Notes under the pieces: model-generated
What the model was told of the DNA's origin: nothing
Databases searched by the model: none
Seen by the model: the letters and a program-made list of their open reading frames with translations, nothing else
Source of the DNA: Alphaproteobacteria bacterium
GTDB taxonomy: Bacteria > Pseudomonadota > Alphaproteobacteria > Sphingomonadales > JAKSBY01
Length of the DNA: 64,000 nucleotides
Direction of reading: 5' to 3'
Assembly (NCBI GenBank): GCA_021774625.1
Contig: JAJFIV010000008.1
Location: 237,392-301,391 of the forward strand
Shown: positions 1-64,000 of the stretch, in pieces
Position numbering within the stretch: position 1 is the first letter of the stretch
How the letters are laid out: each line of letters begins with the position of its first letter
Made by a program: the position numbers and the translations under genes

Positions 1-326
1 AAAACCAGCACATTTGCATCATTATGCTGCCGCGACAGTCTTGCCATGGTCGCATTACAACAGAGCGCGGCTCTGACACCCGGGTGGCGGTTTGCGGCAA
101 TACTGATTCCGATACCGGTGCCGCAAATCAGAACGCCCCGGGTCACTTTATCCGCGTCAATCGCCTCCGCCATCGCATGGGCAAAGTCCGGGTAATCAAC
201 CGACGCCGGACCGTTGGCGCCCAAATCAAGGACATTGATCGACAATTCCATCAGCCTTTCCTTCAGACTGTCCTTTAAATCAATGCCGGCGTGATCGCTG
301 GCTATCGCAATCATATGGTCGGACAT
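1..326 (-). CDS. rpiB: Ribose-5-phosphate isomerase B, 3' end outside window
   Basis: Interconverts ribose 5-phosphate and ribulose 5-phosphate in the pentose phosphate pathway (LacA/RpiB family). The visible 108 residues begin MSDHMIAIASDHAGIDLKDS and carry the family signature: the SDHAG substrate loop, DLGANG with the following DYPDFA, and ICGTGIGISIAANR with the active-site Cys. The ATG at 324-326 is preceded on the minus strand by a purine-rich stretch. The C-terminal third lies beyond base 1. It is divergent from the MucR-like gene. In many alphaproteobacteria glyA follows rpiB, but that position lies outside this window. Confidence 0.93.
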   Translation of the reverse strand, partial: MSDHMIAIASDHAGIDLKDSLKERLMELSINVLDLGANGPASVDYPDFAHAMAEAIDADKVTRGVLICGTGIGISIAANRHPGVRAALCCNATMARLSRQHNDANVLV

Positions 327-640
327 AAGGAAAGCACCTCGAAATTAAGCCTCGGAGAAGGCAGATCTCACAATTGCCGCTCTCTTATCATATATTTTAA
401 GGATAGGCTATGGCAGCACAAGACCGTGACTGCATATTTCAAAGAAAGTAAAATGAGCAGTGCACCTGCAACAACTTATTCCATTTTACATAGAATTAAC
501 ACGATACCGGGTTGGTATAGTTGTGATATTGCAATAACATTAACCATATAAGCATAAAAAAATTTACTTTTTCTTGAAATCATATTTAACACCTGCAATA
601 AACCCATCTTACACATGGTCTATTTACGCGGGGGGACTTC
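327..640. other. AT-rich divergent intergenic region, rpiB / mucR-like
   Basis: These 314 bases separate the divergent rpiB and mucR-like genes. Bases 380-610 are far richer in A and T than the flanking genes, with runs such as the one at 556-580. No convincing coding sequence is present; a short open frame across 291-551 has no homology I recognise and overlaps rpiB. It should hold both promoters. Ros/MucR proteins prefer AT-rich upstream DNA, so autoregulation here is plausible but is inference. Confidence 0.5.
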
Positions 641-1072
641 ATGACACAAGAAAACAATCATTCCTCAAGAGAATGGATTCTTCAATTAGCGGCCGATATC
701 GTTTCTTCATATGTTGCAAATAACTCGGTGCCAACCAATTCCCTGCCCGACTTAATTGCCGCCGTTTATACGACGATGGCGTCACTTGCCGAGGGCAGTG
801 AAGTTCATGGCAAACCGCTCAATCCGGCGGTTCCGATAAAAAAATCAATCACCGACGATTATATTATCTGTCTTGAAGACGGCAAAAAACTGAAAATGCT
901 CAAGCGCTATCTCAGGTCGCAATATAATCTGACACCGGAGGAATACCGCGCCAAATGGGGCCTGCCGCCGGACTATCCGATGGTTGCGCCCAATTATGCG
1001 GCAAGACGGTCGGAATTCGCAAAGCAGATCGGTCTTGGAAAAACCTCCGGCAAACGAAAAGCCAGAAAATAG
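641..1072 (+). CDS. Ros/MucR family transcriptional regulator with degenerate zinc site
   Basis: A 143-residue member of the Ros/MucR family, which in alphaproteobacteria controls exopolysaccharide, motility and virulence genes by binding AT-rich promoters. The N-terminal half is an oligomerisation-type region (about residues 10-50). The C-terminal half carries the family core: CLEDGKKLKMLKRYL, then LTPEEYRAKWGLPPDYPM and VAPNYAARRSEFAKQIGLG. The ATG at 641 follows a GGGGGGA ribosome binding site. Compared with the Ros C-x2-C...H...H zinc ligands, only the first Cys is kept: the second Cys is Asp and both His positions are replaced (KRY, SQY). A basic GKTSGKRKARK tail ends the protein. Confidence 0.9.
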   Translation: MTQENNHSSREWILQLAADIVSSYVANNSVPTNSLPDLIAAVYTTMASLAEGSEVHGKPLNPAVPIKKSITDDYIICLEDGKKLKMLKRYLRSQYNLTPEEYRAKWGLPPDYPMVAPNYAARRSEFAKQIGLGKTSGKRKARK

Positions 1073-1255
1073 TTACGGCTGTTCCTTGCGCAGGACATAT
1101 TCCAGCTTTTGAACGGCGAGTCGGGTCAGGTCGTGCCTTGCGGCATTAGCGGGGCCGGTGATGGAAACTTCTTTGCCGCTGGCGGGATCGACGGCGGAAA
1201 CCTTCATGGAATTTCCGATCTGCCGGAATTCAATCAGATAGCCTTCACCGGCCAT
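1073..1255 (-). CDS. Small conserved protein, DUF6898-like
   Basis: A 60-residue protein starting MAGEGYLIEFRQIGNSMKVS and containing AVDPASGKEVSITGPANAA, a pattern I associate with the small DUF6898 family found next to hemA in alphaproteobacteria. It has no membrane segment or catalytic motif and its function is unknown. It lies 11 bases downstream of hemA on the same strand, so it is probably cotranscribed. Its stop abuts the stop of the convergent mucR-like gene. Family assignment is from memory of the pattern. Confidence 0.7.
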   Translation of the reverse strand: MAGEGYLIEFRQIGNSMKVSAVDPASGKEVSITGPANAARHDLTRLAVQKLEYVLRKEQP

Positions 1256-1266
1256 ATTGCATCCAA

Positions 1267-2481
1267 TCAGGCTGCGCGGCGGACATCCAGACGGACCCAG
1301 ACCGCGTTCAGCGCCGCCACCAGATCATCCATCATCGCATCGGTATGAAGCGGATTGGGCGTAAGCCGCAGCCGCTCGCTCCCTTTGGGGACAGTGGGAT
1401 AGTTGATCGGCTGGACATAAACGCCATAATCGTCGAGCAGAGTATCCGACACCTGCTTGCATAAAACCGGATCGCCGACCAGCAGCGGGACAATGTGGCT
1501 GGCTGACGGCATAACCGGCAGGCCCTGCGCTTTCAAAAGCCCCTTGAGCTTGGCGGCCCGCTCTTGCTGAGCGTCGCGTTCCGCATTGCTTTTCTTCAAA
1601 TGACGAACGCTGGCCAGCGCCCCGGCGGCCAGAACCGGCGATAACGACGTCGTAAAAATAAAACCGGAGGCATAACTGCGCACCACATCCACCAACAGTC
1701 TGGAACTGGTGATATAGCCGCCCATAACGCCGAAAGCCTTGCCGAGGGTTCCCTCAATCACTGTGACCCGGTCCATGACGCCTTCGCGTTCCGCGACCCC
1801 GCCGCCGCGCGGGCCATACATACCGACCGCATGAACCTCATCAAGATAGGTCAGGGCATTATATTTATCGGCAAGGTCGCAGATGGCGCTGATCGGCGCA
1901 ATATCGCCATCCATGGAATAAACCGATTCGAAGGCAATGATTTTTGGCGTGCCGGGATTGGAAGACTGCAAAAGCTGTTCAAGATGAGCCATGTCATTAT
2001 GGCGGAAAATCCGTTTTTCCGCGCCGCTTTGCCGAATGCCCTGTATCATCGAGGCGTGATTAAGGCTGTCGGAAAAGACAATGCAGTCCGGCAAAATCCG
2101 CGCCATGGTCGAAAGCGTCGCTTCGTTGGATATGTAACCGGAAGTAAAAAGCAGAGCGGCTTCCTTGCCGTGCAAATCGGCCAGTTCCTGTTCCAGTAGG
2201 ACATGATAGTGGTTGGTCCCGGAAATATTACGGGTGCCGCCGGAGCCCGCACCGCATTCATCCAGCGCCTGCTGCATGGCCCCAACCACCTTCGGATGCT
2301 GGCCCATGCCGAGATAATCATTGGAACACCAGACGCTGATAGTCTGGGTTGCGCCGTCAGCCCGGTAACGCACCGCCCCCGGAAAAGTGCCGCGGCTGCG
2401 GACAATATCGTTGAAAACCCGATAGCGGCCCTCACGCTTCACTGCATCAATGGCGTCGGAAAACCGTTGTTTATAATCCAT
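1267..2481 (-). CDS. hemA: 5-aminolevulinate synthase
   Basis: Condenses glycine with succinyl-CoA to 5-aminolevulinate, the first step of haem synthesis by the C4 (Shemin) route typical of alphaproteobacteria. It is a PLP-dependent alpha-oxoamine synthase of 404 residues, the usual length. Visible signatures are [13 protein letters not shown] near the start, [21 protein letters not shown] and the PLP lysine in [15 protein letters not shown] chose the ATG at 2479-2481 (MDYKQRF) because the family usually begins MNYxxxF; an in-frame GTG lies 9 bases upstream. The related enzyme at 16038 is a different family member (see there). Confidence 0.95.
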
Positions 2482-2674
2482 TTCTGGCACTCACGTCCTG
2501 CGGAAGCCCCATCCGCTGTCTTTTATTCTACTACCGCTCCGACATTTTATAACCAACCCGGCATATTGTCGCGGCGGTCGGATCACCACGGAAATGTCAT
2601 ATCATGTTCACTTTTTATCGCAACCCTTTGCTGGCACAAGTTTTTGTCATCTTATAATTCTTTATAGCGGAAAA

Positions 2675-2705
2675 AGACAAAAAAGGCGCTGAAATTCTCA
2701 GCGCC
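2675..2705 (-). terminator. Rho-independent terminator after marR-like gene
   Basis: An 8-bp stem (GGCGCTGA at 2685-2692 pairing with TCAGCGCC at 2698-2705) with a 5-base loop. On the minus strand it is followed by a run of T (2681-2684, then a T-rich stretch). It lies just downstream of the MarR family gene. Confidence 0.8.
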
Positions 2706-2731
2706 CCCTCGTTTTCCTTCAGAGCTAAAGC

Positions 2732-3244
2732 CTAGCCCGCAAAGCGCAACTGGTCTGTCCAAAAGCGCTCCAGATTCCTCAAATGTTTGCGAAGTTCACG
2801 GAAATTGCCCGCATCCAGCAGATCGTCACCAAGAATTTCCGCCAGCTGTTCGTCGTACACCTCGTCGATCAGGTTGCGGATTTCATGACCTTTATCGGTC
2901 AGGGAAATCCTTACCGAGCGCCGGTCATGTTCCGCCCGCTGATGGTCGATATAGCCCATTTCCACAAGCTTTTTGAGATTGTATGAAACGTTGGAGCCAA
3001 GATAATAGCCGCGGGTCCGAAGCTCGCCGGCGGTCATTTCATGGCTGCCGATATTATAAACCAGAAGCGCCTGAACCGCATTGATTTCCGACTTATCCAT
3101 GCCGTCGAGGCGGTTTTTCAGGATATCGAGCAGCCGCCGGTGAAGGCGCTCGACAAGCTGAAGGCAATCCAGAAACAGGGATTTGGTCTGGGCCGCCTGG
3201 GATTCATCGCCTATAACCGGGGCATGTGTCTGATCTACCGTCAT
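2732..3244 (-). CDS. MarR family transcriptional regulator
   Basis: A 170-residue winged-helix regulator. The DNA-binding region spans about residues 55-125: helix-turn-helix around MTAGELRTRGYYLGSNVSYN, then LKKLVEMGYI and the wing HDRRSVRISLTDKG, the classic MarR wing. Flanking helices would form the dimer interface. It is the last gene behind acyl-CoA dehydrogenase, hydrolase and mmsB on the same strand, 63 bases after mmsB, so control of valine catabolism is possible; the ligand cannot be read from sequence. A terminator follows. Confidence 0.88.
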   Translation of the reverse strand: MTVDQTHAPVIGDESQAAQTKSLFLDCLQLVERLHRRLLDILKNRLDGMDKSEINAVQALLVYNIGSHEMTAGELRTRGYYLGSNVSYNLKKLVEMGYIDHQRAEHDRRSVRISLTDKGHEIRNLIDEVYDEQLAEILGDDLLDAGNFRELRKHLRNLERFWTDQLRFAG

Positions 3245-3307
3245 TTTCCGGACCTGATATTTTTTATTGTCTGCACCGGATCCAGAACTACCGGAAATCT
3301 CCTAACT

Positions 3308-4201
3308 TTATCTTAATTCACCGTTGAGCATCTTAAAAATACCGGAAAAATCGAGCCCGCCATGGCCGTCTGAAGAGAGTTTCGCGTATAAATCCTCCGA
3401 TTTCAGACCCAATGGGGTGTCCGCGCCGGTGCTTTTTGCGGCATCTTTCGCCAGCCTCAGATCCTTCAACATCATATCGGCGGCAAAGCCCGGCTGATAG
3501 CCGCGGTTCGCAGGCGATGCCGGTACCGGACCCGGCACCGGGCAATAGGTATCCAGCGACCAGCAGCGGCCGGACGACGTTGAGGAGATATCAAACAGAA
3601 CCTGATCATCGACGCCAAGTTTCCGCGCCAGAACAAAGGCTTCCGAAACACCAATCATGGAGATCGCCAGCAGCATATTGTTGCAGATTTTCGCGGCCTC
3701 GCCGTTGCCCGGCCCGCCGGCGTGAATAATCTTGCCGCCCATAATATCGAGAATCGGCGCGGCCCGCTGAAAGGCCTGATCCGGACCGCCGGCCATGAAG
3801 GTCAGCGTGCCCGCTTCGGCCCCGCCGACCCCGCCGGAAACCGGCGCATCCACCATATCGAAACCGGCTTCGGTAGCCGCTTTGGCGACGTCACGGGCCG
3901 ATTCCACATCGATCGTCGATGAATCGATCAGCAGCGTGCCCGGATCCGCATTGGCGATCACGCCGTCGCCGCCCAGATAGACCCCTCTCACATGCTTTCC
4001 GGCGGGCAGCATGGTGACGACCACATCCACACCCCTGGCGGCTTCGGCAATACTTTGCGCAATCTCCGCCCCGGCCGCCCGCGCCGCCTCCCTGGACGCC
4101 TCCGCCAAATCGAAGCCCTTCACCTGATGGCCTGCTTTCAGCAGGTTTTTCGCCATCGGCAAACCCATATTGCCAAGCCCGATAAATCCGATTTTCGTCA
4201 T
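3308..4201 (-). CDS. mmsB: 3-hydroxyisobutyrate dehydrogenase
   Basis: Oxidises 3-hydroxyisobutyrate to methylmalonate semialdehyde with NAD in valine degradation. The 297-residue protein has the Rossmann start GFIGLGNMGLPMAKNLLKAG, the substrate-binding stretch DAPVSGGVGGAEAGTL and the catalytic lysine in GNGEAAKICNNM. The beta-hydroxyacid dehydrogenase fold continues to LKDLRLAKDAA near the C terminus. It starts 23 bases after the hydrolase gene and is followed by the MarR gene. Specificity for hydroxyisobutyrate is supported by the two upstream genes for the preceding steps. Confidence 0.93.
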   Translation of the reverse strand: MTKIGFIGLGNMGLPMAKNLLKAGHQVKGFDLAEASREAARAAGAEIAQSIAEAARGVDVVVTMLPAGKHVRGVYLGGDGVIANADPGTLLIDSSTIDVESARDVAKAATEAGFDMVDAPVSGGVGGAEAGTLTFMAGGPDQAFQRAAPILDIMGGKIIHAGGPGNGEAAKICNNMLLAISMIGVSEAFVLARKLGVDDQVLFDISSTSSGRCWSLDTYCPVPGPVPASPANRGYQPGFAADMMLKDLRLAKDAAKSTGADTPLGLKSEDLYAKLSSDGHGGLDFSGIFKMLNGELR

Positions 4202-4224
4202 TGTGTTTTCCTTATTTCAGCCTC

Positions 4225-5283
4225 TCAGTCAAACGACAGTTCGTCCTCACCCAATTCCGCAAAGTGCGCAGCGACCCGGTCCTCGCTGACCTCCGATAAC
4301 AGCGGTGGATTCCATTTGGGGGACTGGTCCTTATCGATCAAAAGCGCCCGCACCCCTTCATAAAAATCATGACCTTCGCCGAGAAGCTGATTGACGATGC
4401 GGTATTCCATCCGCAGGCACTCATTAAAGGACATTCCCTGCCCTTCGCGGATTTGCCTGAAAGTGACCTTCACCGATGTCGGTGACTTGGCGGCAATTTC
4501 ATCCCGCACCTGAAGGGCCCAGTCCGATCCCTCATCGGTCAGGGCCCCCATAATTTTTTCGACACTGTCATGATTGAAGCAATAATCAATGGCATCAACG
4601 AATTTCATGGTCGGCGAGAAGCCCGGATTGTCCGTCGCGTCCTCGAGAATTTTTGCAATATGCTCGCCGCTGGTCAGATCGCTCGCCGCAAGATCCGCAA
4701 TCAGACCAGCCAGCTTTTCGCCCGGCACATAATGGGTTGCGATACCGAGCCGCACCAGATCACCGGCTTTCAGACGGCTGCCAAGAAGTCCCAGATACAT
4801 GCCGATTTCCCCGTCCAGCCGCGGCAGAAAATAACTTCCCCCTACATCCGGGATCAGGCCAAGGCCGGTTTCCGGCATGGCGAACAGGGTGCGTTCGGTC
4901 ACAACCCGGTGGCTGCCATGAACCGAGATGCCGACACCGCCGCCCATGCTGATGCCGTCGACCAGCGCGATATAGGGTTTGGGGAAATGATGGATCGCCG
5001 CATTCATCCGGTATTCGTTCCAGAAAAACTCCTTCCAGGCCGGATCGCCCGCCTTGCCCGCATGATAGAGCGACACCACATCGCCGCCGGCGCAGAAAGC
5101 CTTTTCACCGGCCCCCTGAATGACCACCGCGCGCACCGCATCATCCTCCGCCCATTCACCGAGCTTGCCATGCAACGCCACGCACATATCGGAGGTCAGC
5201 GCATTCAGCGCCTTGGGCCGGTTAAGGGTGATCAGGCCCATATGACCCCTGACTTCGAAAAGAATATCCTCGCTGTTGTTCAT
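4225..5283 (-). CDS. 3-hydroxyisobutyryl-CoA hydrolase
   Basis: Releases free 3-hydroxyisobutyrate from its CoA ester, the step before mmsB in valine degradation. It is a crotonase-fold protein of 352 residues, the length of HIBYL-CoA hydrolases and longer than the roughly 260 of ordinary enoyl-CoA hydratases. Visible motifs: LNRPKALNALTSDM, GAGEKAFCAGGDVVSLY (oxyanion loop), DGISMGGGVGISVHG and MPETGLGLIPDVGGSYFLPR with the catalytic Glu. Its ATG overlaps the stop of the acyl-CoA dehydrogenase gene (ATGA), indicating coupled translation. Confidence 0.92.
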   Translation of the reverse strand: MNNSEDILFEVRGHMGLITLNRPKALNALTSDMCVALHGKLGEWAEDDAVRAVVIQGAGEKAFCAGGDVVSLYHAGKAGDPAWKEFFWNEYRMNAAIHHFPKPYIALVDGISMGGGVGISVHGSHRVVTERTLFAMPETGLGLIPDVGGSYFLPRLDGEIGMYLGLLGSRLKAGDLVRLGIATHYVPGEKLAGLIADLAASDLTSGEHIAKILEDATDNPGFSPTMKFVDAIDYCFNHDSVEKIMGALTDEGSDWALQVRDEIAAKSPTSVKVTFRQIREGQGMSFNECLRMEYRIVNQLLGEGHDFYEGVRALLIDKDQSPKWNPPLLSEVSEDRVAAHFAELGEDELSFD

Positions 5284-6434
5284 CGGTTGCTGTCCTTCAG
5301 CATGGCGCGGGAAATGATCACCCGCATGATTTCATTGGTGCCTTCCAGAATCTGGTGCACCCGGAGATCGCGCAGATACCGTTCCACCGGATAATCCCTG
5401 AGATAGCCGTAACCACCATGCATCTGCAGGGCCTCATTGACCACCCGGAATCCGGTATCGGTGGCAAGGCGCTTCGCCATGGCCGCCGCCTGGGTTTTGT
5501 CCACCGCATGATTGGTAACCTTCATTGCCGCCGCATAGAGCAGCAAACGCGCTGCCTCCAATTCAGTTGCCATATCGGCGAGGCGGAACTGAATTGCCTG
5601 AAAATCGGCGATGGCCTTGCCGAACTGTTTGCGTTCCTTGGTATAATCCACCGCCGCATCAAGGCAGAACTGCGCCCCGCCCAACGAACAGGCCCCGATA
5701 TTGAGCCGGCCGCCATCCAGGCCGGACATGGCGATCTTGAAGCCCTGCCCTTCGTCACCGACAAGATTTTCCACCGGCACCCGGCAATTATCGAAATTGA
5801 CAATGGCCGTGGGTTGGGAATGCCAGCCCAGCTTCTTTTCCTGCGCCCCGAAAGACAGTCCCGGCGTGCCTTTTTCAACAATCACCGCCGAGATGCCTTT
5901 CGGCGTATCGTCGCCGGTGCGGACCATCACCAGGTAAATATCCGAGCCATGCTCTCCGGCTCCGGAGATAAAGGCCTTCGATCCGTTCAGCACAAAATGG
6001 TTCCCGTCCCGCATGGCTCTGGTTTTGAGCGCCGCCGCATCGGAGCCCGACGCGGGCTCGGTCAGGCAATAACTGCCGATCTTCTCCATGGTCACCAGAT
6101 CGGGCAGCCATTTCTTCGCCACCTCAGCGCTGCCGAAACCGTCGATCATCCAGCTCACCATATTGTGGATGGAGATAAAGGCCGCCGTTGACGGGCAGGC
6201 ATAAGACAAAGCCTCCATCACCAGCGCCGCATCGAGCCGGGTGAGCCCGACCCCGCCATTTTCCGGCGATACATACATGGCGGCAAAACCAAGCTCCGCA
6301 GCCTTTTTCAGGGTATCGCGCGGGAAGATATAGTCTTCATCCCATTGCGCTGCATGGGGGGCAATTTCATCCGCGGCAAAGCGGCGCGCCATATCCTGGA
6401 TCGCCCGCTGGTCGTCTGTCAGGTTAAAGTCCAT
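5280..6434 (-). CDS. Acyl-CoA dehydrogenase, probably isobutyryl-CoA specific
   Basis: A flavoenzyme of 384 residues that introduces the alpha-beta double bond into an acyl-CoA. The order N-terminal helical domain, beta domain (YCLTEPASGSDAAALKTRA) and C-terminal helical domain (YTKERKQFGKAIADFQAIQF, QMHGGYGYLRDYPVERYLRD, then ILEGTNEIMR) is complete. Substrate choice is inferred from the two following genes, which act on valine-derived C4 intermediates. I chose ATG 6432-6434 (MDFNLTDDQRAIQ), the usual family start; the upstream frame looks untranslated. It is the first gene of the catabolic group. Confidence 0.9.
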   Translation of the reverse strand: MDFNLTDDQRAIQDMARRFAADEIAPHAAQWDEDYIFPRDTLKKAAELGFAAMYVSPENGGVGLTRLDAALVMEALSYACPSTAAFISIHNMVSWMIDGFGSAEVAKKWLPDLVTMEKIGSYCLTEPASGSDAAALKTRAMRDGNHFVLNGSKAFISGAGEHGSDIYLVMVRTGDDTPKGISAVIVEKGTPGLSFGAQEKKLGWHSQPTAIVNFDNCRVPVENLVGDEGQGFKIAMSGLDGGRLNIGACSLGGAQFCLDAAVDYTKERKQFGKAIADFQAIQFRLADMATELEAARLLLYAAAMKVTNHAVDKTQAAAMAKRLATDTGFRVVNEALQMHGGYGYLRDYPVERYLRDLRVHQILEGTNEIMRVIISRAMLKDSNR

Positions 6435-6591
6435 ATGATCTGTCTTTTGTTGTGAGCATTTACGGCGCAACATAGCGCACCCGCCCGCCGGGTCAACCAC
6501 GAAGCGCCCGGTGCCGAATGGAACAAATGCGCGAAATCGACGTTACAGATATATCACAGAGACCACCAATAATAAGCAAAGGAAGCACAGA

Positions 6592-7119
6592 ATGTCACAC
6601 AGCACGCCGATGCCCGGTGATCAGGCCCCGCCCCTGGCGGTTCACGCCATGGGCGGCGATCCCATCAATATAGCGAACGAAGCGGCCGAAAAATTTACAG
6701 TGATTCTATTTTACCGTGGCGTTCATTGCCCGGTTTGCCGGCAACAGCTGGAAGAACTGAATGGAAAAATCAATGAATTCGAGCAGGCGGGTATCACCGT
6801 GCATGCTGTTTCCATGGATTCCGAAGAGCGCGCCAAGCGGCAGAAGGAAGAGTGGGATATTGCTAATATCAGGATCGGATACGGCCTCACCGAGGATAGC
6901 GCCCGGAAGTGGGGGCTGTTTATTTCCGGCAAGGAAAAGGACAGTGAGCCTGACCGTTTTTGTGAACCGGGGATGGCCATCCTCTATCCGGACAAAACAA
7001 TTTATGCCCTTTATCTGCAAACTGCGCCATTTGCCCGGCCGGGACTGGATGATCTTCTGAAAGGCCTGAATTTTATTTCCGAAAACAATTACCCGATCCG
7101 GGGTAAGGAAGCCGCTTGA
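6592..7119 (+). CDS. Peroxiredoxin-like protein (AhpC/TSA fold)
   Basis: A 175-residue thioredoxin-fold protein with FYRGVHCPVCRQQLEEL near residue 45, a CPVC motif at the position of the peroxidatic Cys. Later come AVSMDSEERAKRQKEEW and a C-terminal half with IYPxxxxYALYLQTAPFARPGLDDLL. This is the AhpC/TSA family that reduces peroxides or acts as a thiol oxidoreductase; the exact substrate is unknown. The ATG at 6592 follows GGAAG, while the open frame extends upstream without a better site. It is divergent from the acyl-CoA dehydrogenase and precedes an FMN oxidoreductase. Confidence 0.88.
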   Translation: MSHSTPMPGDQAPPLAVHAMGGDPINIANEAAEKFTVILFYRGVHCPVCRQQLEELNGKINEFEQAGITVHAVSMDSEERAKRQKEEWDIANIRIGYGLTEDSARKWGLFISGKEKDSEPDRFCEPGMAILYPDKTIYALYLQTAPFARPGLDDLLKGLNFISENNYPIRGKEAA

Positions 7120-7191
7120 GTGTGACCGCCGGTTGTCATATCACTGTTCCGAGAAAAAATTCCCCTATCAGTCAAAAACAAGGAACGGCTT

Positions 7192-7908
7192 ATGTCCGAC
7201 GCAAAAGACTATTCAGACCTCAAGGCCTGTTTTATCAACACCACTTTGAAGCCCTCCGCCCGGGAGGACAGCCACACCGAATTGTTGATGAAAAATTCCA
7301 TGACCATCATGGAAAAGCAGGGCGTCACGGTCAATTATCTGAGAGCCGCCGATCACGATATTGCCTTTGGTGTCTATCCGGATATGCGGGAGCATGGCGC
7401 GAAGAAAGATGACTGGCCGGAGATTTACTGGCCCAAGGTGCGCGATGCAGATATTCTCGTTATCGGCACCCCGCTCTGGCTGGGTGAGGAATCCTCCATC
7501 TGCCGGGTGATTATCGAACGGCTCTATGCCCATTCCGGCCAGACCAACGACAAAGGACAGTATGTCTATTATGGCCGAACCGGCGGCTGCATGGTGACCG
7601 GCAACGAGGATGGCGTTAAACACGCCTCCATGACCCTGCTTTATGCGCTGCAGCATATCGGTTATGTGATTCCGCCGCAGGCTGATTGCGGCTGGATCGG
7701 CGAAGCCGGACCGGGACCCTCTTACGGGGACGACGGTATTGGACTGGACAATGAATTCACCCGCCGCAACACGACCTTCATGACCTGGAACCTGCTGCAC
7801 ATGGCCCGCATGCTGAAAGACGCCGGCGGCATGCCGGCCTATGGCAATCAGCGATCGGAATGGGAAGCCGGCCAGCGTTTCGATCACCCCAACCCTGAAT
7901 ACCGATAA
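7192..7908 (+). CDS. NADPH-dependent FMN reductase / flavodoxin-fold oxidoreductase
   Basis: A 238-residue protein of the flavodoxin-like NAD(P)H oxidoreductase family. The strand-loop CFINTTLKPSAREDSHTELL matches the FMN phosphate loop, DILVIGTPLWLGEESSICRVIIERL is the second flavin loop, and GRTGGCMVTGNEDGVKH follows. It probably transfers electrons from NAD(P)H to an unknown acceptor. It starts 72 bases after the peroxiredoxin gene, suggesting a shared redox-stress role. A palindromic repeat separates it from the convergent glutathione reductase gene. Confidence 0.88.
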   Translation: MSDAKDYSDLKACFINTTLKPSAREDSHTELLMKNSMTIMEKQGVTVNYLRAADHDIAFGVYPDMREHGAKKDDWPEIYWPKVRDADILVIGTPLWLGEESSICRVIIERLYAHSGQTNDKGQYVYYGRTGGCMVTGNEDGVKHASMTLLYALQHIGYVIPPQADCGWIGEAGPGPSYGDDGIGLDNEFTRRNTTFMTWNLLHMARMLKDAGGMPAYGNQRSEWEAGQRFDHPNPEYR

Positions 7909-7923
7909 GCGCTTGTCGCCGCA

Positions 7924-8027
7924 CTTCGATACGGACCTTCGGCCCTACTCAGCACGAACGGTGGGGTCTTTGGTGCAGGCACCGCCGTTCATCCTGAGTG
8001 CCTTTGCGCAGCGAAGGTGTATCGAAG
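7924..8027. repeat. Imperfect palindromic repeat between convergent genes
   Basis: Left arm 7924-7961 and right arm 7984-8027 form an imperfect inverted repeat whose ends read CTTCGATAC and GTATCGAAG and whose inner ends are GAACGG and CCGTTC. It belongs to the same type as the repeat at 26700-26770 (shared CTTCGA outer ends, CTCAG within the arms, CGAACGG inside). It lies between two convergent genes, where it could end transcription from both sides. Confidence 0.75.
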
Positions 8028-8035
8028 GATGGCCG

Positions 8036-9382
8036 TTAATCCCGTTTATTCATCATCAGGACGAATTCTTCCGCTGATGAGGGGTGGATGGCGACTGTGG
8101 CGTCAAAATCGGCTTTCTTCAGGCCCGCCTTGACGGCAATGGCGATGCCCTGAATGATTTCCGGCGCATCGGGGCCGATCATATGGGCGCCGATCACCCG
8201 GCCGGTTTTCCGATCGGCAATCAGCTTGGCAAAGGCGCGTTCCTCCCGGCCCGGCAGGGTATATTTCATCGGCTTGAAGTCCGACACATAGACATCGATT
8301 TCGCCGTATTTCTCCCGCGCTTCTGTTTCGGTTAATCCCACCGTCGCAATGGGCGGCTGACTGAAAACGGCCGAGGCCACATTGTCGTGCTGGGGCGAAA
8401 CCGGCTGCCCGCCAAATACGGTAAGGGCAAAGGCATGCCCCTCCTTGATGGCCACCGGGGTCAGGGCAATCCGGTCCGTCACATCACCAACGGCATAGAT
8501 ATGATCGGCGGACGATCTGGAATAGTCATCGACAATCACCGCGCCATTATCGGAAAGCTTCACACCGGCTTCCTCCAGGCCAAGGCCTTTGGTGCTGGGG
8601 CTGCGTCCAATGGCGAACATGACCTGGTCGACAACGCAGCTTTCGCCATTTTTCAGCGTGACCTTCAAACCATCCGCCTGTTTTTCGATTTTCTCGACAA
8701 CGGTGTTGTAAACGATATTCACGCCCTTCCTGCGCATTTCGATATCCAGCCGGCCGCGTATATCGTCATCGAAACCCCGCAGCACCTTGTCCTTCCGGTA
8801 AACCAGAGTGGTTTCCGAGCCAAGGCCGTTGAAAATCCCGGCAAACTCGACCGCGACATAACCGCCGCCCAGCACCATGACACGTTTTGGGAATTCCTCC
8901 AGATGGAAAGCCTCGTTGGAAGTGATGGCATGTTCAATGCCGGGAATGTCCGGCATGTTGGGCCAGCCGCCGGTGGCAATCAGAATATATCTGGCGGTTA
9001 CGGTCTGGCCGGCGACCTCCACCGTGTGCGGGTCTTTCAGGACCGCCCGGCCTTCAAACGTCTCGACCCCGGCATTTTTCAGGGTACTGATATAAAGCCC
9101 GTTCAGCCGGTCGATCTCCCGGTCCTTGTTGGCGATCAGGGTTTTCCAGTCGAATTTGCTTTCACCGACCTGCCAGCCAAACCCGGCGGCATCCTCGAAT
9201 TCCTCGGAAAAATGCGAGGCGTAGACCAGCAGCTTTTTCGGTACGCAGCCGCGGATCACGCAGGTGCCGCCGACGCGGTATTCCTCGGCCACCGCCACCC
9301 TGGCGCCCAATGAGGCGGTAATCCGCCCCGCCCGCACCCCGCCGGAACCGGCGCCAATCACAAAGAGATCATAATCATACAT
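8036..9382 (-). CDS. gor: Glutathione-disulfide reductase
   Basis: Reduces glutathione disulfide with NADPH. The 448-residue flavoprotein has the FAD-binding start YDLFVIGAGSGGVRAGR, the redox-active disulfide in GGTCVIRGCVPKKLLVYAS, the second Rossmann motif VMVLGGGYVAVEFAGIFNGL with Arg-containing region after it (NADPH preference), FAD motif HIYAVGDVTDRIALTPVA and the C-terminal dimer motif ATVAIHPSSAEEFV supplying the catalytic His-Glu pair. I chose ATG 9380-9382; another ATG lies four codons upstream. It fits the neighbouring peroxiredoxin and flavin reductase. Confidence 0.94.
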   Translation of the reverse strand: MYDYDLFVIGAGSGGVRAGRITASLGARVAVAEEYRVGGTCVIRGCVPKKLLVYASHFSEEFEDAAGFGWQVGESKFDWKTLIANKDREIDRLNGLYISTLKNAGVETFEGRAVLKDPHTVEVAGQTVTARYILIATGGWPNMPDIPGIEHAITSNEAFHLEEFPKRVMVLGGGYVAVEFAGIFNGLGSETTLVYRKDKVLRGFDDDIRGRLDIEMRRKGVNIVYNTVVEKIEKQADGLKVTLKNGESCVVDQVMFAIGRSPSTKGLGLEEAGVKLSDNGAVIVDDYSRSSADHIYAVGDVTDRIALTPVAIKEGHAFALTVFGGQPVSPQHDNVASAVFSQPPIATVGLTETEAREKYGEIDVYVSDFKPMKYTLPGREERAFAKLIADRKTGRVIGAHMIGPDAPEIIQGIAIAVKAGLKKADFDATVAIHPSSAEEFVLMMNKRD

Positions 9383-9461
9383 AGTCAGCCTCATATTCTG
9401 GAGCCTAGGTTATGGTGTTTTGCTGTTTGAATAACAAGAGGCGTTCAATTTTCTTTAATTT

Positions 9462-9476
9462 GTTCTTATTTTGTTC
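9462..9476 (+). promoter_or_regulatory. LexA (SOS) box
   Basis: GTTC at 9462-9465 and GTTC at 9473-9476 are separated by exactly seven bases (TTATTTT). GTTC-N7-GTTC is the direct-repeat LexA operator of alphaproteobacteria. It ends 12 bases before the start codon of the Y-family polymerase, so repression by LexA is likely. Confidence 0.82.
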
Positions 9477-9488
9477 TATTTTCTATCA

Positions 9489-10754
9489 ATGGATGATTCC
9501 TTCACACTCAAATGGCTCTATCTCGACCTCAACAGCTATTTTGCTTCCGTCGAGCAGCAACTGCGTCCCGAACTGCGCGGCAAGCCGGTAGCGGTGCTGC
9601 CGGTGATGACCCGCACCACCTGTGCCATTGCCGCCAGCTATGAAGCCAAGGCGTTTGGCGTAAAAACCGGGACCATGATTTATGAAGCCAGAAAACTGTG
9701 CCCGGACCTGCACATGGTCGAGGCCCGGCATGACAAATATGTGGAGTATCATCACAAAATCCTTGCCGAAGTGGATCGGCACATCCCGGTGACAAAAGTC
9801 TGTTCCATCGATGAAGTCGCCTGCCGGCTGGACAAGACCGAGGCCGATCCGGAGCGGGCCATGGACCTCGCCCGGCGCATCAAACAGGGCATCCGGGACA
9901 ATGTCGGCGTGTGTCTGAATTCCTCCGTCGGCATTGCCCCCAACCGCTTTCTGGCCAAGGTCGCGAGCAATATGAAAAAACCCGACGGTCTGACCGTGCT
10001 GGAATATCACTGCCTGCGGGAACGGCTGTTCGCCCTGCCGCTCCGCGCCCTGCCCGGCATTGGCCGCAATATGGAAAAGCGGCTCAATCGGGCTGGTATC
10101 TTCAGTATCGAGGCATTGTGGAACCTCGTCCCCAAACATGCCCGCCGGGTCTGGAACAGTGTGGAAGGGGAGCGGTTTTGGTATGCCCTACATGGCTATG
10201 ATTTTCCGGCGCTGGAAACGGAACGCCGCACCGTTGGTCACAGCCATATGCTGGCCCCCGAACTGCGTCCACCCGACAAGGCCCGCATTGTCGGCCGCCG
10301 GCTGACCGCCAAGGCCGTCTCCCGCCTCCGCCGCATCGGTTATTACGCCAGCCATTTTCACCTCAGCGTCCGCCGCGAAGACCTCGGGAAATGGCAAGGC
10401 GATATGAAAGTGATGCCGAGCCAGGACAGTTTCGTCTTTCTGGAAGCATTGGAAAGTCTGTGGCAGACCATGCAGCGGGAAGCGCCGGCGGGACGCATCA
10501 AACAGGTCAGCGTCTGTTTGTTTGGCCTGGTCGCGGACGTGGATTACACCCCTGATTTTTTTTCTGCGACACCCCCGAAAGGCAGCCGCACCTATTTCGA
10601 CCGTCAGAAACTTTTCTCGGCACTTGACCAGATCAACCAGCGTTATGGCCGGGACACAGTGATGATCGGCAGCCAAAAAGCCCCGGTTCCCGTTTATACC
10701 GGCGTCAAGGTCGCCTTCACCCGCATCCCCGATGCCGAGGAATTTCAGGAGTGA
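9489..10754 (+). CDS. Y-family DNA polymerase (DinB/UmuC type)
   Basis: A translesion polymerase of 421 residues. The palm carries WLYLDLNSYFASVEQ with the first catalytic Asp and CSIDEVACRL with the Asp-Glu pair; the fingers contain AIAASYEAKAFGVKTGT. A helix-hairpin-helix region follows (LPGIGRNMEKRLNRAGI) and then a little-finger domain ending with GVKVAFTRIPD. It differs from typical DinB (LDLNSYF rather than VDMDAFF), like a Y-polymerase subgroup of alphaproteobacteria. No clear clamp-binding tail is seen. I chose ATG 9489, since the ATG at 9471 would overlap the LexA box just upstream. It ends 3 bases from the convergent cupin gene. Confidence 0.9.
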   Translation: MDDSFTLKWLYLDLNSYFASVEQQLRPELRGKPVAVLPVMTRTTCAIAASYEAKAFGVKTGTMIYEARKLCPDLHMVEARHDKYVEYHHKILAEVDRHIPVTKVCSIDEVACRLDKTEADPERAMDLARRIKQGIRDNVGVCLNSSVGIAPNRFLAKVASNMKKPDGLTVLEYHCLRERLFALPLRALPGIGRNMEKRLNRAGIFSIEALWNLVPKHARRVWNSVEGERFWYALHGYDFPALETERRTVGHSHMLAPELRPPDKARIVGRRLTAKAVSRLRRIGYYASHFHLSVRREDLGKWQGDMKVMPSQDSFVFLEALESLWQTMQREAPAGRIKQVSVCLFGLVADVDYTPDFFSATPPKGSRTYFDRQKLFSALDQINQRYGRDTVMIGSQKAPVPVYTGVKVAFTRIPDAEEFQE

Positions 10755-10757
10755 TTC

Positions 10758-11264
10758 TTACTCCGACTCCCCGTCAAAATAGCCGACCCCGGCGTCTTTC
10801 TTTGCGACGATGCGGAAGGTGGCTTTGCTGGGATCGCCTCCGGCCAGGTCGCCGCAGATCACGGCATATTTACCGGAATCCGGATATTCCGCCACATCGG
10901 GCGTTTCAAGTGTGGAAACAGCCAGAAAGACAAGCTCCGCATCCGCTGTGTTCCTGATCTGATGCGCTGTCCCGTGACCCGTTGGGCCGGCAATCACGTC
11001 GCCTTTTTTGATCGGATATTCCTTCCCGTCAAAGCGCAAGACGCCCTCGCCTTCAATAATAAAAAACATTTCCTCAATATTATGATGGAGATGATAGGGA
11101 AAGGCCGCCTTGCCGGGCTGCAGCCGGGTGATATTATATCCGAGCTTTTTTGCGCCAATCAGGGGCCCTATCATACCCAGTTTGGCCTGGAACTTACCGC
11201 CGTCGCCAAAATCCATATAATCGATATCGTCAATATTGATGACGGGTTTTATTGTCTCCGACAT
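10758..11264 (-). CDS. Cupin domain protein
   Basis: A 168-residue single-domain cupin. Motif 1 is PYHLHHNIEEMFFIIEGEG with the metal-binding His-His-Glu pattern; motif 2 is GPTGHGTAHQIRNTADAEL with the second His. These residues usually hold a divalent metal. Substrate and reaction are unknown; such proteins act as isomerases, dioxygenases or sugar-binding sensors. It is 12 bases downstream of the GNAT gene on the same strand, suggesting cotranscription. Confidence 0.85.
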   Translation of the reverse strand: MSETIKPVINIDDIDYMDFGDGGKFQAKLGMIGPLIGAKKLGYNITRLQPGKAAFPYHLHHNIEEMFFIIEGEGVLRFDGKEYPIKKGDVIAGPTGHGTAHQIRNTADAELVFLAVSTLETPDVAEYPDSGKYAVICGDLAGGDPSKATFRIVAKKDAGVGYFDGESE

Positions 11265-11276
11265 GTCTGTTCCCCC

Positions 11277-11828
11277 CTATTGTCTTTCCTGCCATTCGCT
11301 TTCTAGCAGACCATAGATATAGTCGTCCATCCAGGCTCCGTTTTTCGGAAAGCTTTCCTTCAGATGTCCTTCACGGCGAAACCCGAGCCGTTCCAGAAGC
11401 CGCCAGGAGGGGACATTGGGCGTGGCCACGAGGGCATGCAGGCGGTGCAGCTTATGTGTGGTGAAAAGATGCGCGATCATCCCCTTTGCGGCTTCCGTCG
11501 CATAGCCCCGGCGCTGAACCTCCGGCAGCATCCGGTAACCAAGCTCCGCCTGCCCCGGACCGGGCATGAAAAAGCCGACACCGATATCGCCGGCGAACGC
11601 GCCCGTCTTCTTTTCAGCGATGATATAGTTAAACCATGCCGCCTCCCGGCCCGGCTGCTTCCCCTTCATCTCCGCCAGCATGTTTTTGACCCAGGTCTCG
11701 GGATCGCAGTCCTTATCTTCCGTATACCGGCCGGCTCCCGGCGCCGTCCACAAACGGAGCATGTCAGGAATATCCTCATCTTCCGGCATTCTAACAATTA
11801 AACGTTGCATTTCAAATACAATACTCAT
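11277..11828 (-). CDS. GNAT family N-acetyltransferase, RimJ/RimL-like
   Basis: A 183-residue acetyltransferase with the GNAT order: MQRLIVRMPEDEDIPDMLRL at the N terminus, AFAGDIGVGF, then AELGYRMLPEVQRRGYATEAAKGMI (acetyl-CoA pyrophosphate loop RRGYATEA) and NVPSWRLLERLGFRREGHLK. This is the RimJ/RimL subgroup, which acetylates ribosomal proteins, other proteins or small amines; the target is not evident. ATG 11828 is used; a second in-frame ATG is six codons downstream and closer to the usual family start. Confidence 0.88.
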   Translation of the reverse strand: MSIVFEMQRLIVRMPEDEDIPDMLRLWTAPGAGRYTEDKDCDPETWVKNMLAEMKGKQPGREAAWFNYIIAEKKTGAFAGDIGVGFFMPGPGQAELGYRMLPEVQRRGYATEAAKGMIAHLFTTHKLHRLHALVATPNVPSWRLLERLGFRREGHLKESFPKNGAWMDDYIYGLLESEWQERQ

Positions 11829-12000
11829 CCAGAAGCATCTTTCTTTGCATAATCAAAGAATAAAAACAGCATTTTTAAAATAAAATACCGCACCTCACTA
11901 ATATATTTATCCAATATTTACCATTCACACACTAATAACGTGTTTCGAGTATGGCATTATATGTGATGGGGGTCACCGGTTTAGCAAAAGGGATCCATCC

Positions 12001-13878
12001 ATGCTTGATATTCTCTCCAAATCCGTTAACAGAAGCGGCGGCGATCTCGAAGCGATGATCCGGGCGCTCAACAAATCACAGGCCGTGATCCATTTCAAAA
12101 TGGACGGCACAATACTGGACGCCAACGAAAATTTCCTTTCAGCAATGGGATATTCGCTGGATGAAATCAAGGGCAAACACCATGGCCTGTTTGTCGAGCC
12201 GGGCTACAGGGAGAGTGCGGAATATCAGGAATTCTGGGCCCGGCTTCGCAACGGCGAATTCCAGACGGCTGAATATAAGCGCATGGGCAAGGATGGCAGG
12301 GAAATCTGGATTCAGGCGTCCTATAATCCGATTATGGGGCCCGACGGCACCCCGAAAAAGGTTGTTAAATTTGCCACCGACATCACGGAAGCGAAACGCC
12401 GTAATGCCGAATATGAGGGGCAGCTTACCGCTTTGGACAAATCCCAGGCCGTTATCCATTTTGACCTGGACGGCACCATTGTCGAGGCCAACCAGAATTT
12501 TCTGGATGCCGTTGGTTATAAAAAAGAGGAAATCGCTGGCCAGCATCACCGCCTCTTTGTGGAAGAAGAATATCGAAAAAGTGATGAATATAAGGAGTTT
12601 TGGCGGGCGCTGGGCCGCGGTGAATTCAAGTCCGGGGAATTCAAACGCATCGGCAAGGGCGGTAAGGAAATCTGGCTGCAGGCATCCTACAACCCCATCT
12701 TTGACCCGAGTGGCAATCCGACCAAAGTCGTGAAATTTGCCTCTGACATTACGGAGGAAAAACTGCGCAACGCCGACTTTACCGGACAGATTGACGCCAT
12801 TAACAAATCGCAGGCCGTCATTCATTTTGAACTGGATGGGACCATTATAGACGCCAACGAAAACTTCTGCAGCGCAATGGGATATTCGCTGGAAGAAATC
12901 AGGGACAAGCATCACAGCATGTTTGTCGAGCCTGAATATGCGCAAAGCAAGGACTACAAGGCTTTCTGGCAAGCGCTTGGCCGTGGCGAGTTTCAGGCGG
13001 CGGAATATAAACGGTTTGGTAAAAACGGGACCGAAATCTGGATTCAGGCTTCCTATAATCCCATTCTGGACCCCAGCGGGAAACCGTTCAGAGTGGTAAA
13101 ATTTGCGACCGATATCACAGATGCCATGGTTGCCCGCCAGGAAGCCGAGCGCGTGGGTAAGCTTGTGGATGAAAAGCTGGAGCAGATTATTTCCGCTGTC
13201 ACCGAGGCCAGCCGGCAGTCCAGTTCTGCGAATGAGGCCTCCGCCCGCACGTCGGAAACCGTTCAGACGGTGGCCTCCGCCGCGGAAGAATTCAGTGCGT
13301 CGGTTTCCGAAGTCTCGCAAAGCATGGCGAATTCGAAAGCCGCGGTTGATCAGGCCATGGGGGAAGTGGCAGCCGCCGATCAGGCAACCCAGGAACTCAG
13401 CACCGCGGCAGAATCCATGAACAATATCGTTTCATTGATCCAGGATATTGCCGCGCAGATTAATCTGTTGTCACTTAACGCCACCATTGAATCCGCACGC
13501 GCCGGCGAGGCCGGCAAAGGCTTTGCTGTCGTCGCCAGCGAAGTAAAAAACCTTGCCAATGAGGTCGCGACCGCCACCGGTCAGATTTCCAAGGAAATCG
13601 AGAGCATGCAGACGGTTTCGGGCGATGTTGTCCGCCGTCTGCAATCAATCCAGCAGCAAGTGGATTCGGTTCAGTCCTCCGTGACGGGCGTTGCAGGCGC
13701 TGTGGAAGAGCAAAGCGCGGCAACGCGGGAAATTTCTTCCAACCTCCAGGCCGCCGCCAGCGCTGTCAGCTCCGTTGACGAAAGTCTGGGTGAAATAGTC
13801 TCCTCGATTGAAGCCGCCAGCGGTTCCGCCAAAGAAGGCATTGAAATGTATCGGAGCCTGCAGCGGAAAGCCTCGTAA
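12001..13878 (+). CDS. Soluble methyl-accepting chemotaxis protein with three tandem PAS repeats
   Basis: A 625-residue chemoreceptor without any membrane segment, so cytoplasmic. Residues 22-143, 144-265 and 266-385 are three near-identical PAS units with a period of exactly 122 residues, each starting A-[LI]-[ND]-KSQAVIHF, with a conserved HH pair about 38 residues in, EFxxxEYKRxGKxGxEIW, QASYNPI and ending KFA[TS]DIT. The C-terminal signalling domain (about 390-620) contains the kinase-control hairpin tip [20 protein letters not shown] and VASEVKNLA. It probably senses an intracellular cue such as redox state or a bound cofactor and signals to CheA. Stands alone between promoters; no che genes in the window. 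Confidence 0.93.
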
Positions 13879-13894
13879 TTCCTAGGATCAGGAC

Positions 13895-14362
13895 CTAATC
13901 GAATTGCGATGGCCGGGGAAAGATACTCCGCTGTTTGACCCGGCCGAAGGCAAAGCTGGATTCAATGGAGGCAATCCCTGGTATTTTGGTCAGGCGATCC
14001 CGCACGAACTGTTCATAGGTCTTCAGGCTTTTGCTGATGACATGCAGCAGATAATCGCGGCTGCCGGTCATCAGATAGCATTCCAGCACCTCATCGAGTT
14101 TATGAATTCCCGCTTCAAAATTGCCGATGGTTTCTTCCGTCGGCTTTTCCAGTTTCACGCTGACAAAGACGTTGATCGGCAGGCCATAATGTTCCTGATC
14201 CACCAGAGCCATATAGCCGGTGATCACCCCCGCCTCCTCAAGATTCCGCACCCGCCGCAGGCAGGGGGATGGAGATAAATTCACCCGCGCCGCCAACTCC
14301 TGATTGGTCAGACGGCCGTCCGCCTGCAACTCACGCACAATTTTGCGGTCTGTAATATCCAA
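13895..14362 (-). CDS. Lrp/AsnC family transcriptional regulator
   Basis: A 155-residue regulator with an N-terminal helix-turn-helix (about residues 3-60: DRKIVRELQADGRLTNQELAAR... LSPSPCLRRVRNLEEAGVI) and a C-terminal RAM ligand-binding domain (VSVKLEKPTEETI, VLECYLMTGSRDYLLHV). Divergent from methionine gamma-lyase with a 95-base gap, the arrangement of mdeR and mdeA in pseudomonads. I infer that it controls that gene, possibly in response to methionine. The stop codon lies within a short motif recurring elsewhere in the window (see findings). Confidence 0.9.
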   Translation of the reverse strand: MDITDRKIVRELQADGRLTNQELAARVNLSPSPCLRRVRNLEEAGVITGYMALVDQEHYGLPINVFVSVKLEKPTEETIGNFEAGIHKLDEVLECYLMTGSRDYLLHVISKSLKTYEQFVRDRLTKIPGIASIESSFAFGRVKQRSIFPRPSQFD

Positions 14363-14457
14363 AGCATCCTCCTGATTGGCATAATCTGCTAATTATTAAT
14401 CATATTAAGGGTAATTACGCAAGCACATAGCCGATTTTTTGTGCAATCATACTATTC

Positions 14458-15696
14458 ATGGCCAATAAATCTCCCATATCCGGCTTTGCCACCCGCGCCA
14501 TTCATGCGGGAAATGACAGCGCCAATGAACAGGGCGCCCTCGTGCCGCCGGTTTATATGACTTCTACCTTCGCCTTCGATACGGCGGAAGCGGGCGGCGA
14601 GATGTTTGCCGGCAATCTGCCCGGCCATTTTTACAGCCGGGTCAGCAATCCGACGCTGGATCTACTGGAAAGACGCCTTGCCGATCTTGAAGGCGCAGAT
14701 GCGGCGCTTTCCACTGCATCGGGTATTGGCGCCATTACGTCAACACTGTGGACCATTCTTGAAGCGGGCGACGAACTGGTGGTGGATCAAACGCTCTACG
14801 GCTGCACTTTTGCTTTTTTCCAGGCGGGGCTGACAAAATTCGGCATCAGGATCGTGACCGCAGACCTGACTGATCCGGAAAATCTTGCGGCGGCCATTAC
14901 CCCCAAAACCAAAGCCGTTTACTTTGAAACCCCCGCCAACCCCAATATGCGGCTGGTCGATATCCGCGCGGTCTCGGCCATCGCCCATGGTCATGGCGCA
15001 CTGGTGATTGTCGATAATACCTATGCCACACCTTACCTGACCCGGCCCATTGCGCTGGGAGCGGACATCGTGGTGCATTCCGCAACCAAATATCTCGGCG
15101 GGCATGGCGACCTGATTGCCGGGCTGGTCGCAGGGCCGGAAGACCTGATCCGGCGCATCCGGCTGGAAGGACTGAAAAACATGACGGGGGCTGTAATGGC
15201 GCCCCTGACGGCCTTCCTGGTTATGCGCGGCCTGAAAACCCTGGAAATCAGGATGGACCGTCACTGTGCGTCCGCCCAAAAGGTGGCTGAATGGCTGGCG
15301 GACCATCCTGCGGTCAAAAGCATTTCCTATCCCGGCCTCGATATATTCCCGCAGCGGGAACTGGCGCTGTGTCAGATGAGCCAGCCCGGCGGCATGATTG
15401 CCTTTGAGCTGAAAGACGGGCTGCAGGCCGGCATCACGTTTATGAACCGGCTGAAAATGATCAAACGCGCTGTCAGCCTCGGCGATGCGGAAACCCTGAT
15501 CCAGCATCCGGCGAGCATGACCCATTCGACTTATACGCCGCAAGAACGCGCCCGCCATGGCATTTCCGAAGGGCTTGTCCGGCTGTCTGTCGGCCTTGAA
15601 ACCGCCGATGATATTATGGCGGATCTGTCACAGGCGTTCAATCTCGCCAACCGGCATTTTACCCCCGCCAAAGCCATGGCCCACATGACGCCGTGA
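14458..15696 (+). CDS. Methionine gamma-lyase (Cys/Met metabolism PLP enzyme)
   Basis: Probably splits methionine to methanethiol, ammonia and 2-oxobutyrate. The 412-residue protein has the family signatures FYSRVSNPTLDLLERRLADL, ASGIGAITSTLW, DNTYATPYLTRPIALGADIV and the PLP lysine in HSATKYLGGHGDLIAG. LYGCTFAFF places a Cys right after the substrate Tyr, as in methionine gamma-lyases and not in cystathionine lyases. Cystathionine gamma-lyase or homocysteine lyase remain alternatives. Divergent from the Lrp regulator; 87 bases before the acyl carrier protein gene. Confidence 0.85.
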   Translation: MANKSPISGFATRAIHAGNDSANEQGALVPPVYMTSTFAFDTAEAGGEMFAGNLPGHFYSRVSNPTLDLLERRLADLEGADAALSTASGIGAITSTLWTILEAGDELVVDQTLYGCTFAFFQAGLTKFGIRIVTADLTDPENLAAAITPKTKAVYFETPANPNMRLVDIRAVSAIAHGHGALVIVDNTYATPYLTRPIALGADIVVHSATKYLGGHGDLIAGLVAGPEDLIRRIRLEGLKNMTGAVMAPLTAFLVMRGLKTLEIRMDRHCASAQKVAEWLADHPAVKSISYPGLDIFPQRELALCQMSQPGGMIAFELKDGLQAGITFMNRLKMIKRAVSLGDAETLIQHPASMTHSTYTPQERARHGISEGLVRLSVGLETADDIMADLSQAFNLANRHFTPAKAMAHMTP

Positions 15697-15783
15697 ACCT
15701 GTTTTATTTATTTGGTTGGTTTACGCCGCTCACAAAGTATAGTATCGGCCACACGCAGAATAAACATAACTTCCGGCCCGAAT

Positions 15784-16041
15784 ATGCAAGACACACCCAC
15801 AACGGATGAAATTTATAACCGCGTCAAGGAGTTGACCGCGCCGTTCAACAAGAAAGGCATCGCTCTTACACCGGATACAACCTTTTCTGCGGATCTGGAC
15901 CTGGATTCGCTCACCGTAATGGACCTGGTTGCGGCGATTGAAGATGAATTTGACATTGTGCTGCCACTGAATATGCTGCCCGACCTGGAAACGCTCCAGC
16001 AGGTGGCCGGCGCCGTAAAAGAGATTTTGAAAAAGAAATGA
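15784..16041 (+). CDS. Acyl carrier protein paired with serine palmitoyltransferase
   Basis: An 85-residue acyl carrier protein. DLDLDSLTVMDLVAAIEDEFDIVLP holds the phosphopantetheine serine in DSL followed by the usual acidic helix. ATG 15784 gives a normal-length ACP; the frame is open upstream without a better start. Its stop overlaps the ATG of the next gene (ATGA), so the two are translationally coupled. In Caulobacter an ACP encoded next to spt supplies the acyl chain for sphingolipid synthesis; the same role is inferred here. Confidence 0.9.
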   Translation: MQDTPTTDEIYNRVKELTAPFNKKGIALTPDTTFSADLDLDSLTVMDLVAAIEDEFDIVLPLNMLPDLETLQQVAGAVKEILKKK

Positions 16042-17318
16042 GCGCAGACCTTTTTAATAAGTTCGATCCGGTTTTCAAAGCCCGGGCGGAACAGCCCGTC
16101 GACAGGGCGGACCCCTTTAAAGTTTGTATGGATGAGGTCCTTTCGGAAACCGAAGCGATGATCGACGGCCGCCACACCATCCTGGCCGGCACCAACAATT
16201 ATATGGGCATGACCTTTCGCGAAGAAGCGATCGAGGCCGCCCACAAGGCTATTGACGCGTTCGGCACCGGCACCACCGGATCACGGGTTCTGAACGGCAC
16301 CTATGCCGGTCACCGTATTCTGGAAGACGCGCTTCGTGATTTTTACGGCACCGAGCATGCAATGGTCTTTTCCACCGGCTATCAGGCCAATCTGGGCATT
16401 ATTTCCACGCTCGCCGGAAAAGACGATTTCGTCATTATCGACGCCGACAGCCATGCCAGCATTTATGACGGCTGCGCACTGGGCAATGCGACGGTTATGC
16501 GCTTTCGCCATAATGATGTGGCCGATCTCGACAAACGCCTCGGCCGGATTCCGCCGGAAGCAGGCAAGCTCGTCGTGATTGAAGGCATTTACAGCATGCT
16601 GGGCGATAAAGCGCCGGTGTCGAAGATCATTGCCATCTGCAAAAAACACGATGCGGCCATCATTGTCGATGAAGCCCATTCCATGGGCTTTTGCGGCGAG
16701 TCTGGCCGCGGCGTGGCTCAGGCAGAAGGCGTTGAGGGTGATGTGGATTTCATCATCGGGACTTTTTCCAAAAGTGTCGGCACCGTGGGCGGGTTTTGTG
16801 TTTCCAATCACCCCAAATTCGAAGTTCTGCGGCTGGTCTGCCGCCCCTATATGTTTACGGCGTCCCTGCCGCCATCCGTGGTGGCCTCGGCAGCCAAATC
16901 CATCGAACTGTTGAAATACGCCGGCAACAGGCGGGCGCATTTATGGGAAAATGCCCGGCGGCTCCATAGCGGGCTGAAAGAAGCCGGTTTTGTTCTGGGG
17001 ACCGAGACGGCGGAAAGTCCGATTATTGCCGTCTGTCTGCCCGATATGCCGACCACAACCCGTTTCTGGGCGGAACTGCTTCATGCCGGCGTCTATGCCA
17101 ATATGGCGGTACCGCCCGCGACGCCGCAGGGGCTTAATCTGCTCCGGTGCAGCGTCTGCGCCGCCCATAAGCCGGAACAGATCGACCAGATTATTGAACG
17201 GTTTATCAGGGTGGCGGAAATCCTGGCGCTGAATCTCAGCGAAACGCGCCGCGGCGGCGCAACCGCAGAAATAGCAGCGCACCCGCAAGCACCGGGTGCC
17301 GCCGCCGCCACGGGGTAA
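16038..17318 (+). CDS. spt: Serine palmitoyltransferase (alpha-oxoamine synthase)
   Basis: Condenses serine with a long-chain acyl thioester to 3-ketosphinganine, the first committed step of sphingolipid synthesis. The 426-residue PLP enzyme shows GTNNYMGMTFREEAIEAA, GTGTTGSRVLNGTYAGH, YSMLGDKAPV, DEAHSMGFCGESGRGVAQ and the PLP lysine in GTFSKSVGTVGGFCVSN; the FSKS form separates it from ALAS (LGKA). Coupling to an ACP and the nearby lipid kinase, hydroxylase and ceramide-synthase-like genes support the assignment. AONS or KBL would be the alternatives. Its 3' end overlaps the convergent gene by 83 bases. Confidence 0.88.
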   Translation: MSADLFNKFDPVFKARAEQPVDRADPFKVCMDEVLSETEAMIDGRHTILAGTNNYMGMTFREEAIEAAHKAIDAFGTGTTGSRVLNGTYAGHRILEDALRDFYGTEHAMVFSTGYQANLGIISTLAGKDDFVIIDADSHASIYDGCALGNATVMRFRHNDVADLDKRLGRIPPEAGKLVVIEGIYSMLGDKAPVSKIIAICKKHDAAIIVDEAHSMGFCGESGRGVAQAEGVEGDVDFIIGTFSKSVGTVGGFCVSNHPKFEVLRLVCRPYMFTASLPPSVVASAAKSIELLKYAGNRRAHLWENARRLHSGLKEAGFVLGTETAESPIIAVCLPDMPTTTRFWAELLHAGVYANMAVPPATPQGLNLLRCSVCAAHKPEQIDQIIERFIRVAEILALNLSETRRGGATAEIAAHPQAPGAAAATG

Positions 17319-18162
17319 TCTCAATTTCCACACCCGAATGGCGTTTGACTTTCCAGGCGATATAATCAATCCCGCCATCGAAGGTGAAAGCGGCTTTCAT
17401 CAGGCGCAATATACTGACCGTTTTACCGTTCCATCGCCGCAACCGCCAGCGCCGCCGCGCCCGCGCCCTTGTCTGAGGCCGCCAGCCGGCAAGAGCGGAT
17501 AGAATAAGGGGCGTAATGGCGTCATAGCGCGCCTGGTCCAGAAGATAAAGCTCCCTTCCCTTGTCCGCACCTTCGGACCGCAATTCAGCGCCATAAGTCA
17601 GTGAAAATGCCTTTTGCCATATGGCTGAGGGGGAGGACCGCTCTACGACGAACGGGAGGGCAGCGCGGATCATGGTGAGACAGGCCTGGGATACGGCATC
17701 GGTGACCGCGCATCTGCTTTCAGCATCGCGGGCGTAGACAAGACAAGCCGGCTGGCTGAAACGCGCCCATACCGACACGTTCAGGCATTTATCTGATGTC
17801 CGGAAACGCAGATCCGCCATACTCAGAACAGCATATTTCGACCGGACAATTTCCCCGCCCGCACCGGTTTCCGCATAAAACACATTGGGCGGCAGAATTT
17901 TATTGGCGGCGGCCAGCGGCATATTGCCATAGGCTTCCCGGTAATCGTCGACAATCACATAAAAATCGAGAATTTTGCCCTCGGTTTCCCCGGCTCGAAG
18001 GCAGGAACCGTAAAACAGGACAGCCGCCGCCGTAGAACCAAACCGTTTGCGGATTGCCGCCGCGGCGGTCATGATCGCAGGGGGTTGGGCCTTTGCCAAT
18101 TCCTTCTGAATGAAGGAGTCGAGATCGGAAAGCTGCCGGCCATTCTGCCCCATGGCAATCAC
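17236..18162 (-). CDS. Nucleotidyltransferase-like protein of the sphingolipid locus
   Basis: A 308-residue protein I cannot assign to a characterised family. Around residue 50 LFYGSCLRAG followed by ILDFYVIVDDYREAYG resembles the GS...D-x-D core of minimal nucleotidyltransferases, in altered form. The rest is mixed, with a very basic stretch (RARARRRWRLRRWNGK) near residue 235 and VLAGALLFLRLRRR at the C terminus. The start is GTG 18162 overlapping the kinase stop (GTGA); ATG 18153 is possible. Coupling to a lipid kinase suggests modification of the phosphorylated lipid head group. It runs 83 bases antisense into spt. Confidence 0.75.
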   Translation of the reverse strand: MIAMGQNGRQLSDLDSFIQKELAKAQPPAIMTAAAAIRKRFGSTAAAVLFYGSCLRAGETEGKILDFYVIVDDYREAYGNMPLAAANKILPPNVFYAETGAGGEIVRSKYAVLSMADLRFRTSDKCLNVSVWARFSQPACLVYARDAESRCAVTDAVSQACLTMIRAALPFVVERSSPSAIWQKAFSLTYGAELRSEGADKGRELYLLDQARYDAITPLILSALAGWRPQTRARARRRWRLRRWNGKTVSILRLMKAAFTFDGGIDYIAWKVKRHSGVEIEITPWRRRHPVLAGALLFLRLRRRGAFR

Positions 18163-19163
18163 CGGAAACTGATAAATGTCAGGCTTTTGTCACCCCGCAA
18201 AACCACCGGTTTACCCTCTGGCGGTTCATAGATTTCTCCGTCCAGGGTCACATGATTGCACCCTTCGATCCTGATTTCATCGGCGGTACGGGTATGAACT
18301 CCATCCAGGCTCGCGCGGCCAAACCGGCCCGTGATCAATCCTTTGATGGCATTAAACAGGGCGCGGTAGCGGAAATCAACGGCGGAGAATTTCAATCCTC
18401 CTTTCCCTTCCCGGCCATAAGGTTTCAAACCGAAAAGCAGCCGGTCCAGCGTCGTAATCACGATCCAGAAATACTGACCGTGTAAAATACCGCCGCCACG
18501 GATATGGATATTCGCCGGCCAAGTATAAAGCTCGGATGCAGGGTTTTTACCGTTGAAAATGATCTTGAACAAAGCAATCGGGATGGCAATGCCGTGCGAA
18601 ACGAAATTTGGCATCTTCATCGGATAAATATGGTCCCGGCAGTAGCAAATACTATTAACGACGGCCGCCCCGCCAAAAAACATGCCATAGCGCGGCGGTT
18701 GCCCGTCACCGACGTCCAGTTCGATCACTTTGTGTTCCCGAAGGCTTTCATCGACCCTGCCCTGTTCTGCCAGCGACAAAAGACGCCGGAGCAGTTGGAC
18801 CGGTTTTCCTTTGTACCCGAGATCGGCAGCGATCATATTGGTTTTACCGCCCGGAAGAATGGCGATCGGCGGAACATCTTCGAACGGTTTGTCATTGAAA
18901 ATACTGGACAGCGTCGCCTGGATTGTCCCGTCGCCGCCATTGATAACGATCATACAGGGATTGACGGCGGCGAACATACGGAGCGCATGTGGAATGGAGC
19001 CGATGTCATCAAGTTCGAAATGAAAAGCATTCTTGGCGTCCTCCACCGTACGGCGGACTTTACTCATAACCGACTGGTTCCGCGTACTCTGCGGATTGCT
19101 TAATATCGCAACCAGGGTTTTGGAATGGCTGTATTTTTCAACTTTAATCGGCTGGTGCTTCAT
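18159..19163 (-). CDS. Lipid kinase, diacylglycerol kinase fold; likely ceramide kinase
   Basis: A 334-residue member of the DAGK/LCB5/YegS family, which phosphorylates the hydroxyl of lipids with ATP. TLVAILSNPQSTRN opens the catalytic domain, VINGGDGTIQATLSSIF is the nucleotide-binding GGDGT motif, and ILPGGKTNMIAADLGYKGKP is the second conserved loop. The C-terminal half is the beta-sandwich domain (HVTLDGEIYEPPEGKPVVLR). Next to spt and overlapping the nucleotidyltransferase-like gene, it resembles the kinase of the Caulobacter anionic sphingolipid (ceramide polyphosphoglycerate) genes. Substrate is inference. ATG 19163 is used. Confidence 0.86.
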   Translation of the reverse strand: MKHQPIKVEKYSHSKTLVAILSNPQSTRNQSVMSKVRRTVEDAKNAFHFELDDIGSIPHALRMFAAVNPCMIVINGGDGTIQATLSSIFNDKPFEDVPPIAILPGGKTNMIAADLGYKGKPVQLLRRLLSLAEQGRVDESLREHKVIELDVGDGQPPRYGMFFGGAAVVNSICYCRDHIYPMKMPNFVSHGIAIPIALFKIIFNGKNPASELYTWPANIHIRGGGILHGQYFWIVITTLDRLLFGLKPYGREGKGGLKFSAVDFRYRALFNAIKGLITGRFGRASLDGVHTRTADEIRIEGCNHVTLDGEIYEPPEGKPVVLRGDKSLTFISFR

Positions 19164-19244
19164 GCAAATTGCTATTCAAAATGCCCATCCTGGAAATCAG
19201 GGTGAGATCACCGAAACTTCAATAGAGCATGATTGGGTAGGAAA

Positions 19245-19799
19245 TCAACGCCTGCGCCGCCGCTTCTTACTTTTATCTTCCGCCGAGTGGAACATATAAG
19301 TCAGGCTGATTTCCATTTTCTGTGCGCCCTCTTTCACGCCAAAGGCCACTTCCTTGAAGTCAGGGGCGCTCAAAACCAGTTTCGGATTATTGGAAAAGCC
19401 AAAGCCTTCCGTGAAAAAGTCCGCCTTGCCATTGGCATTCTTGTCATGCATGACAACAAAGGCATAGGTGCCGGGCCCCGGCAAAATGACACAGATATCC
19501 ATTTCGTCGGCCAGTGTCGGCACATCCACACGCATAAGCTTTTTGCCGGACGCCAGAAAATCATCCGGATTGTCATCATAAACCTGCACCCGGACATTGC
19601 CTTCGTCGGTTATGACTCCTTTGACAGAAATCAGAACGGATGTTTTATTTGTCCCCGTTTGACAGGCGGCCATTTCATCCGGCCCTTGTACGGAGGCATC
19701 AACATCATTGGCTTCTGCGGACTGTGCGGCCGAAGCAAATCCTAACGAAACGACCGGTAAAAAGACTGCGGCTATTTTTCTCAAGTGGCCAGAAATCAT
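19245..19799 (-). CDS. Secreted DUF2141 protein
   Basis: A 184-residue exported protein. The N terminus is a signal peptide (basic start, then AAVFLPVVSLGFASAAQSAEA with a likely cleavage after AQSA). Residues about 60-170 form a DUF2141 domain: NVRVQVYDDNPDDFLA, PTLADEMDICVILPGPGTYAFVVMHDKNANGKADF, EGFGFSNNP. The domain looks like a beta-sandwich; function unknown. The C terminus is a run of Lys and Arg. ATG 19799 follows GGAG. It precedes the lipid kinase by 81 bases on the same strand and may be cotranscribed with it. Confidence 0.85.
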   Translation of the reverse strand: MISGHLRKIAAVFLPVVSLGFASAAQSAEANDVDASVQGPDEMAACQTGTNKTSVLISVKGVITDEGNVRVQVYDDNPDDFLASGKKLMRVDVPTLADEMDICVILPGPGTYAFVVMHDKNANGKADFFTEGFGFSNNPKLVLSAPDFKEVAFGVKEGAQKMEISLTYMFHSAEDKSKKRRRRR

Positions 19800-20019
19800 G
19801 CCCTGCTCCAAAATTCTGCCGCGTATATAGCGGGCGCGGCGGAAATATGCTAAAAAAAACTGGGCTAAAATATGTCTGCCCATAGTTTAGCCATTATTCA
19901 TCATCCAACATTAACCCAAGATGACTGGCTTTTTGTCCGCCTCATTGTCCGTTTTTTCTTGCAAACCAACGGAATGCGGATTCATAAGAGGTCTGCATAC
20001 AGACAGATGATAAAAATTA

Positions 20020-21219
20020 ATGCTTACAAAACTTGACCGATATCTTCTGAGGCAGTTTTCAGTTCCGCTCTTTACGACGCTCATAATTGCCGCGCTGCTT
20101 CTGATTCTGGAGCGCATGCTCCGCCTGTTCGATTTTGTTGTCAATCAGGGCGGACCGGTTAAGGTGGTATGGCAGATGCTGGGAAATCTGATCCCGCATT
20201 ATATTGTCCTGGCCCTCCCTGTGGGGCTTTTTCTCGGCATCTTGCTGACCTTCCGCAAACTTTCCCTGAACAGCGAACTTGATGCCATACGCGCCAGCGG
20301 TTTCGGCCTTTTCCGCATGATGAAACCAGCTATGTTCCTTTCGCTGATTGCCCTGGTGGTCAATCTCGTCCTGCTCGGCTTCATCCAGCCGCACAGCCGG
20401 TTCGCCTACAGAGACCTGGTGTTCGAACTGCGCAGCGGGGCCCTGGGCGCCAGCATCAAGACCGGGGAATTTGTTTCGCTCCCCAACGATATTGTGCTGC
20501 GCGTCGAACAGTCGCGCAACAACGGCTCGGAACTGCTGGGCATTTTTGTTCAAAGGACCGACGCCGATGGACGGCAGATTGCCGTTTCCGCACAACGCGG
20601 CGGCTTTTTTTCCACCAATGACCGGCGGAATGTCTTTTTAAGGCTTTACGACGGACGGCTGGTGGATTTAAGCGAGACTCAGGAGCGTCCCCGCGTGTTG
20701 TCCTTCAATACCTGGGATTTGCCCATCAATTTGCCGCAGCTCGCGAATGAGACCGTGCGCGGCGAATCTCAGAATGAACTGACCATAACGCAATTATGGA
20801 CCGGCATGATGAGCGGCAATTTAAACGAAGTCGACCAGAACGGCTACCGCGCGCATTTTCACTGGCAGCTGTCCAATATTTTTCTTTTTCTCTTTTTTCC
20901 CTTTCTCGCCGCCACGCTTGGCATATCCAACAAACGGCAGGGGGAGGCGCTGGGTATCGTTGTCGGGCTTGCCCTGATTGTCCTTTATAACGAACTGCAG
21001 GAAGTCTGCCGGACGATAGTGGCTAACGGCACGGCTTCTCCCTATGCCACCACGTGGATATTGTTCGCCCTCTATTGTTTGCTCACCTACCGCCTCTTTT
21101 ACATCAGCGCCCGCAAAGTCGGCGGCGATCCGTTGCGCTGGGCGACAACCTGCTGGCTTGCCATTCGCAGGCCGGTGCTCAGGGTCTTCGCGCGCACGAA
21201 AAAAGTGCTTGGAACATGA
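20020..21219 (+). CDS. lptF: LptF-type permease (YjgP/YjgQ family)
   Basis: A 399-residue permease half of an LptB2FG-type lipid exporter, which extracts lipid from the outer leaflet of the inner membrane. Membrane segments are visible near residues 12-32, 55-80, 95-120 and again between about 285 and 375; between them lies the periplasmic beta-jellyroll. Family motifs include LLRQFSVPLF and LRKLSLNSELDAIRASGFG. Its stop overlaps the lptG start. In many alphaproteobacteria lptFG precede lptD; here they are flanked by sphingolipid genes and no lptA, lptB, lptC or lptD is in the window. Confidence 0.9.
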   Translation: MLTKLDRYLLRQFSVPLFTTLIIAALLLILERMLRLFDFVVNQGGPVKVVWQMLGNLIPHYIVLALPVGLFLGILLTFRKLSLNSELDAIRASGFGLFRMMKPAMFLSLIALVVNLVLLGFIQPHSRFAYRDLVFELRSGALGASIKTGEFVSLPNDIVLRVEQSRNNGSELLGIFVQRTDADGRQIAVSAQRGGFFSTNDRRNVFLRLYDGRLVDLSETQERPRVLSFNTWDLPINLPQLANETVRGESQNELTITQLWTGMMSGNLNEVDQNGYRAHFHWQLSNIFLFLFFPFLAATLGISNKRQGEALGIVVGLALIVLYNELQEVCRTIVANGTASPYATTWILFALYCLLTYRLFYISARKVGGDPLRWATTCWLAIRRPVLRVFARTKKVLGT

Positions 21220-22337
21220 GCGCGCTGACGGCACGTGTGTGGCAGATCGGTATGCCCTCCCGCATTCTTGGCGGCTACCTGATCCGGCAATATTTTATAA
21301 GATTTTTTGGCCTTCTGATCGGCCTGACGACAATTCTGCAGCTTTTGGATTTAATGGCGCAGTCGGACCAGATTCTCGCTGCGGATGGCGCGACCTGGCA
21401 ATCCCTGGTCCGCTACCTCTCTATGCGTGTCCCGCAGCTGGCATCAGAATTTACGCCCTTTTCAGCGTTGCTTGCCGCCATTCTGACTCTTGCGGGGCTC
21501 AGTCAGCACAGCGAAATAATCGTTATGAAGGCTTCCAGTCTATCTGCTCACACCATTCTGTATCCCTTGCTGGCGGCCTGCACCGGCATCGCTCTCGTGC
21601 ATTTTGCCTTCAATGAAACAGTCCTGGTCCGCGCCAATGCTTCCCTGAATTACTGGCAGGAGAACGATTATGCCACCAATCTGCCGCCCGTGCCGGACGT
21701 CGCCAGCGACGCCATGATGCTGGATGGGAATAATCTGGTGCTGATCCAAGGTGTGCGCCGCAACGCCAATCTTGTTGTGCTCGATAAAGTCTCCATTTTC
21801 GAACGGGATGGCGGCGGCAATCTGATGAATATGGTTCGCGCCGATTTCGCCATCTATATCGATAATAACTGGACGCTGTATGAAGTGCGGCGCTTTAATG
21901 TCATCGATCATACCCTGGAGACATTTGACAACCAGACATGGCCGACCACCATTCCGCCGGAGCGTTTCCTCGCCCTCACTGTCCGCCCGGACCGGGTGGA
22001 TATTTTTGTCTTATGGGAGTCCATTCAGGAATTGCGGCGGGAAGGCCATGCAACCGGCTCGCTCATAACGTCTTTCTACCATAAAATGGTGGAACCGATG
22101 GCTACGATATTGATGCCGCTGCTGGCCGCCATTGTCGGTTTTGGCATCCACCGCGGCGGCACCCTGTTTATCCGTTCCGCGATTGCCATGGCTTTGGGGT
22201 TTGGCTATTTTGTCGCCGATAATTTCATGCTGGCCATGGGTGAATTTGGCGTTGTGCCGCCGCTTCTCGCCGCCTGGGCGCCTATTCTGCTGTTTACCGC
22301 TCTTGGTCTCAGTGTCCTGATCTACACAGAGGAATAG
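21216..22337 (+). CDS. lptG: LptG-type permease (YjgP/YjgQ family)
   Basis: The 373-residue partner of LptF. It starts at ATG 21216 inside the lptF stop (ATGA); this gives MSALTARVWQIGMPSRILGGYLIRQYFIRFF with the usual N-terminal helix entering the membrane. Further segments lie at about 60-85, 100-120 and between 275 and 370, separated by the periplasmic domain. GLSQHSEIIVMKASSLS matches the cytoplasmic loop that couples to the ATPase LptB. The ATPase is not encoded nearby and must be supplied elsewhere. Context suggests possible transport of sphingolipid instead of, or besides, LPS. Confidence 0.9.
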   Translation: MSALTARVWQIGMPSRILGGYLIRQYFIRFFGLLIGLTTILQLLDLMAQSDQILAADGATWQSLVRYLSMRVPQLASEFTPFSALLAAILTLAGLSQHSEIIVMKASSLSAHTILYPLLAACTGIALVHFAFNETVLVRANASLNYWQENDYATNLPPVPDVASDAMMLDGNNLVLIQGVRRNANLVVLDKVSIFERDGGGNLMNMVRADFAIYIDNNWTLYEVRRFNVIDHTLETFDNQTWPTTIPPERFLALTVRPDRVDIFVLWESIQELRREGHATGSLITSFYHKMVEPMATILMPLLAAIVGFGIHRGGTLFIRSAIAMALGFGYFVADNFMLAMGEFGVVPPLLAAWAPILLFTALGLSVLIYTEE

Positions 22338-22345
22338 AGCCCCAG

Positions 22346-23899
22346 GTGACCAGTACAAAAAGTCCTCCCCCGGAAGCGGATGATCCTTCGCACAGGGATC
22401 AGTCCGTCGTGGCAAAAAGCGCCGGCCTCGCCTTTCTGGGGCGTCTGGGCGCTCTGATCGAAGCCGTCAGTTTCCCCGTTTTCGCTTATTTGTATGGCGC
22501 CGAAGCCGTTGGGGTCTATGTCACTCTTTGGGGCTATATCATGGCCACGACCGCTGTGACCGACTATGCTATGACCACAACGCTGCAACGTTTTGTACCG
22601 GCGGCAAAAACCGAGGAAGAAGCCCATAGCGCGGTCAAAATCGCCTTGATTGTTTCAACCGGCCTGGGGCTGGCTCTTGCCATGATTTTGTATTTCCTCG
22701 CGCCCTATATTGCCGGTTTCATCAATGCCGGTCCGGCGGAAGAAGAAAAACTCAGCACCATCATCCGGCTTTATGTCTGGTCGCTGCCCCTCTGGACCTT
22801 TGTTGAATCCGCAACGGCAACTGTCCGGGCGCGGCGCACCTTCGGCCCGGAAATCCGCATCCGGATATTTTATGAACAAGGTCTGAGACTGGCTGCAGGC
22901 GTTGGCTTTTTCTATCTCGGCTACACGCTTTACGGACTCTATCTTGCGCATATTTTCTCGCAAGGCGCCGCGGCTGTCCTCAGCATTCTGCTCGTCGCAA
23001 AATATTATGATTTAAAAGCCATCCTGTTTGCTCCGCTCGACCGGAAACTGTTGCGGGAGATGTTGTCATTCGCCACGCCGATGACGCCGGCGAACTTCCT
23101 CAAAAAACTCAATATTCAGCTGCCGGTTATTATGCTGAACACCTTTTTTCCCGGCGCCGCCGGCGCGCAGGCCGCGGCTCTCTTCGCCGCGGCACGAAAG
23201 ATCGCCAGCGTTTTGCGGGTTATCCGGCTCAGTTTCGATTATGTGCTCGCCCCGCTGGCGGCGGAAAAAAGTGCAAAATCCGGCCACGCATCGCTCGCCG
23301 ATATGTACAGTTTCGCCACCCGTCTGATGATTGCAACCATCATACCGGCTGCGGTCATTCTGATTCTGATCCGGGAAAGTCTGCTTGATCTGGCGTTTGA
23401 ACCACAATTCATGGCGGCGGCCGGCGCCCTTCTGGTGCTGTCGGTGGGCCGCATTCTGGAAGCCGCTCTCGGTCCTGCATCAACGCTTATTGAAATGCTC
23501 GGCAACCGCATGATTCCCCTGATCAACGGAACCATCGGCGTGACCGTCATGACGTCGCTTCTGTTTCTGCTGGGGCCGGCCTACGGTGCGACCGGCGCCG
23601 CGTTCGCCGCATCCGCCGGTCTTTTTGCTTCGGGTCTCGCCGACCTCTGGCAGGCCCATCGCATTTTCGGACTGGTTCCCTACCGGCGCAGCCTTTTGCG
23701 GCCCGCCTTTGTCGCCATCCTTGCGTCTGCCGCAAGCGCTGCCCTGATATATGCCGCGACACCCTTCGGCCCGGCAGCGGTTCTGGCGGTGGGAATTGCG
23801 AGCCTGATCGCAAGCTATGCGCTCATTTGCCGCTATGGTCTGAACGCCGCGGACGCCAAAGCTCTCGGCCCGTTCGGCCGCTTCGCGCGGAAACCCTGA
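22346..23899 (+). CDS. Polysaccharide/lipid flippase family membrane protein
   Basis: A 517-residue polytopic protein of the MATE-like oligosaccharide flippase (Wzx/MOP) superfamily. About 12-14 membrane helices can be seen, beginning with SAGLAFLGRLGALIEAVSFPVFAYLYGAEAVGVY, a typical first helix pair, and later FATPMTPANFLKKL and LSVGRILEAALGPAST. The GTG start at 22346 lies 8 bases after lptG and follows AG-rich sequence. It would flip a lipid-linked substrate from the cytoplasmic to the periplasmic leaflet; in this operon a glycosylated or phosphorylated sphingolipid is a candidate. Confidence 0.86.
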   Translation: MTSTKSPPPEADDPSHRDQSVVAKSAGLAFLGRLGALIEAVSFPVFAYLYGAEAVGVYVTLWGYIMATTAVTDYAMTTTLQRFVPAAKTEEEAHSAVKIALIVSTGLGLALAMILYFLAPYIAGFINAGPAEEEKLSTIIRLYVWSLPLWTFVESATATVRARRTFGPEIRIRIFYEQGLRLAAGVGFFYLGYTLYGLYLAHIFSQGAAAVLSILLVAKYYDLKAILFAPLDRKLLREMLSFATPMTPANFLKKLNIQLPVIMLNTFFPGAAGAQAAALFAAARKIASVLRVIRLSFDYVLAPLAAEKSAKSGHASLADMYSFATRLMIATIIPAAVILILIRESLLDLAFEPQFMAAAGALLVLSVGRILEAALGPASTLIEMLGNRMIPLINGTIGVTVMTSLLFLLGPAYGATGAAFAASAGLFASGLADLWQAHRIFGLVPYRRSLLRPAFVAILASAASAALIYAATPFGPAAVLAVGIASLIASYALICRYGLNAADAKALGPFGRFARKP

Positions 23900-24030
23900 A
23901 AAGAAGGCCTTTTATTTCCACTGATGACACCTTACATTAACGCCACGCCGGCTGTTATCCGCCGAAACCTTTTTTGGCGGCGTGGTGGTGGTTGGACAGA
24001 CGCTGAGATTTCAGATTGAGGAGAAGAACC

Positions 24031-24795
24031 GTGGTTGCCCGCTTCGGGTTTTGGAAAAAGAAAACCCACTATCTGAATAAAATGACGCTGAAGGAACTGG
24101 TCGCCGCCTATTTTCAATATTATGCGATCCAGGGGTATATTATTGTCGGCATCGCAGCTTCCGTGGTGGCCTTTATGTATGCGACCGCGGTCCTTCCCAA
24201 CCTGATCGCTGCCGGGATTGCGGTCTTTACCTATCCGCTGGCGTGGTATCTCCTGCACCGTTTTGTGCTGCATGGACGTTATCTTTATAAATCACCGCTA
24301 ACGGCGTCCGTGTGGAAGCGGATTCATTTCGATCATCACCAGGATCCCCATAATCTGGAAGTGTTGTTCGGCGCGCTTTACACCACGATGCCGACCATTT
24401 TCCTGATTACCGCCCCGGTCGGCTGGGCGCTTGACGGGCTTGGCGGGGCGGCGACAGCCGTGGCCGCCGGCATGTTCACCACCTGCTTTTACGAATTTGC
24501 CCATTGCATCCAGCATTTATCCTATAAGCCGAAAAACCGGATGCTGCTGCTGATGAAGCAGCGCCACATGGCCCATCATTTCCATGATGAAACCGGGAAT
24601 TTCGGCATCACTAATTTTACCTGGGACAAACTGTTCGGAACTTTTTACGAACGGGACGAACGCCCGGAAAAAAGCCCGACCGTTTTCAATATAGGTTACA
24701 ATCGGGAAGAAGCTGTGCGTTATCCCTGGGTCGCCAGATTATCCGGCGGCATGCCCTATGACGATCCCCGTGAAAAACGCCGCGACGCTGCCTGA
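24031..24795 (+). CDS. Fatty acid hydroxylase / sterol desaturase superfamily
   Basis: A 254-residue integral-membrane di-iron enzyme. The histidine clusters are all present: HRFVLHG, HFDHHQDPHN, HCIQHL and RHMAHHFHDE, together the eight-His pattern of the superfamily. Four hydrophobic segments lie between about residues 30 and 150. I chose GTG 24031 (MVARFGFWKKK), which follows GAGGAGAAG. Members hydroxylate acyl chains, sterols or ceramides. Placed 11 bases before the ceramide-synthase-like gene and in the spt locus, it may hydroxylate the acyl or long-chain base of the sphingolipid; this is inference. Confidence 0.85.
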   Translation: MVARFGFWKKKTHYLNKMTLKELVAAYFQYYAIQGYIIVGIAASVVAFMYATAVLPNLIAAGIAVFTYPLAWYLLHRFVLHGRYLYKSPLTASVWKRIHFDHHQDPHNLEVLFGALYTTMPTIFLITAPVGWALDGLGGAATAVAAGMFTTCFYEFAHCIQHLSYKPKNRMLLLMKQRHMAHHFHDETGNFGITNFTWDKLFGTFYERDERPEKSPTVFNIGYNREEAVRYPWVARLSGGMPYDDPREKRRDAA

Positions 24796-24806
24796 AAAGT
24801 ATCTTT

Positions 24807-25952
24807 ATGACCCCATCGCTTCGCATTGAGCCTGTTGACGGGAGCAAAGCTCTCAAACAGTTCGTCCTGGTGCCCGTCGATCTTTACAGGCACGACCCCC
24901 ATTGGGTGCGCCCGCTGACCCTGGAGCGACTGCAGCATCTCTCGCCCAAACACAACCGGATGTTTGAGCATGCGGAGGTCAGGATGTGGACAGCGCTGCG
25001 TGGTGATAAGGCCGTCGGGCGCATCTCGGCCCAGGTAGATCAATTGGTCCAGCAGCATGTCAAAAAAGGACTTGGTCATTTTGGCATGTTCGAGTGCGAG
25101 GACAATCCGGAAACCGCGAAGGCTCTTTTCACCACGGCGGAAACCTGGCTGCAAGAAAAGGGCATGCAGGAAGTGAGCGGCCCGTTCGACCTTTCCGTCA
25201 ACGAACAGGTCGGCATCCTGGTCGATGGTTTTGATACGCCCCCCATGGTGATGATGGGCCACGCGCTGCCCTATTATCAGGCCCTGCTGGAAGCAAACGG
25301 CTATGGCAAGGAAAAGGATGTCTACGCCTATATTCTGGATATCACCAATCGTTTTCCGGAGAAAATTCAACGAATCTATCAGGCGGCGCGCAAATCCAAG
25401 CGCATTAGAATGCGCAATCTCGATATGAAAAACTATACCCAGGATATCGAGTTGATTATGGATATTTTCAACGACGCCTGGTCGGAAAACTGGGGCTTTG
25501 TACCCTTTACGCCCGCCGAAGCGCGGCAAACAGCAAAAGCGCTGAAACCGGTTGTCCGCACCGACGGCGTTTTTATCTGCGAATATGACGGCGTTCCTGC
25601 CGCCATGTTCGTTACCGTCGCCGACCTGAACGAACTGATCCGCGATATGAACGGCTCGCTCTTCCCGTTTAAATGGATGACGCTTTTATATAATCTGCAC
25701 CGGGTGCATGAAACCCGTTTTCGGGTGCCGTTAATGGGAACCCGGAAGCATCTTCAGGGAACGACCGCCGGCGCCCTTATGTCCTTCATCATGATTGAGG
25801 AAGCCCGGAGAAACGGCGTGTATCACGGCATCAAATGGTCGGAACTGTCCTGGATTCTCGAAGACAACAAGCCGATGATCAATATTCTCGAACAAATCCA
25901 CTGCAAGCGCTATAAAACCTACCGGATTTACGGAAAAAAGCTGGCCGCTTAA
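24807..25952 (+). CDS. GNAT-fold acyltransferase, candidate bacterial ceramide synthase
   Basis: A 381-residue protein of a family usually annotated GNAT N-acetyltransferase. Features: FVLVPVDLYRHDPHWVRPL near the start, AVGRISAQVDQLV, VSGPFDLSVNEQVGILVDGF, MMMGHALPYYQALLEANGY, FNDAWSENWGFVPFTPAEA, RVPLMGTRKHLQGT and GIKWSELSWILEDNKPMINI. It is twice the usual GNAT length, so two such folds are likely. As I recall, the Caulobacter ceramide synthase bCerS belongs to a GNAT-like family of this size encoded in its sphingolipid cluster, hence the proposal that this enzyme N-acylates the sphingoid base. It is 11 bases after the hydroxylase gene. Confidence 0.75.
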   Translation: MTPSLRIEPVDGSKALKQFVLVPVDLYRHDPHWVRPLTLERLQHLSPKHNRMFEHAEVRMWTALRGDKAVGRISAQVDQLVQQHVKKGLGHFGMFECEDNPETAKALFTTAETWLQEKGMQEVSGPFDLSVNEQVGILVDGFDTPPMVMMGHALPYYQALLEANGYGKEKDVYAYILDITNRFPEKIQRIYQAARKSKRIRMRNLDMKNYTQDIELIMDIFNDAWSENWGFVPFTPAEARQTAKALKPVVRTDGVFICEYDGVPAAMFVTVADLNELIRDMNGSLFPFKWMTLLYNLHRVHETRFRVPLMGTRKHLQGTTAGALMSFIMIEEARRNGVYHGIKWSELSWILEDNKPMINILEQIHCKRYKTYRIYGKKLAA

Positions 25953-26680
25953 TCTTTGGTTCGTGGGGGTTGCGACAGCGCCTTGACCACACCGCGCAGG
26001 GTGCGGGTTTCCTGTTCGCTCAGGCCGCCATTCTCCAGAATATTGCGGAGCGCCAGTTTCATCACTGCGCGCCGGGCGGGCGGACGGAAATAATTCCGCT
26101 TTTCAAGTTCTTCGGCAAAATGCCGGTACAGACCCTCAATGTCGGCCTTTGACGCGGTTTCCTGATCGGCGGGCATCTGCATCGCGGGCGTCTCATCCCC
26201 GGTCCGGAACCATTCATAAGCAACCAGAATCACCGCCTGAGCTATATTCAATGAGCCGAATTGCGGATTGACCGGCACGGTCAGCACTTTATCGGCCAGC
26301 ACCAGGTCGTCATTGGTCAGACCCGAGCGTTCCGGGCCGAACAGAACCCCTGCCCGCTCGCCGTGACCAGTGGCCGCGCGCATTAGTTTTGCGGCTTCTT
26401 CCGCCGTGACAACGGGTTTAGGCAATTCACGGGAACGGATGGTGGCGGCATAGACATGCTGCAGGTCCGCAATGGCGTCCCCGGTTGTTGCAAAGACCTG
26501 CGCCTGTTCCAGCACGATATCCGCGCCCGAGGCCGCCGGGCCCGCCATCGGATTCGGCCAGCCGTCCCGGGGCTCAACGAGCCGCATATCCGTCAGACCG
26601 AAATTCAGCATCGCCCGCGCCGCCTTGCCGATATTCTCGCCAAGCTGCGGCCGGACCATGATGATGGCGGGTGTGGTCAT
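25949..26680 (-). CDS. trmJ: tRNA (cytidine/uridine-2'-O-)-methyltransferase TrmJ
   Basis: Methylates the ribose 2'-OH at position 32 of tRNAs using SAM. The 243-residue SPOUT protein shows IIMVRPQLGENIGKAARAMLNFGL (motif 1), GVLFGPERSGLTNDDLVLAD (motif 2) and NPQFGSLNIAQAVILVAYE (motif 3 with the trefoil-knot SAM site). The C-terminal helical domain carries RNYFRPPARRAVMKLALRNIL. It overlaps the convergent ceramide-synthase-like gene by four bases. A perfect palindromic repeat lies just upstream of its start. Confidence 0.93.
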   Translation of the reverse strand: MTTPAIIMVRPQLGENIGKAARAMLNFGLTDMRLVEPRDGWPNPMAGPAASGADIVLEQAQVFATTGDAIADLQHVYAATIRSRELPKPVVTAEEAAKLMRAATGHGERAGVLFGPERSGLTNDDLVLADKVLTVPVNPQFGSLNIAQAVILVAYEWFRTGDETPAMQMPADQETASKADIEGLYRHFAEELEKRNYFRPPARRAVMKLALRNILENGGLSEQETRTLRGVVKALSQPPRTKD

Positions 26681-26699
26681 GACTGAATCTGGCTCCGGT

Positions 26700-26770
26700 C
26701 TTCGACAGGCTCAGTGCGAACGGTGTGGCGCTTATCAAAAGCACTGCCGTTCGCACTGAGCCTGTCGAAG
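26700..26770. repeat. Perfect palindromic repeat, 24-bp arms
   Basis: Arms 26700-26723 and 26747-26770 are perfect inverted copies, starting CTTCGACAGGCTCAG and ending inside with GAACGG, around a 23-base loop. It lies between the cysS stop and the trmJ start. The arm type is that of the imperfect repeat at 7924-8027. Such elements are dispersed in many alphaproteobacterial genomes; as RNA it would form a strong hairpin that could end or stabilise transcripts. Confidence 0.85.
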
Positions 26771-26782
26771 TGCGGCCCCATA

Positions 26783-28105
26783 TCAGTCCGCCCGCCGCCA
26801 GGTGGTGCCATCCGGGCCGTCTTCCAGCAGTACACCCTGCGCTTTCAGATCATCGCGGATACGGTCCGCAGCGGCGAAATCCCGGTTCTTTTTGGCGACA
26901 TTGCGTTCGGCAATCATGACCTCGACGTCAAGACAGGTTTCTTCGCCCCGGAACCATTCGTCGAGAGTGGATTGCAACAGGCCCATAAACTGCGCGCCGG
27001 CTTTCAGTTCCGCCGCCGTTTCCGGCTTTGCCAGCTTTTCCAGTTCGGCCAGCGCTTTCGGCGTATTGAGATCGTCCATCAGGGCCTTGATCACGGTTTC
27101 CGGCGCTTCGCCCGGCTCCACATCCCCCGCGATCCGGTACCAGCGGTCCAGCCGCCGTTTCTGCTCGGAAATCAGGTCACGGCTGAAATCAAGGGGCTGG
27201 CGGTATTGGGCGGACAGCAGGATCAGACGTAATGCTTCGCCGGGATAGTCCTGCAGCAGGGCATTCACCGTCTCGATATTGCCCAATGACTTCGACATTT
27301 TCTCGCCGGTCATGGTGAGATACCCATTGTGCATCCAGTAGCGCACGAAGGGCTTGCCGTGGGCGCATTGGGACTGGGCGATTTCATTCTCGTGATGGGG
27401 GAAAATCAGATCGAGCCCGCCGCCGTGAATATCGAAGGTCGCGCCGAACAGTTTTTCCGTCATGCAGGAGCATTCCAGATGCCAGCCCGGACGCCCCCGG
27501 CCCCACGGACTGTCCCAGCCCGGCTGGTCATCCGCAGACGGCTTCCACATGACAAAATCCGCCGGGTCTTTCTTGTAAGGCGCCACTTCCACCCGGGCGC
27601 CGGCGATCAGATCATCGCGGCTGCGCTTGGAAAGCTTCCCGTAATCATCCATGGACGGCACATGGAACAGCACATGGCCTTCCGCCACATAGGCATGACC
27701 CCTGGCGATCAGGCTTTCCATCATGGCGATCATTTCCGGCAGATGTTCGGTTGCGCGGGGAACATGGTCCGGTGTCAGTGTGTTCAGCGCCGCCATATCC
27801 GCTGCATAAATATCGGCGAATTGATTGGAAATCTCTTCAATGGAAACACCCTCAACCGCCGCCCGCGCCATGATCTTGTCGTCGATATCGGTGATATTAC
27901 GGGCATAGGTCACGTGATCTGCGCCAAAGAGATGCCGCAGCAGCCGGTAGAGCATATCAAACACCACCACCGGCCGCGCATTGCCGATATGGGCATAGTC
28001 GTAAACCGTCGGCCCGCAGACATACATGCGGATATTTTCGGCATCGATCGGCGTGAATGGTTCTTTCTTACGGCTCAGCGTATTATGAAGAACAAGACCC
28101 GTCAT
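26783..28105 (-). CDS. cysS: Cysteinyl-tRNA synthetase
   Basis: Charges tRNA-Cys. The 440-residue class I synthetase has [26 protein letters not shown] with the zinc Cys and HIGH-like HIGN, further zinc ligands in WHLECSCM and [17 protein letters not shown], and the KMSKS loop in [10 protein letters not shown]. The C-terminal anticodon region includes [27 protein letters not shown] 28105 overlaps the gltX stop (ATGA) and gives the family start [12 protein letters not shown]; a longer frame upstream lies inside gltX and is rejected. Confidence 0.95.
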
Positions 28106-29439
28106 GCTCTTTCCCCGCGCAGCCGGGCCTTCGCCCGCTCGGCGCCGATCAGCGGCAGCAATGCCTTCATTTCCGGCCCATGATCCAGGCCGGTCAGAGC
28201 GAGTCGAAGTGGCAGGAACAGCTCCCTGCCCTTGCGCCCTGTTTCTTCCTTGACGGTTTTTGTCCAGACTGACCAAGTTTCATCTGTTACTTTATTATTT
28301 GGAAATAACCCATTGGCTTCATTGATAAATGTACGGTCTTCAATAACGGGGTCAATAGGCCCTTTTACCACATCATGCCAGGCCTTGGCGTCCTGAAGCC
28401 GTTCCAGATTGGGCCGGATCGCGTTCCACAAACCTTCATCCATATCGTCAATACCAAGCCGTTCCTTCACATCCGCAAAATCCAGTCCGTGGAGGATTTT
28501 GGCATTCAGGGACCTGAGTTCAGCCGGGTCGAATTTGGCGGATGCCCGGGTGAAAGCGGAAAGGTCAAAGCTATTGATCAGGGGCGCAAGCGCGCTAAAG
28601 GGCTCCACCGGCAGCGATGTGCCGAGCCGGGCCAGCAGCGACAGGATGGCCATGGCCTCGATCCCTTCCTTTTCTCTGAGATCACGGATGGAAAGCGCCC
28701 CGTCGCGTTTGGAAAGGCCGCCGCCCTCTGCACCGGTCAACAGGGCAAAATGGGCGAAGTTGGGAGCCTGTGCGCCAAGCGCCTCAAAAATCTGCACCTG
28801 CACCGCGGAATTGGTCACATGATCCTCGCCCCGGATCACATGGCTGATGGCAAAATCCACATCATCCACCACCGACGGCAGGGTATAGAGGTAACTGCCG
28901 TCTTCGCGCACCAGAACCGGGTCCGACAGGCTGACGAGATCAATGCCCACCGGCCCGCGGATGCCGTCCTGCCACTCAATGCGGGCGGGGGTTTCCAGCT
29001 TGAACCGCCAATGGGGCCTGCGGCTCTCTTTTTCATAAAGCGCACGTTTTTCCTCTGACAGCTTCAGTCCTTCCCGGTCATAAACCGGCGGCAATTTGCG
29101 GGCGAGCTGAATTTTGCGTTTCAGCTCCAGTTCTTCGGCGGTTTCATAACAGGCATAAAGCCGCCCGTCCGCCTTCAGCCTTTCGGCCGCAGCATCGTAA
29201 CGCTCAAGCCGGTCTGACTGCCGCGCCAAATCATCCCAGTTCAGGCCCAGCCAGCTCAAATCCTCCTGAATGGCGCCGGCAAATTCCGGTCTCGAGCGTT
29301 CCGGGTCCGTATCATCCAGACGCAACAGGAATTCTCCGCCCTGTTTCCTTGCAAACAGCCAGTTGATCAGTGCGGCGCGGATATTGCCCACATGCAGCAG
29401 GCCGGTGGGGGAAGGCGCAAAACGGACTTTTACGGACAT
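28102..29439 (-). CDS. gltX: Glutamyl-tRNA synthetase
   Basis: Charges tRNA-Glu (and possibly tRNA-Gln for transamidation). The 445-residue class I enzyme starts [27 protein letters not shown] with HVGN as the HIGH signature, has [32 protein letters not shown] and the KMSKS equivalent [14 protein letters not shown]. Alphaproteobacteria often carry two gltX copies with different tRNA preference; which type this is cannot be read here. It is the first gene of a gltX-cysS pair and lies 12 bases after nadE on the same strand. Confidence 0.95.
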
Positions 29440-29451
29440 GAGATTACTCTG

Positions 29452-31122
29452 CTATTTTTTCCTGTTAAGCCGGGCATCGCGGAAACCGTTGACAATGGGG
29501 TAACGGCGGTCGCGGCCAAAGCTTTTGCGTGTGATTTTCACGCCAGGCGGGGCCTGACGGCGTTTGTATTCCGCGACATAAAGCAGATGCTCGATTCTGG
29601 CAACCGTGTCCGGGTCATGGCCGCGCGCGACAATTTCCTGATAGGATTGCTCCCCCTCCACAAAGCCGCGCAGAATATCATCCAGCACATCATAGGGCGG
29701 CAGATTATCCTGATCCGTCTGATCCGGTTTCAGTTCCGCCGTCGGCACCTTGGTGATAATCCGTTCAGGGATCACCCGGCCCTCCGGTCCCATCAGCCCG
29801 GCCGCATGGGTCTGGTTACGCCAGTCGGACAGCTTATAAACCGTGGTCTTATAGACATCCTTCAACACCGAATAGCCGCCGCACATATCTCCGTAAAGGG
29901 TCGCATACCCTACTGACATTTCCGATTTGTTACCGGTGGTCAGCACCATCGAGCCGAATTTGTTTGAAACCGCCATCTGGATCATACCGCGGGCGCGGGC
30001 CTGCAGATTTTCCTCGGTGCTGTCTTCCTTGCGCCCGGCGAACAGACCGGCAAGCCCGGCCTTATAACTTTTGACAATCCCGTCAATGGCGACGGTATCA
30101 AGCCGGACGCCAAGATCCCCCGCACATTCTGCGGCATCCTCAAGACTTTCCCGGCTGGTGAATTCCGATGGCATCATCAGGCAATGGACGGCGTCGGCGC
30201 CCAGTGAGTCGACCGCAACGGCTGCTGAAAGCGCGCTGTCGATGCCTCCCGAAAGGCCAATCACGACGCCCGGAAAGCGGTTCTTGCCCACATAATCCCG
30301 AAGCCCCAGCACCATAGCGCGATAGATGCTTTCCAGATGATCCGGCTCACGCGCCAGTTCGCTCCGATCGCAGACCCATCCGTTCTCCGTTCTGCGCCAG
30401 ATCGTCTCAACGGTTTTTTCCTCGAAAGACGGCAACTGGCAGGCAAGGCTTCTGTCCGCATTCAGCACATAAGATGTGCCGTCAAAGACCACTTCATCCT
30501 GGCCACCTACCTGATTGACCAGAATAAGCGGCTTGCCGGTCTCATTCACCCGGGCAAGGCCCGTTTGCAGACGCTGATCGAACTTGCCGGTTTCAAAAGG
30601 CGAGCAATGGGGCGCGATCAGAATATCCGCGCCGGTTTCCGCCTGACATTCGGCAACCTCGGGAAACCACAAATCCTCGCAGATCATCAGACCAAGCCTG
30701 ACACCGCGAAATTCCACCGGCCCGATCAGATCACCGGGATCGAACACCCTTTTTTCGTCGAATACGCCGTAATTCGGGAGCTCCCGTTTATCGCGGATGG
30801 CCCTGACTTCACCTCGATCCAGAAAAAACAGCGAATTATGAAGCTTGCCGCCCTGCTTGCGGATGCCGCCGACAATCATTGCCGGGCCATTTTTCGCCGT
30901 CGCGCCGGCCAGTCCGGCAATGGTTTCCTCAACCCCGCGCTGAAAAGACCCTTTCCACACCAAATCCTCCGCCGGATAGCCGGTTACCGACATTTCGGGA
31001 AAAACAATCAGGTCGGCGGAAGACAGCCGGTCGCGCACCGCCAGAATGCGCGCCGCATTTCCCGGCAGATCGCCAACCGTCTGGTTAATTTGCGCGAGCG
31101 CGATGGCAAGTTGATCCGTCAT
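29452..31122 (-). CDS. nadE: Glutamine-dependent NAD+ synthetase
   Basis: Amidates deamido-NAD to NAD using glutamine. Residues 1-270 are a nitrilase-type glutaminase: Glu in IVFPEMSVTGYPAEDL, Lys in IRDKRELPNYGVFDEKR and Cys in GLMICEDLWFPE. The rest is the NH3-dependent synthetase with the PP-loop VIGLSGGIDSALSAAVAVDSL and later GNKSEMSVGYATLYGDM. The total of 556 residues is normal for this two-domain bacterial form. It lies upstream of gltX on the same strand and downstream of the AsmA-like gene. Confidence 0.95.
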   Translation of the reverse strand: MTDQLAIALAQINQTVGDLPGNAARILAVRDRLSSADLIVFPEMSVTGYPAEDLVWKGSFQRGVEETIAGLAGATAKNGPAMIVGGIRKQGGKLHNSLFFLDRGEVRAIRDKRELPNYGVFDEKRVFDPGDLIGPVEFRGVRLGLMICEDLWFPEVAECQAETGADILIAPHCSPFETGKFDQRLQTGLARVNETGKPLILVNQVGGQDEVVFDGTSYVLNADRSLACQLPSFEEKTVETIWRRTENGWVCDRSELAREPDHLESIYRAMVLGLRDYVGKNRFPGVVIGLSGGIDSALSAAVAVDSLGADAVHCLMMPSEFTSRESLEDAAECAGDLGVRLDTVAIDGIVKSYKAGLAGLFAGRKEDSTEENLQARARGMIQMAVSNKFGSMVLTTGNKSEMSVGYATLYGDMCGGYSVLKDVYKTTVYKLSDWRNQTHAAGLMGPEGRVIPERIITKVPTAELKPDQTDQDNLPPYDVLDDILRGFVEGEQSYQEIVARGHDPDTVARIEHLLYVAEYKRRQAPPGVKITRKSFGRDRRYPIVNGFRDARLNRKK

Positions 31123-31168
31123 CCGCCGTTTCTATCCCCCGGCACTGTAACGGACAAGACCTAATCGA

Positions 31169-34100
31169 TCATCGCTTGGTGCTGTCGGGGACTGTCTTCT
31201 GATCCTGGGGTGCGGCGGGCGCAAGTTTCATCTTATCTGGCGGCGGTTCTGAAACTGTTTGATCCGTTGTCTTGGCCGGTATTTCAACGGTGCCTTTCTT
31301 GCCCTCAAACAGATTGCGGAAAATACCCGGCGCCAGGGCTGTCATCGGATTGACCGTGACCTCGGGATTTGCGGCATCGCCCTCAATCCGGTAGGTAAGG
31401 GCAAAAAGCCCCTCACCCTTGCCACCCACCAGAATATCCCCGAGAATGGGGATTTTGCCGAGAAGGTTATTCAGCATGAACATCGGCACAATTATGCCGT
31501 CAACATTGATCCTTTCCAGCCCCTGATCAATCTGCCCCTTCATGGTGAAACCAATGGAAGGCCCGTTGGCCCTGGCATCGGTGATATCAACGATGCCGTC
31601 CCTTATCTCAAACGGCAGCACAAGCTTATTCAGGGAAAGGCCTTTTTTGGAAATATGCTCATCGAAATTGCCTTGTCCGCCCAACTCGATTGCCTTGACA
31701 AGGGAAGCCGACCGGACCAGCCGGAAATCCTTGACCTCCAGGTCCCCTTTCACCACCAGAGTATCGCCGCGGCCTATCAAATCGGCTTTCAGATCAAGCA
31801 CTCCGCCCTCACCATTCACGAAAAAGCCGAGGCCCAGCGCCGTACGTCCCGCATCCTCCGATGTGATGGACATTTTTCTGTGATCGCCCTCCGGCAGGAT
31901 CGTCAGCAATAGCGGTGCGCCAGAATCCAGATTGGCCGTAAGCGACAGACTTTTCCAGTAATCACCTTCATTCTCGGCGTCCACGACCATATTTGTATAG
32001 ATGACGTCATGAAGGCCGATGACTTTCTTTGCCTTAACATTCAGCCGAAGGGGCGGCATCGGCGGCGCATTAGGGTCGGATTCAAATATGCTGCGGAGAA
32101 AGACACGCGCATCAAAGCTTTCCGCGGTCATATCGACCGTCATCGGCGCTCCCTCGGGCTGCGCAACCAAAGCGGAAAATTGATTATCCGCCATGATCAG
32201 TCGGCTGACGACCGCCGCCCGCAGCTCGCCCGTTTCCCGATCAAAGGCAAGATTGGCGTCAAGCACCGTATCCGCCTGATTGATGCGCAGGGGTGCGATC
32301 AACACCCGGTCATTGATCCATTCCACGGGAAAATCCACCATCAGGGGAACGCCGGCCGGCTTGTGCCAGCCCAGTTCCTCAATAGACAAAGAGGCGTCAC
32401 CCAGCGATATTTTGGCGCGTCCCTCCACGATGTCGGGACCAAAGCCGCGCAGCATCAATTCAGCCGCGATGGGGCCCTGAATACGCTGTCCGGCTGTCAC
32501 CCCGAAATTGCTCAGCAGACGAGAATCCAGCGCACCGGTCAGGTGGTAGAAACTGGGAAATTCTCCCGCAGGAAGCTCGGTGAAATTTTCGCGCCAGGCC
32601 AAATCAAATGGAACGCCGTTCAGCGTCACCACACCATTAGCGTCAAGGCCGGATGCGGTAACCGTCATGGCAAGACGGCCATTGGTCAGACCTTCGCCGG
32701 TGAGCAATTCCGGAATTGCCAGCGAGGTAATCCCGGCATCCACCTGAATCTCCACCTGATCAAGTTCCAGCGCCTTTATCAGGGGAAATTTCAGTTTTGT
32801 CACGGTCACCGCATTGCCCATGATACTGCCCGGAACAATGCCGTATTTTGACGTATAACCCAGCGGCTCATAATCAATCAGCCGCAGGATATCCGGAACA
32901 GATGCGGCCACACGCACGCTGATATCGGCTGTATTCTGCCCTTTCTCCTGTAGATTCGCAAGGATGACATCGGAACTGGAAAGAGGAATGCCATCCGCTA
33001 TGCCGGTTTCAAGAACCAGCATCAGGCTGTCCGCTGTCAGACGGGCAGTTCCACTGCCTTCGGTGATCGGCGGCATGGGTTTCAGATAATGCGCGGTGGC
33101 GTTTTCAAAGGAAAAACTGATTTGAAAGGCTTCTTCGGGAAGGCGGTCCGCCTGCAACATGTCGGGTGTAAGCTTTACCCAGATATTTGCAGCCGGAATA
33201 TACCCTTTTGGCATATTTGCGCTCACCCAATCGTGGCCGCCCGCGGCAACAGAGGCCGGCCAATATTCCAACAGCCGCCGCAGATCCATATCTTCCAGCG
33301 TTGCCCTGAAATGAACTTCCGGCCCGGCAGGCAGGAAACTAACAAGGCCGTCGCCGTTAAACTGCGCGCCGCCAAAGCGGGAGGAAATCCGCGTCAGCGT
33401 CAGCGTTTTATCGGCAATAACATACCGGCCTTTAACTGTTGCGGTTTCTATCGTCGGCGCATTTTCATAGAGCCCGGGATAGATGACTGTGCCCGCGGCA
33501 GCCGCTAAATCAAATTCGACACTGTTCGCCCCGTTTCCGGAAAAACTTACGCGGGCAGCACCGGATATGGGGAGATTCATGGCGGCCAGGTCCTCCGCCT
33601 CGGCGATATCGCCAAACAGCTGCGCCGGATTGATCTCCATAAACCCGACTGTCAGCAACTGCGCCTCGCCATTTTCGGCAAGTGGCAGATCGAGGGAAAT
33701 ATCAGACTGTCCGTCCCTGGTTTCAAGGCGGGCGGAAACGGATAATCGCGCGCCCTTGGCGGATCGTTCCGCCAGCAGTTCGAGATCATTGAGATCCCAT
33801 TGAACGCCGCTTTTTTCTTCTGTGAGCCGCACGCCCGCATCCACCAGACGAATGCGCGTCAATTGCCCGATCGGCCCTTCCCTGTCAGGTGATTGTAAAA
33901 GCCGGCTAATGAAAATGATAACAGGATCTTTATCGACTGAAATGCCTTCGGCAGTCCCGTCCATCCCCGCCCGGATCTCTGCCGCCGACCATTGCAGGGC
34001 CGCTTTTGCCCCCTGAATGCGGATACCGGTCGGCGCTATATTAAATTTCAAAAGTTCCGCAGGGTCAAAACGCAGGCTGATTTCCGGCACCCGGATAGCA

Positions 34101-34360
34101 AGATCAGTGGCTTTGTCCTCAAGACTTGCATCGGTGATGGTCAGATCGAGGCCATTTTTCTCCGTCCACTGAACAACTGTATGCTCAAAATCAACGTCGG
34201 TATCCGGCATGGATTCGGCAAGGGCCTTGCGGATATTGGAATCGAGAAACGGCAGGGCGACAGGTCCCTCGGCCAGGCGCCAAACAGCCGCGCCCGCCGC
34301 CAATCCAATGATCAGCAATACCGCGCCCAAAACGGCGCACGTGCGTAAAAAATATTTCAA
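31169..34360 (-). CDS. AsmA/YhdP-like envelope protein with DUF3971 domain
   Basis: A 1063-residue protein with one N-terminal membrane anchor (residues about 5-28, LRTCAVLGAVLLIIGLAAGAAVW) and a very long periplasmic part rich in short beta-strands, matching the DUF3971/AsmA_2 type of YhdP. Such proteins form hydrophobic grooves bridging the envelope and move phospholipids to the outer membrane. Towards the C terminus KGQIDQGLERINVDGIIVP and LVGGKGEGLFALTYRIEG match the AsmA-like end, followed by a Pro/Lys-rich tail. Divergent from glnE. No LptD-like partner nearby. Confidence 0.85.
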   Translation of the reverse strand: MKYFLRTCAVLGAVLLIIGLAAGAAVWRLAEGPVALPFLDSNIRKALAESMPDTDVDFEHTVVQWTEKNGLDLTITDASLEDKATDLAIRVPEISLRFDPAELLKFNIAPTGIRIQGAKAALQWSAAEIRAGMDGTAEGISVDKDPVIIFISRLLQSPDREGPIGQLTRIRLVDAGVRLTEEKSGVQWDLNDLELLAERSAKGARLSVSARLETRDGQSDISLDLPLAENGEAQLLTVGFMEINPAQLFGDIAEAEDLAAMNLPISGAARVSFSGNGANSVEFDLAAAAGTVIYPGLYENAPTIETATVKGRYVIADKTLTLTRISSRFGGAQFNGDGLVSFLPAGPEVHFRATLEDMDLRRLLEYWPASVAAGGHDWVSANMPKGYIPAANIWVKLTPDMLQADRLPEEAFQISFSFENATAHYLKPMPPITEGSGTARLTADSLMLVLETGIADGIPLSSSDVILANLQEKGQNTADISVRVAASVPDILRLIDYEPLGYTSKYGIVPGSIMGNAVTVTKLKFPLIKALELDQVEIQVDAGITSLAIPELLTGEGLTNGRLAMTVTASGLDANGVVTLNGVPFDLAWRENFTELPAGEFPSFYHLTGALDSRLLSNFGVTAGQRIQGPIAAELMLRGFGPDIVEGRAKISLGDASLSIEELGWHKPAGVPLMVDFPVEWINDRVLIAPLRINQADTVLDANLAFDRETGELRAAVVSRLIMADNQFSALVAQPEGAPMTVDMTAESFDARVFLRSIFESDPNAPPMPPLRLNVKAKKVIGLHDVIYTNMVVDAENEGDYWKSLSLTANLDSGAPLLLTILPEGDHRKMSITSEDAGRTALGLGFFVNGEGGVLDLKADLIGRGDTLVVKGDLEVKDFRLVRSASLVKAIELGGQGNFDEHISKKGLSLNKLVLPFEIRDGIVDITDARANGPSIGFTMKGQIDQGLERINVDGIIVPMFMLNNLLGKIPILGDILVGGKGEGLFALTYRIEGDAANPEVTVNPMTALAPGIFRNLFEGKKGTVEIPAKTTDQTVSEPPPDKMKLAPAAPQDQKTVPDSTKR

Positions 34361-34451
34361 CGAACCGATCCGTCTTTCGTGAACCTTGACCCCGCATCAG
34401 CAGTCGCGCAGTGTGTGCCTTAATCTTGTCACTATTAAGGCGTCGCCAGCA

Positions 34452-37436
34452 ATGCATTGGGATCAAAACTCTCTGCCAAAACCCTATGACAAGCGGAGAG
34501 CAGACGCTACTTTAAACGGACTCTTCAAGAAAGCAAGCGAGAGTGACGATACTGATCTTGAGGAAACACTCTCAAAGCCCGAAGCCAGAGGCCTGATCGA
34601 ATCCCTTGCCGGAAACAGCCCCTATCTGGCGCAACTGATCCGCCGTCATCCTTCATTCATCGCCCACATGATAACGGATGATCCCTTAACAGTTTGCAAC
34701 GATCTTCTAAGAAATCTCGCCAATGCCCTGCCGCAATTTGCAACCAAACCGGATTTGATGCGCGCCTTGCGTCAGGCAAAGATGAAAATTGCCTTATTAA
34801 CGGCAAGTCAGGACATTCGCGGCGGCTGGCCGGTGCGGGAAGTAACAAAAATCCTTTCTGCCTTTGCCGATCTTTGTCTTGAACTCACGGTCGCCTTTTT
34901 GCTCCACGAGCGGATGGCGGCCGGAGAACTGCCCTGGCCTGATAACGAGCCGGGGCCGGCAACGCCGGATCTGACAAAAAACGCCGGCTATTGCATTCTC
35001 GCCCTCGGAAAACTGGGGGCTTTTGAGCTGAATTATTCCAGCGATATTGACCTGATTGCGCTTTATGACGAGCAGACCGTGGCTTATACCGGCAAAAAAA
35101 GCCCCGGCGACTGCTTCGCGCGGGTGACCCAGGATCTGGTCCGCATCCTGGAGGACCGGACCATGGACGGCTATGTGTTCCGCACCGACTTTCGCCTCAG
35201 ACCCGATCCCGGCGCCACTCCCATTGCCCTGTCCATGGGCGCCGCCGAATATTATTATCAAACCGCCGGCCTGAACTGGGAACGGTCGGCCATGATCAAG
35301 GCCCGCCCCGCCGCCGGTGATCTTGCAGCAGGAGAATTCTATCTGGAACGGCTGCTGCCTTTTGTGTGGCGGAAAAATCTCGACTTTGCGGCCATGCAGG
35401 ATATTCACGCCATGAAAAGCCGCATCCACGACTTTCACGGCCACCGGGACAAAGCCATTAAAGGCTTCGACGTGAAACTGGGGCCTGGCGGCATCCGGGA
35501 AATTGAATTTTTCGCGCAAATCCACCAAATGATTGCAGGCGGCAGAAGCCCGGAACTGCGCAGCAGGGGGACCGTCGAAACCCTGACCACGCTCTCGGCC
35601 ATGGGAAAAATCAGCGAAGCCGAACGCGCCGGCCTGACCGTCGCCTATTATTTTCTGCGCACCATCGAGCACCGGCTGCAAATGGTGCAGGATGAACAGA
35701 CCCACAGCCTGCCCGATAATGAGGACGGCCTTGAGGCCTTCGCCTGTTTCATGGGGTATATTTCCGCCCGGAATTTTGCCGATGACCTCGCCGATCAACT
35801 GGCTTTTGTCCGCAAAACCTATGACCGGATATTGCCGGAGGAAACCGGGGAAACGACCTTACAATTGCCGGAAAGTGGCAGCCAATCCCTGCGCGACAAG
35901 CTGGAAGACCTGAAATTCCAGAAAGCGGAAACCGCCGAGGATCTGATTTCCCGCTGGCGGTCCGGGCGTTACCGGGCGCTTCGCACGGCCCGCGCCCGGG
36001 CGCTTCTGGAAAACTGCCTGCCGCGCCTGTTACGGGCTTTTTCCGAAACCGCCGGACCCGACCGGGCCCTGACCCGCTTCGATGACTTTCTGACCAAACT
36101 TCCCGCCGGCGTTCAGTTGTTCTCGCTTTTTCAGTCCAACCCCAATCTGTTCGGCCTGATCGCCCGGATCATGGGAAGCGCCCCGGCGCTTGCCGACCAG
36201 CTGGCCCGGCGGCCGGCCCTGCTGGATGCCGTTCTGGACCCGGGATTTTATGAATCCATGCCCGAACGGACTGTCCTGATCCATGATCTTGGCGCTTATC
36301 TCAAACAGGCGCGGGATTATCAGGACTCCATGGAACTGAGCCGCCGCTGGCTTGCGGAACGGCGGTTCCAGATTGGCGTGCAGATACTGGAATCCCTGGC
36401 AAGTATGGAAGAAGCCGGACTTGTTCTTTCCGATCTCGCCGATGCCGTTGTCAGCAACCTGATCCCCATTGTAGAGCAGGAATTTCAGCGCCGTCACGGT
36501 CACTTTCCCGGCCCCGGCCTTGGCGTCATCGCCATGGGCTCATACGGTGCGAAAAGGCTGAGTTTCGATTCCGATCTTGATATTATCCTCCTGTATGACG
36601 CCGATTTTGATTGTCCACAATCAGATGGCCCGAAACCCATGGGGCCCAGCGAATATTTTTCCGCTCTCGGCCAGCAACTCATCACTGCGCTGAGTGTTAT
36701 GACGGCTGAGGGAAAATTGTATGAACCGGACCTCAGGCTGCGGCCGTCCGGCGGCGCCGGGCCGCTTGTGGTCACTCTGAAAACCTTTGAGAGTTATCAG
36801 GCGGAAGCCGCCTGGACATGGGAGCATATGGCGTTGACCCGTGCCCGCATCGTCGCCGGAACGCCGGACTTTGCCCGCCGGATGGAAGCGGCCGTTTCCC
36901 GGGCCCTCACCCAAAGGCGCGAACCGGAAAAACTGCTTTTGCGCGTCTATGATATGCGTCTGAAGCTCAGAAAAGAATTCGGCACGGAAAACCCCTGGAA
37001 TGTGAAACATATCCCCGGCGGCCTGATCGATATCGAATTTCTCGCTCAGTATCTTTTTCTGCGCGAGGGAGAATCCAGGCCGGACATTTTTACACCGGAC
37101 CTGATCGAAGGCCTGAACCGGCTGCGGGAATATGGCGCCTTGCGGGCGACGGAAGCCGACCTGCTGACCAGCGCTTATATCGTGCAGCGTTCCATCCAGG
37201 GGATCACCCGGTTGTGCCTTTCCGGCGAACCACAGGAAAAAGATTTCACCGATGGCTTCAAGACCGTGTTATTGCGGGCCGTAAAGCAGCGGACCTTCAC
37301 CGGCTTTCGAAAAGAACTGGTCACCATCCAGTGGGCGGTCCGGTCCATTTACCAACAAATCATTGAAAACCCGGCTCAATCTGTGGAAAGAAGGGAGAAA
37401 CCGCGCAACGAAGATGAGGAACCGACATGGCAATAG
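34452..37436 (+). CDS. glnE: Glutamine synthetase adenylyltransferase / adenylyl-removing enzyme
   Basis: Adds and removes AMP on glutamine synthetase to match nitrogen supply. The 994-residue protein has two nucleotidyltransferase halves: LGKLGAFELNYSSDIDLIALYD (removing domain) and MGSYGAKRLSFDSDLDIILLYD (adding domain), each with the GxF/Y...SDxD core, plus the GlnD-like helical segments (FDVKLGPGGIREIEFFAQ and WNVKHIPGGLIDIEFLAQY). I chose ATG 34452; the frame is open to a TTG at 34386 without homology value. Its end overlaps bcp by 10 bases. Confidence 0.94.
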   Translation: MHWDQNSLPKPYDKRRADATLNGLFKKASESDDTDLEETLSKPEARGLIESLAGNSPYLAQLIRRHPSFIAHMITDDPLTVCNDLLRNLANALPQFATKPDLMRALRQAKMKIALLTASQDIRGGWPVREVTKILSAFADLCLELTVAFLLHERMAAGELPWPDNEPGPATPDLTKNAGYCILALGKLGAFELNYSSDIDLIALYDEQTVAYTGKKSPGDCFARVTQDLVRILEDRTMDGYVFRTDFRLRPDPGATPIALSMGAAEYYYQTAGLNWERSAMIKARPAAGDLAAGEFYLERLLPFVWRKNLDFAAMQDIHAMKSRIHDFHGHRDKAIKGFDVKLGPGGIREIEFFAQIHQMIAGGRSPELRSRGTVETLTTLSAMGKISEAERAGLTVAYYFLRTIEHRLQMVQDEQTHSLPDNEDGLEAFACFMGYISARNFADDLADQLAFVRKTYDRILPEETGETTLQLPESGSQSLRDKLEDLKFQKAETAEDLISRWRSGRYRALRTARARALLENCLPRLLRAFSETAGPDRALTRFDDFLTKLPAGVQLFSLFQSNPNLFGLIARIMGSAPALADQLARRPALLDAVLDPGFYESMPERTVLIHDLGAYLKQARDYQDSMELSRRWLAERRFQIGVQILESLASMEEAGLVLSDLADAVVSNLIPIVEQEFQRRHGHFPGPGLGVIAMGSYGAKRLSFDSDLDIILLYDADFDCPQSDGPKPMGPSEYFSALGQQLITALSVMTAEGKLYEPDLRLRPSGGAGPLVVTLKTFESYQAEAAWTWEHMALTRARIVAGTPDFARRMEAAVSRALTQRREPEKLLLRVYDMRLKLRKEFGTENPWNVKHIPGGLIDIEFLAQYLFLREGESRPDIFTPDLIEGLNRLREYGALRATEADLLTSAYIVQRSIQGITRLCLSGEPQEKDFTDGFKTVLLRAVKQRTFTGFRKELVTIQWAVRSIYQQIIENPAQSVERREKPRNEDEEPTWQ

Positions 37437-37891
37437 CGACCGGCGATAAAGCCCCCGATTTTACCCTGCCCGCCGATGGCGGACACGACATTTCCCTTGG
37501 CGATTTCAAAGGCAAGAATTTGGTGGTCTATTTCTATCCCAAAGACAATACGCCCGGCTGCACCAGGGAAGCCATTGCTTTTTCCGAACATGCCGACGTC
37601 TTCGCCGCCGCCAATACGGAAATTATCGGCATCTCCAAGGATTCGGTTAAAAAGCACGAAAATTTCCGCAAAAAACATAACCTCAAGGTCCATCTGGGGG
37701 CGGATGAAAATGGCAAGGTGCTCGATGCTTTCGGCGTCTGGAAAGAAAAAAGCATGTATGGCCGCTCCTTCATGGGCATCGAACGCGCAACTTTTTTGAT
37801 TGACGGGAACGGTGTCGTCCGCAACGTCTGGCGCAAAGTCAGGGTCAAGGGTCATGCGGAAGCGGTTCTGGAAGCCGTGAAAGAACTTTAA
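37427..37891 (+). CDS. bcp: Thioredoxin-dependent peroxiredoxin, BCP type
   Basis: A 154-residue peroxiredoxin. The peroxidatic Cys lies in YFYPKDNTPGCTREAIAFSE, the classic Bcp/PrxQ site, with GISKDSVKKHENFRKKHNL and ERATFLIDGNGVVRNVWRKV behind it. The resolving Cys five residues after the peroxidatic one, present in E. coli Bcp, is absent, so it should act as a 1-Cys type. The gene begins inside the end of glnE, so both are likely cotranscribed. Confidence 0.93.
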   Translation: MAIATGDKAPDFTLPADGGHDISLGDFKGKNLVVYFYPKDNTPGCTREAIAFSEHADVFAAANTEIIGISKDSVKKHENFRKKHNLKVHLGADENGKVLDAFGVWKEKSMYGRSFMGIERATFLIDGNGVVRNVWRKVRVKGHAEAVLEAVKEL

Positions 37892-38689
37892 TTGCTCCCG
37901 TGTAAATATCTCGATGAGGCCACCACCTTCGTCCTCAATACGGCGGAAGCAGTTGAAAAGGCGGCGGCCAGCCGCCGGAGCGCTGCTGCCTGGCGGGCGG
38001 GGAAGCTGGCCCGGCGATTTGAACTCAGGCCGCCGCAGCGCCCTGCCCGGCCTGATCGCCCGCGGCTGATCGCACCCGGTGAGGTGCCGAAACGCCGCAA
38101 AGGGGGCAATCTCGGCAACCGGATTGCCCTGCTGCATGCCGTCGCCCATATCGAACTCAATGCCATTGATCTCGCGTGGGATATTATCGCCCGGTTCGGC
38201 AGCGGGATGCCCGAAGACTTTACCGATGACTGGGTCAAGGTGGCGGATGAAGAAGCCAAACACTTTCTGTTGATCCGGGAGCGACTGTTGGCTCTGGGTT
38301 CCGATTATGGGGCGTTGGATGCCCATGACGGCTTGTGGGAAGCCGCCGAAAATACGGCGCATGATATTGCCGCACGCCTTGCCGTCGTCCCCATGGTGCT
38401 GGAAGCCCGCGGGCTGGATGTGACGCCGGGCATGATCAGGCGCTTTAGAAATTCCGGCGACGAAGAAAGCGCGGCAGCCCTTGAAATCATTTACCGAGAT
38501 GAAATCGGCCATGTCGCCACCGGCGAACGCTGGTTCCGCCATATGGCGGCATTACATAATGAAAAACCCGATTGCTATTTCCGCAGGCTTGTCCGGCGTT
38601 ATTTTGCCGGGCAGTTGAAGCCGCCCTTCAATGACATCGCCCGCAGTCAGGCGGGGATGACAAAAGACTATTACACGGCCCTTATTTAG
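37892..38689 (+). CDS. DUF455 ferritin-like protein
   Basis: A 265-residue DUF455 member. Conserved features are GNRIALLHAVAHIELNAIDLAWDII (Glu/His on one helix), WVKVADEEAKHFLLIRERL (EExxH) and EIIYRDEIGHVATGERWF, which together form a di-iron ferritin-like four-helix site. Function unproven; some members are annotated as tRNA hydroxylase or miaE-like. The start is uncertain: TTG 37892 directly abuts the bcp stop and no in-frame ATG or GTG lies near. Cotranscription with bcp is likely. Confidence 0.85.
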   Translation: MLPCKYLDEATTFVLNTAEAVEKAAASRRSAAAWRAGKLARRFELRPPQRPARPDRPRLIAPGEVPKRRKGGNLGNRIALLHAVAHIELNAIDLAWDIIARFGSGMPEDFTDDWVKVADEEAKHFLLIRERLLALGSDYGALDAHDGLWEAAENTAHDIAARLAVVPMVLEARGLDVTPGMIRRFRNSGDEESAAALEIIYRDEIGHVATGERWFRHMAALHNEKPDCYFRRLVRRYFAGQLKPPFNDIARSQAGMTKDYYTALI

Positions 38690-38850
38690 CGCCGGGTTGG
38701 ATGGGGGGAGAATCCAGTGTTTTTTAAAGGCGGCCCGTCATGCGTTGACCGGCTTTTTAAGGACCGGACATCGCGCCAAAAAACCTTTATCCATAGAATC
38801 TTTGGCGCTTTTGTTAACCTTTCGTCTATATAGTTGCATTATTCTTAATC

Positions 38851-40167
38851 TTGGTATCAAATGACCTCGGGAACGGGGCTAAAAACAAACTCGGGATCGA
38901 TTTAAAGGTGAAAACACCGAAACAGGTATTCGGATCGCTTTCGGAATTCGCGGAACGCTGGTTTCCGGAACGTCAGCTCTATTTTCGCAGCAATGGAGAA
39001 GTGCACTTCCTTGCGCTTTCGACCCGCATCCAGATCTCCCTTGTTTTGGTCTTTCTGGCGGCCCTGACCTGGGTGACCGTCACATCGGCAAATTTTCTGA
39101 TGCGCGATGCCTTGCTTGCCGGCAAGGAGGCGAAAATCCAGGATATGACAGCTTCCTACGGCAGCCTTGAAAATGAAATGTCCGTCCTGCGGGCTGACAT
39201 TCTGACCAGGGCGCAGGAACTGGAGGAGCGGCAACGCTATCTGCATCAACTGATCGATCAGGACCCGGAACTGAGCCCGGCGCAGCTGTTGCCGGAAATG
39301 GACGATCAGGCCGTCGAAGAAGGTGAAATGTTGCAAAAAGAATCGAGTCTGCGCATCGCGCCACGGCCCCTGTTCGCGGGTCTGATCTCGACGGCAAAAG
39401 CTGCGACGCTGCCCGGTCTGATGCCGTCTGAAAGCACGGACCAGCTGCGCCGCCGCCTTGCGCTTCTCAATGCCAGTCAGGTTGATTTCGCCGGGCGCTT
39501 TCGTGATCTGACCCGCCGCCGCATGGAACGCATCAATGAGCAGATCGCCCCTACCAAGCTGAAAATTGATGATCTTCTGGCGCTCTGGAGCGGGAATTTG
39601 CAGGGCGTGGGCGGGCCGTTTATACCCGCAGACGGCGCCCAGCCATCACTGGCCCTTGAAGCCGATGACCCCTTTTTGCTGCTTCATGAAGACTGGGAAA
39701 AACTGCAGGCCTCCTATGCCGCCTTACAAAGCTTTCCAGCCGGCATCCCGGCGGACGACTATTATTTGTCGAGCAGATACGGGAGCCGGATCGACCCTTT
39801 CACCAAGAAACGCGCCAAACACTACGCGCTTGATCTGGCCGGCTGGCCAGGCACCCCCATTCGTGCAGGGGCGTCCGGCAAAGTCGTCAAAGCCGGAAAA
39901 TGGGGAGCGTATGGAACAATGATTGAAATTGACCATGGCAATGGTTTTCGCACCCGTTATGGACATATGCGGAAACTTACCGTGAAACGTGGTGAAACAG
40001 TGACGACGGGCCAACAAATCGGTGAGATGGGAAGCACAGGACGCGCCTCATCCACACATCTCCACTATGAAGTCTGGTTCGCCGGCAAGACCCGCGATCC
40101 TCTTCCATTTATAAAGGTATCTGATAATGTTCTCAAAATCCAAAGACGAACCAAAGCAAGCCACTAA
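38851..40167 (+). CDS. M23 family metallopeptidase, bactofilin partner
   Basis: A 438-residue peptidoglycan endopeptidase of the LytM type. Residues about 55-80 form a membrane segment (ISLVLVFLAALTWVTVTSANF), then a coiled-coil region, and a C-terminal catalytic domain: SSRYGSRIDPFTKK, HYALDLAGWPGT (zinc His and Asp), YGHMRKL, and HLHYEV (HxH). It likely trims peptide cross-links at a defined site. The start is unsure: TTG 38851, with GTG 38908 as an alternative. It overlaps bactofilin by 41 bases, the pairing seen for LmdC and BacA in budding alphaproteobacteria. Confidence 0.9.
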   Translation: MVSNDLGNGAKNKLGIDLKVKTPKQVFGSLSEFAERWFPERQLYFRSNGEVHFLALSTRIQISLVLVFLAALTWVTVTSANFLMRDALLAGKEAKIQDMTASYGSLENEMSVLRADILTRAQELEERQRYLHQLIDQDPELSPAQLLPEMDDQAVEEGEMLQKESSLRIAPRPLFAGLISTAKAATLPGLMPSESTDQLRRRLALLNASQVDFAGRFRDLTRRRMERINEQIAPTKLKIDDLLALWSGNLQGVGGPFIPADGAQPSLALEADDPFLLLHEDWEKLQASYAALQSFPAGIPADDYYLSSRYGSRIDPFTKKRAKHYALDLAGWPGTPIRAGASGKVVKAGKWGAYGTMIEIDHGNGFRTRYGHMRKLTVKRGETVTTGQQIGEMGSTGRASSTHLHYEVWFAGKTRDPLPFIKVSDNVLKIQRRTKASH

Positions 40168-40636
40168 CTTCGAAAGGGATAGGCCTGTGAAAGCCCCTAC
40201 CCCCAATGCCGCACCCTCCATCATTGGTTCCGATGTCCATATTATCGGTGATCTGAAAACCGCCGGTGAAATCCAGCTTGACAGCATTGTCGAGGGCAAT
40301 CTGAAATGCGGCGCGCTGACCATGGGCGAGCATGGGACCGTCAGCGGTTCGATCATTGCCGACACGGTTGTTATCAAAGGCAAGGTGGAAGGGGAAATCC
40401 GCGCCCGTTCCGTGCGGCTTGAAAAAACCGCCAAAGTCAAAGGCAATGTCTGGCATGAAACGCTGGCTGTCGAAGCCGGCGCTATTATCGAAGGCAAGTT
40501 TGTTCACACGGAAAATCCGAACAAAGGGACCACGCAGAAACCGTCCCCGCCAAAACGGGCCGATGACAGCCCGGCAGCAACAGCCACAACCAATGGTAAC
40601 GGCAAGTCAGCCGAACAGGCCGCGCTGACCGTCTAA
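40127..40636 (+). CDS. bacA: Bactofilin
   Basis: A 169-residue polymer-forming cytoskeletal protein. The core (about residues 28-125) is the DUF583 beta-helix: SIIGSDVHIIGDLKTAGEIQ, EGNLKCGALTMGEHGTVSGS, VVIKGKVEGEIRARSVRLEK, GNVWHETLAVEAGAIIEGKF. N- and C-terminal tails are disordered and rich in Pro, Thr and Lys/Asn. Bactofilins assemble without nucleotide and recruit cell-wall enzymes to shape stalks or curved cells. The gene overlaps the M23 peptidase gene. A rho-independent terminator follows. Confidence 0.93.
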   Translation: MFSKSKDEPKQATNFERDRPVKAPTPNAAPSIIGSDVHIIGDLKTAGEIQLDSIVEGNLKCGALTMGEHGTVSGSIIADTVVIKGKVEGEIRARSVRLEKTAKVKGNVWHETLAVEAGAIIEGKFVHTENPNKGTTQKPSPPKRADDSPAATATTNGNGKSAEQAALTV

Positions 40637-40651
40637 AGCCTTCTTAATCAG

Positions 40652-40685
40652 AAAAGCCGCCCCGGGGGACCATGGCGGCTTTTTT
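40652..40685 (+). terminator. Rho-independent terminator after bactofilin gene
   Basis: A 10-bp stem AAAAGCCGCC (40652-40661) and GGCGGCTTTT (40674-40683), with further T to 40685, directly downstream of the bactofilin stop. Loop of 12 bases. Confidence 0.85.
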
Positions 40686-40790
40686 GTGTGACTTCCGGTA
40701 TTGTTCATGTCGGCCTGTTTCGCCCGGGCGTATCGAAGGGCGGCAATGGGTCCGAGAAGTATGGCGGTGGCGGTGATTATGGTCTATAGA

Positions 40791-40848
40791 GCCTTTCCGG
40801 GTTAAATTCAAATCAGTTTGATGATCAAACAAGGCTGTCCGGAAAGGC
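40791..40848. repeat. Nested palindrome upstream of rnd
   Basis: Outer arms GCCTTTCCGG (40791-40800) and CCGGAAAGGC (40839-40848) are perfect inverted copies. Inside, GTTTGAT-G-ATCAAAC (40816-40830) is a second perfect palindrome. The element ends 12 bases before the rnd start codon. It may be a dispersed genomic repeat or an operator/attenuator for rnd; the sequence does not decide. Confidence 0.7.
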
Positions 40849-40860
40849 GCTAAACCGACC

Positions 40861-42009
40861 ATGAGTATGATTACCGACACCAAAACCCTTACCGCGCTCT
40901 GTCAAAAATGGCGGGACGCTGACTATCTCACGGTCGATACGGAATTTCTCCGCGACAAAACCTATTATGCCAAACTCTGTCTGATTCAGGTCTCCGACGG
41001 GGATCAGGCCTTTGCCATCGACAGTCTGGCGCCGGGGATTGACCTGACGCCCTTTTATGAATTGATGAATGGCGGGCCGCTGAAAGTCTTTCATGCCTGC
41101 CGTCAGGATCTGGAGATTTTTTTCCAGGCAGCGGGTGCCGTTCCCCATCCCATTTTCGATACCCAGATAGCCGCCATGGTCTGCGGCTTTGGCGAATCCG
41201 TCGGTTACGAAACCCTGGTCGGGCGGCTGCTGAATGAACGGATCGACAAGACCACCCGCTTTACCGACTGGTCGCGCCGGCCTCTGAACAAACGGCAACT
41301 GGACTATGCGCTCTCCGATGTCATCTATCTCAGGCCGATCTATGATCATTTGCTGGGGCAACTGAAAAAACGCAACCGGCTAAGCTGGATCGAGGAGGAA
41401 ATGGCCGTCCTTTCCTCGCCTGACACCTACCAGATCGACCCCAAGGAAGTCTGGAAACGTATCAAGTCCCGCATCCGCAAGCCCAGAGCAATCGCCCTGC
41501 TGCAAAGACTGGCCGAGTGGCGGGAGTTGAAGGCGCAGCAGCGCAACGTCCCGCGTAACCGCATTGTCCGGGACGATGCCCTCATCGAAATCGCGTCAAA
41601 TCCCCCGCGGAACATCAGGTCATTTTCACAGATGCGGATGGTACCGAAAGGTTTTGCCAACAGTGCTTTTGCGGGCGAAATTTTGCATCTGATTGAAGAG
41701 ATTGAGACGCTCTCCAAAGAAGAACTGCCGAAAATACCGGCTTTCAAACCCACCGCTGCGGAAAAACCGGGCACCGTGCTCGAGCTGCTCAGGGTTCTGC
41801 TGAAAATCCGCTGTCAGGTAGAGGAGGTCGCGCCGAAACTTATTGCAAATTCAAGTGATCTTGAAGCGATTGCCATGGAAGAAAGCCCCGATATCCCGGC
41901 CCTTCACGGCTGGCGGTATGAGCTTTTCGGCAAGGATGCCATGGCTTTGAAGGAAGGCCGGCTGGCGCTTTCCGCTGAGGGCTCCGACGCCATCATCAAA
42001 CGGCAATAA
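40861..42009 (+). CDS. rnd: Ribonuclease D
   Basis: A 382-residue 3'-5' exoribonuclease that matures tRNA and other small RNAs. The DEDD catalytic residues appear in LTVDTEFLRDKTYYAKLCLIQ (Asp, Glu), KVFHACRQDLEIFF (Asp) and QLDYALSDVIYLRPIYDHL (Tyr-x3-Asp). HRDC domains follow, including ALLQRLAEWRELKAQQRNVPRNRIVRDD and the C-terminal LELLRVLLKIRCQVEEVAPKLIAN. Complete length. Its stop is one base from the convergent ppx stop. Confidence 0.94.
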   Translation: MSMITDTKTLTALCQKWRDADYLTVDTEFLRDKTYYAKLCLIQVSDGDQAFAIDSLAPGIDLTPFYELMNGGPLKVFHACRQDLEIFFQAAGAVPHPIFDTQIAAMVCGFGESVGYETLVGRLLNERIDKTTRFTDWSRRPLNKRQLDYALSDVIYLRPIYDHLLGQLKKRNRLSWIEEEMAVLSSPDTYQIDPKEVWKRIKSRIRKPRAIALLQRLAEWRELKAQQRNVPRNRIVRDDALIEIASNPPRNIRSFSQMRMVPKGFANSAFAGEILHLIEEIETLSKEELPKIPAFKPTAAEKPGTVLELLRVLLKIRCQVEEVAPKLIANSSDLEAIAMEESPDIPALHGWRYELFGKDAMALKEGRLALSAEGSDAIIKRQ

Positions 42010-42010
42010 G

Positions 42011-43534
42011 CTACCCCTTGAACTTGCCGTCAATAACGACGGCAGACTCGACGCCGAGGTGAGAAGCAAGCGCGGCCAGGCGTTTTTCCACGACCAGACC
42101 GGTCAGATCGCGGAACTTTCTTTGCAGATGAAGTTCCAGCCGCGAGCCATCAAACCTTAGACGGGTGTGGCTGAGCGGATAGGATGTGCCGCCGGAAATG
42201 CGCTGCCCCAATCTCAACGCCAGACCCACCGCGCCGGCTTCTCGGGCCTGTTCCGCGCTCAAAATCCGTTGACATATCCCGACCAGATCGCCTTTAAGCG
42301 ATCCGCCGTAGCAGAGATAAATAGCGAGGCCCACAAACGCCCGGCCAACATGATCCACTCCGACAAAGCGGCCATAGAGAATTTCATATATTGCCCGCTC
42401 GGCGCGAAATTCAGGATGTCCGCGCCAGCCGATATCACTGAGAAGGCAGGCTGCGTAACGCAGGCGCCGCTCGTCTTTTTTCCGGTCATCAAACACCGGA
42501 GCGATCCAGGCCATTAATTTGTCGGCATGTTCGGGAAAACGCCCGGTCATATCGGCAAGGTCACGGCAGGCGGCTAAAAACGGGTCCTGCGACCGGACGG
42601 CATGATTCAGTTTATTGTAATGAATGCCTTCCCTAAGGCCGAGCGAGGAAGGTACTATTTTCAACGGCTGAAGCTGTTTGATCACCTCATCCAGTATCAT
42701 CGCGGCAATTGGCAGAGCCGGACGGCGCTGGGATGACACCACATTGATGGATTCAAGGGCCGTCATATCCTCCGTGATCAGCCGCTGACAAAGGGCCTGT
42801 GCGTTGTCGCTGCCAAATTCGTATCCCTGCAAAACATGCAACGGAATATTCATCTGCGCCATATGCAGCCGGGCAAAAGCCCGCCAGGAACCACCAACCA
42901 GATAAAATACCGGGTTACGCATGTCACTTAGCCAGGCAACTTTTTGTAAATGCGCCTTGACGGTCTTGCGATGTTTTTCCGGCTCGGCAACACCTTCACC
43001 CAGCAGACGGACCGGACCGATAGGAAGCGTAACCCGGTCAAGGACCGTTCCGTCCTCAATCCTGACAAGCTCCAGACTGCCGCCACCGAGATCGCCGACA
43101 ATGCCGCCCGCGGCCGGTATGCCGGAAATTACACCAAGCGCAGAGAAGCGCGCTTCTTTTTTACCGGACAGGACCTTGACGTTAAAACCGCATTCACGCG
43201 CCACCCGTTCGGTAAAGCCCGGGCCGTTTTCCGAGTCCCTGACCGCCGCTGTCGCCACCACTTCAATATGATCCAGTCGCATATCATCGCAGAGCATTGA
43301 AAAGCGCCTGAGCGTCGCCATGGCAAGCTCCACCGCCGCATCATCCATCCGCCCGGTCTGCCCGACACGACCACCCAGCCCGCACAGCACTTTTTCATTA
43401 AAAAGGACCTGAGGATTGCGTCTGAGCCCCTGATAGACAACCAGCCGGACGGAATTCGAACCAATATCCACGACGCCAAACAGACGATTCTGGGTATTGC
43501 GCTTGGCGGCGGATTTGTTTTTGTGTTCGGTCAC
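42011..43534 (-). CDS. ppx: Exopolyphosphatase / guanosine pentaphosphate phosphatase (Ppx/GppA)
   Basis: A 507-residue member of the ASKHA-fold Ppx/GppA family. It hydrolyses polyphosphate ends or pppGpp. Visible are VVDIGSNSVRLVVYQGLRRNP (phosphate 1 loop), GKKEARFSALGVISGIPAAG and IVGDLGGGSLELVRIEDG (phosphate 2 loop); a C-terminal HD-like domain covers about residues 315-500. Located 63 bases downstream of ppk on the same strand, so the synthesising and degrading activities for polyphosphate are probably in one operon. Confidence 0.92.
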   Translation of the reverse strand: MTEHKNKSAAKRNTQNRLFGVVDIGSNSVRLVVYQGLRRNPQVLFNEKVLCGLGGRVGQTGRMDDAAVELAMATLRRFSMLCDDMRLDHIEVVATAAVRDSENGPGFTERVARECGFNVKVLSGKKEARFSALGVISGIPAAGGIVGDLGGGSLELVRIEDGTVLDRVTLPIGPVRLLGEGVAEPEKHRKTVKAHLQKVAWLSDMRNPVFYLVGGSWRAFARLHMAQMNIPLHVLQGYEFGSDNAQALCQRLITEDMTALESINVVSSQRRPALPIAAMILDEVIKQLQPLKIVPSSLGLREGIHYNKLNHAVRSQDPFLAACRDLADMTGRFPEHADKLMAWIAPVFDDRKKDERRLRYAACLLSDIGWRGHPEFRAERAIYEILYGRFVGVDHVGRAFVGLAIYLCYGGSLKGDLVGICQRILSAEQAREAGAVGLALRLGQRISGGTSYPLSHTRLRFDGSRLELHLQRKFRDLTGLVVEKRLAALASHLGVESAVVIDGKFKG

Positions 43535-43597
43535 AGGATAAGGAAACCATTCCGGGGGTTTAATTGCGGTGCACTTTGCTATGGCAAAGCCACTTCG

Positions 43598-45865
43598 TCA
43601 AGATTGGGCCGGGCTTGTGTCTTCTGTTGTCAAAGCTTTCTGATCATCCGCCAATAAGTGCCGGATTGGTCCCGCATTCTTCGACGCTTCACCACGGCCG
43701 GAAAGACTGGGATTGGTCATAAAATAGCGGTGGAGATTAAACGAATTTTTGCCCGGTTTCTGCCGCTGGTAGGTTTCGTCGGGCTGTAAAAACCAGCTCT
43801 GGCAATCATCCTTGAGGTTGGCGGCCATGACCTGACCCAGAATCTGTTCGTGGACGGTCGGATTTTCAATCGGAACCAGCAGTTCTACCCGGTAATCAAA
43901 ATTGCGGGGCATCCAGTCGGCGGAAGAAATAAAGACCTTGGCCTTATTAGACGGCAAACCGTGACCGTTGCCGAAACAGCATATCCGCGCATGTTCAAGA
44001 AACCGCCCGACAACACTTTTCACCCGGATATTTTCCGAAAGGCCCTTAACCCCTGGTCTGAGACAGCATATGCCGCGGACAATCAGATCAATGGATACAC
44101 CGGCGTTGGAAGCCTCATAAAGCTTATCGATAATTTCCGAATCGACCAGCGAATTCATCTTCGCCCATATCTGCCCCTTTTTTCGCTGTTTCACAAACGC
44201 AATTTCCGCGTCGATCATTTCAACCAGCCGGGCGCGGACATCAAAAGGCGACATGGCGATCTTTTCCAGCTTTTTTGGCCGTACATAGCCCGTGACATAA
44301 TTAAAAACCTGACCGGCATCGCGGTTCAGCGCCGGGTCCGCGGTAAAATAGGAAAGATCGGTGTATATCCGCGCCGTTGTCGGGTGATAGTTGCCGGTGC
44401 CGAAATGCACGTAGGATTGCAGTTTCCCCTGCTCCCGGCGGACCACCAGCGATATCTTGGCGTGGGTTTTCAGTTCCATGAAACCGAATACCACCTGTAC
44501 CCCGGCGCGTTCCAGATCGCGCGCCCATTTGATGTTCTGTTCCTCATCAAAACGCGCCTTGATTTCAATCATCGCGGTCACCGACTTTCCGGCCTCCGCC
44601 GCTTCGACCAACGCCTTGACGATAGGGGATTTGGGACCCGCGCGGTACAGCATCTGCTTGATCGCCACCACATTCGGATCACGCGCCGCCTGCCGTAAAA
44701 AGGCCAGCACCACATCGAAACTTTCATAAGGATGATGGACCAGAATATCCTTGGCCCGGATCGCCGCAAACACATCGCCGCCAAATTCCTTGATCCGTTC
44801 CGGGAAACGCGGGTTATAGGGCAGAAATTTCAGCTCCGGGAAGCCATCGACAATCAGCTGGCAGGTGTCCTTGATCCCCAGAATACCGTCGACAACCTCC
44901 ACCACCTGATCATCGGCCGCCAGTTCCTTCACCACCATTTTGCATAAATTCGCCGGCATGTTTTTATTCATTTTGAGGCGAATCACCTGACCCCGCCGGC
45001 GGCGCTTCAGCGCGGTCTCAAACACCCGCATCAGATCCTCCGCTTCTTCTTCGATCTCCACTTCGGAATCGCGGATGATCCGGAAGACGCCATAGCCATT
45101 AATGTCATAGGTCGGGAAAAGCTGACCCAGAAACAGGGTGATCAGATTTTCCAGACTGATAATGCGGATGGCGTCACCGGGCAAATTGATAAACCGGTTC
45201 ACCTGCTGCGGCAGCGGCAGCAGCGCCGCCAAGGGTTTTTTATCGGCCTGACGGGTCAGCGAAAGCACCAGCGAGAAACCCAGATTCTGAAGGAAGGGAA
45301 AAGGATGTGCCGGATCGATGGCCAGGGGGGTGAGAACGGGGAAAATCTCAGACAAAAAGAAATCCTCAAGCCAGTCTTTTTCCTCCGCCGTCACCTCGCC
45401 AGGCGTCAAAACCGCTATGCCGGCCTTTTTCATTTCAGCCCGCAGCAATCCCCAGCACCGCTGCTGTTCCGCGATCAGGGTTTTCGCATATTCATTTACC
45501 TTGGCAAGCTGCTGCGCCGGTGTCAGTCCGTCGGCGCTGATCACTTCCATCCCGGAAAGAACCTGTCCGCGCAGCCCGGCCACCCGGACCATATAAAATT
45601 CGTCCAGATTGCTGCCCGATATGGAAAGAAAACGCAGCCGCTCCAGCAGCGGGTGGTCTTTATTAAAGGCTTCCTCCAGCACCCGCATATTAAAGCGAAG
45701 CCAGGAAAGCTCCCGGTTGATATAACGTTCAGCCGGCGGGATATGGTGAAAAGCCGAAACCCTCGGCGGCACTTCAATCAGCTTTTTTGCCGCCATTTTC
45801 ATTTGACGTCCGTCTGTATTCATGCGGGCCTTTGAACCGGATTTTGATTTTGCCTTTATAGACAT
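43598..45865 (-). CDS. ppk: Polyphosphate kinase 1
   Basis: Makes polyphosphate from ATP. The 755-residue protein starts with a basic tail, then the four PPK1 domains: [19 protein letters not shown] (N), head domain with [20 protein letters not shown], and the two C-terminal phospholipase-D-like domains. The autophosphorylated His is in [20 protein letters not shown], with the second His in [16 protein letters not shown]. Family length is about 690-740, so only the tails are longer. Upstream is hdaA (41 bases), downstream ppx. Confidence 0.95.
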
Positions 45866-45905
45866 AGTCTATGCACCTACTACCTATTGCCAGTCTATGA
45901 CAGTT

Positions 45906-46541
45906 TTATGATCTGTCTTTTAACAAATCGGCGGCCAGTTTGACGGAAATATTTTTTCTTCTCTCCAGCGAGAGCATGTCAAGAGCTTCAACAAGCCTGC
46001 GGGCATCTGCGAATGACCGGTCCATGCGCTTAAGAAGATAGGGGATAACCGCTGTTTCATATTGCAGTTGCCGGTCGGAAAACATTTTCGCCATGACTGC
46101 CGCTAAAAGAGAATCGTCCGGCCTGCCGATTTCAACCACCGGCGCGGCTTTCAAGCGCGAAGCCAGATCCGGCAACGCAATATCCCAGCGGGCGGGCGCT
46201 GTTTCGGCGGTTATCAATAGCGAGCCGCCGGTATCGCGCGCCCGGTTCAGAAGGTGAAACAGCGATTCTTCCTCCGCCAGGCGGCCGCAATCCTCAACCA
46301 CCAGAACCGGCGCTTCCCCACCGGCATTCTGCGGATAAAAGCCGGCGCCCGATCTGGCCTGCCAGACATGGGCAAGATGGGTTTTTCCGCTTGCCGGCGG
46401 GCCGATCAGCATCAGCGCGTGATGCGGCCAGTCCGGCCAGCGGTCGATCATCGCCACCGCCTGTCGGTTGCAATCGGCAACCAGAAAATCAGCGCCGGCA
46501 TGAGATGCCCGGTGCGGCAGATCAAAGGCAAGCTGGCTCAT
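45906..46541 (-). CDS. hdaA: DnaA-related replication regulator HdaA
   Basis: A 211-residue homologue of the DnaA AAA+ domain without the DNA-binding domain IV. Walker A is LIGPPASGKTHLAHVWQ, Walker B region VLVVEDCGRLAEEESLFHLLN, and sensor 2 is in LLKRMDRSFADARRLVEALD. HdaA stimulates ATP hydrolysis by DnaA with the beta clamp after initiation, so that replication fires once. The N terminus MSQLAFDLPH resembles the clamp-binding motif QLxLDL/F of Hda proteins. The ATG overlaps the upstream gene's stop. Confidence 0.9.
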   Translation of the reverse strand: MSQLAFDLPHRASHAGADFLVADCNRQAVAMIDRWPDWPHHALMLIGPPASGKTHLAHVWQARSGAGFYPQNAGGEAPVLVVEDCGRLAEEESLFHLLNRARDTGGSLLITAETAPARWDIALPDLASRLKAAPVVEIGRPDDSLLAAVMAKMFSDRQLQYETAVIPYLLKRMDRSFADARRLVEALDMLSLERRKNISVKLAADLLKDRS

Positions 46542-47608
46542 TGGTTCGCTTTTTTCTTTACCGGGCCCAGATGCAGCGGGCTTTGCAAATAACGGTCAAT
46601 GGAAAAGCGCACCAGAACCGCGATGGCCGCCGCTGCCGGAACCGCGATCAGCACGCCGACGAAACCCATCACCTCGCCACCGGCAAAAATAGCAAACAGC
46701 ACCCACACCGGATGCAGGCCGACCCGGGATCCGATCAGCCGCGGGGTCAGCACGGCGGATTCCAGAATCTGCACGACCACAAAAACCGACGCCACCAGAC
46801 CGATCTGAACAAAATCAGGGCCATGCTGGCCAAATGCGACCAAAATGGCGATCAGCGCGGCAAACAGCGTGCCGACAAAGGGGATATAGGCCATGACACC
46901 GGCCACCAGCCCCAGGATCAGGCCATATTGCAGGCCCAGAGCAGTCCAGCCGATGGCATACAGCGTCCCCATGATCGCCGCCACCAGTGTCTGGCCGCGG
47001 ACAAAGCCGGAAAGCGCCCGGTCGATATTGTGCAATTGTTCGACCACTACCGCTTTTTGTTGCTGCGGCACCCAGCTTTTCAGCTTGGCGACCAGCAGGT
47101 CCCAGTCACGCAGCAGGAAGAAGGCGACCACCGGGGTAATCAGCAGCAGGGTGAGCAGGTTAAAGACCGCAAGCCCGCCGGAAATGAAGCTGCCAAGCAT
47201 GGTGCCAAGCCGGGCAAGACCTTCCTCAACTCCCGCCGCAATCAGGCTGTCGGCATTCTGCCCCTGGCCGATCTGGAATTTTGTTTCCGCCGTTTCCAGA
47301 AGATTTTCAATCACCGGCTTCAGGCTCGCAACATAGCCCGGCAACGCATTGACAAACCCCGCCACCTGGGCCTGAACCAGCGGCATCAGAGCGATAATAA
47401 AGCCGAGAATGCCGATAAAGAACAGCACCAGAATTACGGCTGCCGCTGCGCCGCGCGGAAATTTCCATTCCTCAAGCTTATCCGCCAGCGGGTCCAGCAG
47501 ATAAGCAACCGCCAAACCCGCCACAAACGGTAAAAGCACGGCCCGCGTCAGATATACGAATAACAAAAGCGCCGCGAAGGCGATCCATAAAACCCATCTT
47601 GTTTTCAC
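46538..47608 (-). CDS. AI-2E family transporter (PerM/TqsA type)
   Basis: A 356-residue membrane protein with about 7-8 helices: ILWIAFAALLLFVYLTRAVLLPFVAGLAVAYLLDPLADKLE (N terminus), ILVLFFIGILGFIIAL, LLTLLLITPVVAFFLLRDWD and the C-terminal VGTLFAALIAILVAF, GLVASVFVVVQILESAVLTPRLIGSRVGLHPV, the family signature. Substrates for most members are not known. GTG start at 47608. Its stop overlaps the hdaA start (ATGA), and it follows the DUF2066 gene, suggesting an operon. Confidence 0.9.
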   Translation of the reverse strand: MKTRWVLWIAFAALLLFVYLTRAVLLPFVAGLAVAYLLDPLADKLEEWKFPRGAAAAVILVLFFIGILGFIIALMPLVQAQVAGFVNALPGYVASLKPVIENLLETAETKFQIGQGQNADSLIAAGVEEGLARLGTMLGSFISGGLAVFNLLTLLLITPVVAFFLLRDWDLLVAKLKSWVPQQQKAVVVEQLHNIDRALSGFVRGQTLVAAIMGTLYAIGWTALGLQYGLILGLVAGVMAYIPFVGTLFAALIAILVAFGQHGPDFVQIGLVASVFVVVQILESAVLTPRLIGSRVGLHPVWVLFAIFAGGEVMGFVGVLIAVPAAAAIAVLVRFSIDRYLQSPLHLGPVKKKANQ

Positions 47609-47619
47609 CCCTATTCCCC

Positions 47620-48756
47620 TCAGTTACGAATTTGGGCCACCTGTTTATCGGTAATCTTAAGAAGCCACAGCCCTTCCGATTCCTCTAATGTGATATCCGC
47701 CTGTGACAGGGCAAGCGATAATTGATCCCTGCTGCCGAGATAATCGACCGCCACATGGATCAAAGGAACCGTCATTTTCTTTATTATAACTTCCCGGATG
47801 ATGGGGATGGAATCCAGCCGCTGCTCAATCTGCGCCCAGTCCTCGGCCGTGTCTGCCATGATGTAAACATCAAGCCGTGATTTTTCCTGGTTCGTCAGCA
47901 GCGTCTGGGTCTTCCATTTCAAGTCCGCGCGGCGCATGATCGCGTCCGCCGCCCGCGTCAGGAGCATTTGTCCCGTATCCCCTTCGCGGCCTGTTATCTG
48001 CCCTTCCACAAAAGAAGTGCCTGCAAAGCCATGGCGGTAGGCGAATTCGATCTTGTCCGCACCGGACCCGGATACGCGTTTTGCAATCGCCACAACAACG
48101 TCTTCGGCCCCGTAATGTCCGGCAATTTTCCGCAATCTTTCCGAATCCCCCCGCAATGCCTGATCGGCCGTCAGCATCAGCCGGTCGCGAATGCCGCCCT
48201 CGGCAAAGCGATAGGCAATCAGCCGGTTCTTCGGATTGGCTTCCTGCCAGGCATCCTGCCATTCCGCGCCGCCGGTCCATAACTGATAGGCCCCGGCTTC
48301 CTGCCAGACCGGAATGACCAGGGTCGAGCGGGAAGGCGTTTCCGTATAGGGGACGCCACCCGCCAAAAAAAGCGCCCGGATGCCAGCGGGATCAAAGGAG
48401 ATATTGAATTCTCCGATATAACGCCGTGCGGATAAACGTTCCTCCACCACTTCGATCCCACGGACCAGGCGGACAATTTCCGCATCGCTTTGTTCCGGTA
48501 TGCGCCGGCTTTCATCCCAGTTCGCGAGTTTTGTATAGAGACGTGTCAGCGCTTCCCGCTGCACTTCTGCCAGGGCTTCGGTGCGCGCCTGGGTCGCGGT
48601 CCGGGCACTGACATCGACCGGAACGGAATAGACGGTAAACAGGTCATGCCGCTGCTGGGCGGACGCCGGGGGCGCAAATAACACGGTGCCGGCAACCGCC
48701 ATGACGGCAATTCCCACCCAGACGGGGTAAAATTCACGCATCCGCAATAACTTCAT
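47620..48756 (-). CDS. Secreted DUF2066 protein
   Basis: A 378-residue protein with an N-terminal signal/anchor (residues about 13-33, VWVGIAVMAVAGTVLFAPPASAQQ). The DUF2066 domain begins YSVPVDVSARTATQARTEALAEVQREALTRLYTKLA. A later repeat of alternating strands ends LYLGS-type region VDYLGSRDQLSLALSQADI. Function unknown; conserved next to the AI-2E and hdaA genes in alphaproteobacteria, as far as I recall. It is divergent from purM with about 110 bases between the starts. Confidence 0.85.
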   Translation of the reverse strand: MKLLRMREFYPVWVGIAVMAVAGTVLFAPPASAQQRHDLFTVYSVPVDVSARTATQARTEALAEVQREALTRLYTKLANWDESRRIPEQSDAEIVRLVRGIEVVEERLSARRYIGEFNISFDPAGIRALFLAGGVPYTETPSRSTLVIPVWQEAGAYQLWTGGAEWQDAWQEANPKNRLIAYRFAEGGIRDRLMLTADQALRGDSERLRKIAGHYGAEDVVVAIAKRVSGSGADKIEFAYRHGFAGTSFVEGQITGREGDTGQMLLTRAADAIMRRADLKWKTQTLLTNQEKSRLDVYIMADTAEDWAQIEQRLDSIPIIREVIIKKMTVPLIHVAVDYLGSRDQLSLALSQADITLEESEGLWLLKITDKQVAQIRN

Positions 48757-48865
48757 GGCCTTGCCGCTTGTCTCCGGTTGATGAGCCCGCTAAACATGGA
48801 ACTAACATAGCATGTCCGGCGTGAAAAGAACGGGCGTTATAATGAAACGGGCTTTGGGCGAAATT

Positions 48866-49981
48866 ATGACTGAGACGCAAGACAGAAAGCCGCTGACCTA
48901 TAAGGATGCCGGGGTTGATATTGATGCCGGGGAAGCGCTGGTGGAAACCATCAAACCCCTGGCGGCTTCAACCAAACGCCCGGGATGCGATGCCGCGCTC
49001 GGCGGATTTGGCGGCCTTTTCGATCTGAAGGCGGCCGGCTTCAATGATCCCATCCTGGTTGCCGCCAATGACGGTGTCGGCACCAAGCTGAAAATCGCCA
49101 TCGAGACCGGCGCTCACCACACTGTCGGCATTGATCTGGTGGCCATGTGCGTCAATGATCTTGTCGTGCAGGGCGCGGAACCGCTGTTTTTTCTGGATTA
49201 TTATGCCACCGGCAAACTGGATGTGAAAGCCGGCGCCGAGATTATTTCCGGTATCGCCGATGGCTGCCGGCAGGCCGGATGCGCCCTGATCGGCGGCGAA
49301 ACGGCGGAAATGCCCGGGATGTATCAGGGCGGGGATTATGATCTGGCCGGCTTTGCCGTCGGCGCTGCGGAACGGGGCGGCCTGCTCGACGGATCAACCG
49401 TCGAACCCGGCGATATCCTGCTTGGCCTGGCTTCGTCCGGCGTTCATTCCAACGGCTTTTCACTAATTCGTAAATTACTTGAGAAAAATTCATTAAGCCT
49501 TTTTGAAAAATCAGCTTTTGATGAGGAGAAAACTCTTGGGCAGGCGCTTCTGACGCCAACCAGGATCTATGTGAAAAGCTGTCTTGCCGCGCATAAGTCT
49601 GGACTCGTGAAATCGCTGGCCCATATCACCGGCGGCGGCCTTCTGGACAACATTCCCCGCTCATTGCCGGATGGCTGCGCAGCAAAAATAGACCCCGCCG
49701 CATGGCCCCTGCCCGCGGTTTTTGCCTGGCTGAAAGAAAACGCCAATATGAATCCCGGACAACTCGTGCGCACCTTTAACTGCGGCATCGGGATGGTGGT
49801 CTGCGTGGCAAAAAGCGATGCAAAGGCGGCAATCCGGCTTCTGGAAGATCACGGTGAAGACGTCGCCGTTATCGGCAGAATTACTGCGCAAAAGGGTAAA
49901 GCCCAAACCGTTATGGAAGCCCCTGCCGGTTGCTGGGGGTATGATTCGGCCTGGCGCGCCGTCAGCGGCGAGGACCAATAA
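48866..49981 (+). CDS. purM: Phosphoribosylformylglycinamidine cyclo-ligase
   Basis: Closes the imidazole ring to AIR in purine synthesis using ATP. The 371-residue protein shows [72 protein letters not shown] and [22 protein letters not shown] chose ATG 48866 ([16 protein letters not shown]); two further in-frame ATGs upstream at 48842 and 48812 would add a tail not usual for the family. It lies 2 bases before purN. Confidence 0.94.
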
Positions 49982-49983
49982 GC

Positions 49984-50640
49984 ATGGCAAAGATGAAAAT
50001 AGCCGTGCTTATTTCCGGGCGGGGGTCGAACCTGCAATCCCTGATCGACGCCTGCGCCGATGACGGCTTTCCGGCGGAAATTGCTGTTGTCATTGCTAAC
50101 AGGCCGGACGCCAAAGGCCTGCAGCGGGCCGATGAAGCGGGAATTGACGCCAAGATTATTGATCATACGGCCTTTCCCACCCGCGAAACCTTTGAGGATA
50201 TGCTGCATGCCACGCTCGTGACGGCCAAGGTGCAGCTGGTCTGTCTCGCCGGTTTCATGCGGCTTTTGAATGCCGGGTTTGTCAATCGCTGGCGCGACCG
50301 GATGATCAATATTCACCCGTCGCTGCTGCCGGCCTTTCGCGGACTGCACACGCAGGAGCGCGCTATTGAATCCGGGGTGCGCTATACTGGCTGCACCATC
50401 CATTTTGTCAGGCAGGAGATGGATGACGGTCCCATCATTCTGCAGGCTGTCTGCCCCATCCGGCCGGATGATACGGCGGATGAATTAACGGCCCGCGTCC
50501 TTGATCTTGAACACCGGATTTACCCGGAGGCCGTGCGGCTCATTGCCCGCGGCAAGGTGCGGGTGCATGGCAACCGGGCCCTGATCAAGGATTGCGAGTG
50601 GCAACAGAACTGCCTGATCAACCCGATGATCGGCGGTTAA
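49984..50640 (+). CDS. purN: Phosphoribosylglycinamide formyltransferase
   Basis: Transfers a formyl group from 10-formyl-THF to GAR in purine synthesis. The 218-residue enzyme has IAVLISGRGSNLQSLIDAC (phosphate loop), LAGFMRLL, and the catalytic INIHPSLLPAFRGLHTQERAI with Asn, His, then TGCTIHFVRQEMDDGPII with the Asp. The length is normal. Cotranscribed with purM. Convergent to the M20 gene 37 bases further on. Confidence 0.95.
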   Translation: MAKMKIAVLISGRGSNLQSLIDACADDGFPAEIAVVIANRPDAKGLQRADEAGIDAKIIDHTAFPTRETFEDMLHATLVTAKVQLVCLAGFMRLLNAGFVNRWRDRMINIHPSLLPAFRGLHTQERAIESGVRYTGCTIHFVRQEMDDGPIILQAVCPIRPDDTADELTARVLDLEHRIYPEAVRLIARGKVRVHGNRALIKDCEWQQNCLINPMIGG

Positions 50641-50677
50641 AAATCAAGAGCGCACAATATCCTGGAACACTATGCGT

Positions 50678-52108
50678 TTACTTGCGGTAATCCAGCGGCG
50701 GAGCGCGGTCGCCGAGGAGGGCTTCATAATGAAAATCACCTCCCCGGCGTTTGTCAAATTCGTCCTTCGCAGCCGCCCGCAGTCCTGGATTTTCGAACAG
50801 CTCAATCGCCGCCAGACTGAGCGTCTTTGCGGCCATCTGCGCACCCTTGAAGCCGATGGACATACCACTGGCCGCCGTTGCCTGCCAGCTGTGAGATGAT
50901 GTTCCCGGCACCCATGTGGCAACCCGAAGCCCCACCGTCGGAACCGTCATGGAAACGTCCCCGACATCCGTCGAGCCGTAGCCCAGCGACACAGTATAGG
51001 GCTGCACTTCTTTCTGACTGCCGATCAGCAGAGCCGGGTCGGTGATGGTGGCATGGATATTTTCCGCAAATTGCCTTTCTTCATCGGTGTAATCAAACCC
51101 GCCGACCTGCCGCAGCTTGCCATCCATCATTTTGGCCAGGGTCTCATTCACCAGCAGCGGATGATTGCCATGAATAATCTCCCAGTCGACGCTGGTGCCG
51201 GTTCCCTGCGCCGCCCCCCTAGCCGCTTCTTCGACCCGCGCCCAGATTTCCTTGACCATCTTCGCTTCCGGATGGCGGACATAATAAAAAACCTCGGCGA
51301 AGTCCGGCACCACATTGGGGGCATTGCCGCCGCTGGTGATAACGTAATGAATGCGGGTCTGCTGGGGCACATGCTCCCGCATCAGATTGATCATGTGATT
51401 GAAGGCCTCGACGCCATCAAGCGCCGAGCGGGCTTTTTCCGGCGCCCCGGCGGCATGGGCGGAAACGCCGTGAAAGCGGAACTTCGCCGACCGATTGGCA
51501 AGCGTCGTCCGCGCCGCGGCGGAATTTTCATCATCCGCATGCCAGTGCAAAACCGTGTCCACATCGTCAAACAGGCCCGCCCGCACCATATAGACCTTGC
51601 CGCTGCCGCCTTCTTCCGCCGGCGTGCCATAGAGACGAATTGTCCCCGGCGTCCCGGTGCTTTCCAGCCAGTGCTTGACGGCAATCGCGGCCCCGGCCGA
51701 TCCGGCGCCGAACAGATTATGCCCGCAGGCATGCCCGGCCCCTTTCCCTTCAATAGGCTCGCGCATCGCGACAGCGTCCTGATTGATCCCCGGCAGGGCG
51801 TCAAATTCCGCCAGAATGCCGATCACCGGGCCGCCTGTGCCAAAGGTCGCGACAAAAGCGGTCGGGATACCGGCGACACCAGAGGTGATCTCGAACCCTT
51901 CGGCAGCCATGGTTTCCTGTAAAAGCCGGCTGGAGCGTTCTTCCTGATAACCCACTTCCGCATATTCCCAGAGAGTCCGGGCGAGGCTGGCGGTCAGATC
52001 GTAACGGGTATCGAGATATTGCAGGGCCTCATCAATATCGGTGGCATTTGCCGTTGTTGTCATCAGCAATGCTGACAAAAAACCAATTGGAAATAACGGA
52101 TGTTTCAT
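50678..52108 (-). CDS. Exported M20-family amidohydrolase (AbgB-like)
   Basis: A 476-residue zinc hydrolase of the M20D type (p-aminobenzoyl-glutamate hydrolase/amidohydrolase). A signal peptide (MKHPLFPIGFLSALLMTTTANA) precedes the catalytic domain with GILAEFDALPGINQD, GHACGHNLFGAGSAGAAIAVK, GTPAEEGGSGKVYMVRAGLF and the C-terminal GYGSTDVGDVSMTVPT. The substrate is unknown; likely an N-acyl or peptide amide in the periplasm. ATG 52108 is chosen for the signal peptide. It follows an M24 peptidase gene on the same strand, 29 bases behind. Confidence 0.9.
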   Translation of the reverse strand: MKHPLFPIGFLSALLMTTTANATDIDEALQYLDTRYDLTASLARTLWEYAEVGYQEERSSRLLQETMAAEGFEITSGVAGIPTAFVATFGTGGPVIGILAEFDALPGINQDAVAMREPIEGKGAGHACGHNLFGAGSAGAAIAVKHWLESTGTPGTIRLYGTPAEEGGSGKVYMVRAGLFDDVDTVLHWHADDENSAAARTTLANRSAKFRFHGVSAHAAGAPEKARSALDGVEAFNHMINLMREHVPQQTRIHYVITSGGNAPNVVPDFAEVFYYVRHPEAKMVKEIWARVEEAARGAAQGTGTSVDWEIIHGNHPLLVNETLAKMMDGKLRQVGGFDYTDEERQFAENIHATITDPALLIGSQKEVQPYTVSLGYGSTDVGDVSMTVPTVGLRVATWVPGTSSHSWQATAASGMSIGFKGAQMAAKTLSLAAIELFENPGLRAAAKDEFDKRRGGDFHYEALLGDRAPPLDYRK

Positions 52109-52137
52109 AAGGTGTATCCTCTGTTTAAAGCCAATCT

Positions 52138-53493
52138 TCACGGACGGGGAATCAGATGGAGCTCGGATTGCCGGCCATCGAGAAATTCGACCTTTTCGCC
52201 ATCGAAATACGCATCTTCCTCCAGCATAAAGCGGACTTTCTGACCGCCCCATTCCGGGATCGCGTATGTGGCGTTGAGTTCGATCGACCAGGCGGTACCG
52301 GGCATCAGCGGATAGTCACCCCGGCCGGCAACGCCGCCCTGCTGGTCCCAAAGGCCGATGGTCGCCCCTGCCCCGTGACCGTGAAAACCGAGCGGATGCG
52401 TGTAAATGCTGGGTTCCAGCCCTTCCGCAAGCGCCTTTTCCCGCGCCCGCGCCAGAACCGCATTGCCGCTGTCCCCGGTTTTGAATTCCGCGATAAAAAT
52501 ATCCTGCACACGGTTTGCCGCCGCAAGCCCAGCCTGGATGCCTGCCGGCGCTTCGCTTTCGCCGGGCCGTAAAACATAAGCGTGATGCTGGGTGTCCGTG
52601 TTCAATCCGAGATAAGTGATGCCGAAATCCACATGCAGCAGATCGCCAGGGCGGATGACCGTCGCATTCTGTTCGGCAAACAGGTCCGTCATGCCCTGTT
52701 CGGCCCCTTCATTGCGCTGGATGGAAACCGACGGATGAAACCAGGTGATCAGGCCCAATTCCCGGATACGGTCGCGATACCACCACATCACATCATCGGC
52801 GCTGGTCTCACCGGGGCTGATGACTTTCCCGGAAAGGCCTTCCGCAATAATCGCATGGGCAATCCGGACAATAGCGGGATAGGCGACCATTTCTTCTTCG
52901 ATGCGGGTTTCAAGCCAGCCGATGGCGAGATTTTCCCCGGAAACGATGCGCTCCCGGTATTTTTCCGGCATGGCATGCACCAGTCCCGTATACTGGCTTT
53001 CGGAAAGACCGTCGGCGAGTGCGAAAGTCGCGGAACGATTGAGGGCGATCCGCTGCGGGTCCCGTTCAGCGATCAGGTCCGCCAGCCGTTTCCATTGATC
53101 CGGTTCCTCTTCCGGCACCCAGGACGCTGCGAAAAAATCACCGACCGCATAGCGGCTGACGGCAAGACGTTCCACCGGCTCACCATTACCGGGGTCAAAA
53201 AACATCAGAATTGTACGCCGCCGGGCACGCAGCCAGGTGGCCGGCAGCATGGTCTGAACGACCGGGTCTTCGTTATATTCCCGGGCGATAAGGATCCACA
53301 TATCCACTCCTTCCCGGCGCATCAGTCCGGGAACGACCTTAGCGAGCCGTTCCGACAGCCAGTTATCGCGGATGTCCGCCCGCTCCCGCATAGAAAGTAT
53401 TTCCGGCAGCGCCGGATCGGCCACTTCCTGCGCCATGACCGGTGCCCTTGCCAGGATTCCGGCAATCACGATGAAGACGACTATGTGCTTCAT
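52138..53493 (-). CDS. Exported M24 metallopeptidase (Xaa-Pro aminopeptidase-like)
   Basis: A 451-residue pita-bread fold peptidase. The signal peptide is MKHIVVFIVIAGILARAPVMAQ. The N-terminal domain contains WILIAREYNEDPVVQTM; the catalytic domain shows LHVDFGITYLGLNTDTQHHAYVL (metal Asp pair), GFHGHGAGATIGLWDQQ (His) and AWSIELNATYAI, then MLEEDAYFDG (Glu ligands). It probably cleaves proline-containing dipeptides or a related amide outside the cytoplasm. The start overlaps the stop of the SRPBCC gene (ATGA). With the M20 enzyme it forms a peptide-utilisation cassette. Confidence 0.9.
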   Translation of the reverse strand: MKHIVVFIVIAGILARAPVMAQEVADPALPEILSMRERADIRDNWLSERLAKVVPGLMRREGVDMWILIAREYNEDPVVQTMLPATWLRARRRTILMFFDPGNGEPVERLAVSRYAVGDFFAASWVPEEEPDQWKRLADLIAERDPQRIALNRSATFALADGLSESQYTGLVHAMPEKYRERIVSGENLAIGWLETRIEEEMVAYPAIVRIAHAIIAEGLSGKVISPGETSADDVMWWYRDRIRELGLITWFHPSVSIQRNEGAEQGMTDLFAEQNATVIRPGDLLHVDFGITYLGLNTDTQHHAYVLRPGESEAPAGIQAGLAAANRVQDIFIAEFKTGDSGNAVLARAREKALAEGLEPSIYTHPLGFHGHGAGATIGLWDQQGGVAGRGDYPLMPGTAWSIELNATYAIPEWGGQKVRFMLEEDAYFDGEKVEFLDGRQSELHLIPRP

Positions 53494-53948
53494 GCCTCAG
53501 ACCCTTCCACGGTTTTTTTCAAATCTTCCATATCGGCGCTCATGCATTTATCGACGGCGCCTTTCATCATTTTCCCCATAAGCAGTGCCATGATCCTGGC
53601 CATAACAGTCTGGGGAATCCCCTGAAACCGCATTGCAACCCGCGTCGCCTCGCCGTCGTCAATCGGCGTAAAAGTAAAATCGGAAATATAATGGGCACCG
53701 TGCGAGTGGGCTTCGACCCGGTAGGAATGGGGCGGCTCGAAAGCGGTAATCTCCATTTCTTCGGTCGCCTCCTTACCGAACATGGTGCGGGTTTCCCGCC
53801 ATCGCGTCCCGACACCGACGGGACCGGTCGTCAGGACCTCAAGCTTGTTGATCCCTGAAATCCGCCGCCCGGCATTCCGAAGGTCGGAAAAAACCGTAAA
53901 AACCTGTTCCTGCGATGCGCTGATATCTTTTGTGACAACTGTTTCCAT
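53490..53948 (-). CDS. SRPBCC family lipid-binding-fold protein
   Basis: A 152-residue START/Bet v 1-like protein. METVVTKDISASQEQVFTVFSDLRN is the typical N-terminal strand-helix, GPVGVGTRWRETRTMFGKEATEEMEIT follows, and the C-terminal helix ends with VDKCMSADMEDLKKTVEGSEA. This fold binds a hydrophobic ligand; the function is not known. I chose ATG 53948 over an upstream in-frame one. It is the first gene of the SRPBCC-M24-M20 operon. Confidence 0.85.
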   Translation of the reverse strand: METVVTKDISASQEQVFTVFSDLRNAGRRISGINKLEVLTTGPVGVGTRWRETRTMFGKEATEEMEITAFEPPHSYRVEAHSHGAHYISDFTFTPIDDGEATRVAMRFQGIPQTVMARIMALLMGKMMKGAVDKCMSADMEDLKKTVEGSEA

Positions 53949-54010
53949 GATGCCCTCCCGGCTCAGGCAGAGACTATAAACAGAAATACCGGCTTTTGAA
54001 AATGGCATAC

Positions 54011-54041
54011 GAAAACGGGGCCGGAAAACCGGCCCCGTTTC
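54011..54041 (-). terminator. Rho-independent terminator after flagellin 1
   Basis: A perfect 12-bp stem (54013-54024 with 54029-54040; AAACGGGGCCGG) around an AAAA loop, followed on the minus strand by TTTTC. It lies 26 bases after the flagellin 1 stop and before the SRPBCC gene. Confidence 0.85.
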
Positions 54042-54066
54042 AGGGAAAACTTTTATTCAGCTGCGC

Positions 54067-54912
54067 TTAGTTGCTAAAGAGACTCAGTATGACCTGTGGC
54101 TGCTGGTTGGCGATGGACAGCGCCTGGACACCAAGCTGCTGCTTCACCTGAAGGGCCGTCAGTTTCGCACTTTCGCGCGCCAAATCCGCGTCGACAAGAT
54201 TACCGATGCCGACTTCGATCGTGTCGGAAAGCTTGTCAACGAACACGCGCTGGCTTTCAAGCTGTTTCGCGCCGGCGCCAAGAGTGGTCATGGCCGAGGA
54301 AACATTCTGAATGGATGTATCAATGGCCGATACAAGGGCCAGTGCATCACCCGCCGTCGCGAAGGTCGTTGCCGCGCCAAGCAGAATATTCGAACCCGGT
54401 GTGGTGCCGGCACCCACTGAAAGGTCCTGATGGGCGATGCCGATGGTCTGGGTCGCGTTGGCATTCGTGATGGCGGTGACGGTATCGGTGCCGCTGTCAA
54501 TCAGGTTGGAACCGTTGAATTCCGCATTTGATCCAATCACGGTGATCTGATCACGCAGCGCTTCAAAATCCTCGGCAAGAGCCGCCCGGCTCTGCGCATC
54601 AAGGCCGGCGTCGGCGGCGGCAACCACTTTTTCCTTCATCTGGATCAGGATATCCGCAATGGATTCTGCAGCGGCAAGGCCGATATCGACGGCGCTGATG
54701 GACCGGTCAAGGCTCTGTTTAACGGCGCCGAAACCTTCAAAATTGGCCCGCAGATTTTGCGCAATGGCAAAAACAGCGGCATTATCCTTGGCGCTTTTGA
54801 CTTTAAGCCCGGTATTGATCCGCGCCTGTGTTTCGCTGAGGCTGGAGTTCGTTAAATTCAATTGCTGCAGTGCGCTAAGCGTGCTGGCGTTGGTGTTCAC
54901 TGAAAAGGCCAT
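54067..54912 (-). CDS. Flagellin 1
   Basis: A 281-residue flagellin, the filament subunit exported by the flagellar type III system. The N-terminal D0/D1 part starts MAFSVNTNASTLSALQQLNLTN and runs through ETQARINTGLKVKSAKDNAA; the C-terminal part contains FVDKLSDTIEVGIGNLVDADLARESAKLTALQVKQQLGVQALSIANQ. The short central domain (residues about 145-205) is unlike the other two flagellins, so it diverged most. Spaced by sigma-54 promoter at 54977-54992, with a ribosome binding site AAGGAG before ATG 54912. Confidence 0.95.
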   Translation of the reverse strand: MAFSVNTNASTLSALQQLNLTNSSLSETQARINTGLKVKSAKDNAAVFAIAQNLRANFEGFGAVKQSLDRSISAVDIGLAAAESIADILIQMKEKVVAAADAGLDAQSRAALAEDFEALRDQITVIGSNAEFNGSNLIDSGTDTVTAITNANATQTIGIAHQDLSVGAGTTPGSNILLGAATTFATAGDALALVSAIDTSIQNVSSAMTTLGAGAKQLESQRVFVDKLSDTIEVGIGNLVDADLARESAKLTALQVKQQLGVQALSIANQQPQVILSLFSN

Positions 54913-54976
54913 GAGGCGTTCTCCTTAAGCTTTCCCGCCGACGCCATCCGCCGGCAATTCATTACAGCCCCTATCT

Positions 54977-54992
54977 AGCAAACAGTGTGCCA
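54977..54992 (-). promoter_or_regulatory. Sigma-54 promoter of flagellin 1
   Basis: On the minus strand TGGCACACTGTTTGCT: TGGCAC, five bases, TTGCT. It equals the -24/-12 consensus of RpoN promoters. The expected start of transcription is about 55 bases before the ATG. The same distance is seen for flagellins 2 and 3. No ftr-like palindrome was found near this promoter. Confidence 0.88.
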
Positions 54993-55164
54993 ACTTTAAA
55001 AAACAACGCAACACATTGATTAGTATGGATAATTTTATTGACTTAAACAGGAATAGCGAAATGCTCAGCGGAAAATAATGCCATAAAGGAAGACCCATTT
55101 TGCCTAGTTGGGAAAAAAGATATTCGCTGGCGATGGGTCAAAGAGGGGCATTGTGCGGGGCAAG

Positions 55165-55192
55165 AAAAAAGGTGGAGGCCGAAGCCTCCACC
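55165..55192 (-). terminator. Rho-independent terminator after flagellin 2
   Basis: Stem GGTGGAGGC (55171-55179) with GCCTCCACC (55184-55192); on the minus strand the loop is TTCG, a stable tetraloop, followed by six T (55165-55170). It lies 14 bases after the flagellin 2 stop. Confidence 0.9.
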
Positions 55193-55205
55193 TGTTCCGA
55201 ATATG

Positions 55206-56027
55206 TTACTGGAAGAGCGACAGAACAGCCGCAGGAGCCTGATTGGCGATTGAGAGCGCCTGAAGGCCCAGCTGTGACTTTACCTGCAATGCCTGCAGGT
55301 CCGCACTTTCCCGTGCCAGATCCGCATCAACCAGATTGCCGATGCCGATTTCGATGGTATCCGAGAGCTTATCAACGAAGTTTCGCTGTGTTGTAATCTT
55401 GCTCAATCCGGATCCAAAACCAACGAGAACAGTGTTGACGTTGGCCAACGCCGTCGCAATGGTCGTGACCGCAGCCGCGGCGTCTCCCGCAGAAGTGATG
55501 GTTGCGGAAAATGACAGCTGCGACGATCCGACATTCAGATCAACACCGGCGACTGCAATAGTCTGTGTGCCATCGTCATTTGCGATGGCTGACACACCAT
55601 CCGGCGCCGTCTTGACCAGGTTCGTACCGTTAAATTCGGCACCTGAGATAACCTGGCCAATCTGGCTGACAATCGCTGCATAGTCTGAGGCAATGGCAGA
55701 GAAGCTGGCAGCATCAAGACCCGTATCGGACGCGGCCACCGCCTTTTCCTTTAATTCGATCAGAAGATCGGAAATGGATTCGGCGGCGGCAATACCAATA
55801 TCAAGGGCGCTTGAAGACCGATCAAGGCTGGACTTGACAGCATTAAGACCTCCCAGATCAGAGCGCAGATTCTGGGCGATGGCGAAAACGGCGCCATCAT
55901 CCTTTGCGCCTGACACTTTGAGGCCGGTATTGATACGGTTCTGAGTCACTGCGAGTTCTCTATTCGTTTTGCTCAAACTTTGCAGGGCGATAAACGCACC
56001 TGGGTTCGTGTTTACGGAAAAAGTCAT
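55206..56027 (-). CDS. Flagellin 2
   Basis: A 273-residue flagellin. The N-terminal part MTFSVNTNPGAFIALQSLSKTN and the C-terminal part FVDKLSDTIEIGIGNLVDADLARESADLQALQVKSQLGLQALS are typical. It is very like flagellin 3 across its length, including the central SGAEFNGTNLVKTAPDGVSA, so the two are recent duplicates or kept alike by conversion. ATG 56027 follows AAGGAG; an ATG 22 codons upstream is within the leader hairpin and rejected. Preceded by its own sigma-54 promoter and two ftr-like sites; followed by a strong terminator. Confidence 0.95.
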   Translation of the reverse strand: MTFSVNTNPGAFIALQSLSKTNRELAVTQNRINTGLKVSGAKDDGAVFAIAQNLRSDLGGLNAVKSSLDRSSSALDIGIAAAESISDLLIELKEKAVAASDTGLDAASFSAIASDYAAIVSQIGQVISGAEFNGTNLVKTAPDGVSAIANDDGTQTIAVAGVDLNVGSSQLSFSATITSAGDAAAAVTTIATALANVNTVLVGFGSGLSKITTQRNFVDKLSDTIEIGIGNLVDADLARESADLQALQVKSQLGLQALSIANQAPAAVLSLFQ

Positions 56028-56053
56028 TGTTCGTCTCCTTTCTGGAACGGTTA

Positions 56054-56071
56054 GAAAGCGTTCTCGCTTCC
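56054..56071 (-). promoter_or_regulatory. Leader hairpin of flagellin 2 mRNA
   Basis: On the minus strand GGAAGCG, loop AGAA, CGCTTTC: seven pairs with one G-U. It lies between the deduced transcription start and the ribosome site. A hairpin with the same AGAA loop is present in the flagellin 3 leader. The position fits an RNA site for the flagellin mRNA regulator FlbT, encoded at 60015; this role is inferred. Confidence 0.55.
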
Positions 56072-56093
56072 GGGAATAACCCGTTTTGTTCAC

Positions 56094-56109
56094 AGCAAGG
56101 GCCGGGCCA
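56094..56109 (-). promoter_or_regulatory. Sigma-54 promoter of flagellin 2
   Basis: On the minus strand TGGCCCGGCCCTTGCT: TGGCCC, five bases, TTGCT. One base (CAC to CCC) differs from the -24 consensus, while GG and GC are kept. Its distance to the ATG is within two bases of those of the other two flagellins, which supports it. Confidence 0.8.
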
Positions 56110-56165
56110 ACTGCGGGATTGAGCCCAAAATGACTTTTAACTGGCTATAATATATAGAGAATTTA

Positions 56166-56180
56166 CGGCAGGCGTTGCCG
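56166..56180. promoter_or_regulatory. ftr-like enhancer site, flagellin 2 proximal
   Basis: CGGCA-GGCGT-TGCCG, a palindrome with perfect CGGCA/TGCCG ends and a 5-base centre, about 75 bases upstream of the sigma-54 promoter. It matches the form of FlbD (ftr) sites of Caulobacter flagellar promoters as I recall it. Confidence 0.65.
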
Positions 56181-56241
56181 CATGATGACTTATTTTAGTA
56201 GCTTTTTGAAGAGAAAACAGAAAAATACGCCTAGCAAAACA

Positions 56242-56255
56242 GGCAGAAATTGCCG
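56242..56255. promoter_or_regulatory. ftr-like enhancer site, flagellin 2 distal
   Basis: GGCAGAAATTGCCG. The same 14 bases occur at 57827-57840 upstream of flagellin 3, beside two more palindromes of this type. A shared enhancer element of NtrC-type activators such as FlbD is the simplest reading. Confidence 0.7.
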
Positions 56256-56330
56256 GGGGCGGCCGGCTCACTCTTTGCCGGGAAGATACGCATTCCCGAT
56301 TTCCCCCAAGGTGAGCCTTATCGTTGCCCT

Positions 56331-56705
56331 TCAAACTTCCTGGTCAAGCGCGACGCCTTCAGGCTGCCGGTAGAAAGTCAGCAGACTGAGGATCTGTTCC
56401 GGCGGAAACTGTTTGATGACGTCGCCGGAAGTGCGGTCGACCGATAAATAAATAAACCGTCCGGTATTTTCATCCCGATCAATCCGGAGCCTGGAATTTC
56501 CAAGATCGCTGGTCAGAAGTTCATTGATGACTTCCGCAGCTTTGTCCAACGGATCAATCCGGCTTATCGGCGCCGGCTGCGATGTTGCCGGTGCCGGAAC
56601 GGCGGCTTCAGCCTGTTGGGGCTGTGTTGCTGCCGGTTCGCGGGTCGCAGGTCCACGAGACGCCACACTCTCGGACACCGGCCCATTTGTGCTTATCCCG
56701 TTCAT
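56331..56705 (-). CDS. flaG: FlaG family flagellar protein
   Basis: A 124-residue FlaG member. The N-terminal half is a disordered Ala/Pro/Gln-rich tail; the C-terminal half DKAAEVINELLTSDLGNSRL, RIDRDENTGRFIYLSVDRTSGDVIKQFPPEQIL is the FlaG domain, which affects filament length in other bacteria. It lies between two flagellin genes on the same strand. I see no promoter of its own, so it may be read from flagellin 3. Confidence 0.9.
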   Translation of the reverse strand: MNGISTNGPVSESVASRGPATREPAATQPQQAEAAVPAPATSQPAPISRIDPLDKAAEVINELLTSDLGNSRLRIDRDENTGRFIYLSVDRTSGDVIKQFPPEQILSLLTFYRQPEGVALDQEV

Positions 56706-56832
56706 GATGTTTTCCTATCCTCTTTCTCAACTCATATGGGTTACATTACTGGTGTCCCATCTTATTGTTGGTTGGAGGCGGCGGGACCCTGCCCAACGTG
56801 TGTCGCGCCGGGCCCCGCCAATTCCAAATCGC

Positions 56833-57654
56833 TTATCTGAACAACGCCAGGACCGCGCTTGGGGCCTGGTTGGCGATGGACAGCGCCTGAAGACCCAGCT
56901 GCTGCCGGACCTGCAAGGCCTGTAAATTCGCACTTTCACGCGCCAGATCCGCATCGACCAAGTTACCGATACCAATCTCGATGGTATCGGACAGCTTACC
57001 GACAAAGCTCTGCTGGGCTTCGATCTTGGAAAGACCGGACCCAAAATTCACCAGAACCGTGTTGACATTGCCGAGCGCCGTTTCGATCTGCGTCACAGCC
57101 GCAGCCGCAGCCGTCGCATCGGCAATGGTCGCCGCAAAGGAAAGCTGTGAAGAACCGACACTCAGATCGGTACCGGTCACGGCAATGGTCTGTGTGCCAT
57201 CATCATTGGCAATGGCAGACACACCATCGGGAGCGGTTTTAACAAGGTTCGTGCCGTTAAATTCGGCGCCCGAAATCACCTGACCGATCTGGCTGACAAT
57301 GGCAGCAAAGTCAGAAGCGAGGGCCGAGAAGCTGGCCGAGTCCAGGCCGGTATCGGACGCCGCAACAGCCTTCGACTTCAGATCAATCAGCAGATCCGAA
57401 ATCGATTCAGCCGCGGCAATGCCGATATCCAGCGCACTGGATGCACGGCTTAAGCTGTTTTTCACGGCACTCAAGCCGCCAAGATCGGCCCGCAGATTCT
57501 GGGCGATCGCGAAGACCGCGCCGTCATCCTTGGCGCCCGATACTTTCAAACCGGTGTTGATCCGGTTCTGAACGGTACCGAGCTGACTGTTGGTTTTGGA
57601 AAGACTTTGAAGGGCGACAAAAGCGCCGACATTTGTATTGACTGAAAAAGCCAT
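56833..57654 (-). CDS. Flagellin 3
   Basis: A 273-residue flagellin that starts MAFSVNTNVGAFVALQSLSKTN and ends RQQLGLQALSIANQAPSAVLALFR. The sequence is close to flagellin 2 with equal length. SGAEFNGTNLVKTAPDGVSA in the centre is identical in both. ATG 57654 is preceded by AAAGGAG; a longer open frame upstream is rejected. Its upstream DNA has the most complete regulation: two hairpins in the leader, the sigma-54 promoter and three ftr-like sites. Confidence 0.95.
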   Translation of the reverse strand: MAFSVNTNVGAFVALQSLSKTNSQLGTVQNRINTGLKVSGAKDDGAVFAIAQNLRADLGGLSAVKNSLSRASSALDIGIAAAESISDLLIDLKSKAVAASDTGLDSASFSALASDFAAIVSQIGQVISGAEFNGTNLVKTAPDGVSAIANDDGTQTIAVTGTDLSVGSSQLSFAATIADATAAAAAVTQIETALGNVNTVLVNFGSGLSKIEAQQSFVGKLSDTIEIGIGNLVDADLARESANLQALQVRQQLGLQALSIANQAPSAVLALFR

Positions 57655-57678
57655 TACGTTACTCCTTTCTGAGTTTAT

Positions 57679-57707
57679 GAGCATTTTGCTCTTGGGCATT
57701 CTTGCCC
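57679..57707 (-). promoter_or_regulatory. Two leader hairpins of flagellin 3 mRNA
   Basis: On the minus strand GGGCA-AGAA-TGCCC (57694-57707) and GAGCA-AAA-TGCTC (57679-57691), five pairs each, directly at the deduced 5' end of the transcript. The first shares the AGAA loop with the flagellin 2 hairpin. Possible FlbT binding structures. Confidence 0.55.
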
Positions 57708-57719
57708 GACACCCATAAA

Positions 57720-57735
57720 AGCAATGGCTGTGCCA
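57720..57735 (-). promoter_or_regulatory. Sigma-54 promoter of flagellin 3
   Basis: On the minus strand TGGCACAGCCATTGCT: perfect TGGCAC, five bases, TTGCT. The -12 element is 67 bases from the ATG, as for flagellin 1. The three ftr-like palindromes lie 90-160 bases upstream. Confidence 0.9.
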
Positions 57736-57826
57736 GAAAAATAACTAACGCGAATAAATATCATAAGCCCTTGAAATTAAAGAGTTTAACATATCATTTA
57801 CCTTACTTAAGTAAGTGTGTACAGTG

Positions 57827-57881
57827 GGCAGAAATTGCCGCATCCGGCAAAAATTGCCGGGACAGGCGGCAAAAATTGCCG
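57827..57881. promoter_or_regulatory. Cluster of three ftr-like palindromes
   Basis: GGCAGAAATTGCCG (57827-57840), CCGGCAAAAATTGCCGG (57844-57860) and CGGCAAAAATTGCCG (57867-57881). The last two are perfect palindromes with an identical core. Spacing of centres is roughly two helical turns. The cluster lies between flagellin 3 and the divergent methyltransferase gene and could serve both. The form matches FlbD/NtrC-type enhancers. Confidence 0.75.
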
Positions 57882-57939
57882 GTTAACGTTTTTGACATTT
57901 TTCCGCGTCAAGGTAGGCCCGGTACCCCATTACGAGCGA

Positions 57940-58611
57940 ATGAATATGACTATCCCGCTGCCCGACCGGGCCCACGCATTTGACTTTGAAAACAGTTTTT
58001 ACCAGAGCTGCGACAAGGGCCGGTTCAACCGGATTATTGCCCATTACGAGCTTTACAAGAGAGTTACCGGGCTTGCGGGGGCCATTGTCGAGTGCGGCAT
58101 ATTCAAGGGGGTTTCCTTTATCCGTTTTGCCATCTACCGCCATCTTCTGGAACCCGAAGCCGAACGCAAGCTGATTGGCTTTGATACATTCGGCTCGTTT
58201 CCGGAGACCGGATTCCAGGCGGATCAGGAAGAACGCCGCAAATTTATTGAAGAGGCAGGGAATCAGAGCCTTACGAGAGGACAGCTCGTCCAAATTCTCC
58301 AGGACAAGGGGCTGGAAAAAGAGATTGAACTGGTCGAAGGGAATATCTGCAAAACCATTCCGGATTACGCTACGGCAAACCCGGAGCTGAAAATCGCCCT
58401 CCTGAATATTGATGTGGATCTGTATGAGCCGACCGTTACCATCCTCGACTGCTTTTATGATCGTGTGGTGTCCGGCGGCGTGATTATTCTGGATGACTAT
58501 ACCGTATTCCCCGGCGAAACCAAAGCCATCGACGACTTCATCGCCGGAAAAGGGCTAAAAATCGAACAGTTTCCCTTCTCAAAAGTGCCCGCTTTTATCA
58601 TTAAGCCGTGA
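57940..58611 (+). CDS. SAM-dependent methyltransferase, TylF/macrocin O-methyltransferase type
   Basis: A 223-residue class I methyltransferase. GAIVECGIFKGVSFIRFA is motif I with the acidic E, LIGFDTFGSFPET follows, and LNIDVDLYEPTVTILDCFYDRVVSGGVIILDDY contains the metal-binding DVD and DD pair of TylF-like enzymes, which methylate sugar hydroxyls. ATG 57940 is chosen (MNMTIPLPDRAHAFDFENSF). It is divergent from flagellin 3 and downstream of the ftr cluster; a role in methylating a flagellin glycan is proposed only from position. Confidence 0.85.
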   Translation: MNMTIPLPDRAHAFDFENSFYQSCDKGRFNRIIAHYELYKRVTGLAGAIVECGIFKGVSFIRFAIYRHLLEPEAERKLIGFDTFGSFPETGFQADQEERRKFIEEAGNQSLTRGQLVQILQDKGLEKEIELVEGNICKTIPDYATANPELKIALLNIDVDLYEPTVTILDCFYDRVVSGGVIILDDYTVFPGETKAIDDFIAGKGLKIEQFPFSKVPAFIIKP

Positions 58612-58714
58612 CTGGGGCCTCGGCCTCCACCGGTATCAACTGATCATTACGGGTACTCTGACCCGTTCATCCTGGGACGAACACTCAGCATGAAAATACA
58701 GAAGGGTCAGGACG

Positions 58715-59599
58715 CTAAAAATTTTCACCGAAAGCGCTGCGCAGCGCATCTTCCAGCACATCCAGCAGTTCGCGCGCTTCCTCGGGGGTCATTTTGCGGG
58801 CGTAGAATGACATGACATTACCGTAAAATGCCGGGGATATCCCCGAAGTATCCTGCAGGCGATCAAAATTATCGCGTGTAAAATAATTTGTGTCAAAGAA
58901 CGGATATTCCGTTCTTGTCACCTTAAAACCTGTATCGCGCAAGAGCCGGCGCAGGGACTCCGGCGACAGACAGGTGACATGGGTGGGATCATCCAGAAAA
59001 CGATAATTCTCGCCGAAACGGCGGGCGCAGCCGCTGTCAAAATTAGGGACAATGATCACCAGGCTGCCCGCTGGCTTTATCACACGCCGGACTTCCCGTA
59101 AAACCGGCAGGGGATCGGCGATATGTTCCAGAACATGGTTGAAAAGAACAACGTCGAAATAATCGTCGGGATAACCGGCCGCATCCAGATATCCGCAATG
59201 AATTTTTCCCCATTGGGCGGCGTGTTGTGACGCAAATTTTGAGGGTTCCACGCCATGGCGCTCCCAGGCGTCGGAAATGCCGGAAAGCGCCTCGCCAAGG
59301 CCGCATCCCACATCAAGCAAACGGCCGGCCGGCAAGGCGTTGATATAGGCCAGCTCACTTTTGATATCAGCGAGTTTATGTTCCCGCTCCTCAAGCAGGT
59401 GGCGCAGCTTGCCGTCCGGGTCAACGGCTGTCGGCGTAAAATAATCCTCCTCGAAGGAAATGCGACCCTGCGGGGCGCGGCGCAAAAAATACTCGCCGGG
59501 TTTCAACTGATCGAACGGGCTGTTCTTCTCACACGGCGGCCGCCATTGCGGGATAGCCGATACGACATTCCCATGTGTTTTTTTTGCGGCTGTCGGCAT
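58715..59599 (-). CDS. SAM-dependent methyltransferase in the flbT-flaF operon
   Basis: A 294-residue protein with a class I methyltransferase core: RLLDVGCGLGEALSGI (motif I), VEPSKFASQHA, DVVLFNHVLEHIADPLPVLREVRRVIKPAGSLVIIVPN (motifs II-III). The N terminus has short cysteine-containing PPCEKN, the C terminus is helical. This fold occurs with glycan-modifying enzymes (SAM-binding, WbdD/UbiE-like). It starts 4 bases after the flaF stop on the same strand, so it should be expressed with flbT and flaF. Substrate unknown. Confidence 0.86.
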   Translation of the reverse strand: MPTAAKKTHGNVVSAIPQWRPPCEKNSPFDQLKPGEYFLRRAPQGRISFEEDYFTPTAVDPDGKLRHLLEEREHKLADIKSELAYINALPAGRLLDVGCGLGEALSGISDAWERHGVEPSKFASQHAAQWGKIHCGYLDAAGYPDDYFDVVLFNHVLEHIADPLPVLREVRRVIKPAGSLVIIVPNFDSGCARRFGENYRFLDDPTHVTCLSPESLRRLLRDTGFKVTRTEYPFFDTNYFTRDNFDRLQDTSGISPAFYGNVMSFYARKMTPEEARELLDVLEDALRSAFGENF

Positions 59600-59602
59600 G
59601 AC

Positions 59603-60025
59603 CTATCCCACCGTCAAGCCACCGGCCGGAACATTCGTCGGACTGTTCGATTCCTGTGCGCTTGTCGCCTTGTTTTTTGCCTGCAAAGCCAGACCTTCCA
59701 TAATCGACCGGTTGATATCGATCAGTGGGCCGACCGTTTCCTTGCGCCGGGCCACCAGGCTGGTATGTTTCGAGACCCAGATACTGAGGGAAATAATCGC
59801 GGCGCGGGTTTCCTTCGGAAGCTGGTTTCCAGGCGCCGCACAATCGGTTGACAATGTCGACCACATGCGGCGATTCCAGTCCAGCGCATTCATCAATTCC
59901 GTACCGGTGGCGCCGGTTTCCTGCGCATCCATCAGCGCACGGGTGACCTGAGCAAACAAACGATACTCGGTTTCACTTGAATTCTCTGCCGAAGCTTGAG
60001 CCTTCGTATAGGCGTTAAGCGACAT
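59603..60025 (-). CDS. flaF: Flagellar biosynthesis regulator FlaF
   Basis: A 140-residue FlaF homologue. [34 protein letters not shown] is the family start; [24 protein letters not shown] and [19 protein letters not shown] carry the conserved Trp, Ser and Leu pattern. In Caulobacter FlaF promotes flagellin translation or secretion and opposes FlbT. ATG 60025 overlaps the end of flbT by 11 bases. It is followed directly by a methyltransferase gene. Confidence 0.92.
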
Positions 60026-60410
60026 ATGCGAGGCGGTCCTCCTCAAACTTGAACAGCAGCTTGCAGGCCATCAGGGCCCGGTAATAGTGGCCGTTCATCA
60101 CATCAGCGCTGATCGCAAGGCATTTCTGCAAAGCCTCCGGATCCTCTACGGCTTCCATGAATTCGGTCATACGTGTGGTGAATTCATCATAATAAGTGCC
60201 GGCATTGTCCGGATCGATGTATGACAGCATGATTGGAAAATAAATCCGCTTTGCCGGTGATGTGACATCCTTTTCCTGTATGATGTCCTTTTCTCGCAGA
60301 ATCGAGACTTTATTCTGGATCACCAGACTGGCGCGACGTTCGCCATTGGCGATGACTGCACCATTTACGACAAACTTTTCATTGGGTTTCAGAGAAATCT
60401 TGAGTGCCAT
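60015..60410 (-). CDS. flbT: Flagellin mRNA regulator FlbT
   Basis: A 131-residue FlbT homologue: [40 protein letters not shown], then [26 protein letters not shown] and [18 protein letters not shown]-like end ([13 protein letters not shown]). It represses flagellin synthesis by binding the 5' leader of flagellin mRNA until the hook is complete. First gene of flbT-flaF-methyltransferase. No sigma-54 consensus was found upstream, so it is likely read from another promoter. Confidence 0.93.
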
Positions 60411-60849
60411 CTTCTATCCTTTAACTCCCGGTCAGGAGTTGATTAATTTAACGCGCAGTTCTTTCCATCCTGTTAATAAACCGGCCGCACCAGCGGATTG
60501 ACCCGCGCTACCGGCCTATGGTCCACAAATAAAGTTAACAAATACTTCAGAATACTCTCGTATAAGTACTACTTTTGTAAGATTTTCTAGAATAAAGGGT
60601 AAATTTTTATCTCCGCTCTAAGCAGCATCAATACAACGGAACGAGGGTTTTGATACTTCAAAGCACAGACTTAAAAAAGAAGGTCAGAGTTGAGAGGGAA
60701 AAGGCCGCGGGTGGAAAAATCCGGCCTGTCTTGATCCGTATCAATCACAGGGTTTTCTTAAATTTCAATTATAAGCGGCAGACTGGCCAAACCAGGGCTC
60801 CGTCATATTGGGAACCGTGCCGGGCATCTCTGCTGGAAGGAAATGTTAT
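60411..60849. other. Non-coding region between flbT and the porin-like gene
   Basis: 439 bases between divergent genes. From 60525 to 60680 the DNA is AT-rich. I see no tRNA, no sigma-54 consensus, no ftr-like palindrome and no credible coding frame; a short open frame at 60650-60856 has no recognisable features. It must hold both promoters. GGAAGG at 60835-60840 is the ribosome site of the porin-like gene. Confidence 0.5.
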
Positions 60850-62079
60850 ATGTTAATAAATAAAAAACTGGCTTTTACCTTGGCGGCCCTTGCCGGTTGG
60901 GGCATCTGCAAAACCTCCGCGCTCTCTGCTGATGAGGAAACAATCATCTCTGTTTTCGAGGATGCCAGGCTCCTTTTTGACAGCAGATTGCGTTATGAAT
61001 TTGCTGACATGGAGGGGTTTGAGCGGAACGCGAACGCACTGACTTTTCGCAGCCGTTTTGGCTTTCAAACAGGGGATTACCATGGCTTTCAGGGCCTGGT
61101 CGAAGGCGATTTTACGCGCGACCTGGGTGTCAACAATTTCAATAGCACCACAAATGGCCTTGTGCAGTTTCCCGTGATCGCCGACCCAAACTCGGAACGC
61201 CTCAATCGCCTGCAATTGAGCTATAATGGCATAACCGGCACCAATCTCACTGTGGGCCGGCAGCGGATCAAGCTTGATAATGACCGCTTTATCGGCAATG
61301 TCGGTTTTCGCCAGAACGAGCAGACATTCGACTCTGTCAGGTTAACCAATAGCGCCATTTCCAATCTGACCCTGGATTACAGCTATTTATGGCAGGTTAA
61401 CCGTATTTTCGGCAGTAATTCGGTGAATGATCAGGCAGATGCAGACACCCATTTGATCAACGGGAGTTATGAGTTACCTTTCGGTAAAATTGTAGGCTAT
61501 GCTTATTTGATCGATTTGGATGACTTGCCCCTGGCGTCCAACCAGACCTATGGCGGCCGATTGATTGCCAATCACAAAATTGATGAGGCGTGGACGCTCT
61601 TCCTGACAGCTGAGTACGCCAACCAACAGGATCTGGCCAACAATCCGGATGAATTCAACCTGGATTATTTTTTGATAGAGCCCGGCGTTAAATGGAAACA
61701 GTTGACGGTCAAGGGGGCCTTTGAATCGCTGGAGGGAAATGGCCAAAGAGGTTTCGCGACGCCGCTCGCGACCTTGCACAAGTTTCAGGGTTTTGCGGAC
61801 GTTTTTTTGAATACGCCGGCAAGCGGTATCGAAGATTTACAGTTTAATGTTGATTATCGCCTTCAGGATGTCGCGGGCATTGGCCCGGTAAGGCTGGCTG
61901 CGTGGTACCATGATTTCAACAGTGAGACCGGCTCGCAAGGTCTGGGGCGCGAGTTTGATTTTGGCGTTTTTGTAACGCCCTGGAAAAATGTGACTTTCTC
62001 GGTGGAATACGCAAATTTCAATAGCAGCGCCCGTGCTGATTTACGGCGTTTATTTCTCACGCTGGAAGTCAAATATTAG
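60850..62079 (+). CDS. Outer-membrane beta-barrel, alginate-export/porin-like
   Basis: A 409-residue outer-membrane protein. The signal peptide (MLINKKLAFTLAALAGWGICKTSALS) ends near residue 26. Then come amphipathic strands with alternating aromatic residues: DSRLRYEFADMEGF, LTFRSRFGFQTGDYHGFQGLVEGDF, RLNRLQLSYNGITGTNLTVGRQRIKLDNDRFIGNVGFRQNEQTFDSV, and the last strand LRRLFLTLEVKY ends with Tyr. GRQRIxLDNxRFIGNVGFRQNEQT is typical of the alginate-export (Alg_E) porin domain family. Substrate unknown. A ribosome site GGAAGG precedes ATG 60850. Confidence 0.87.
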   Translation: MLINKKLAFTLAALAGWGICKTSALSADEETIISVFEDARLLFDSRLRYEFADMEGFERNANALTFRSRFGFQTGDYHGFQGLVEGDFTRDLGVNNFNSTTNGLVQFPVIADPNSERLNRLQLSYNGITGTNLTVGRQRIKLDNDRFIGNVGFRQNEQTFDSVRLTNSAISNLTLDYSYLWQVNRIFGSNSVNDQADADTHLINGSYELPFGKIVGYAYLIDLDDLPLASNQTYGGRLIANHKIDEAWTLFLTAEYANQQDLANNPDEFNLDYFLIEPGVKWKQLTVKGAFESLEGNGQRGFATPLATLHKFQGFADVFLNTPASGIEDLQFNVDYRLQDVAGIGPVRLAAWYHDFNSETGSQGLGREFDFGVFVTPWKNVTFSVEYANFNSSARADLRRLFLTLEVKY

Positions 62080-62280
62080 AACCCTGATCCGGACTATCCG
62101 GCGCCTTACCTCTGGAGGGACGTTGCAACCTGTACATGTGATATGCTGGATTGGCGGGACAGTCTTTGCACTGAATCGAGTGCTGCGCGGAATTTCCGTT
62201 GGCGCGGCCCCCCTTGCTCTTCCACGGATGCCGCGGCGCTGCCTGCTAACAGCTGACCAGCCTGTCACCCTGATTTGTGA

Positions 62281-62310
62281 GAAAGTGCCTTGTTATTACC
62301 AGGCACTTTC
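62281..62310. repeat. Perfect inverted repeat upstream of moxR
   Basis: GAAAGTGCCT (62281-62290) and AGGCACTTTC (62301-62310) around a 10-base loop, about 40 bases before the moxR start. It lies after the porin-like gene, so it may be that gene's terminator, though no long T run follows, or a control hairpin in the moxR leader. Confidence 0.65.
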
Positions 62311-62352
62311 CTTACCTATATGGCTCACTTTTGAGCCCTTATCGAGATTGAT

Positions 62353-63198
62353 ATGCAATTCAACGGCACCAAAAATTATGTGGCCACGGAGGACCTGCGG
62401 ATCGCCGTCAATGCCGCCGCGACGCTGCGGCGACCACTTCTCATCAAGGGAGAACCCGGCACCGGCAAGACCATGCTGGCCATCGAGGTCGCAAGGGCAT
62501 TCGACAAAAACCTTATCGAATGGCACATCAAATCCACCACAAAGGCGCAGCAGGGCCTTTATGAATATGACGCCGTCTCCCGCCTGCGCGATTCCCAGTT
62601 GGGCGATGAAAAGGTTCAGGATATCGGCAATTATATCCGCCGCGGCAAATTATGGGAGGCCTTTGCGGCGGATGAAGCCCCGGTCCTGCTGATCGATGAA
62701 ATTGACAAAGCGGATATCGAATTTCCCAATGATCTTTTGCTGGAACTCGACCGGATGGCATTCCATGTCTATGAGACCGGCGAGACCATTAATGCGGTAC
62801 ACCGGCCTATTGTTATCATAACCTCCAATAATGAAAAGGAATTACCGGACGCTTTCCTGCGCCGCTGTTTCTTTCATTATATCAAATTTCCTGACCGGGA
62901 GACCATGAAGGATATCATCCATGTTCATTTTCCGGATATTCAGAAAAAACTGGTCGCCGAGGCGCTCAACCTGTTTTACGACATCCGCGATGTGCCGGGC
63001 ATGAAAAAGAAGCCATCGACGTCTGAATTGCTCGACTGGCTGAAATTGCTGATGGCGGAAGACCTGCCGCCGGAAGCGCTGCGGGCAAAAGACAGCCGCA
63101 AACTGATCCCTCCGCTCTATGGCGCGCTGATCAAGAATGAGCAGGATGTGCAGCTGTTCGAGCGCCTCGCCTTTATGCACCAGCGCGAGCGCAGCTGA
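62353..63198 (+). CDS. MoxR-type AAA+ ATPase
   Basis: A 281-residue AAA+ protein of the MoxR group (CbbQ/NirQ/GvpN-related). GEPGTGKTMLAIEVARAF is Walker A, VLLIDEIDKADIEFPNDLLLELDRM Walker B, VIITSNNEKELPDAFLRRCFFHYIKFP holds sensor 1 and the arginine finger. A C-terminal lid (KPSTSELLDWLKLLMAEDLPPEAL) completes it. MoxR ATPases usually work with a von Willebrand protein encoded next door to assemble metal enzymes or secreted complexes; the next gene here is in the opposite direction, so the partner is elsewhere. Confidence 0.92.
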   Translation: MQFNGTKNYVATEDLRIAVNAAATLRRPLLIKGEPGTGKTMLAIEVARAFDKNLIEWHIKSTTKAQQGLYEYDAVSRLRDSQLGDEKVQDIGNYIRRGKLWEAFAADEAPVLLIDEIDKADIEFPNDLLLELDRMAFHVYETGETINAVHRPIVIITSNNEKELPDAFLRRCFFHYIKFPDRETMKDIIHVHFPDIQKKLVAEALNLFYDIRDVPGMKKKPSTSELLDWLKLLMAEDLPPEALRAKDSRKLIPPLYGALIKNEQDVQLFERLAFMHQRERS

Positions 63199-63289
63199 AT
63201 TTTCCTGATCTCCCGGTTTCATGAGAAGCCGGCCCTCACCACCGCAAGCATTAAGCTGTAGAGTCAGGACCTAGTCAGTTATTCTGTAG
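63199..63289. other. Intergenic region with start of 15-bp tandem repeat
   Basis: Between moxR and the convergent small gene. Contains TCAGGACCTA (63264-63273), a motif also seen at the end of other minus-strand genes, and the first copy of a 15-bp direct repeat (63272-63286). The second copy (63287-63301) contains the stop codon of the next gene. Confidence 0.6.
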
Positions 63290-63301
63290 TCAGTTATTCT
63301 G
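63272..63301. repeat. Two direct copies of TAGTCAGTTATTCTG
   Basis: 15 bases repeated head to tail without a gap. The second copy overlaps the stop codon (63290-63292) of the small minus-strand gene. Two copies only, so a local slippage duplication is the simplest cause. Confidence 0.8.
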
Positions 63302-63646
63302 ATTGGTCGGACGGTCCGTGCGCCGGCGGCCGGGATTTTTCGCCTCGTCTTCTTCTGTTCCGGCATCCGGCCCCCGGCGGTCGCGGCGGTATTTGTCCGC
63401 ATCCATCAGGGTCAGAGAGGAAATGATCTTGCTGTCGGGAAACGAGCCTTCGCGGGTGATCACAACATGAGGAATTTTACAGGATCCGGGCGAGCAAACC
63501 CGCTCAACCGTCCACACGGATGGACCCATGCCGACCTGGAAAAAGCGGTCGCCCACATCGACGGTCTGGTCAGGTAACCCGGCGCCCGATGATGAACCCC
63601 CAAAAAATCTTTGCCACAGGCTACGCTGCACCCCGTCCTTTGACAT
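63290..63646 (-). CDS. Small protein of unknown function
   Basis: A 118-residue protein. The centre DVGDRFFQVGMGPSVWTVERVCSPGSCKIPHVVITREG looks like a compact beta domain with two Cys; KIISSLTLMDADKYRRDRRG follows. The N terminus is basic and Ser/Gly-rich, the C terminus is Asp/Glu/Arg-rich and probably disordered. I do not recognise the family with certainty, though similar small proteins are seen in alphaproteobacteria. It is divergent from parE. Confidence 0.65.
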   Translation of the reverse strand: MSKDGVQRSLWQRFFGGSSSGAGLPDQTVDVGDRFFQVGMGPSVWTVERVCSPGSCKIPHVVITREGSFPDSKIISSLTLMDADKYRRDRRGPDAGTEEDEAKNPGRRRTDRPTNQNN

Positions 63647-63851
63647 TCTGTCCCGTCCTTACGCTCGGTATTGTGTCAGAAATCCGCTTTAGAATTGTGA
63701 TCGTCCGATATTAACATTCGGTTAAGCCCGGCAACCCGCCACAACCCCTGAGGGCAATCTATTTTTTTCGAAAATTCCATCAAGATATTGTTGTCGGAAA
63801 ACATTACCCTACCCTATAGTGCGCATTGACCCCTTTGTCAGGTTAATTATT

Positions 63852-64000
63852 ATGAATGATCTTTTCGCGTCGCTGCCGGCAACCAAATCCGATTATTCGG
63901 CACGGGATATCGAGGTTCTGGAAGGGCTGGAACCAGTCCGCCAACGGCCCGGCATGTATATCGGCGGCACCGATGAGCGAGCGCTGCATCACCTTGCCGC
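63852..64000 (+). CDS. parE: DNA topoisomerase IV subunit B, 5' end
   Basis: Start of the ATPase subunit of topoisomerase IV. The visible 49 residues, [47 protein letters not shown], include the [16 protein letters not shown] motif of type II topoisomerase B subunits (GHKL fold); [12 protein letters not shown] fits ParE (GyrB has GDTDDGSGLHH). Continues beyond the right edge. ATG 63852 follows an AT-rich region (63720-63850) that should hold the promoter. Confidence 0.92.

Follow-up and report, generated by a model that had tools for sequence, protein, structure and literature searches.

The sole pair of Lpt permease genes in the genome of an alphaproteobacterium of the JAKSBY01 lineage (Sphingomonadales; GCA_021774625.1) lies inside a sphingolipid island, and the LPS genes searched for are absent; both results go beyond the first-pass annotation of this DNA. 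We hold with good confidence that the organism would make a ceramide, phosphorylate it, activate it with CTP and export it through this permease, LptF2G2, after the loss of LPS. The island, of ~10 kb, occupies positions 15,784–25,952 of the window, the 64,000-nucleotide stretch that was analysed (contig JAJFIV010000008.1, positions 237,392–301,391).

Gene content and conservation of the island

All ten island genes are open reading frames at the positions given in Table 1, and overlaps of 4 bp join ACP to Spt, the ceramide kinase to a 308-residue protein, and LptF to LptG. Gene presence, order, overlaps and family calls, as first annotated, hold for all ten genes.

Table 1. Genes of the sphingolipid island (window positions).
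Product	Position	Strand	Evidence
AcpR-like acyl carrier protein, DSL phosphopantetheine site	15784..16041	+	PF00550 9.7e-12; spt overlap 4 bp
Serine palmitoyltransferase (Spt)	16038..17318	+	NF047599 612.7 bits; 2x8u E=4.9e-179, GTFSKS site
CpgC-position protein, Tam41-fold, predicted CTP:ceramide-1-phosphate cytidylyltransferase	17236..18162	-	Fold, relatives' PF09139, YGS...D motif
Ceramide kinase (CpgB/CerK-like), DAGK fold, GGDGT	18159..19163	-	PF00781 3.5e-14
Secreted DUF2141 protein	19245..19883	-	PF09912 7.9e-25
LptF2, putative sphingolipid-type Lpt permease	20020..21219	+	PF03739 1.4e-67; sole LptF of genome; island clade
LptG2, putative sphingolipid-type Lpt permease	21216..22337	+	PF03739 3e-67; sole LptG of genome; island clade
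MOP-type flippase, candidate inner-membrane sphingolipid flippase	22346..23899	+	Polysacc_synt PF01943 9.6e-13
Fatty-acid hydroxylase family protein, candidate ceramide hydroxylase	24082..24795	+	PF04116 2.5e-19
GNAT-type bacterial ceramide synthase-like protein (bCerS position)	24807..25952	+	Relatives' PF00583; conserved position

Co-occurrence was assessed in 41 named loci with full flanks, retrieved via the family of the 308-residue protein. Its companions are CerK (39 loci), a bCerS-like protein (36), Spt (35), LptF (35) and LptG (34), and an ACP stands at the equivalent place in 33. The outer neighbours in the window (AsnC, PAS-chemotaxis and TrmJ genes) occur in none of the 41. Since the core genes recur and the outer neighbours never do, the clustering is not random. 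The first-pass annotation had allowed that the neighbours might not be conserved; they are kept across dozens of genomes.

The flippase gene is found in 14 of the 20 named loci of the window's cluster type and in none of the 21 of the CPG2 type. Alignment and a predicted model (core pLDDT above 90) show the DUF2141 protein to be a beta-sandwich that has a loop rich in Asp and Asn (D-x-N-x-N-G) and a tail of basic residues; a fold search with the model returned nothing significant (best E 2.4e-3).

Enzymes of the ceramide backbone

Spt, a member of the Aminotran_1_2 family (2.8e-49), exceeds the curated NCBIfam serine palmitoyltransferase cut-off of 500 and falls short of those for bioF and kbl. 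Its best solved relative, 2x8u, is annotated as serine palmitoyltransferase. These cut-offs and the 2x8u match rule out an AONS or KBL identity, and the original call of Spt rather than AONS is confirmed, the enzyme being of the proteobacterial kind. The GNAT-like protein by itself has no match in Pfam, and 14 of 16 members of the bCerS-like family match GNAT PF00583 (best 5.8e-7). It is a candidate ceramide synthase by this family membership and its conserved position, and its putative correspondence to Caulobacter CCNA_01212 follows gene order. The candidate hydroxylase gene adjoins the bCerS-like gene in most loci of the class, and its product has histidine boxes that are invariant among relatives. 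A start at 24,082, which is conserved in relatives, is more likely than one at 24,016, where the ORF opens.

A search of the window agrees with the earlier statement that ceramide reductase and acyl-ACP synthetase are encoded outside it. The genes cerR (387 bits, next best 122) and aasR (957 bits, next best 86) are adjacent on contig 7 (C7) of the same genome, and the idea of a pathway broken for want of them was rejected because both are present there.

The ceramide kinase and its Tam41-fold neighbour

The ceramide kinase, assigned by family and position, adjoins the CpgC-position gene, which encodes the 308-residue protein. Alone, this protein has no Pfam or NCBIfam match; two of its relatives match the Tam41 profile PF09139 (8.8e-7). 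Its predicted model (pLDDT 91) retrieves Tam41 as all of the top five PDB structures, at a TM of about 0.5, and alignment shows the YGS...D motif to be invariant in the family. As modelled, the fold is that of Tam41, a CDP-DAG synthase. The protein and the mitochondrial Tam41 structures (PDB 6ig2, 6ig4 and 7ecd) have in common this fold and a YGS...D-type nucleotidyltransferase motif, whereas identity is ~13–15%, TM 0.40–0.55, and the predicted acceptor is a different one, ceramide-1-phosphate. Fold, motif and the relatives' profile matches bear out the former label, "nucleotidyltransferase-like". An alternative start of the gene lies at 18,153.

The predicted activity is probably the formation of CDP-ceramide from ceramide-1-phosphate and CTP, a specific proposal for the CpgC reaction, which was described as unidentified in 2025 (PMC12275187). 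A rather unlikely alternative is that the protein attaches glycerate or some other group to ceramide-1-phosphate in a single step, or that a different lipid phosphate is what it activates, with no CDP-ceramide formed. Such a reaction would accord with the partial match to the Tam41 fold and with Caulobacter, in which cpgC is required, through a mechanism described as unidentified, for the conversion of ceramide-1-phosphate to CPG (PMC12275187). However, the closest folds are all CTP-dependent CDP-DAG synthases, the Tam41 profile recognizes two relatives, and the gene overlaps that of the ceramide kinase, which accompanies it in 39 of 41 loci.

Absence of LpxC, LpxB and the LPS-type permease pair

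Neither LpxC nor LpxB is found in the genome, which is 100% complete in 35 contigs, or in three genomes of the same order; the same searches find both proteins in E. coli and Caulobacter. Because LpxC and LpxB are absent from a complete genome, the organism probably makes no LPS. In what follows, "LPS-negative" refers to the two proteins searched for, LpxC and LpxB. A genome search identifies the island LptF and LptG as the sole pair, and both pass the NCBIfam equivalog cut-offs for LPS export. The partners LptA, LptB, LptC and LptD are retained, with LptC in a single copy, the LptD gene on C7 and an lptC-lptA-lptB-rpoN cluster on C20.

We surveyed 34 island-bearing alphaproteobacterial genomes, 14 with and 20 without LpxC. 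At least four LptF/G genes (at least two pairs) are present in all 14 LpxC-positive genomes, and exactly two in 18 of the 20 LpxC-negative ones; another has three, and one fragmented genome has none. The association of copy number with LpxC has p=1.2e-9 with relatedness ignored, and kinship makes this value overstate independence. A pair lies near the island in 18 of 18 LpxC-negative genomes examined. LptD is single-copy in LPS-positive and LPS-negative genomes alike, and its gene tree contains 4–5 changes of LPS state, with weak deep nodes.

In the permease trees, the non-island LptF and LptG of LPS-positive genomes, mostly linked to lptD, form one clade each (SH-aLRT 100). The sister clade (support 97 and 94) unites all island LptF/LptG from LPS-positive and LPS-negative genomes with those of two same-order genomes, and the window's LptF and LptG fall here and not in the LPS-type (LptF1G1) clade. 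The island pair belongs to the same family as the canonical LptF/LptG beside lptD and takes the corresponding place in the Lpt machine, but forms a separate clade on long stems of 1.3–1.5 changes per site. In nine LPS-positive genomes lptF1-lptG1 sits between pepA and lptD. In the subject genome and nine other LPS-negative genomes this pair is gone and holC-pepA directly abuts lptD-surA-rsmA, a junction that, from gene order, we read as the deletion scar of lptF1G1.

It is improbable that a single Lpt permease serves any outer-leaflet lipid, with the two clades reflecting drift after duplication and no specialization for cargo. The shared, single-copy LptD would fit such drift, as would the LptF2G2-type permeases of the two same-order genomes (G012 and G145), in which no Tam41-like protein is found; because of these genomes, the cargo of LptF2G2 is not necessarily a phosphosphingolipid. 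Against drift, every LPS-positive island genome retains both pairs, and in the 18 cases examined LPS loss accompanies loss of the non-island pair and never of the island pair. That LptF and LptG are ordinary LPS permeases placed beside sphingolipid genes by chance, with LPS made through lpx genes that have diverged or are missing from the assembly, is very improbable: the equivalog cut-offs and the 35 contigs favour it, but LpxC and LpxB are missing at full completeness and from three same-order genomes, both permeases fall outside the LPS clade, and the usual site of the LPS pair beside lptD is empty.

A model for sphingolipid synthesis and export

In the proposed pathway, AasR would load an acyl chain onto ACP, Spt would condense it with serine, the GNAT-type bCerS would attach a second acyl chain, CerR would carry out the reduction and the hydroxylase would add a hydroxyl group. 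CerK would phosphorylate the ceramide, and the Tam41-fold protein would use CTP to convert ceramide-1-phosphate to CDP-ceramide, ready for a head group. The flippase would flip the lipid, and LptF2G2, together with the canonical LptB ATPase, would extract it from the inner membrane and pass it to the LptC-LptA-LptD bridge, which leads to the outer leaflet. Lipid A synthesis and the LPS-specific LptF1G1 would have been lost, the remaining Lpt machine serving sphingolipid. The cargo of LptF2G2, CDP-ceramide, the hydroxylation and the LPS-less cell are what we infer; the protein families support the earlier view of a product that would be phosphorylated, further modified and moved outward.

Because the sole LptF/G pair lies in the island and the tested LPS genes are absent, sphingolipid has probably taken over the export machine from LPS. 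It is fairly likely that LptF2G2 is a dedicated sphingolipid permease and that sphingolipid has replaced LPS in several alphaproteobacterial lineages, with the lipid A genes and lptF1G1 lost and the remainder of the Lpt bridge retained for a new cargo. The route of bacterial sphingolipids to the outer membrane was stated to be unknown in 2024 (PMC11324152). The island provides a natural experiment on this export, in which loss of LPS is accompanied by loss of the non-island permease while the island permease stays, and we count it as sequence-based evidence that LptF2G2 may export sphingolipid and survive LPS loss. Our results also suggest that the annotation of LptF/LptG as LPS exporters is wrong for LPS-less genomes, and that outer membranes free of LPS may occur more widely in Alphaproteobacteria than sphingomonads alone would indicate. 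In the literature covered, which mostly excludes subscription papers, we found no report that ties the copy number of LptF2G2 to the loss of LPS; earlier publication is possible.

Comparison with known clusters

Islands of Kordiimonas, Iodidimonas, Eilatimonas and sphingomonads (L063-L074, L085, L094 and L134) have the same genes in the same order, DUF2141 among them and in most cases the flippase as well, and contain none of the families fam13, fam16 and fam19. Unlike the window, which has a Cys/Met PLP-enzyme gene there, these relatives usually carry aasR-cerR beside ACP, and some named ones have no hydroxylase within the stretch retrieved.

Caulobacter crescentus (CC_1168-CC_1152) has second copies LptC2/F2/G2 as well as CpgA, CpgD and a CofC-like gene (PMC11324152). 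It retains LpxC and LpxB, whereas the subject genome has neither, a sole LptFG pair and a single LptC; the subject island in turn includes DUF2141 and the fatty-acid hydroxylase, with aasR-cerR on another contig. No CpgA-type CDP-alcohol transferase was found in the genome, where the best match is 80 bits compared with 397–635 bits in CpgA-bearing island genomes, and CPG2 was rejected as the product for lack of CpgA. The likeness to Caulobacter claimed in the first-pass annotation stands for gene order, but the CPG2-specific CpgA is missing. With proteins mapped by gene order, both clusters contain ACP, Spt, the CpgC-position gene, ceramide kinase, LptF2/LptG2, a flippase and a known or candidate ceramide synthase (PMC11324152), and both have the local order Spt, then CpgC-CerK. 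The island is a variant, of the Kordiimonas/sphingomonad type, of the phosphosphingolipid cluster known from Caulobacter.

Ceramide synthesis genes

Gene calls and Pfam recovered all ten island genes as the first-pass annotation, made from the sequence alone, had described them. Its serine palmitoyltransferase (Spt) holds: the protein scores 612.7 bits on the curated profile for proteobacterial serine palmitoyltransferase (cut-off 500), and among proteins of solved structure 2x8u, also a serine palmitoyltransferase, comes closest (E = 4.9e-179). Searched alone, the GNAT-like protein matches no profile, but 14 of its 16 family members match GNAT in a Pfam scan of relatives, in line with the fold proposed. 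The ceramide reductase (CerR; 387 bits, next best 122) and acyl-ACP synthetase (AasR; 957 bits, next best 86), placed outside the window by the same annotation, adjoin each other on contig 7 of the genome. This pairing argues that the five-gene ceramide set, as predicted from sequence, is complete and split over two loci. The Spt tail encoded in the overlap with the convergent Tam41-like gene reaches past the part aligned to solved homologues.

Coordinates of the features discussed
Feature	Location	Strand	Remark
Sphingolipid island	window 15784-25952		ten genes
Tam41-like gene	window 17236..18162	-	308-aa family
Shared 3' ends, spt and Tam41-like gene	window 17236-17318		83 bp
Candidate head-group cluster	L193:6853-11285 (contig 25)		503 aa, one CDP-alcohol transferase

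Conservation and types of the island

Among 289 genomes sampled from the class, 34 encode a member of the Tam41-like family. We compared twenty 20-kb neighbourhoods and 80 named loci, and the partner genes are alike across them. The 41 named loci with full flanks carry ceramide kinase (CerK) in 39, a bCerS-like gene in 36, Spt in 35, LptF in 35 and LptG in 34, so that the conservation of partners proposed as a check is borne out; AsnC, PAS-chemotaxis and TrmJ, which border the island in the window, appear in none. Two types are present. One (21 loci; Rhodospirillales, Dongia, Pelagibius, Nevskia, Desulfobulbaceae) adds a CpgA-like CDP-alcohol transferase, a CofC-like nucleotidyltransferase and a calcineurin-like phosphoesterase, named from sequence and position. 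The other (20 loci) lacks these genes and, judged by gene content, is the type of the window's island, as in Kordiimonas, Iodidimonas, Eilatimonas and sphingomonads. DUF2141 is found in 17/20 loci without the extra genes versus 3/21 with them (p = 7e-6, uncorrected for kinship), and the flippase in 14/20 versus 0/21. The DUF2141 protein is secreted and forms a beta-sandwich carrying a loop rich in Asp/Asn (alignment and model), with a basic tail in the window's group; a fold search with the model gave no significant match. Islands with the Tam41-like gene in Nitrospirota, Calditrichota and Desulfobacterota-type records (L092, L103, L105, L118, L127, L133), most of them MAGs, suggest wide horizontal spread. 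The locus titled Candidatus Kuenenia stuttgartiensis (L083) bears an alphaproteobacterial island, and its title is probably wrong.

LPS markers and Lpt copy number

In the window's genome (100% complete) the island's own LptF/LptG pair is the only one, LptC and LptD are each single, and neither LpxC nor LpxB was found. LptC, LptA and LptB lie with rpoN in the usual cluster, LptA and LptB being read from sequence and order. This and other genomes are called LPS-less on two markers, LpxC and LpxB, and would accordingly be putative non-producers. All 14 island genomes with LpxC carry at least four LptF/G genes, and 12 have LpxB. Among the 20 without LpxC, 18 have two LptF/G genes (the exceptions are G244, with three matches, and the fragmented G071, with none) and 18 lack LpxB; G058 and G275 (family f59) keep divergent or partial LpxB-family matches. 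These genomes are related, and p-values are descriptive only. LptD was found in 36/36 genomes tested. Three families (f29, f81, f94) each hold an LPS-less island genome and an LpxC-positive genome without the Tam41-like protein, which suggests that LPS was lost several times; the LptD tree does not fix the number. G066, a 100% complete genome in a single contig of 5.4 Mb, yielded no LpxC, LptF/LptG or Tam41-like protein and apparently has neither LPS nor an Lpt permease.

Retention of the island permease

We placed 78 LptF and LptG proteins in a tree. There, the non-island permeases of LPS makers, mostly lptD-linked, form one clade each for LptF and LptG (11 rows, SH-aLRT 100). The sister clade (28 rows; SH-aLRT 97 for LptF, 94 for LptG) takes in every island permease (LPS makers contribute 8, LPS-less genomes 18), plus the sole permeases of two same-order genomes (G012, G145). 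Nine LPS makers share the order holC-pepA, lptF1-lptG1-lptD-surA-(pdxA)-rsmA. In the window's genome and nine other LPS-less genomes, holC-pepA is followed by lptD-surA-(pdxA)-rsmA, with lptF1-lptG1 gone from between; the pepA-lptD gap in the former is 181 bp. In 18/18 LPS-less genomes examined, no more than about 12 kb separates the island pair from the Tam41-like gene. The tree split and the missing genes beside lptD thus argue that the LPS-type pair (LptF1G1) disappeared together with LPS and the island pair (LptF2G2) persisted.

Proposed pathway and comparison with Caulobacter

Tam41 is a CTP-using CDP-DAG synthase. The AlphaFold2 model of the Tam41-like protein is confident (pLDDT 91), and Tam41 structures take the top five places among its PDB matches (E 5e-7 to 2e-5, TM 0.40-0.55); the Pfam Tam41 profile is matched by 2 of 24 relatives (best 8.8e-7). 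Its gene overlaps that of CerK by 4 bp. On the simplest reading, the protein is predicted to activate ceramide-1-phosphate with CTP to CDP-ceramide. Of the mechanism, the sequence itself shows which genes and families are present, in how many copies, how the permeases group in the tree, and the deletion scar; the rest we infer. AasR, ACP, Spt, bCerS and CerR would build ceramide, to which the FA_hydroxylase protein would add a hydroxyl and CerK a phosphate; it would then be activated to CDP-ceramide and receive a head group. The finished sphingolipid would be flipped after head-group addition, and LptB-F2-G2-C, LptA and LptD would carry it, instead of LPS, to the surface.

The genome holds nothing CpgA-like above one weak 80-bit match, and CPG2, the Caulobacter phosphosphingolipid, is therefore not the expected product. 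A cluster on contig 25, read from its sequence alone, encodes two CDP-alcohol transferases beside a nucleotidyltransferase and a protein resembling inositol-1-phosphate synthase; it is a possible head-group source with no link to the island. The Caulobacter cluster and the window's island are set in correspondence by gene order from PMC11324152. The reaction of the Caulobacter gene at the Tam41-like position has been termed unidentified (PMC12275187), and its CDP-DAG-synthase domain has already been remarked on (PMC11324152).

Follow-up and report, generated by a model that had tools for sequence, protein, structure and literature searches.

The LptF and LptG proteins encoded at positions 20020-22337 of the window (the whole stretch of 64,000 nucleotides that was analysed) are interpreted here as the two membrane components of an LptB2FG complex that extracts a head-group-bearing sphingolipid and not LPS. 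We place the probability of this reading, which is drawn from sequence comparison, at about 0.83; the cell itself appears to be devoid of lipid A and LPS. The first-pass annotation had read the pair as a possible sphingolipid exporter from its position, and that proposal gains support from the phylogeny of the pair, from an apparent deletion between pepA and lptD, and from the repeated co-occurrence of this kind of LptFG with the loss of LpxC.

Results

Absence of lipid A genes and retention of the Lpt bridge

The genome that carries the window (3.0 Mb, completeness 100) has no lptFG pair other than the one described here. Profile searches detected neither LpxC nor LpxB in it; both profiles match in the control genomes of E. 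coli and Caulobacter. Of the pathway LpxA, LpxB, LpxC, LpxD, LpxK, and KdtA, the search covered these two. Since LpxC and LpxB are absent, the lipid A supply on which the function of an LPS exporter depends is lacking, and lipid A therefore cannot be the cargo of the window LptFG. The same pattern is seen throughout the order, where LpxC was found in 0 of 21 genomes and LpxB in 0 of 21; LptD is present in all 21, and LptFG in 20, the remaining genome (G009) having LptD and no detected LptFG.

The partners LptB, LptC, LptA, and LptD are all present in the same genome. LptD lies on contig 7 within the series pepA-lptD-surA-pdxA-ksgA, and the gene order rnd-lptC-lptA-lptB-rpoN is intact on contig 20; the window is located on contig 33, in agreement with the first-pass observation that none of lptA-D is nearby. 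(The genes called pepA, surA, pdxA, ksgA, gmk, rnd, and rpoN are presumably these, their names having been given by recognition of the translations rather than by family search.) LptB passes TIGR04406 (376.9 bits, cut-off 240), LptC matches PF06835, and LptA matches PF03968. LptA-D have been kept in a genome without LpxC and LpxB, and therefore the bridge and its motor are retained without their classical cargo. The search covered LptA, B, C, D, F, and G; LptC was not found in five of 36 genomes (G007, G009, G019, G060, and G117). Four other genomes of the class (G025, G086, G094, and G102) have neither LptFG nor LptD and seem to have lost the whole Lpt pathway.

Automatic annotation would suggest an ordinary LPS exporter that lies near sphingolipid genes by happenstance: the NCBIfam equivalog cut-offs for 'LPS export ABC transporter permease' are exceeded by LptF (242.5 versus 230) and by LptG (253.7 versus 240), and the sole lptFG copy is accompanied by the remainder of the Lpt pathway. 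Where LpxC and LpxB are lacking, such a match would be misleading. The absence of both genes from a 100%-complete genome and from 21 of 21 genomes of the order, together with the linkage, the phylogeny, and the deletion of the LPS-type pair described below, makes this explanation very improbable. The first-pass annotation had set against its own proposal the case of a sole lptFG copy that is essential for LPS export; the copy is indeed the sole one, but its essentiality for LPS export cannot hold in the absence of LpxC and LpxB.

The sphingolipid locus

The pair belongs to a sphingolipid locus. An acyl carrier protein (ACP) gene on the plus strand (15784-16041; PF00550, 45.4 bits) overlaps the SPT gene (16038-17318, plus strand; NCBIfam NF047599, 612.7 bits, cut-off 500), whose product performs the first committed step of sphingolipid synthesis. 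Three genes on the minus strand follow, encoding a conserved protein without a match in Pfam or NCBIfam (17236-18162), a lipid kinase of the DAGK family (18159-19163; PF00781, 52.9 bits), and a secreted-looking DUF2141 protein (19245-19883; PF09912, 87.4 bits), the last gene being divergent from lptF. The family-less protein, which has homologues in most of the sphingolipid loci examined and on the Diaphorobacter and Roseomonas plasmids, is by its position possibly the counterpart of Caulobacter CC_1161. The kinase, by family and position, is a candidate ceramide kinase, a role held in Caulobacter by CC_1160 according to the accessible text of the report on that cluster (PMC11324152).

The lptF gene (20020-21219, plus strand) encodes 399 amino acids that match PF03739 with 228.7 bits over positions 1-352 of the 353-position profile, and lptG (21216-22337, plus strand) encodes 373 amino acids that match it with 227.6 bits over positions 2-351. 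The two genes share the letters ATGA at 21216-21219, the end of lptF and the start of lptG. Only 8 bases separate the lptG stop (22337) from a gene with a GTG start (22346-23899, plus strand; Polysacc_synt, PF01943, 48.6 bits) for a Wzx/MATE-like protein, a candidate sphingolipid flippase, and then come the genes of an FA_hydroxylase family protein (24016-24795, plus strand; PF04116, 70.4 bits) and of a CerS-like protein of 381 amino acids (24807-25952, plus strand). The overlap, the 8-base interval, and the order of the downstream genes had all been recognized in the first-pass annotation and are confirmed by the coordinates and the family matches.

The CerS-like protein, a candidate bacterial ceramide synthase, has no match in Pfam or NCBIfam, and a search of the PDB with it gave no match. 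It is so called because its homologues adjoin SPT in many loci, including that of a named Sphingomonas; they stand next to SPT across the order, and the homologue of Sphingomonas parapaucimobilis, beside SPT and lptFG, is annotated as an N-acetyltransferase. The DUF2141 protein may be a periplasmic partner. Its AlphaFold2 model, built from three sequences, is beta-rich with a mean pLDDT of 67.9, and no LptA- or LptC-like structure was found among the 50 best PDB matches listed. The DUF2141 gene adjoins sphingolipid-type lptF, mostly divergently, in many genomes (for example in stretches L049:8394, L067:8031, L071:8293, and L164:5875-6276), and was also observed on the Roseomonas plasmid and, in G013, beside the single lptF-like gene. 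About 5 kb from the locus, positions 31169-34360 (minus strand) encode a YhdP/AsmA-like protein (PF13116), of a kind associated with lipid transport.

SPT and/or the CerS-like gene occur on the same stretch (at most 20 kb) as LptFG in 18 of the 20 genomes of the order that have LptFG, and the arrangement is therefore not a product of chance. The two exceptions are G003, where the stretch is a 3.5-kb contig, and G013, where the genes are unlinked. Additional single genes for sphingolipid-type LptF-like proteins were observed in G004 (two, L066:6123-7340 and 18481-19899), G013 (L067:8822-10030), and G018 (L068:9174-10511); the single gene of G013 adjoins flippase, hydroxylase, and CerS-like genes, and the lptFG pair of that genome lies elsewhere.

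Two types of LptFG

A first analysis of 54 LptF and 54 LptG sequences gave trees that each split into copies adjacent to pepA or lptD and copies from sphingolipid loci. The LptF tree was extended to 72 rows, including E. coli, named Sphingomonas, and plasmid copies from Roseomonas and Diaphorobacter. In it, 38 copies from sphingolipid loci are separated (support 96) from 33 copies of pepA/lptD loci (support 99), and E. coli LptF lies between the two groups. The LptG tree gives nearly the same split, the fork of the sphingolipid type having a support of 85 and including two long rows of unsure position. On the evidence of these trees, LptF and LptG comprise two old types, an LPS type and a sphingolipid type. 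The window proteins belong to the latter by family (PF03739) and tree placement: the pair stands beside the SPT and CerS-like genes, forms one clade with other such copies, and is found neither in the pepA-lptFG-lptD site nor in the LPS-type clade.

The gene context follows the same division. All 28 stretches around LPS-type pairs contain pepA and/or lptD, and none of them contains a homologue of any of seven sphingolipid-locus genes (SPT, CerS-like, kinase, family-less protein, flippase, hydroxylase, and DUF2141); neither pepA nor lptD was found in any of 30 stretches around sphingolipid-type pairs. The E. coli proteins score higher with the hidden Markov models of the sphingolipid type than with those of the alphaproteobacterial LPS type (LptF, 139.1 versus 114.6; LptG, 174.8 versus 143.7). 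For this reason context and tree, and not distance from all LPS extractors, define the sphingolipid type, and across all bacteria the two types do not correspond simply to 'LPS' and 'not LPS'.

Four LpxC-positive genomes (G111, G036, G037, and G089) contain one pair of each type, and LptD and LptC each have a single match in every one of them. The second pair is located beside an SPT or CerS-like gene in three of them (G111, G089, and G036), and in the 13-kb stretch of G037 a lipid kinase and DUF2141 are the only such neighbours. In one further genome, G034, an LPS-type pair occurs together with a highly divergent pair to which no type was given.

The empty site between pepA and lptD

The lptFG-lptD order cited as usual for alphaproteobacteria in the first-pass annotation was recovered in our sample, with lptFG between pepA and lptD in all 20 measured genomes that keep the LPS-type pair (19 LpxC-positive genomes and G061). 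Measured from one alignment edge to the other, the pepA-lptD gap is 2298-7534 bp in these 20 genomes and 119-492 bp in all 25 measured genomes without an LPS-type pair, a bimodal distribution. The 25 comprise 20 genomes of the order (G000 and G002-G020) and G044, G046, G060, G087, and G117 from other orders; G001 and G073 were outside the measurement. Judged from these distances, the short gap is the empty site of a deleted LPS-type pair. The second lptFG that was expected beside lptD was sought in the genome of the window and is missing there because it was deleted; 181 bp separate the alignment edges of pepA and lptD.

Loss of LpxC across the class

LpxC is missing in eight of the 80 genomes of the class that were searched (G046, G060, G061, G073, G077, G087, G117, and G120), and a separate search added two LpxC-negative genomes, G044 and G067, the latter without LptFG. 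Nine LpxC-negative genomes from outside the order have LptFG, and all of them except G077 were typed: six contain the sphingolipid type only, in each case beside a CerS-like gene (G044, G046, G060, G073, G087, and G117), and two contain the LPS type. With the 20 genomes of the order and these eight others counted together, only the sphingolipid type is present in 26 of 28 typed LpxC-negative genomes; all 30 typed LpxC-positive genomes (25 with a single pair, the four with both types, and G034) have an LPS-type pair. LptD is retained in all eight LpxC-negative genomes of the 80-genome search, and in G044. The pair of G087, a member of another order, had been pre-assigned to the LPS group and was nevertheless placed in the sphingolipid clade before the LpxC status of this genome was known; G087 was later found to be LpxC-negative, and its pair to stand beside SPT, hydroxylase, and CerS-like genes.

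The rule is imperfect because G061 (stretch L112) and G120 (L140) have no LpxC match and yet keep an LPS-type lptFG next to lptD, unless lpxC is merely missing from the assemblies; either an incomplete assembly or another cargo would account for the two cases. A species tree from four markers (pepA, ksgA, pdxA, and gmk) interleaves LpxC-positive and LpxC-negative lineages. The best tree implies eight changes of the LpxC state, but strongly supported branches force only two, and by repeated loss we therefore mean at least two losses.

Residue differences between the types

Glutamates of the coupling helices, tied to LptB in the accessible text of an earlier study (PMC5082905), are common to both types. 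They are kept in the window proteins (E86 of LptF and E100 of LptG) and, within the sphingolipid type, in 26 of 27 LptF rows (the other has a gap) and in 27 of 27 LptG rows, so that pairing with LptB is expected. The lack of LPS would relax selection on an LPS exporter, and one might regard the pair as a leftover without transport function; with open reading frames, with the coupling-helix glutamates maintained to this extent, and with the pair kept in 20 of 21 genomes of the order while the LPS-type pair was removed, this explanation is scarcely credible.

The comparison of gate-side residues that the first-pass annotation had proposed reveals a difference in charge after the first transmembrane segment (TM1) of LptG. 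An aspartate follows TM1 in 23 of 25 LPS-type rows and 26 of 27 sphingolipid-type rows. After it, two basic residues are present in 20 of 25 LPS-type rows and at least one in all 25, whereas in the sphingolipid type two are present in 0 of 27 rows and none in 22 of 27. A Fisher test on this comparison takes no account of kinship among the genomes, and its p-value is therefore not read as a probability. Window LptG accordingly lacks the Arg-Arg found after TM1 in the LPS type. The mean net charge of the LPS type versus the sphingolipid type is +6.1 versus +0.8 for LptF and +0.6 versus -2.6 for LptG. Contacts of the Shigella protein with LPS phosphates have been described in the region after TM1 of LptG (PMC6744409, accessible text). 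A direct mapping of E. coli K34 and R136 onto window LptG was distrusted, since the MAFFT and HMMER alignments differ by about three residues in TM1; in view of this uncertain register, our claim is confined to the difference between the types within alphaproteobacteria.

Plasmid-borne copies

The sphingolipid type also occurs on plasmids. On pRo-1 of Roseomonas gilardii, LptFG is accompanied by DUF2141, a kinase, a CDP-alcohol transferase, a hydroxylase, and a CerS-like protein; on pDCB2, a conjugative IncP plasmid of the betaproteobacterium Diaphorobacter sp. JS3051, by a kinase and a CerS-like protein. Both LptFG pairs score as the sphingolipid type. No lptA-D is annotated in the plasmid stretches examined, which suggests that the plasmid LptFG uses the bridge of its host. 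The Diaphorobacter stretch (L166, NZ_CP065408.1, 49104-68189) also contains a CDP-alcohol transferase gene. In the Roseomonas stretch, the annotation divides LptG (L164:8193-9259) into two pieces and gives the CerS-like gene (10086-11243) the name dATP pyrophosphohydrolase. An Azospirillum plasmid lptF, located beside glycosyltransferases, is of the LPS type. In the LptF tree, the S. parapaucimobilis protein groups within the order to which the window belongs, so that this alphaproteobacterial order is probably Sphingomonadales, taken broadly.

These copies bear on a further explanation, in which the cargo is some other surface lipid or glycolipid that takes the place of LPS, and the sphingolipid neighbours of the pair are there only through a common role in the outer membrane. 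Sequence does not reveal cargo, and for diderms without LPS, Borrelia among them, glycolipids are the presumed cargo of the Lpt orthologues according to the accessible text of PMC10353723. However, in three of the four LPS-positive genomes with both types the second pair again stands beside an SPT or CerS-like gene, and the pair travels with a CerS-like gene on the Roseomonas and betaproteobacterial plasmids. We consider the export of another lipid unlikely.

Discussion

In the mechanism that we favour, export of a sphingolipid by the window pair, the enzymes encoded in the locus would make ceramide, which would probably be phosphorylated by the DAGK-like kinase and flipped by the Wzx-like protein; LptB2FG would then extract it and feed the retained LptC-A-D bridge. 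Sphingolipid transport itself, the teamwork with LptB-C-A-D, the order of the steps, and the head group are what we infer from the genomic evidence. The first-pass annotation had proposed an anionic cargo; the export of a sphingolipid is supported, and its anionic character is suggested only by the neighbouring gene for a lipid kinase-like protein.

A broader model, to which we give even odds, treats the Lpt bridge as a conveyor for lipids in general and LptFG as its exchangeable cargo adaptor. A sphingolipid cassette, made up of synthesis genes and its own LptFG, would spread, also by conjugative plasmid into a betaproteobacterium, and plug into the LptB-C-A-D of its new host; where a genome has both pairs, one LptD would serve two extractors. 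With the cassette in place, lineages would repeatedly drop both lipid A and the LPS-type adaptor and rely on sphingolipid for the outer leaflet.

The loss of lipid A is usually thought hard to survive. Our data suggest that it occurred more than once where a sphingolipid-type adaptor was present, and that substrate choice resides in LptFG, the other parts of the bridge being common to both cargoes. An LPS-free lineage with only a sphingolipid-type extractor offers a clean test system, free of an LPS background and of a second pair, and it is the 'LPS export' names from automatic annotation that hide the case.

The route of sphingolipids to the bacterial outer membrane was stated to be unknown in two papers of 2024 (PMC11324152, PMC11087976), and no flippases or transporters had been identified according to the accessible text of the latter. 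A literature search at the level of titles and abstracts, mostly without subscription papers and preprints, returned no report of LptFG replacement in LPS-free alphaproteobacteria and none of an experimentally studied sphingolipid Lpt system.

Several known systems resemble the one described here. LptB2FG of E. coli and Shigella has the same Pfam family, lptF-lptG order, ATGA-type overlap, and coupling-helix glutamates (PMC5082905, accessible text); the window pair differs in its locus and presumed cargo, and its LptG is largely not basic at the LPS-phosphate positions described in the accessible text of PMC6744409, with an uncertain register near K34-K41. Borrelia burgdorferi likewise keeps the Lpt pathway without LPS, another lipid having been proposed as cargo; there the proposed lipid is a glycolipid, and the accessible text describes no swap of LptFG types (PMC10353723). 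A plasmid cluster of S. parapaucimobilis YK209 (NZ_CP155753.1) combines ACP, SPT, one further gene, lptF, lptG, a desaturase, and a CerS-like gene in one stretch; this 25-kb stretch shows no kinase-like gene or hydroxylase homologue at 1e-5 and has a fatty acid desaturase instead.

The closest parallel is the sphingolipid cluster CC_1168-CC_1152 of Caulobacter crescentus, with LptF2 and LptG2 (CC_1156 and CC_1155), LptC2 (CC_1168), and the flippase CC_1166. As in the window, a second-type LptF and LptG and a flippase stand beside spt, ceramide kinase, and cerS (PMC11324152, accessible text); the likeness is one of gene context, CC_1155 and CC_1156 being outside our trees with the dual-copy genome G111 as a stand-in. 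Orthologues of the cluster genes in S. wittichii and Z. mobilis are described as scattered in the same source. The window locus has no lptC, unlike the Caulobacter cluster with its LptC2, and the one LptC match of its genome is at the lptC-lptA-lptB site. Caulobacter has LpxC and LpxB (both found in the control genomes), and another LptFG is implied by the wording 'second versions' in the accessible text (PMC11324152), whereas the window genome lacks both enzymes and the window pair is its sole extractor. Hence the analogy drawn in the first-pass annotation, with LPS and sphingolipid side by side, does not carry over to a cell that appears to have no lipid A. Movement of a phosphosphingolipid to the outer membrane by LptF2G2 was already put forward for Caulobacter, as a proposal only (PMC11324152, accessible text); what is added here is the sole-extractor state, the deletion scar between pepA and lptD, and the repetition of that scar.
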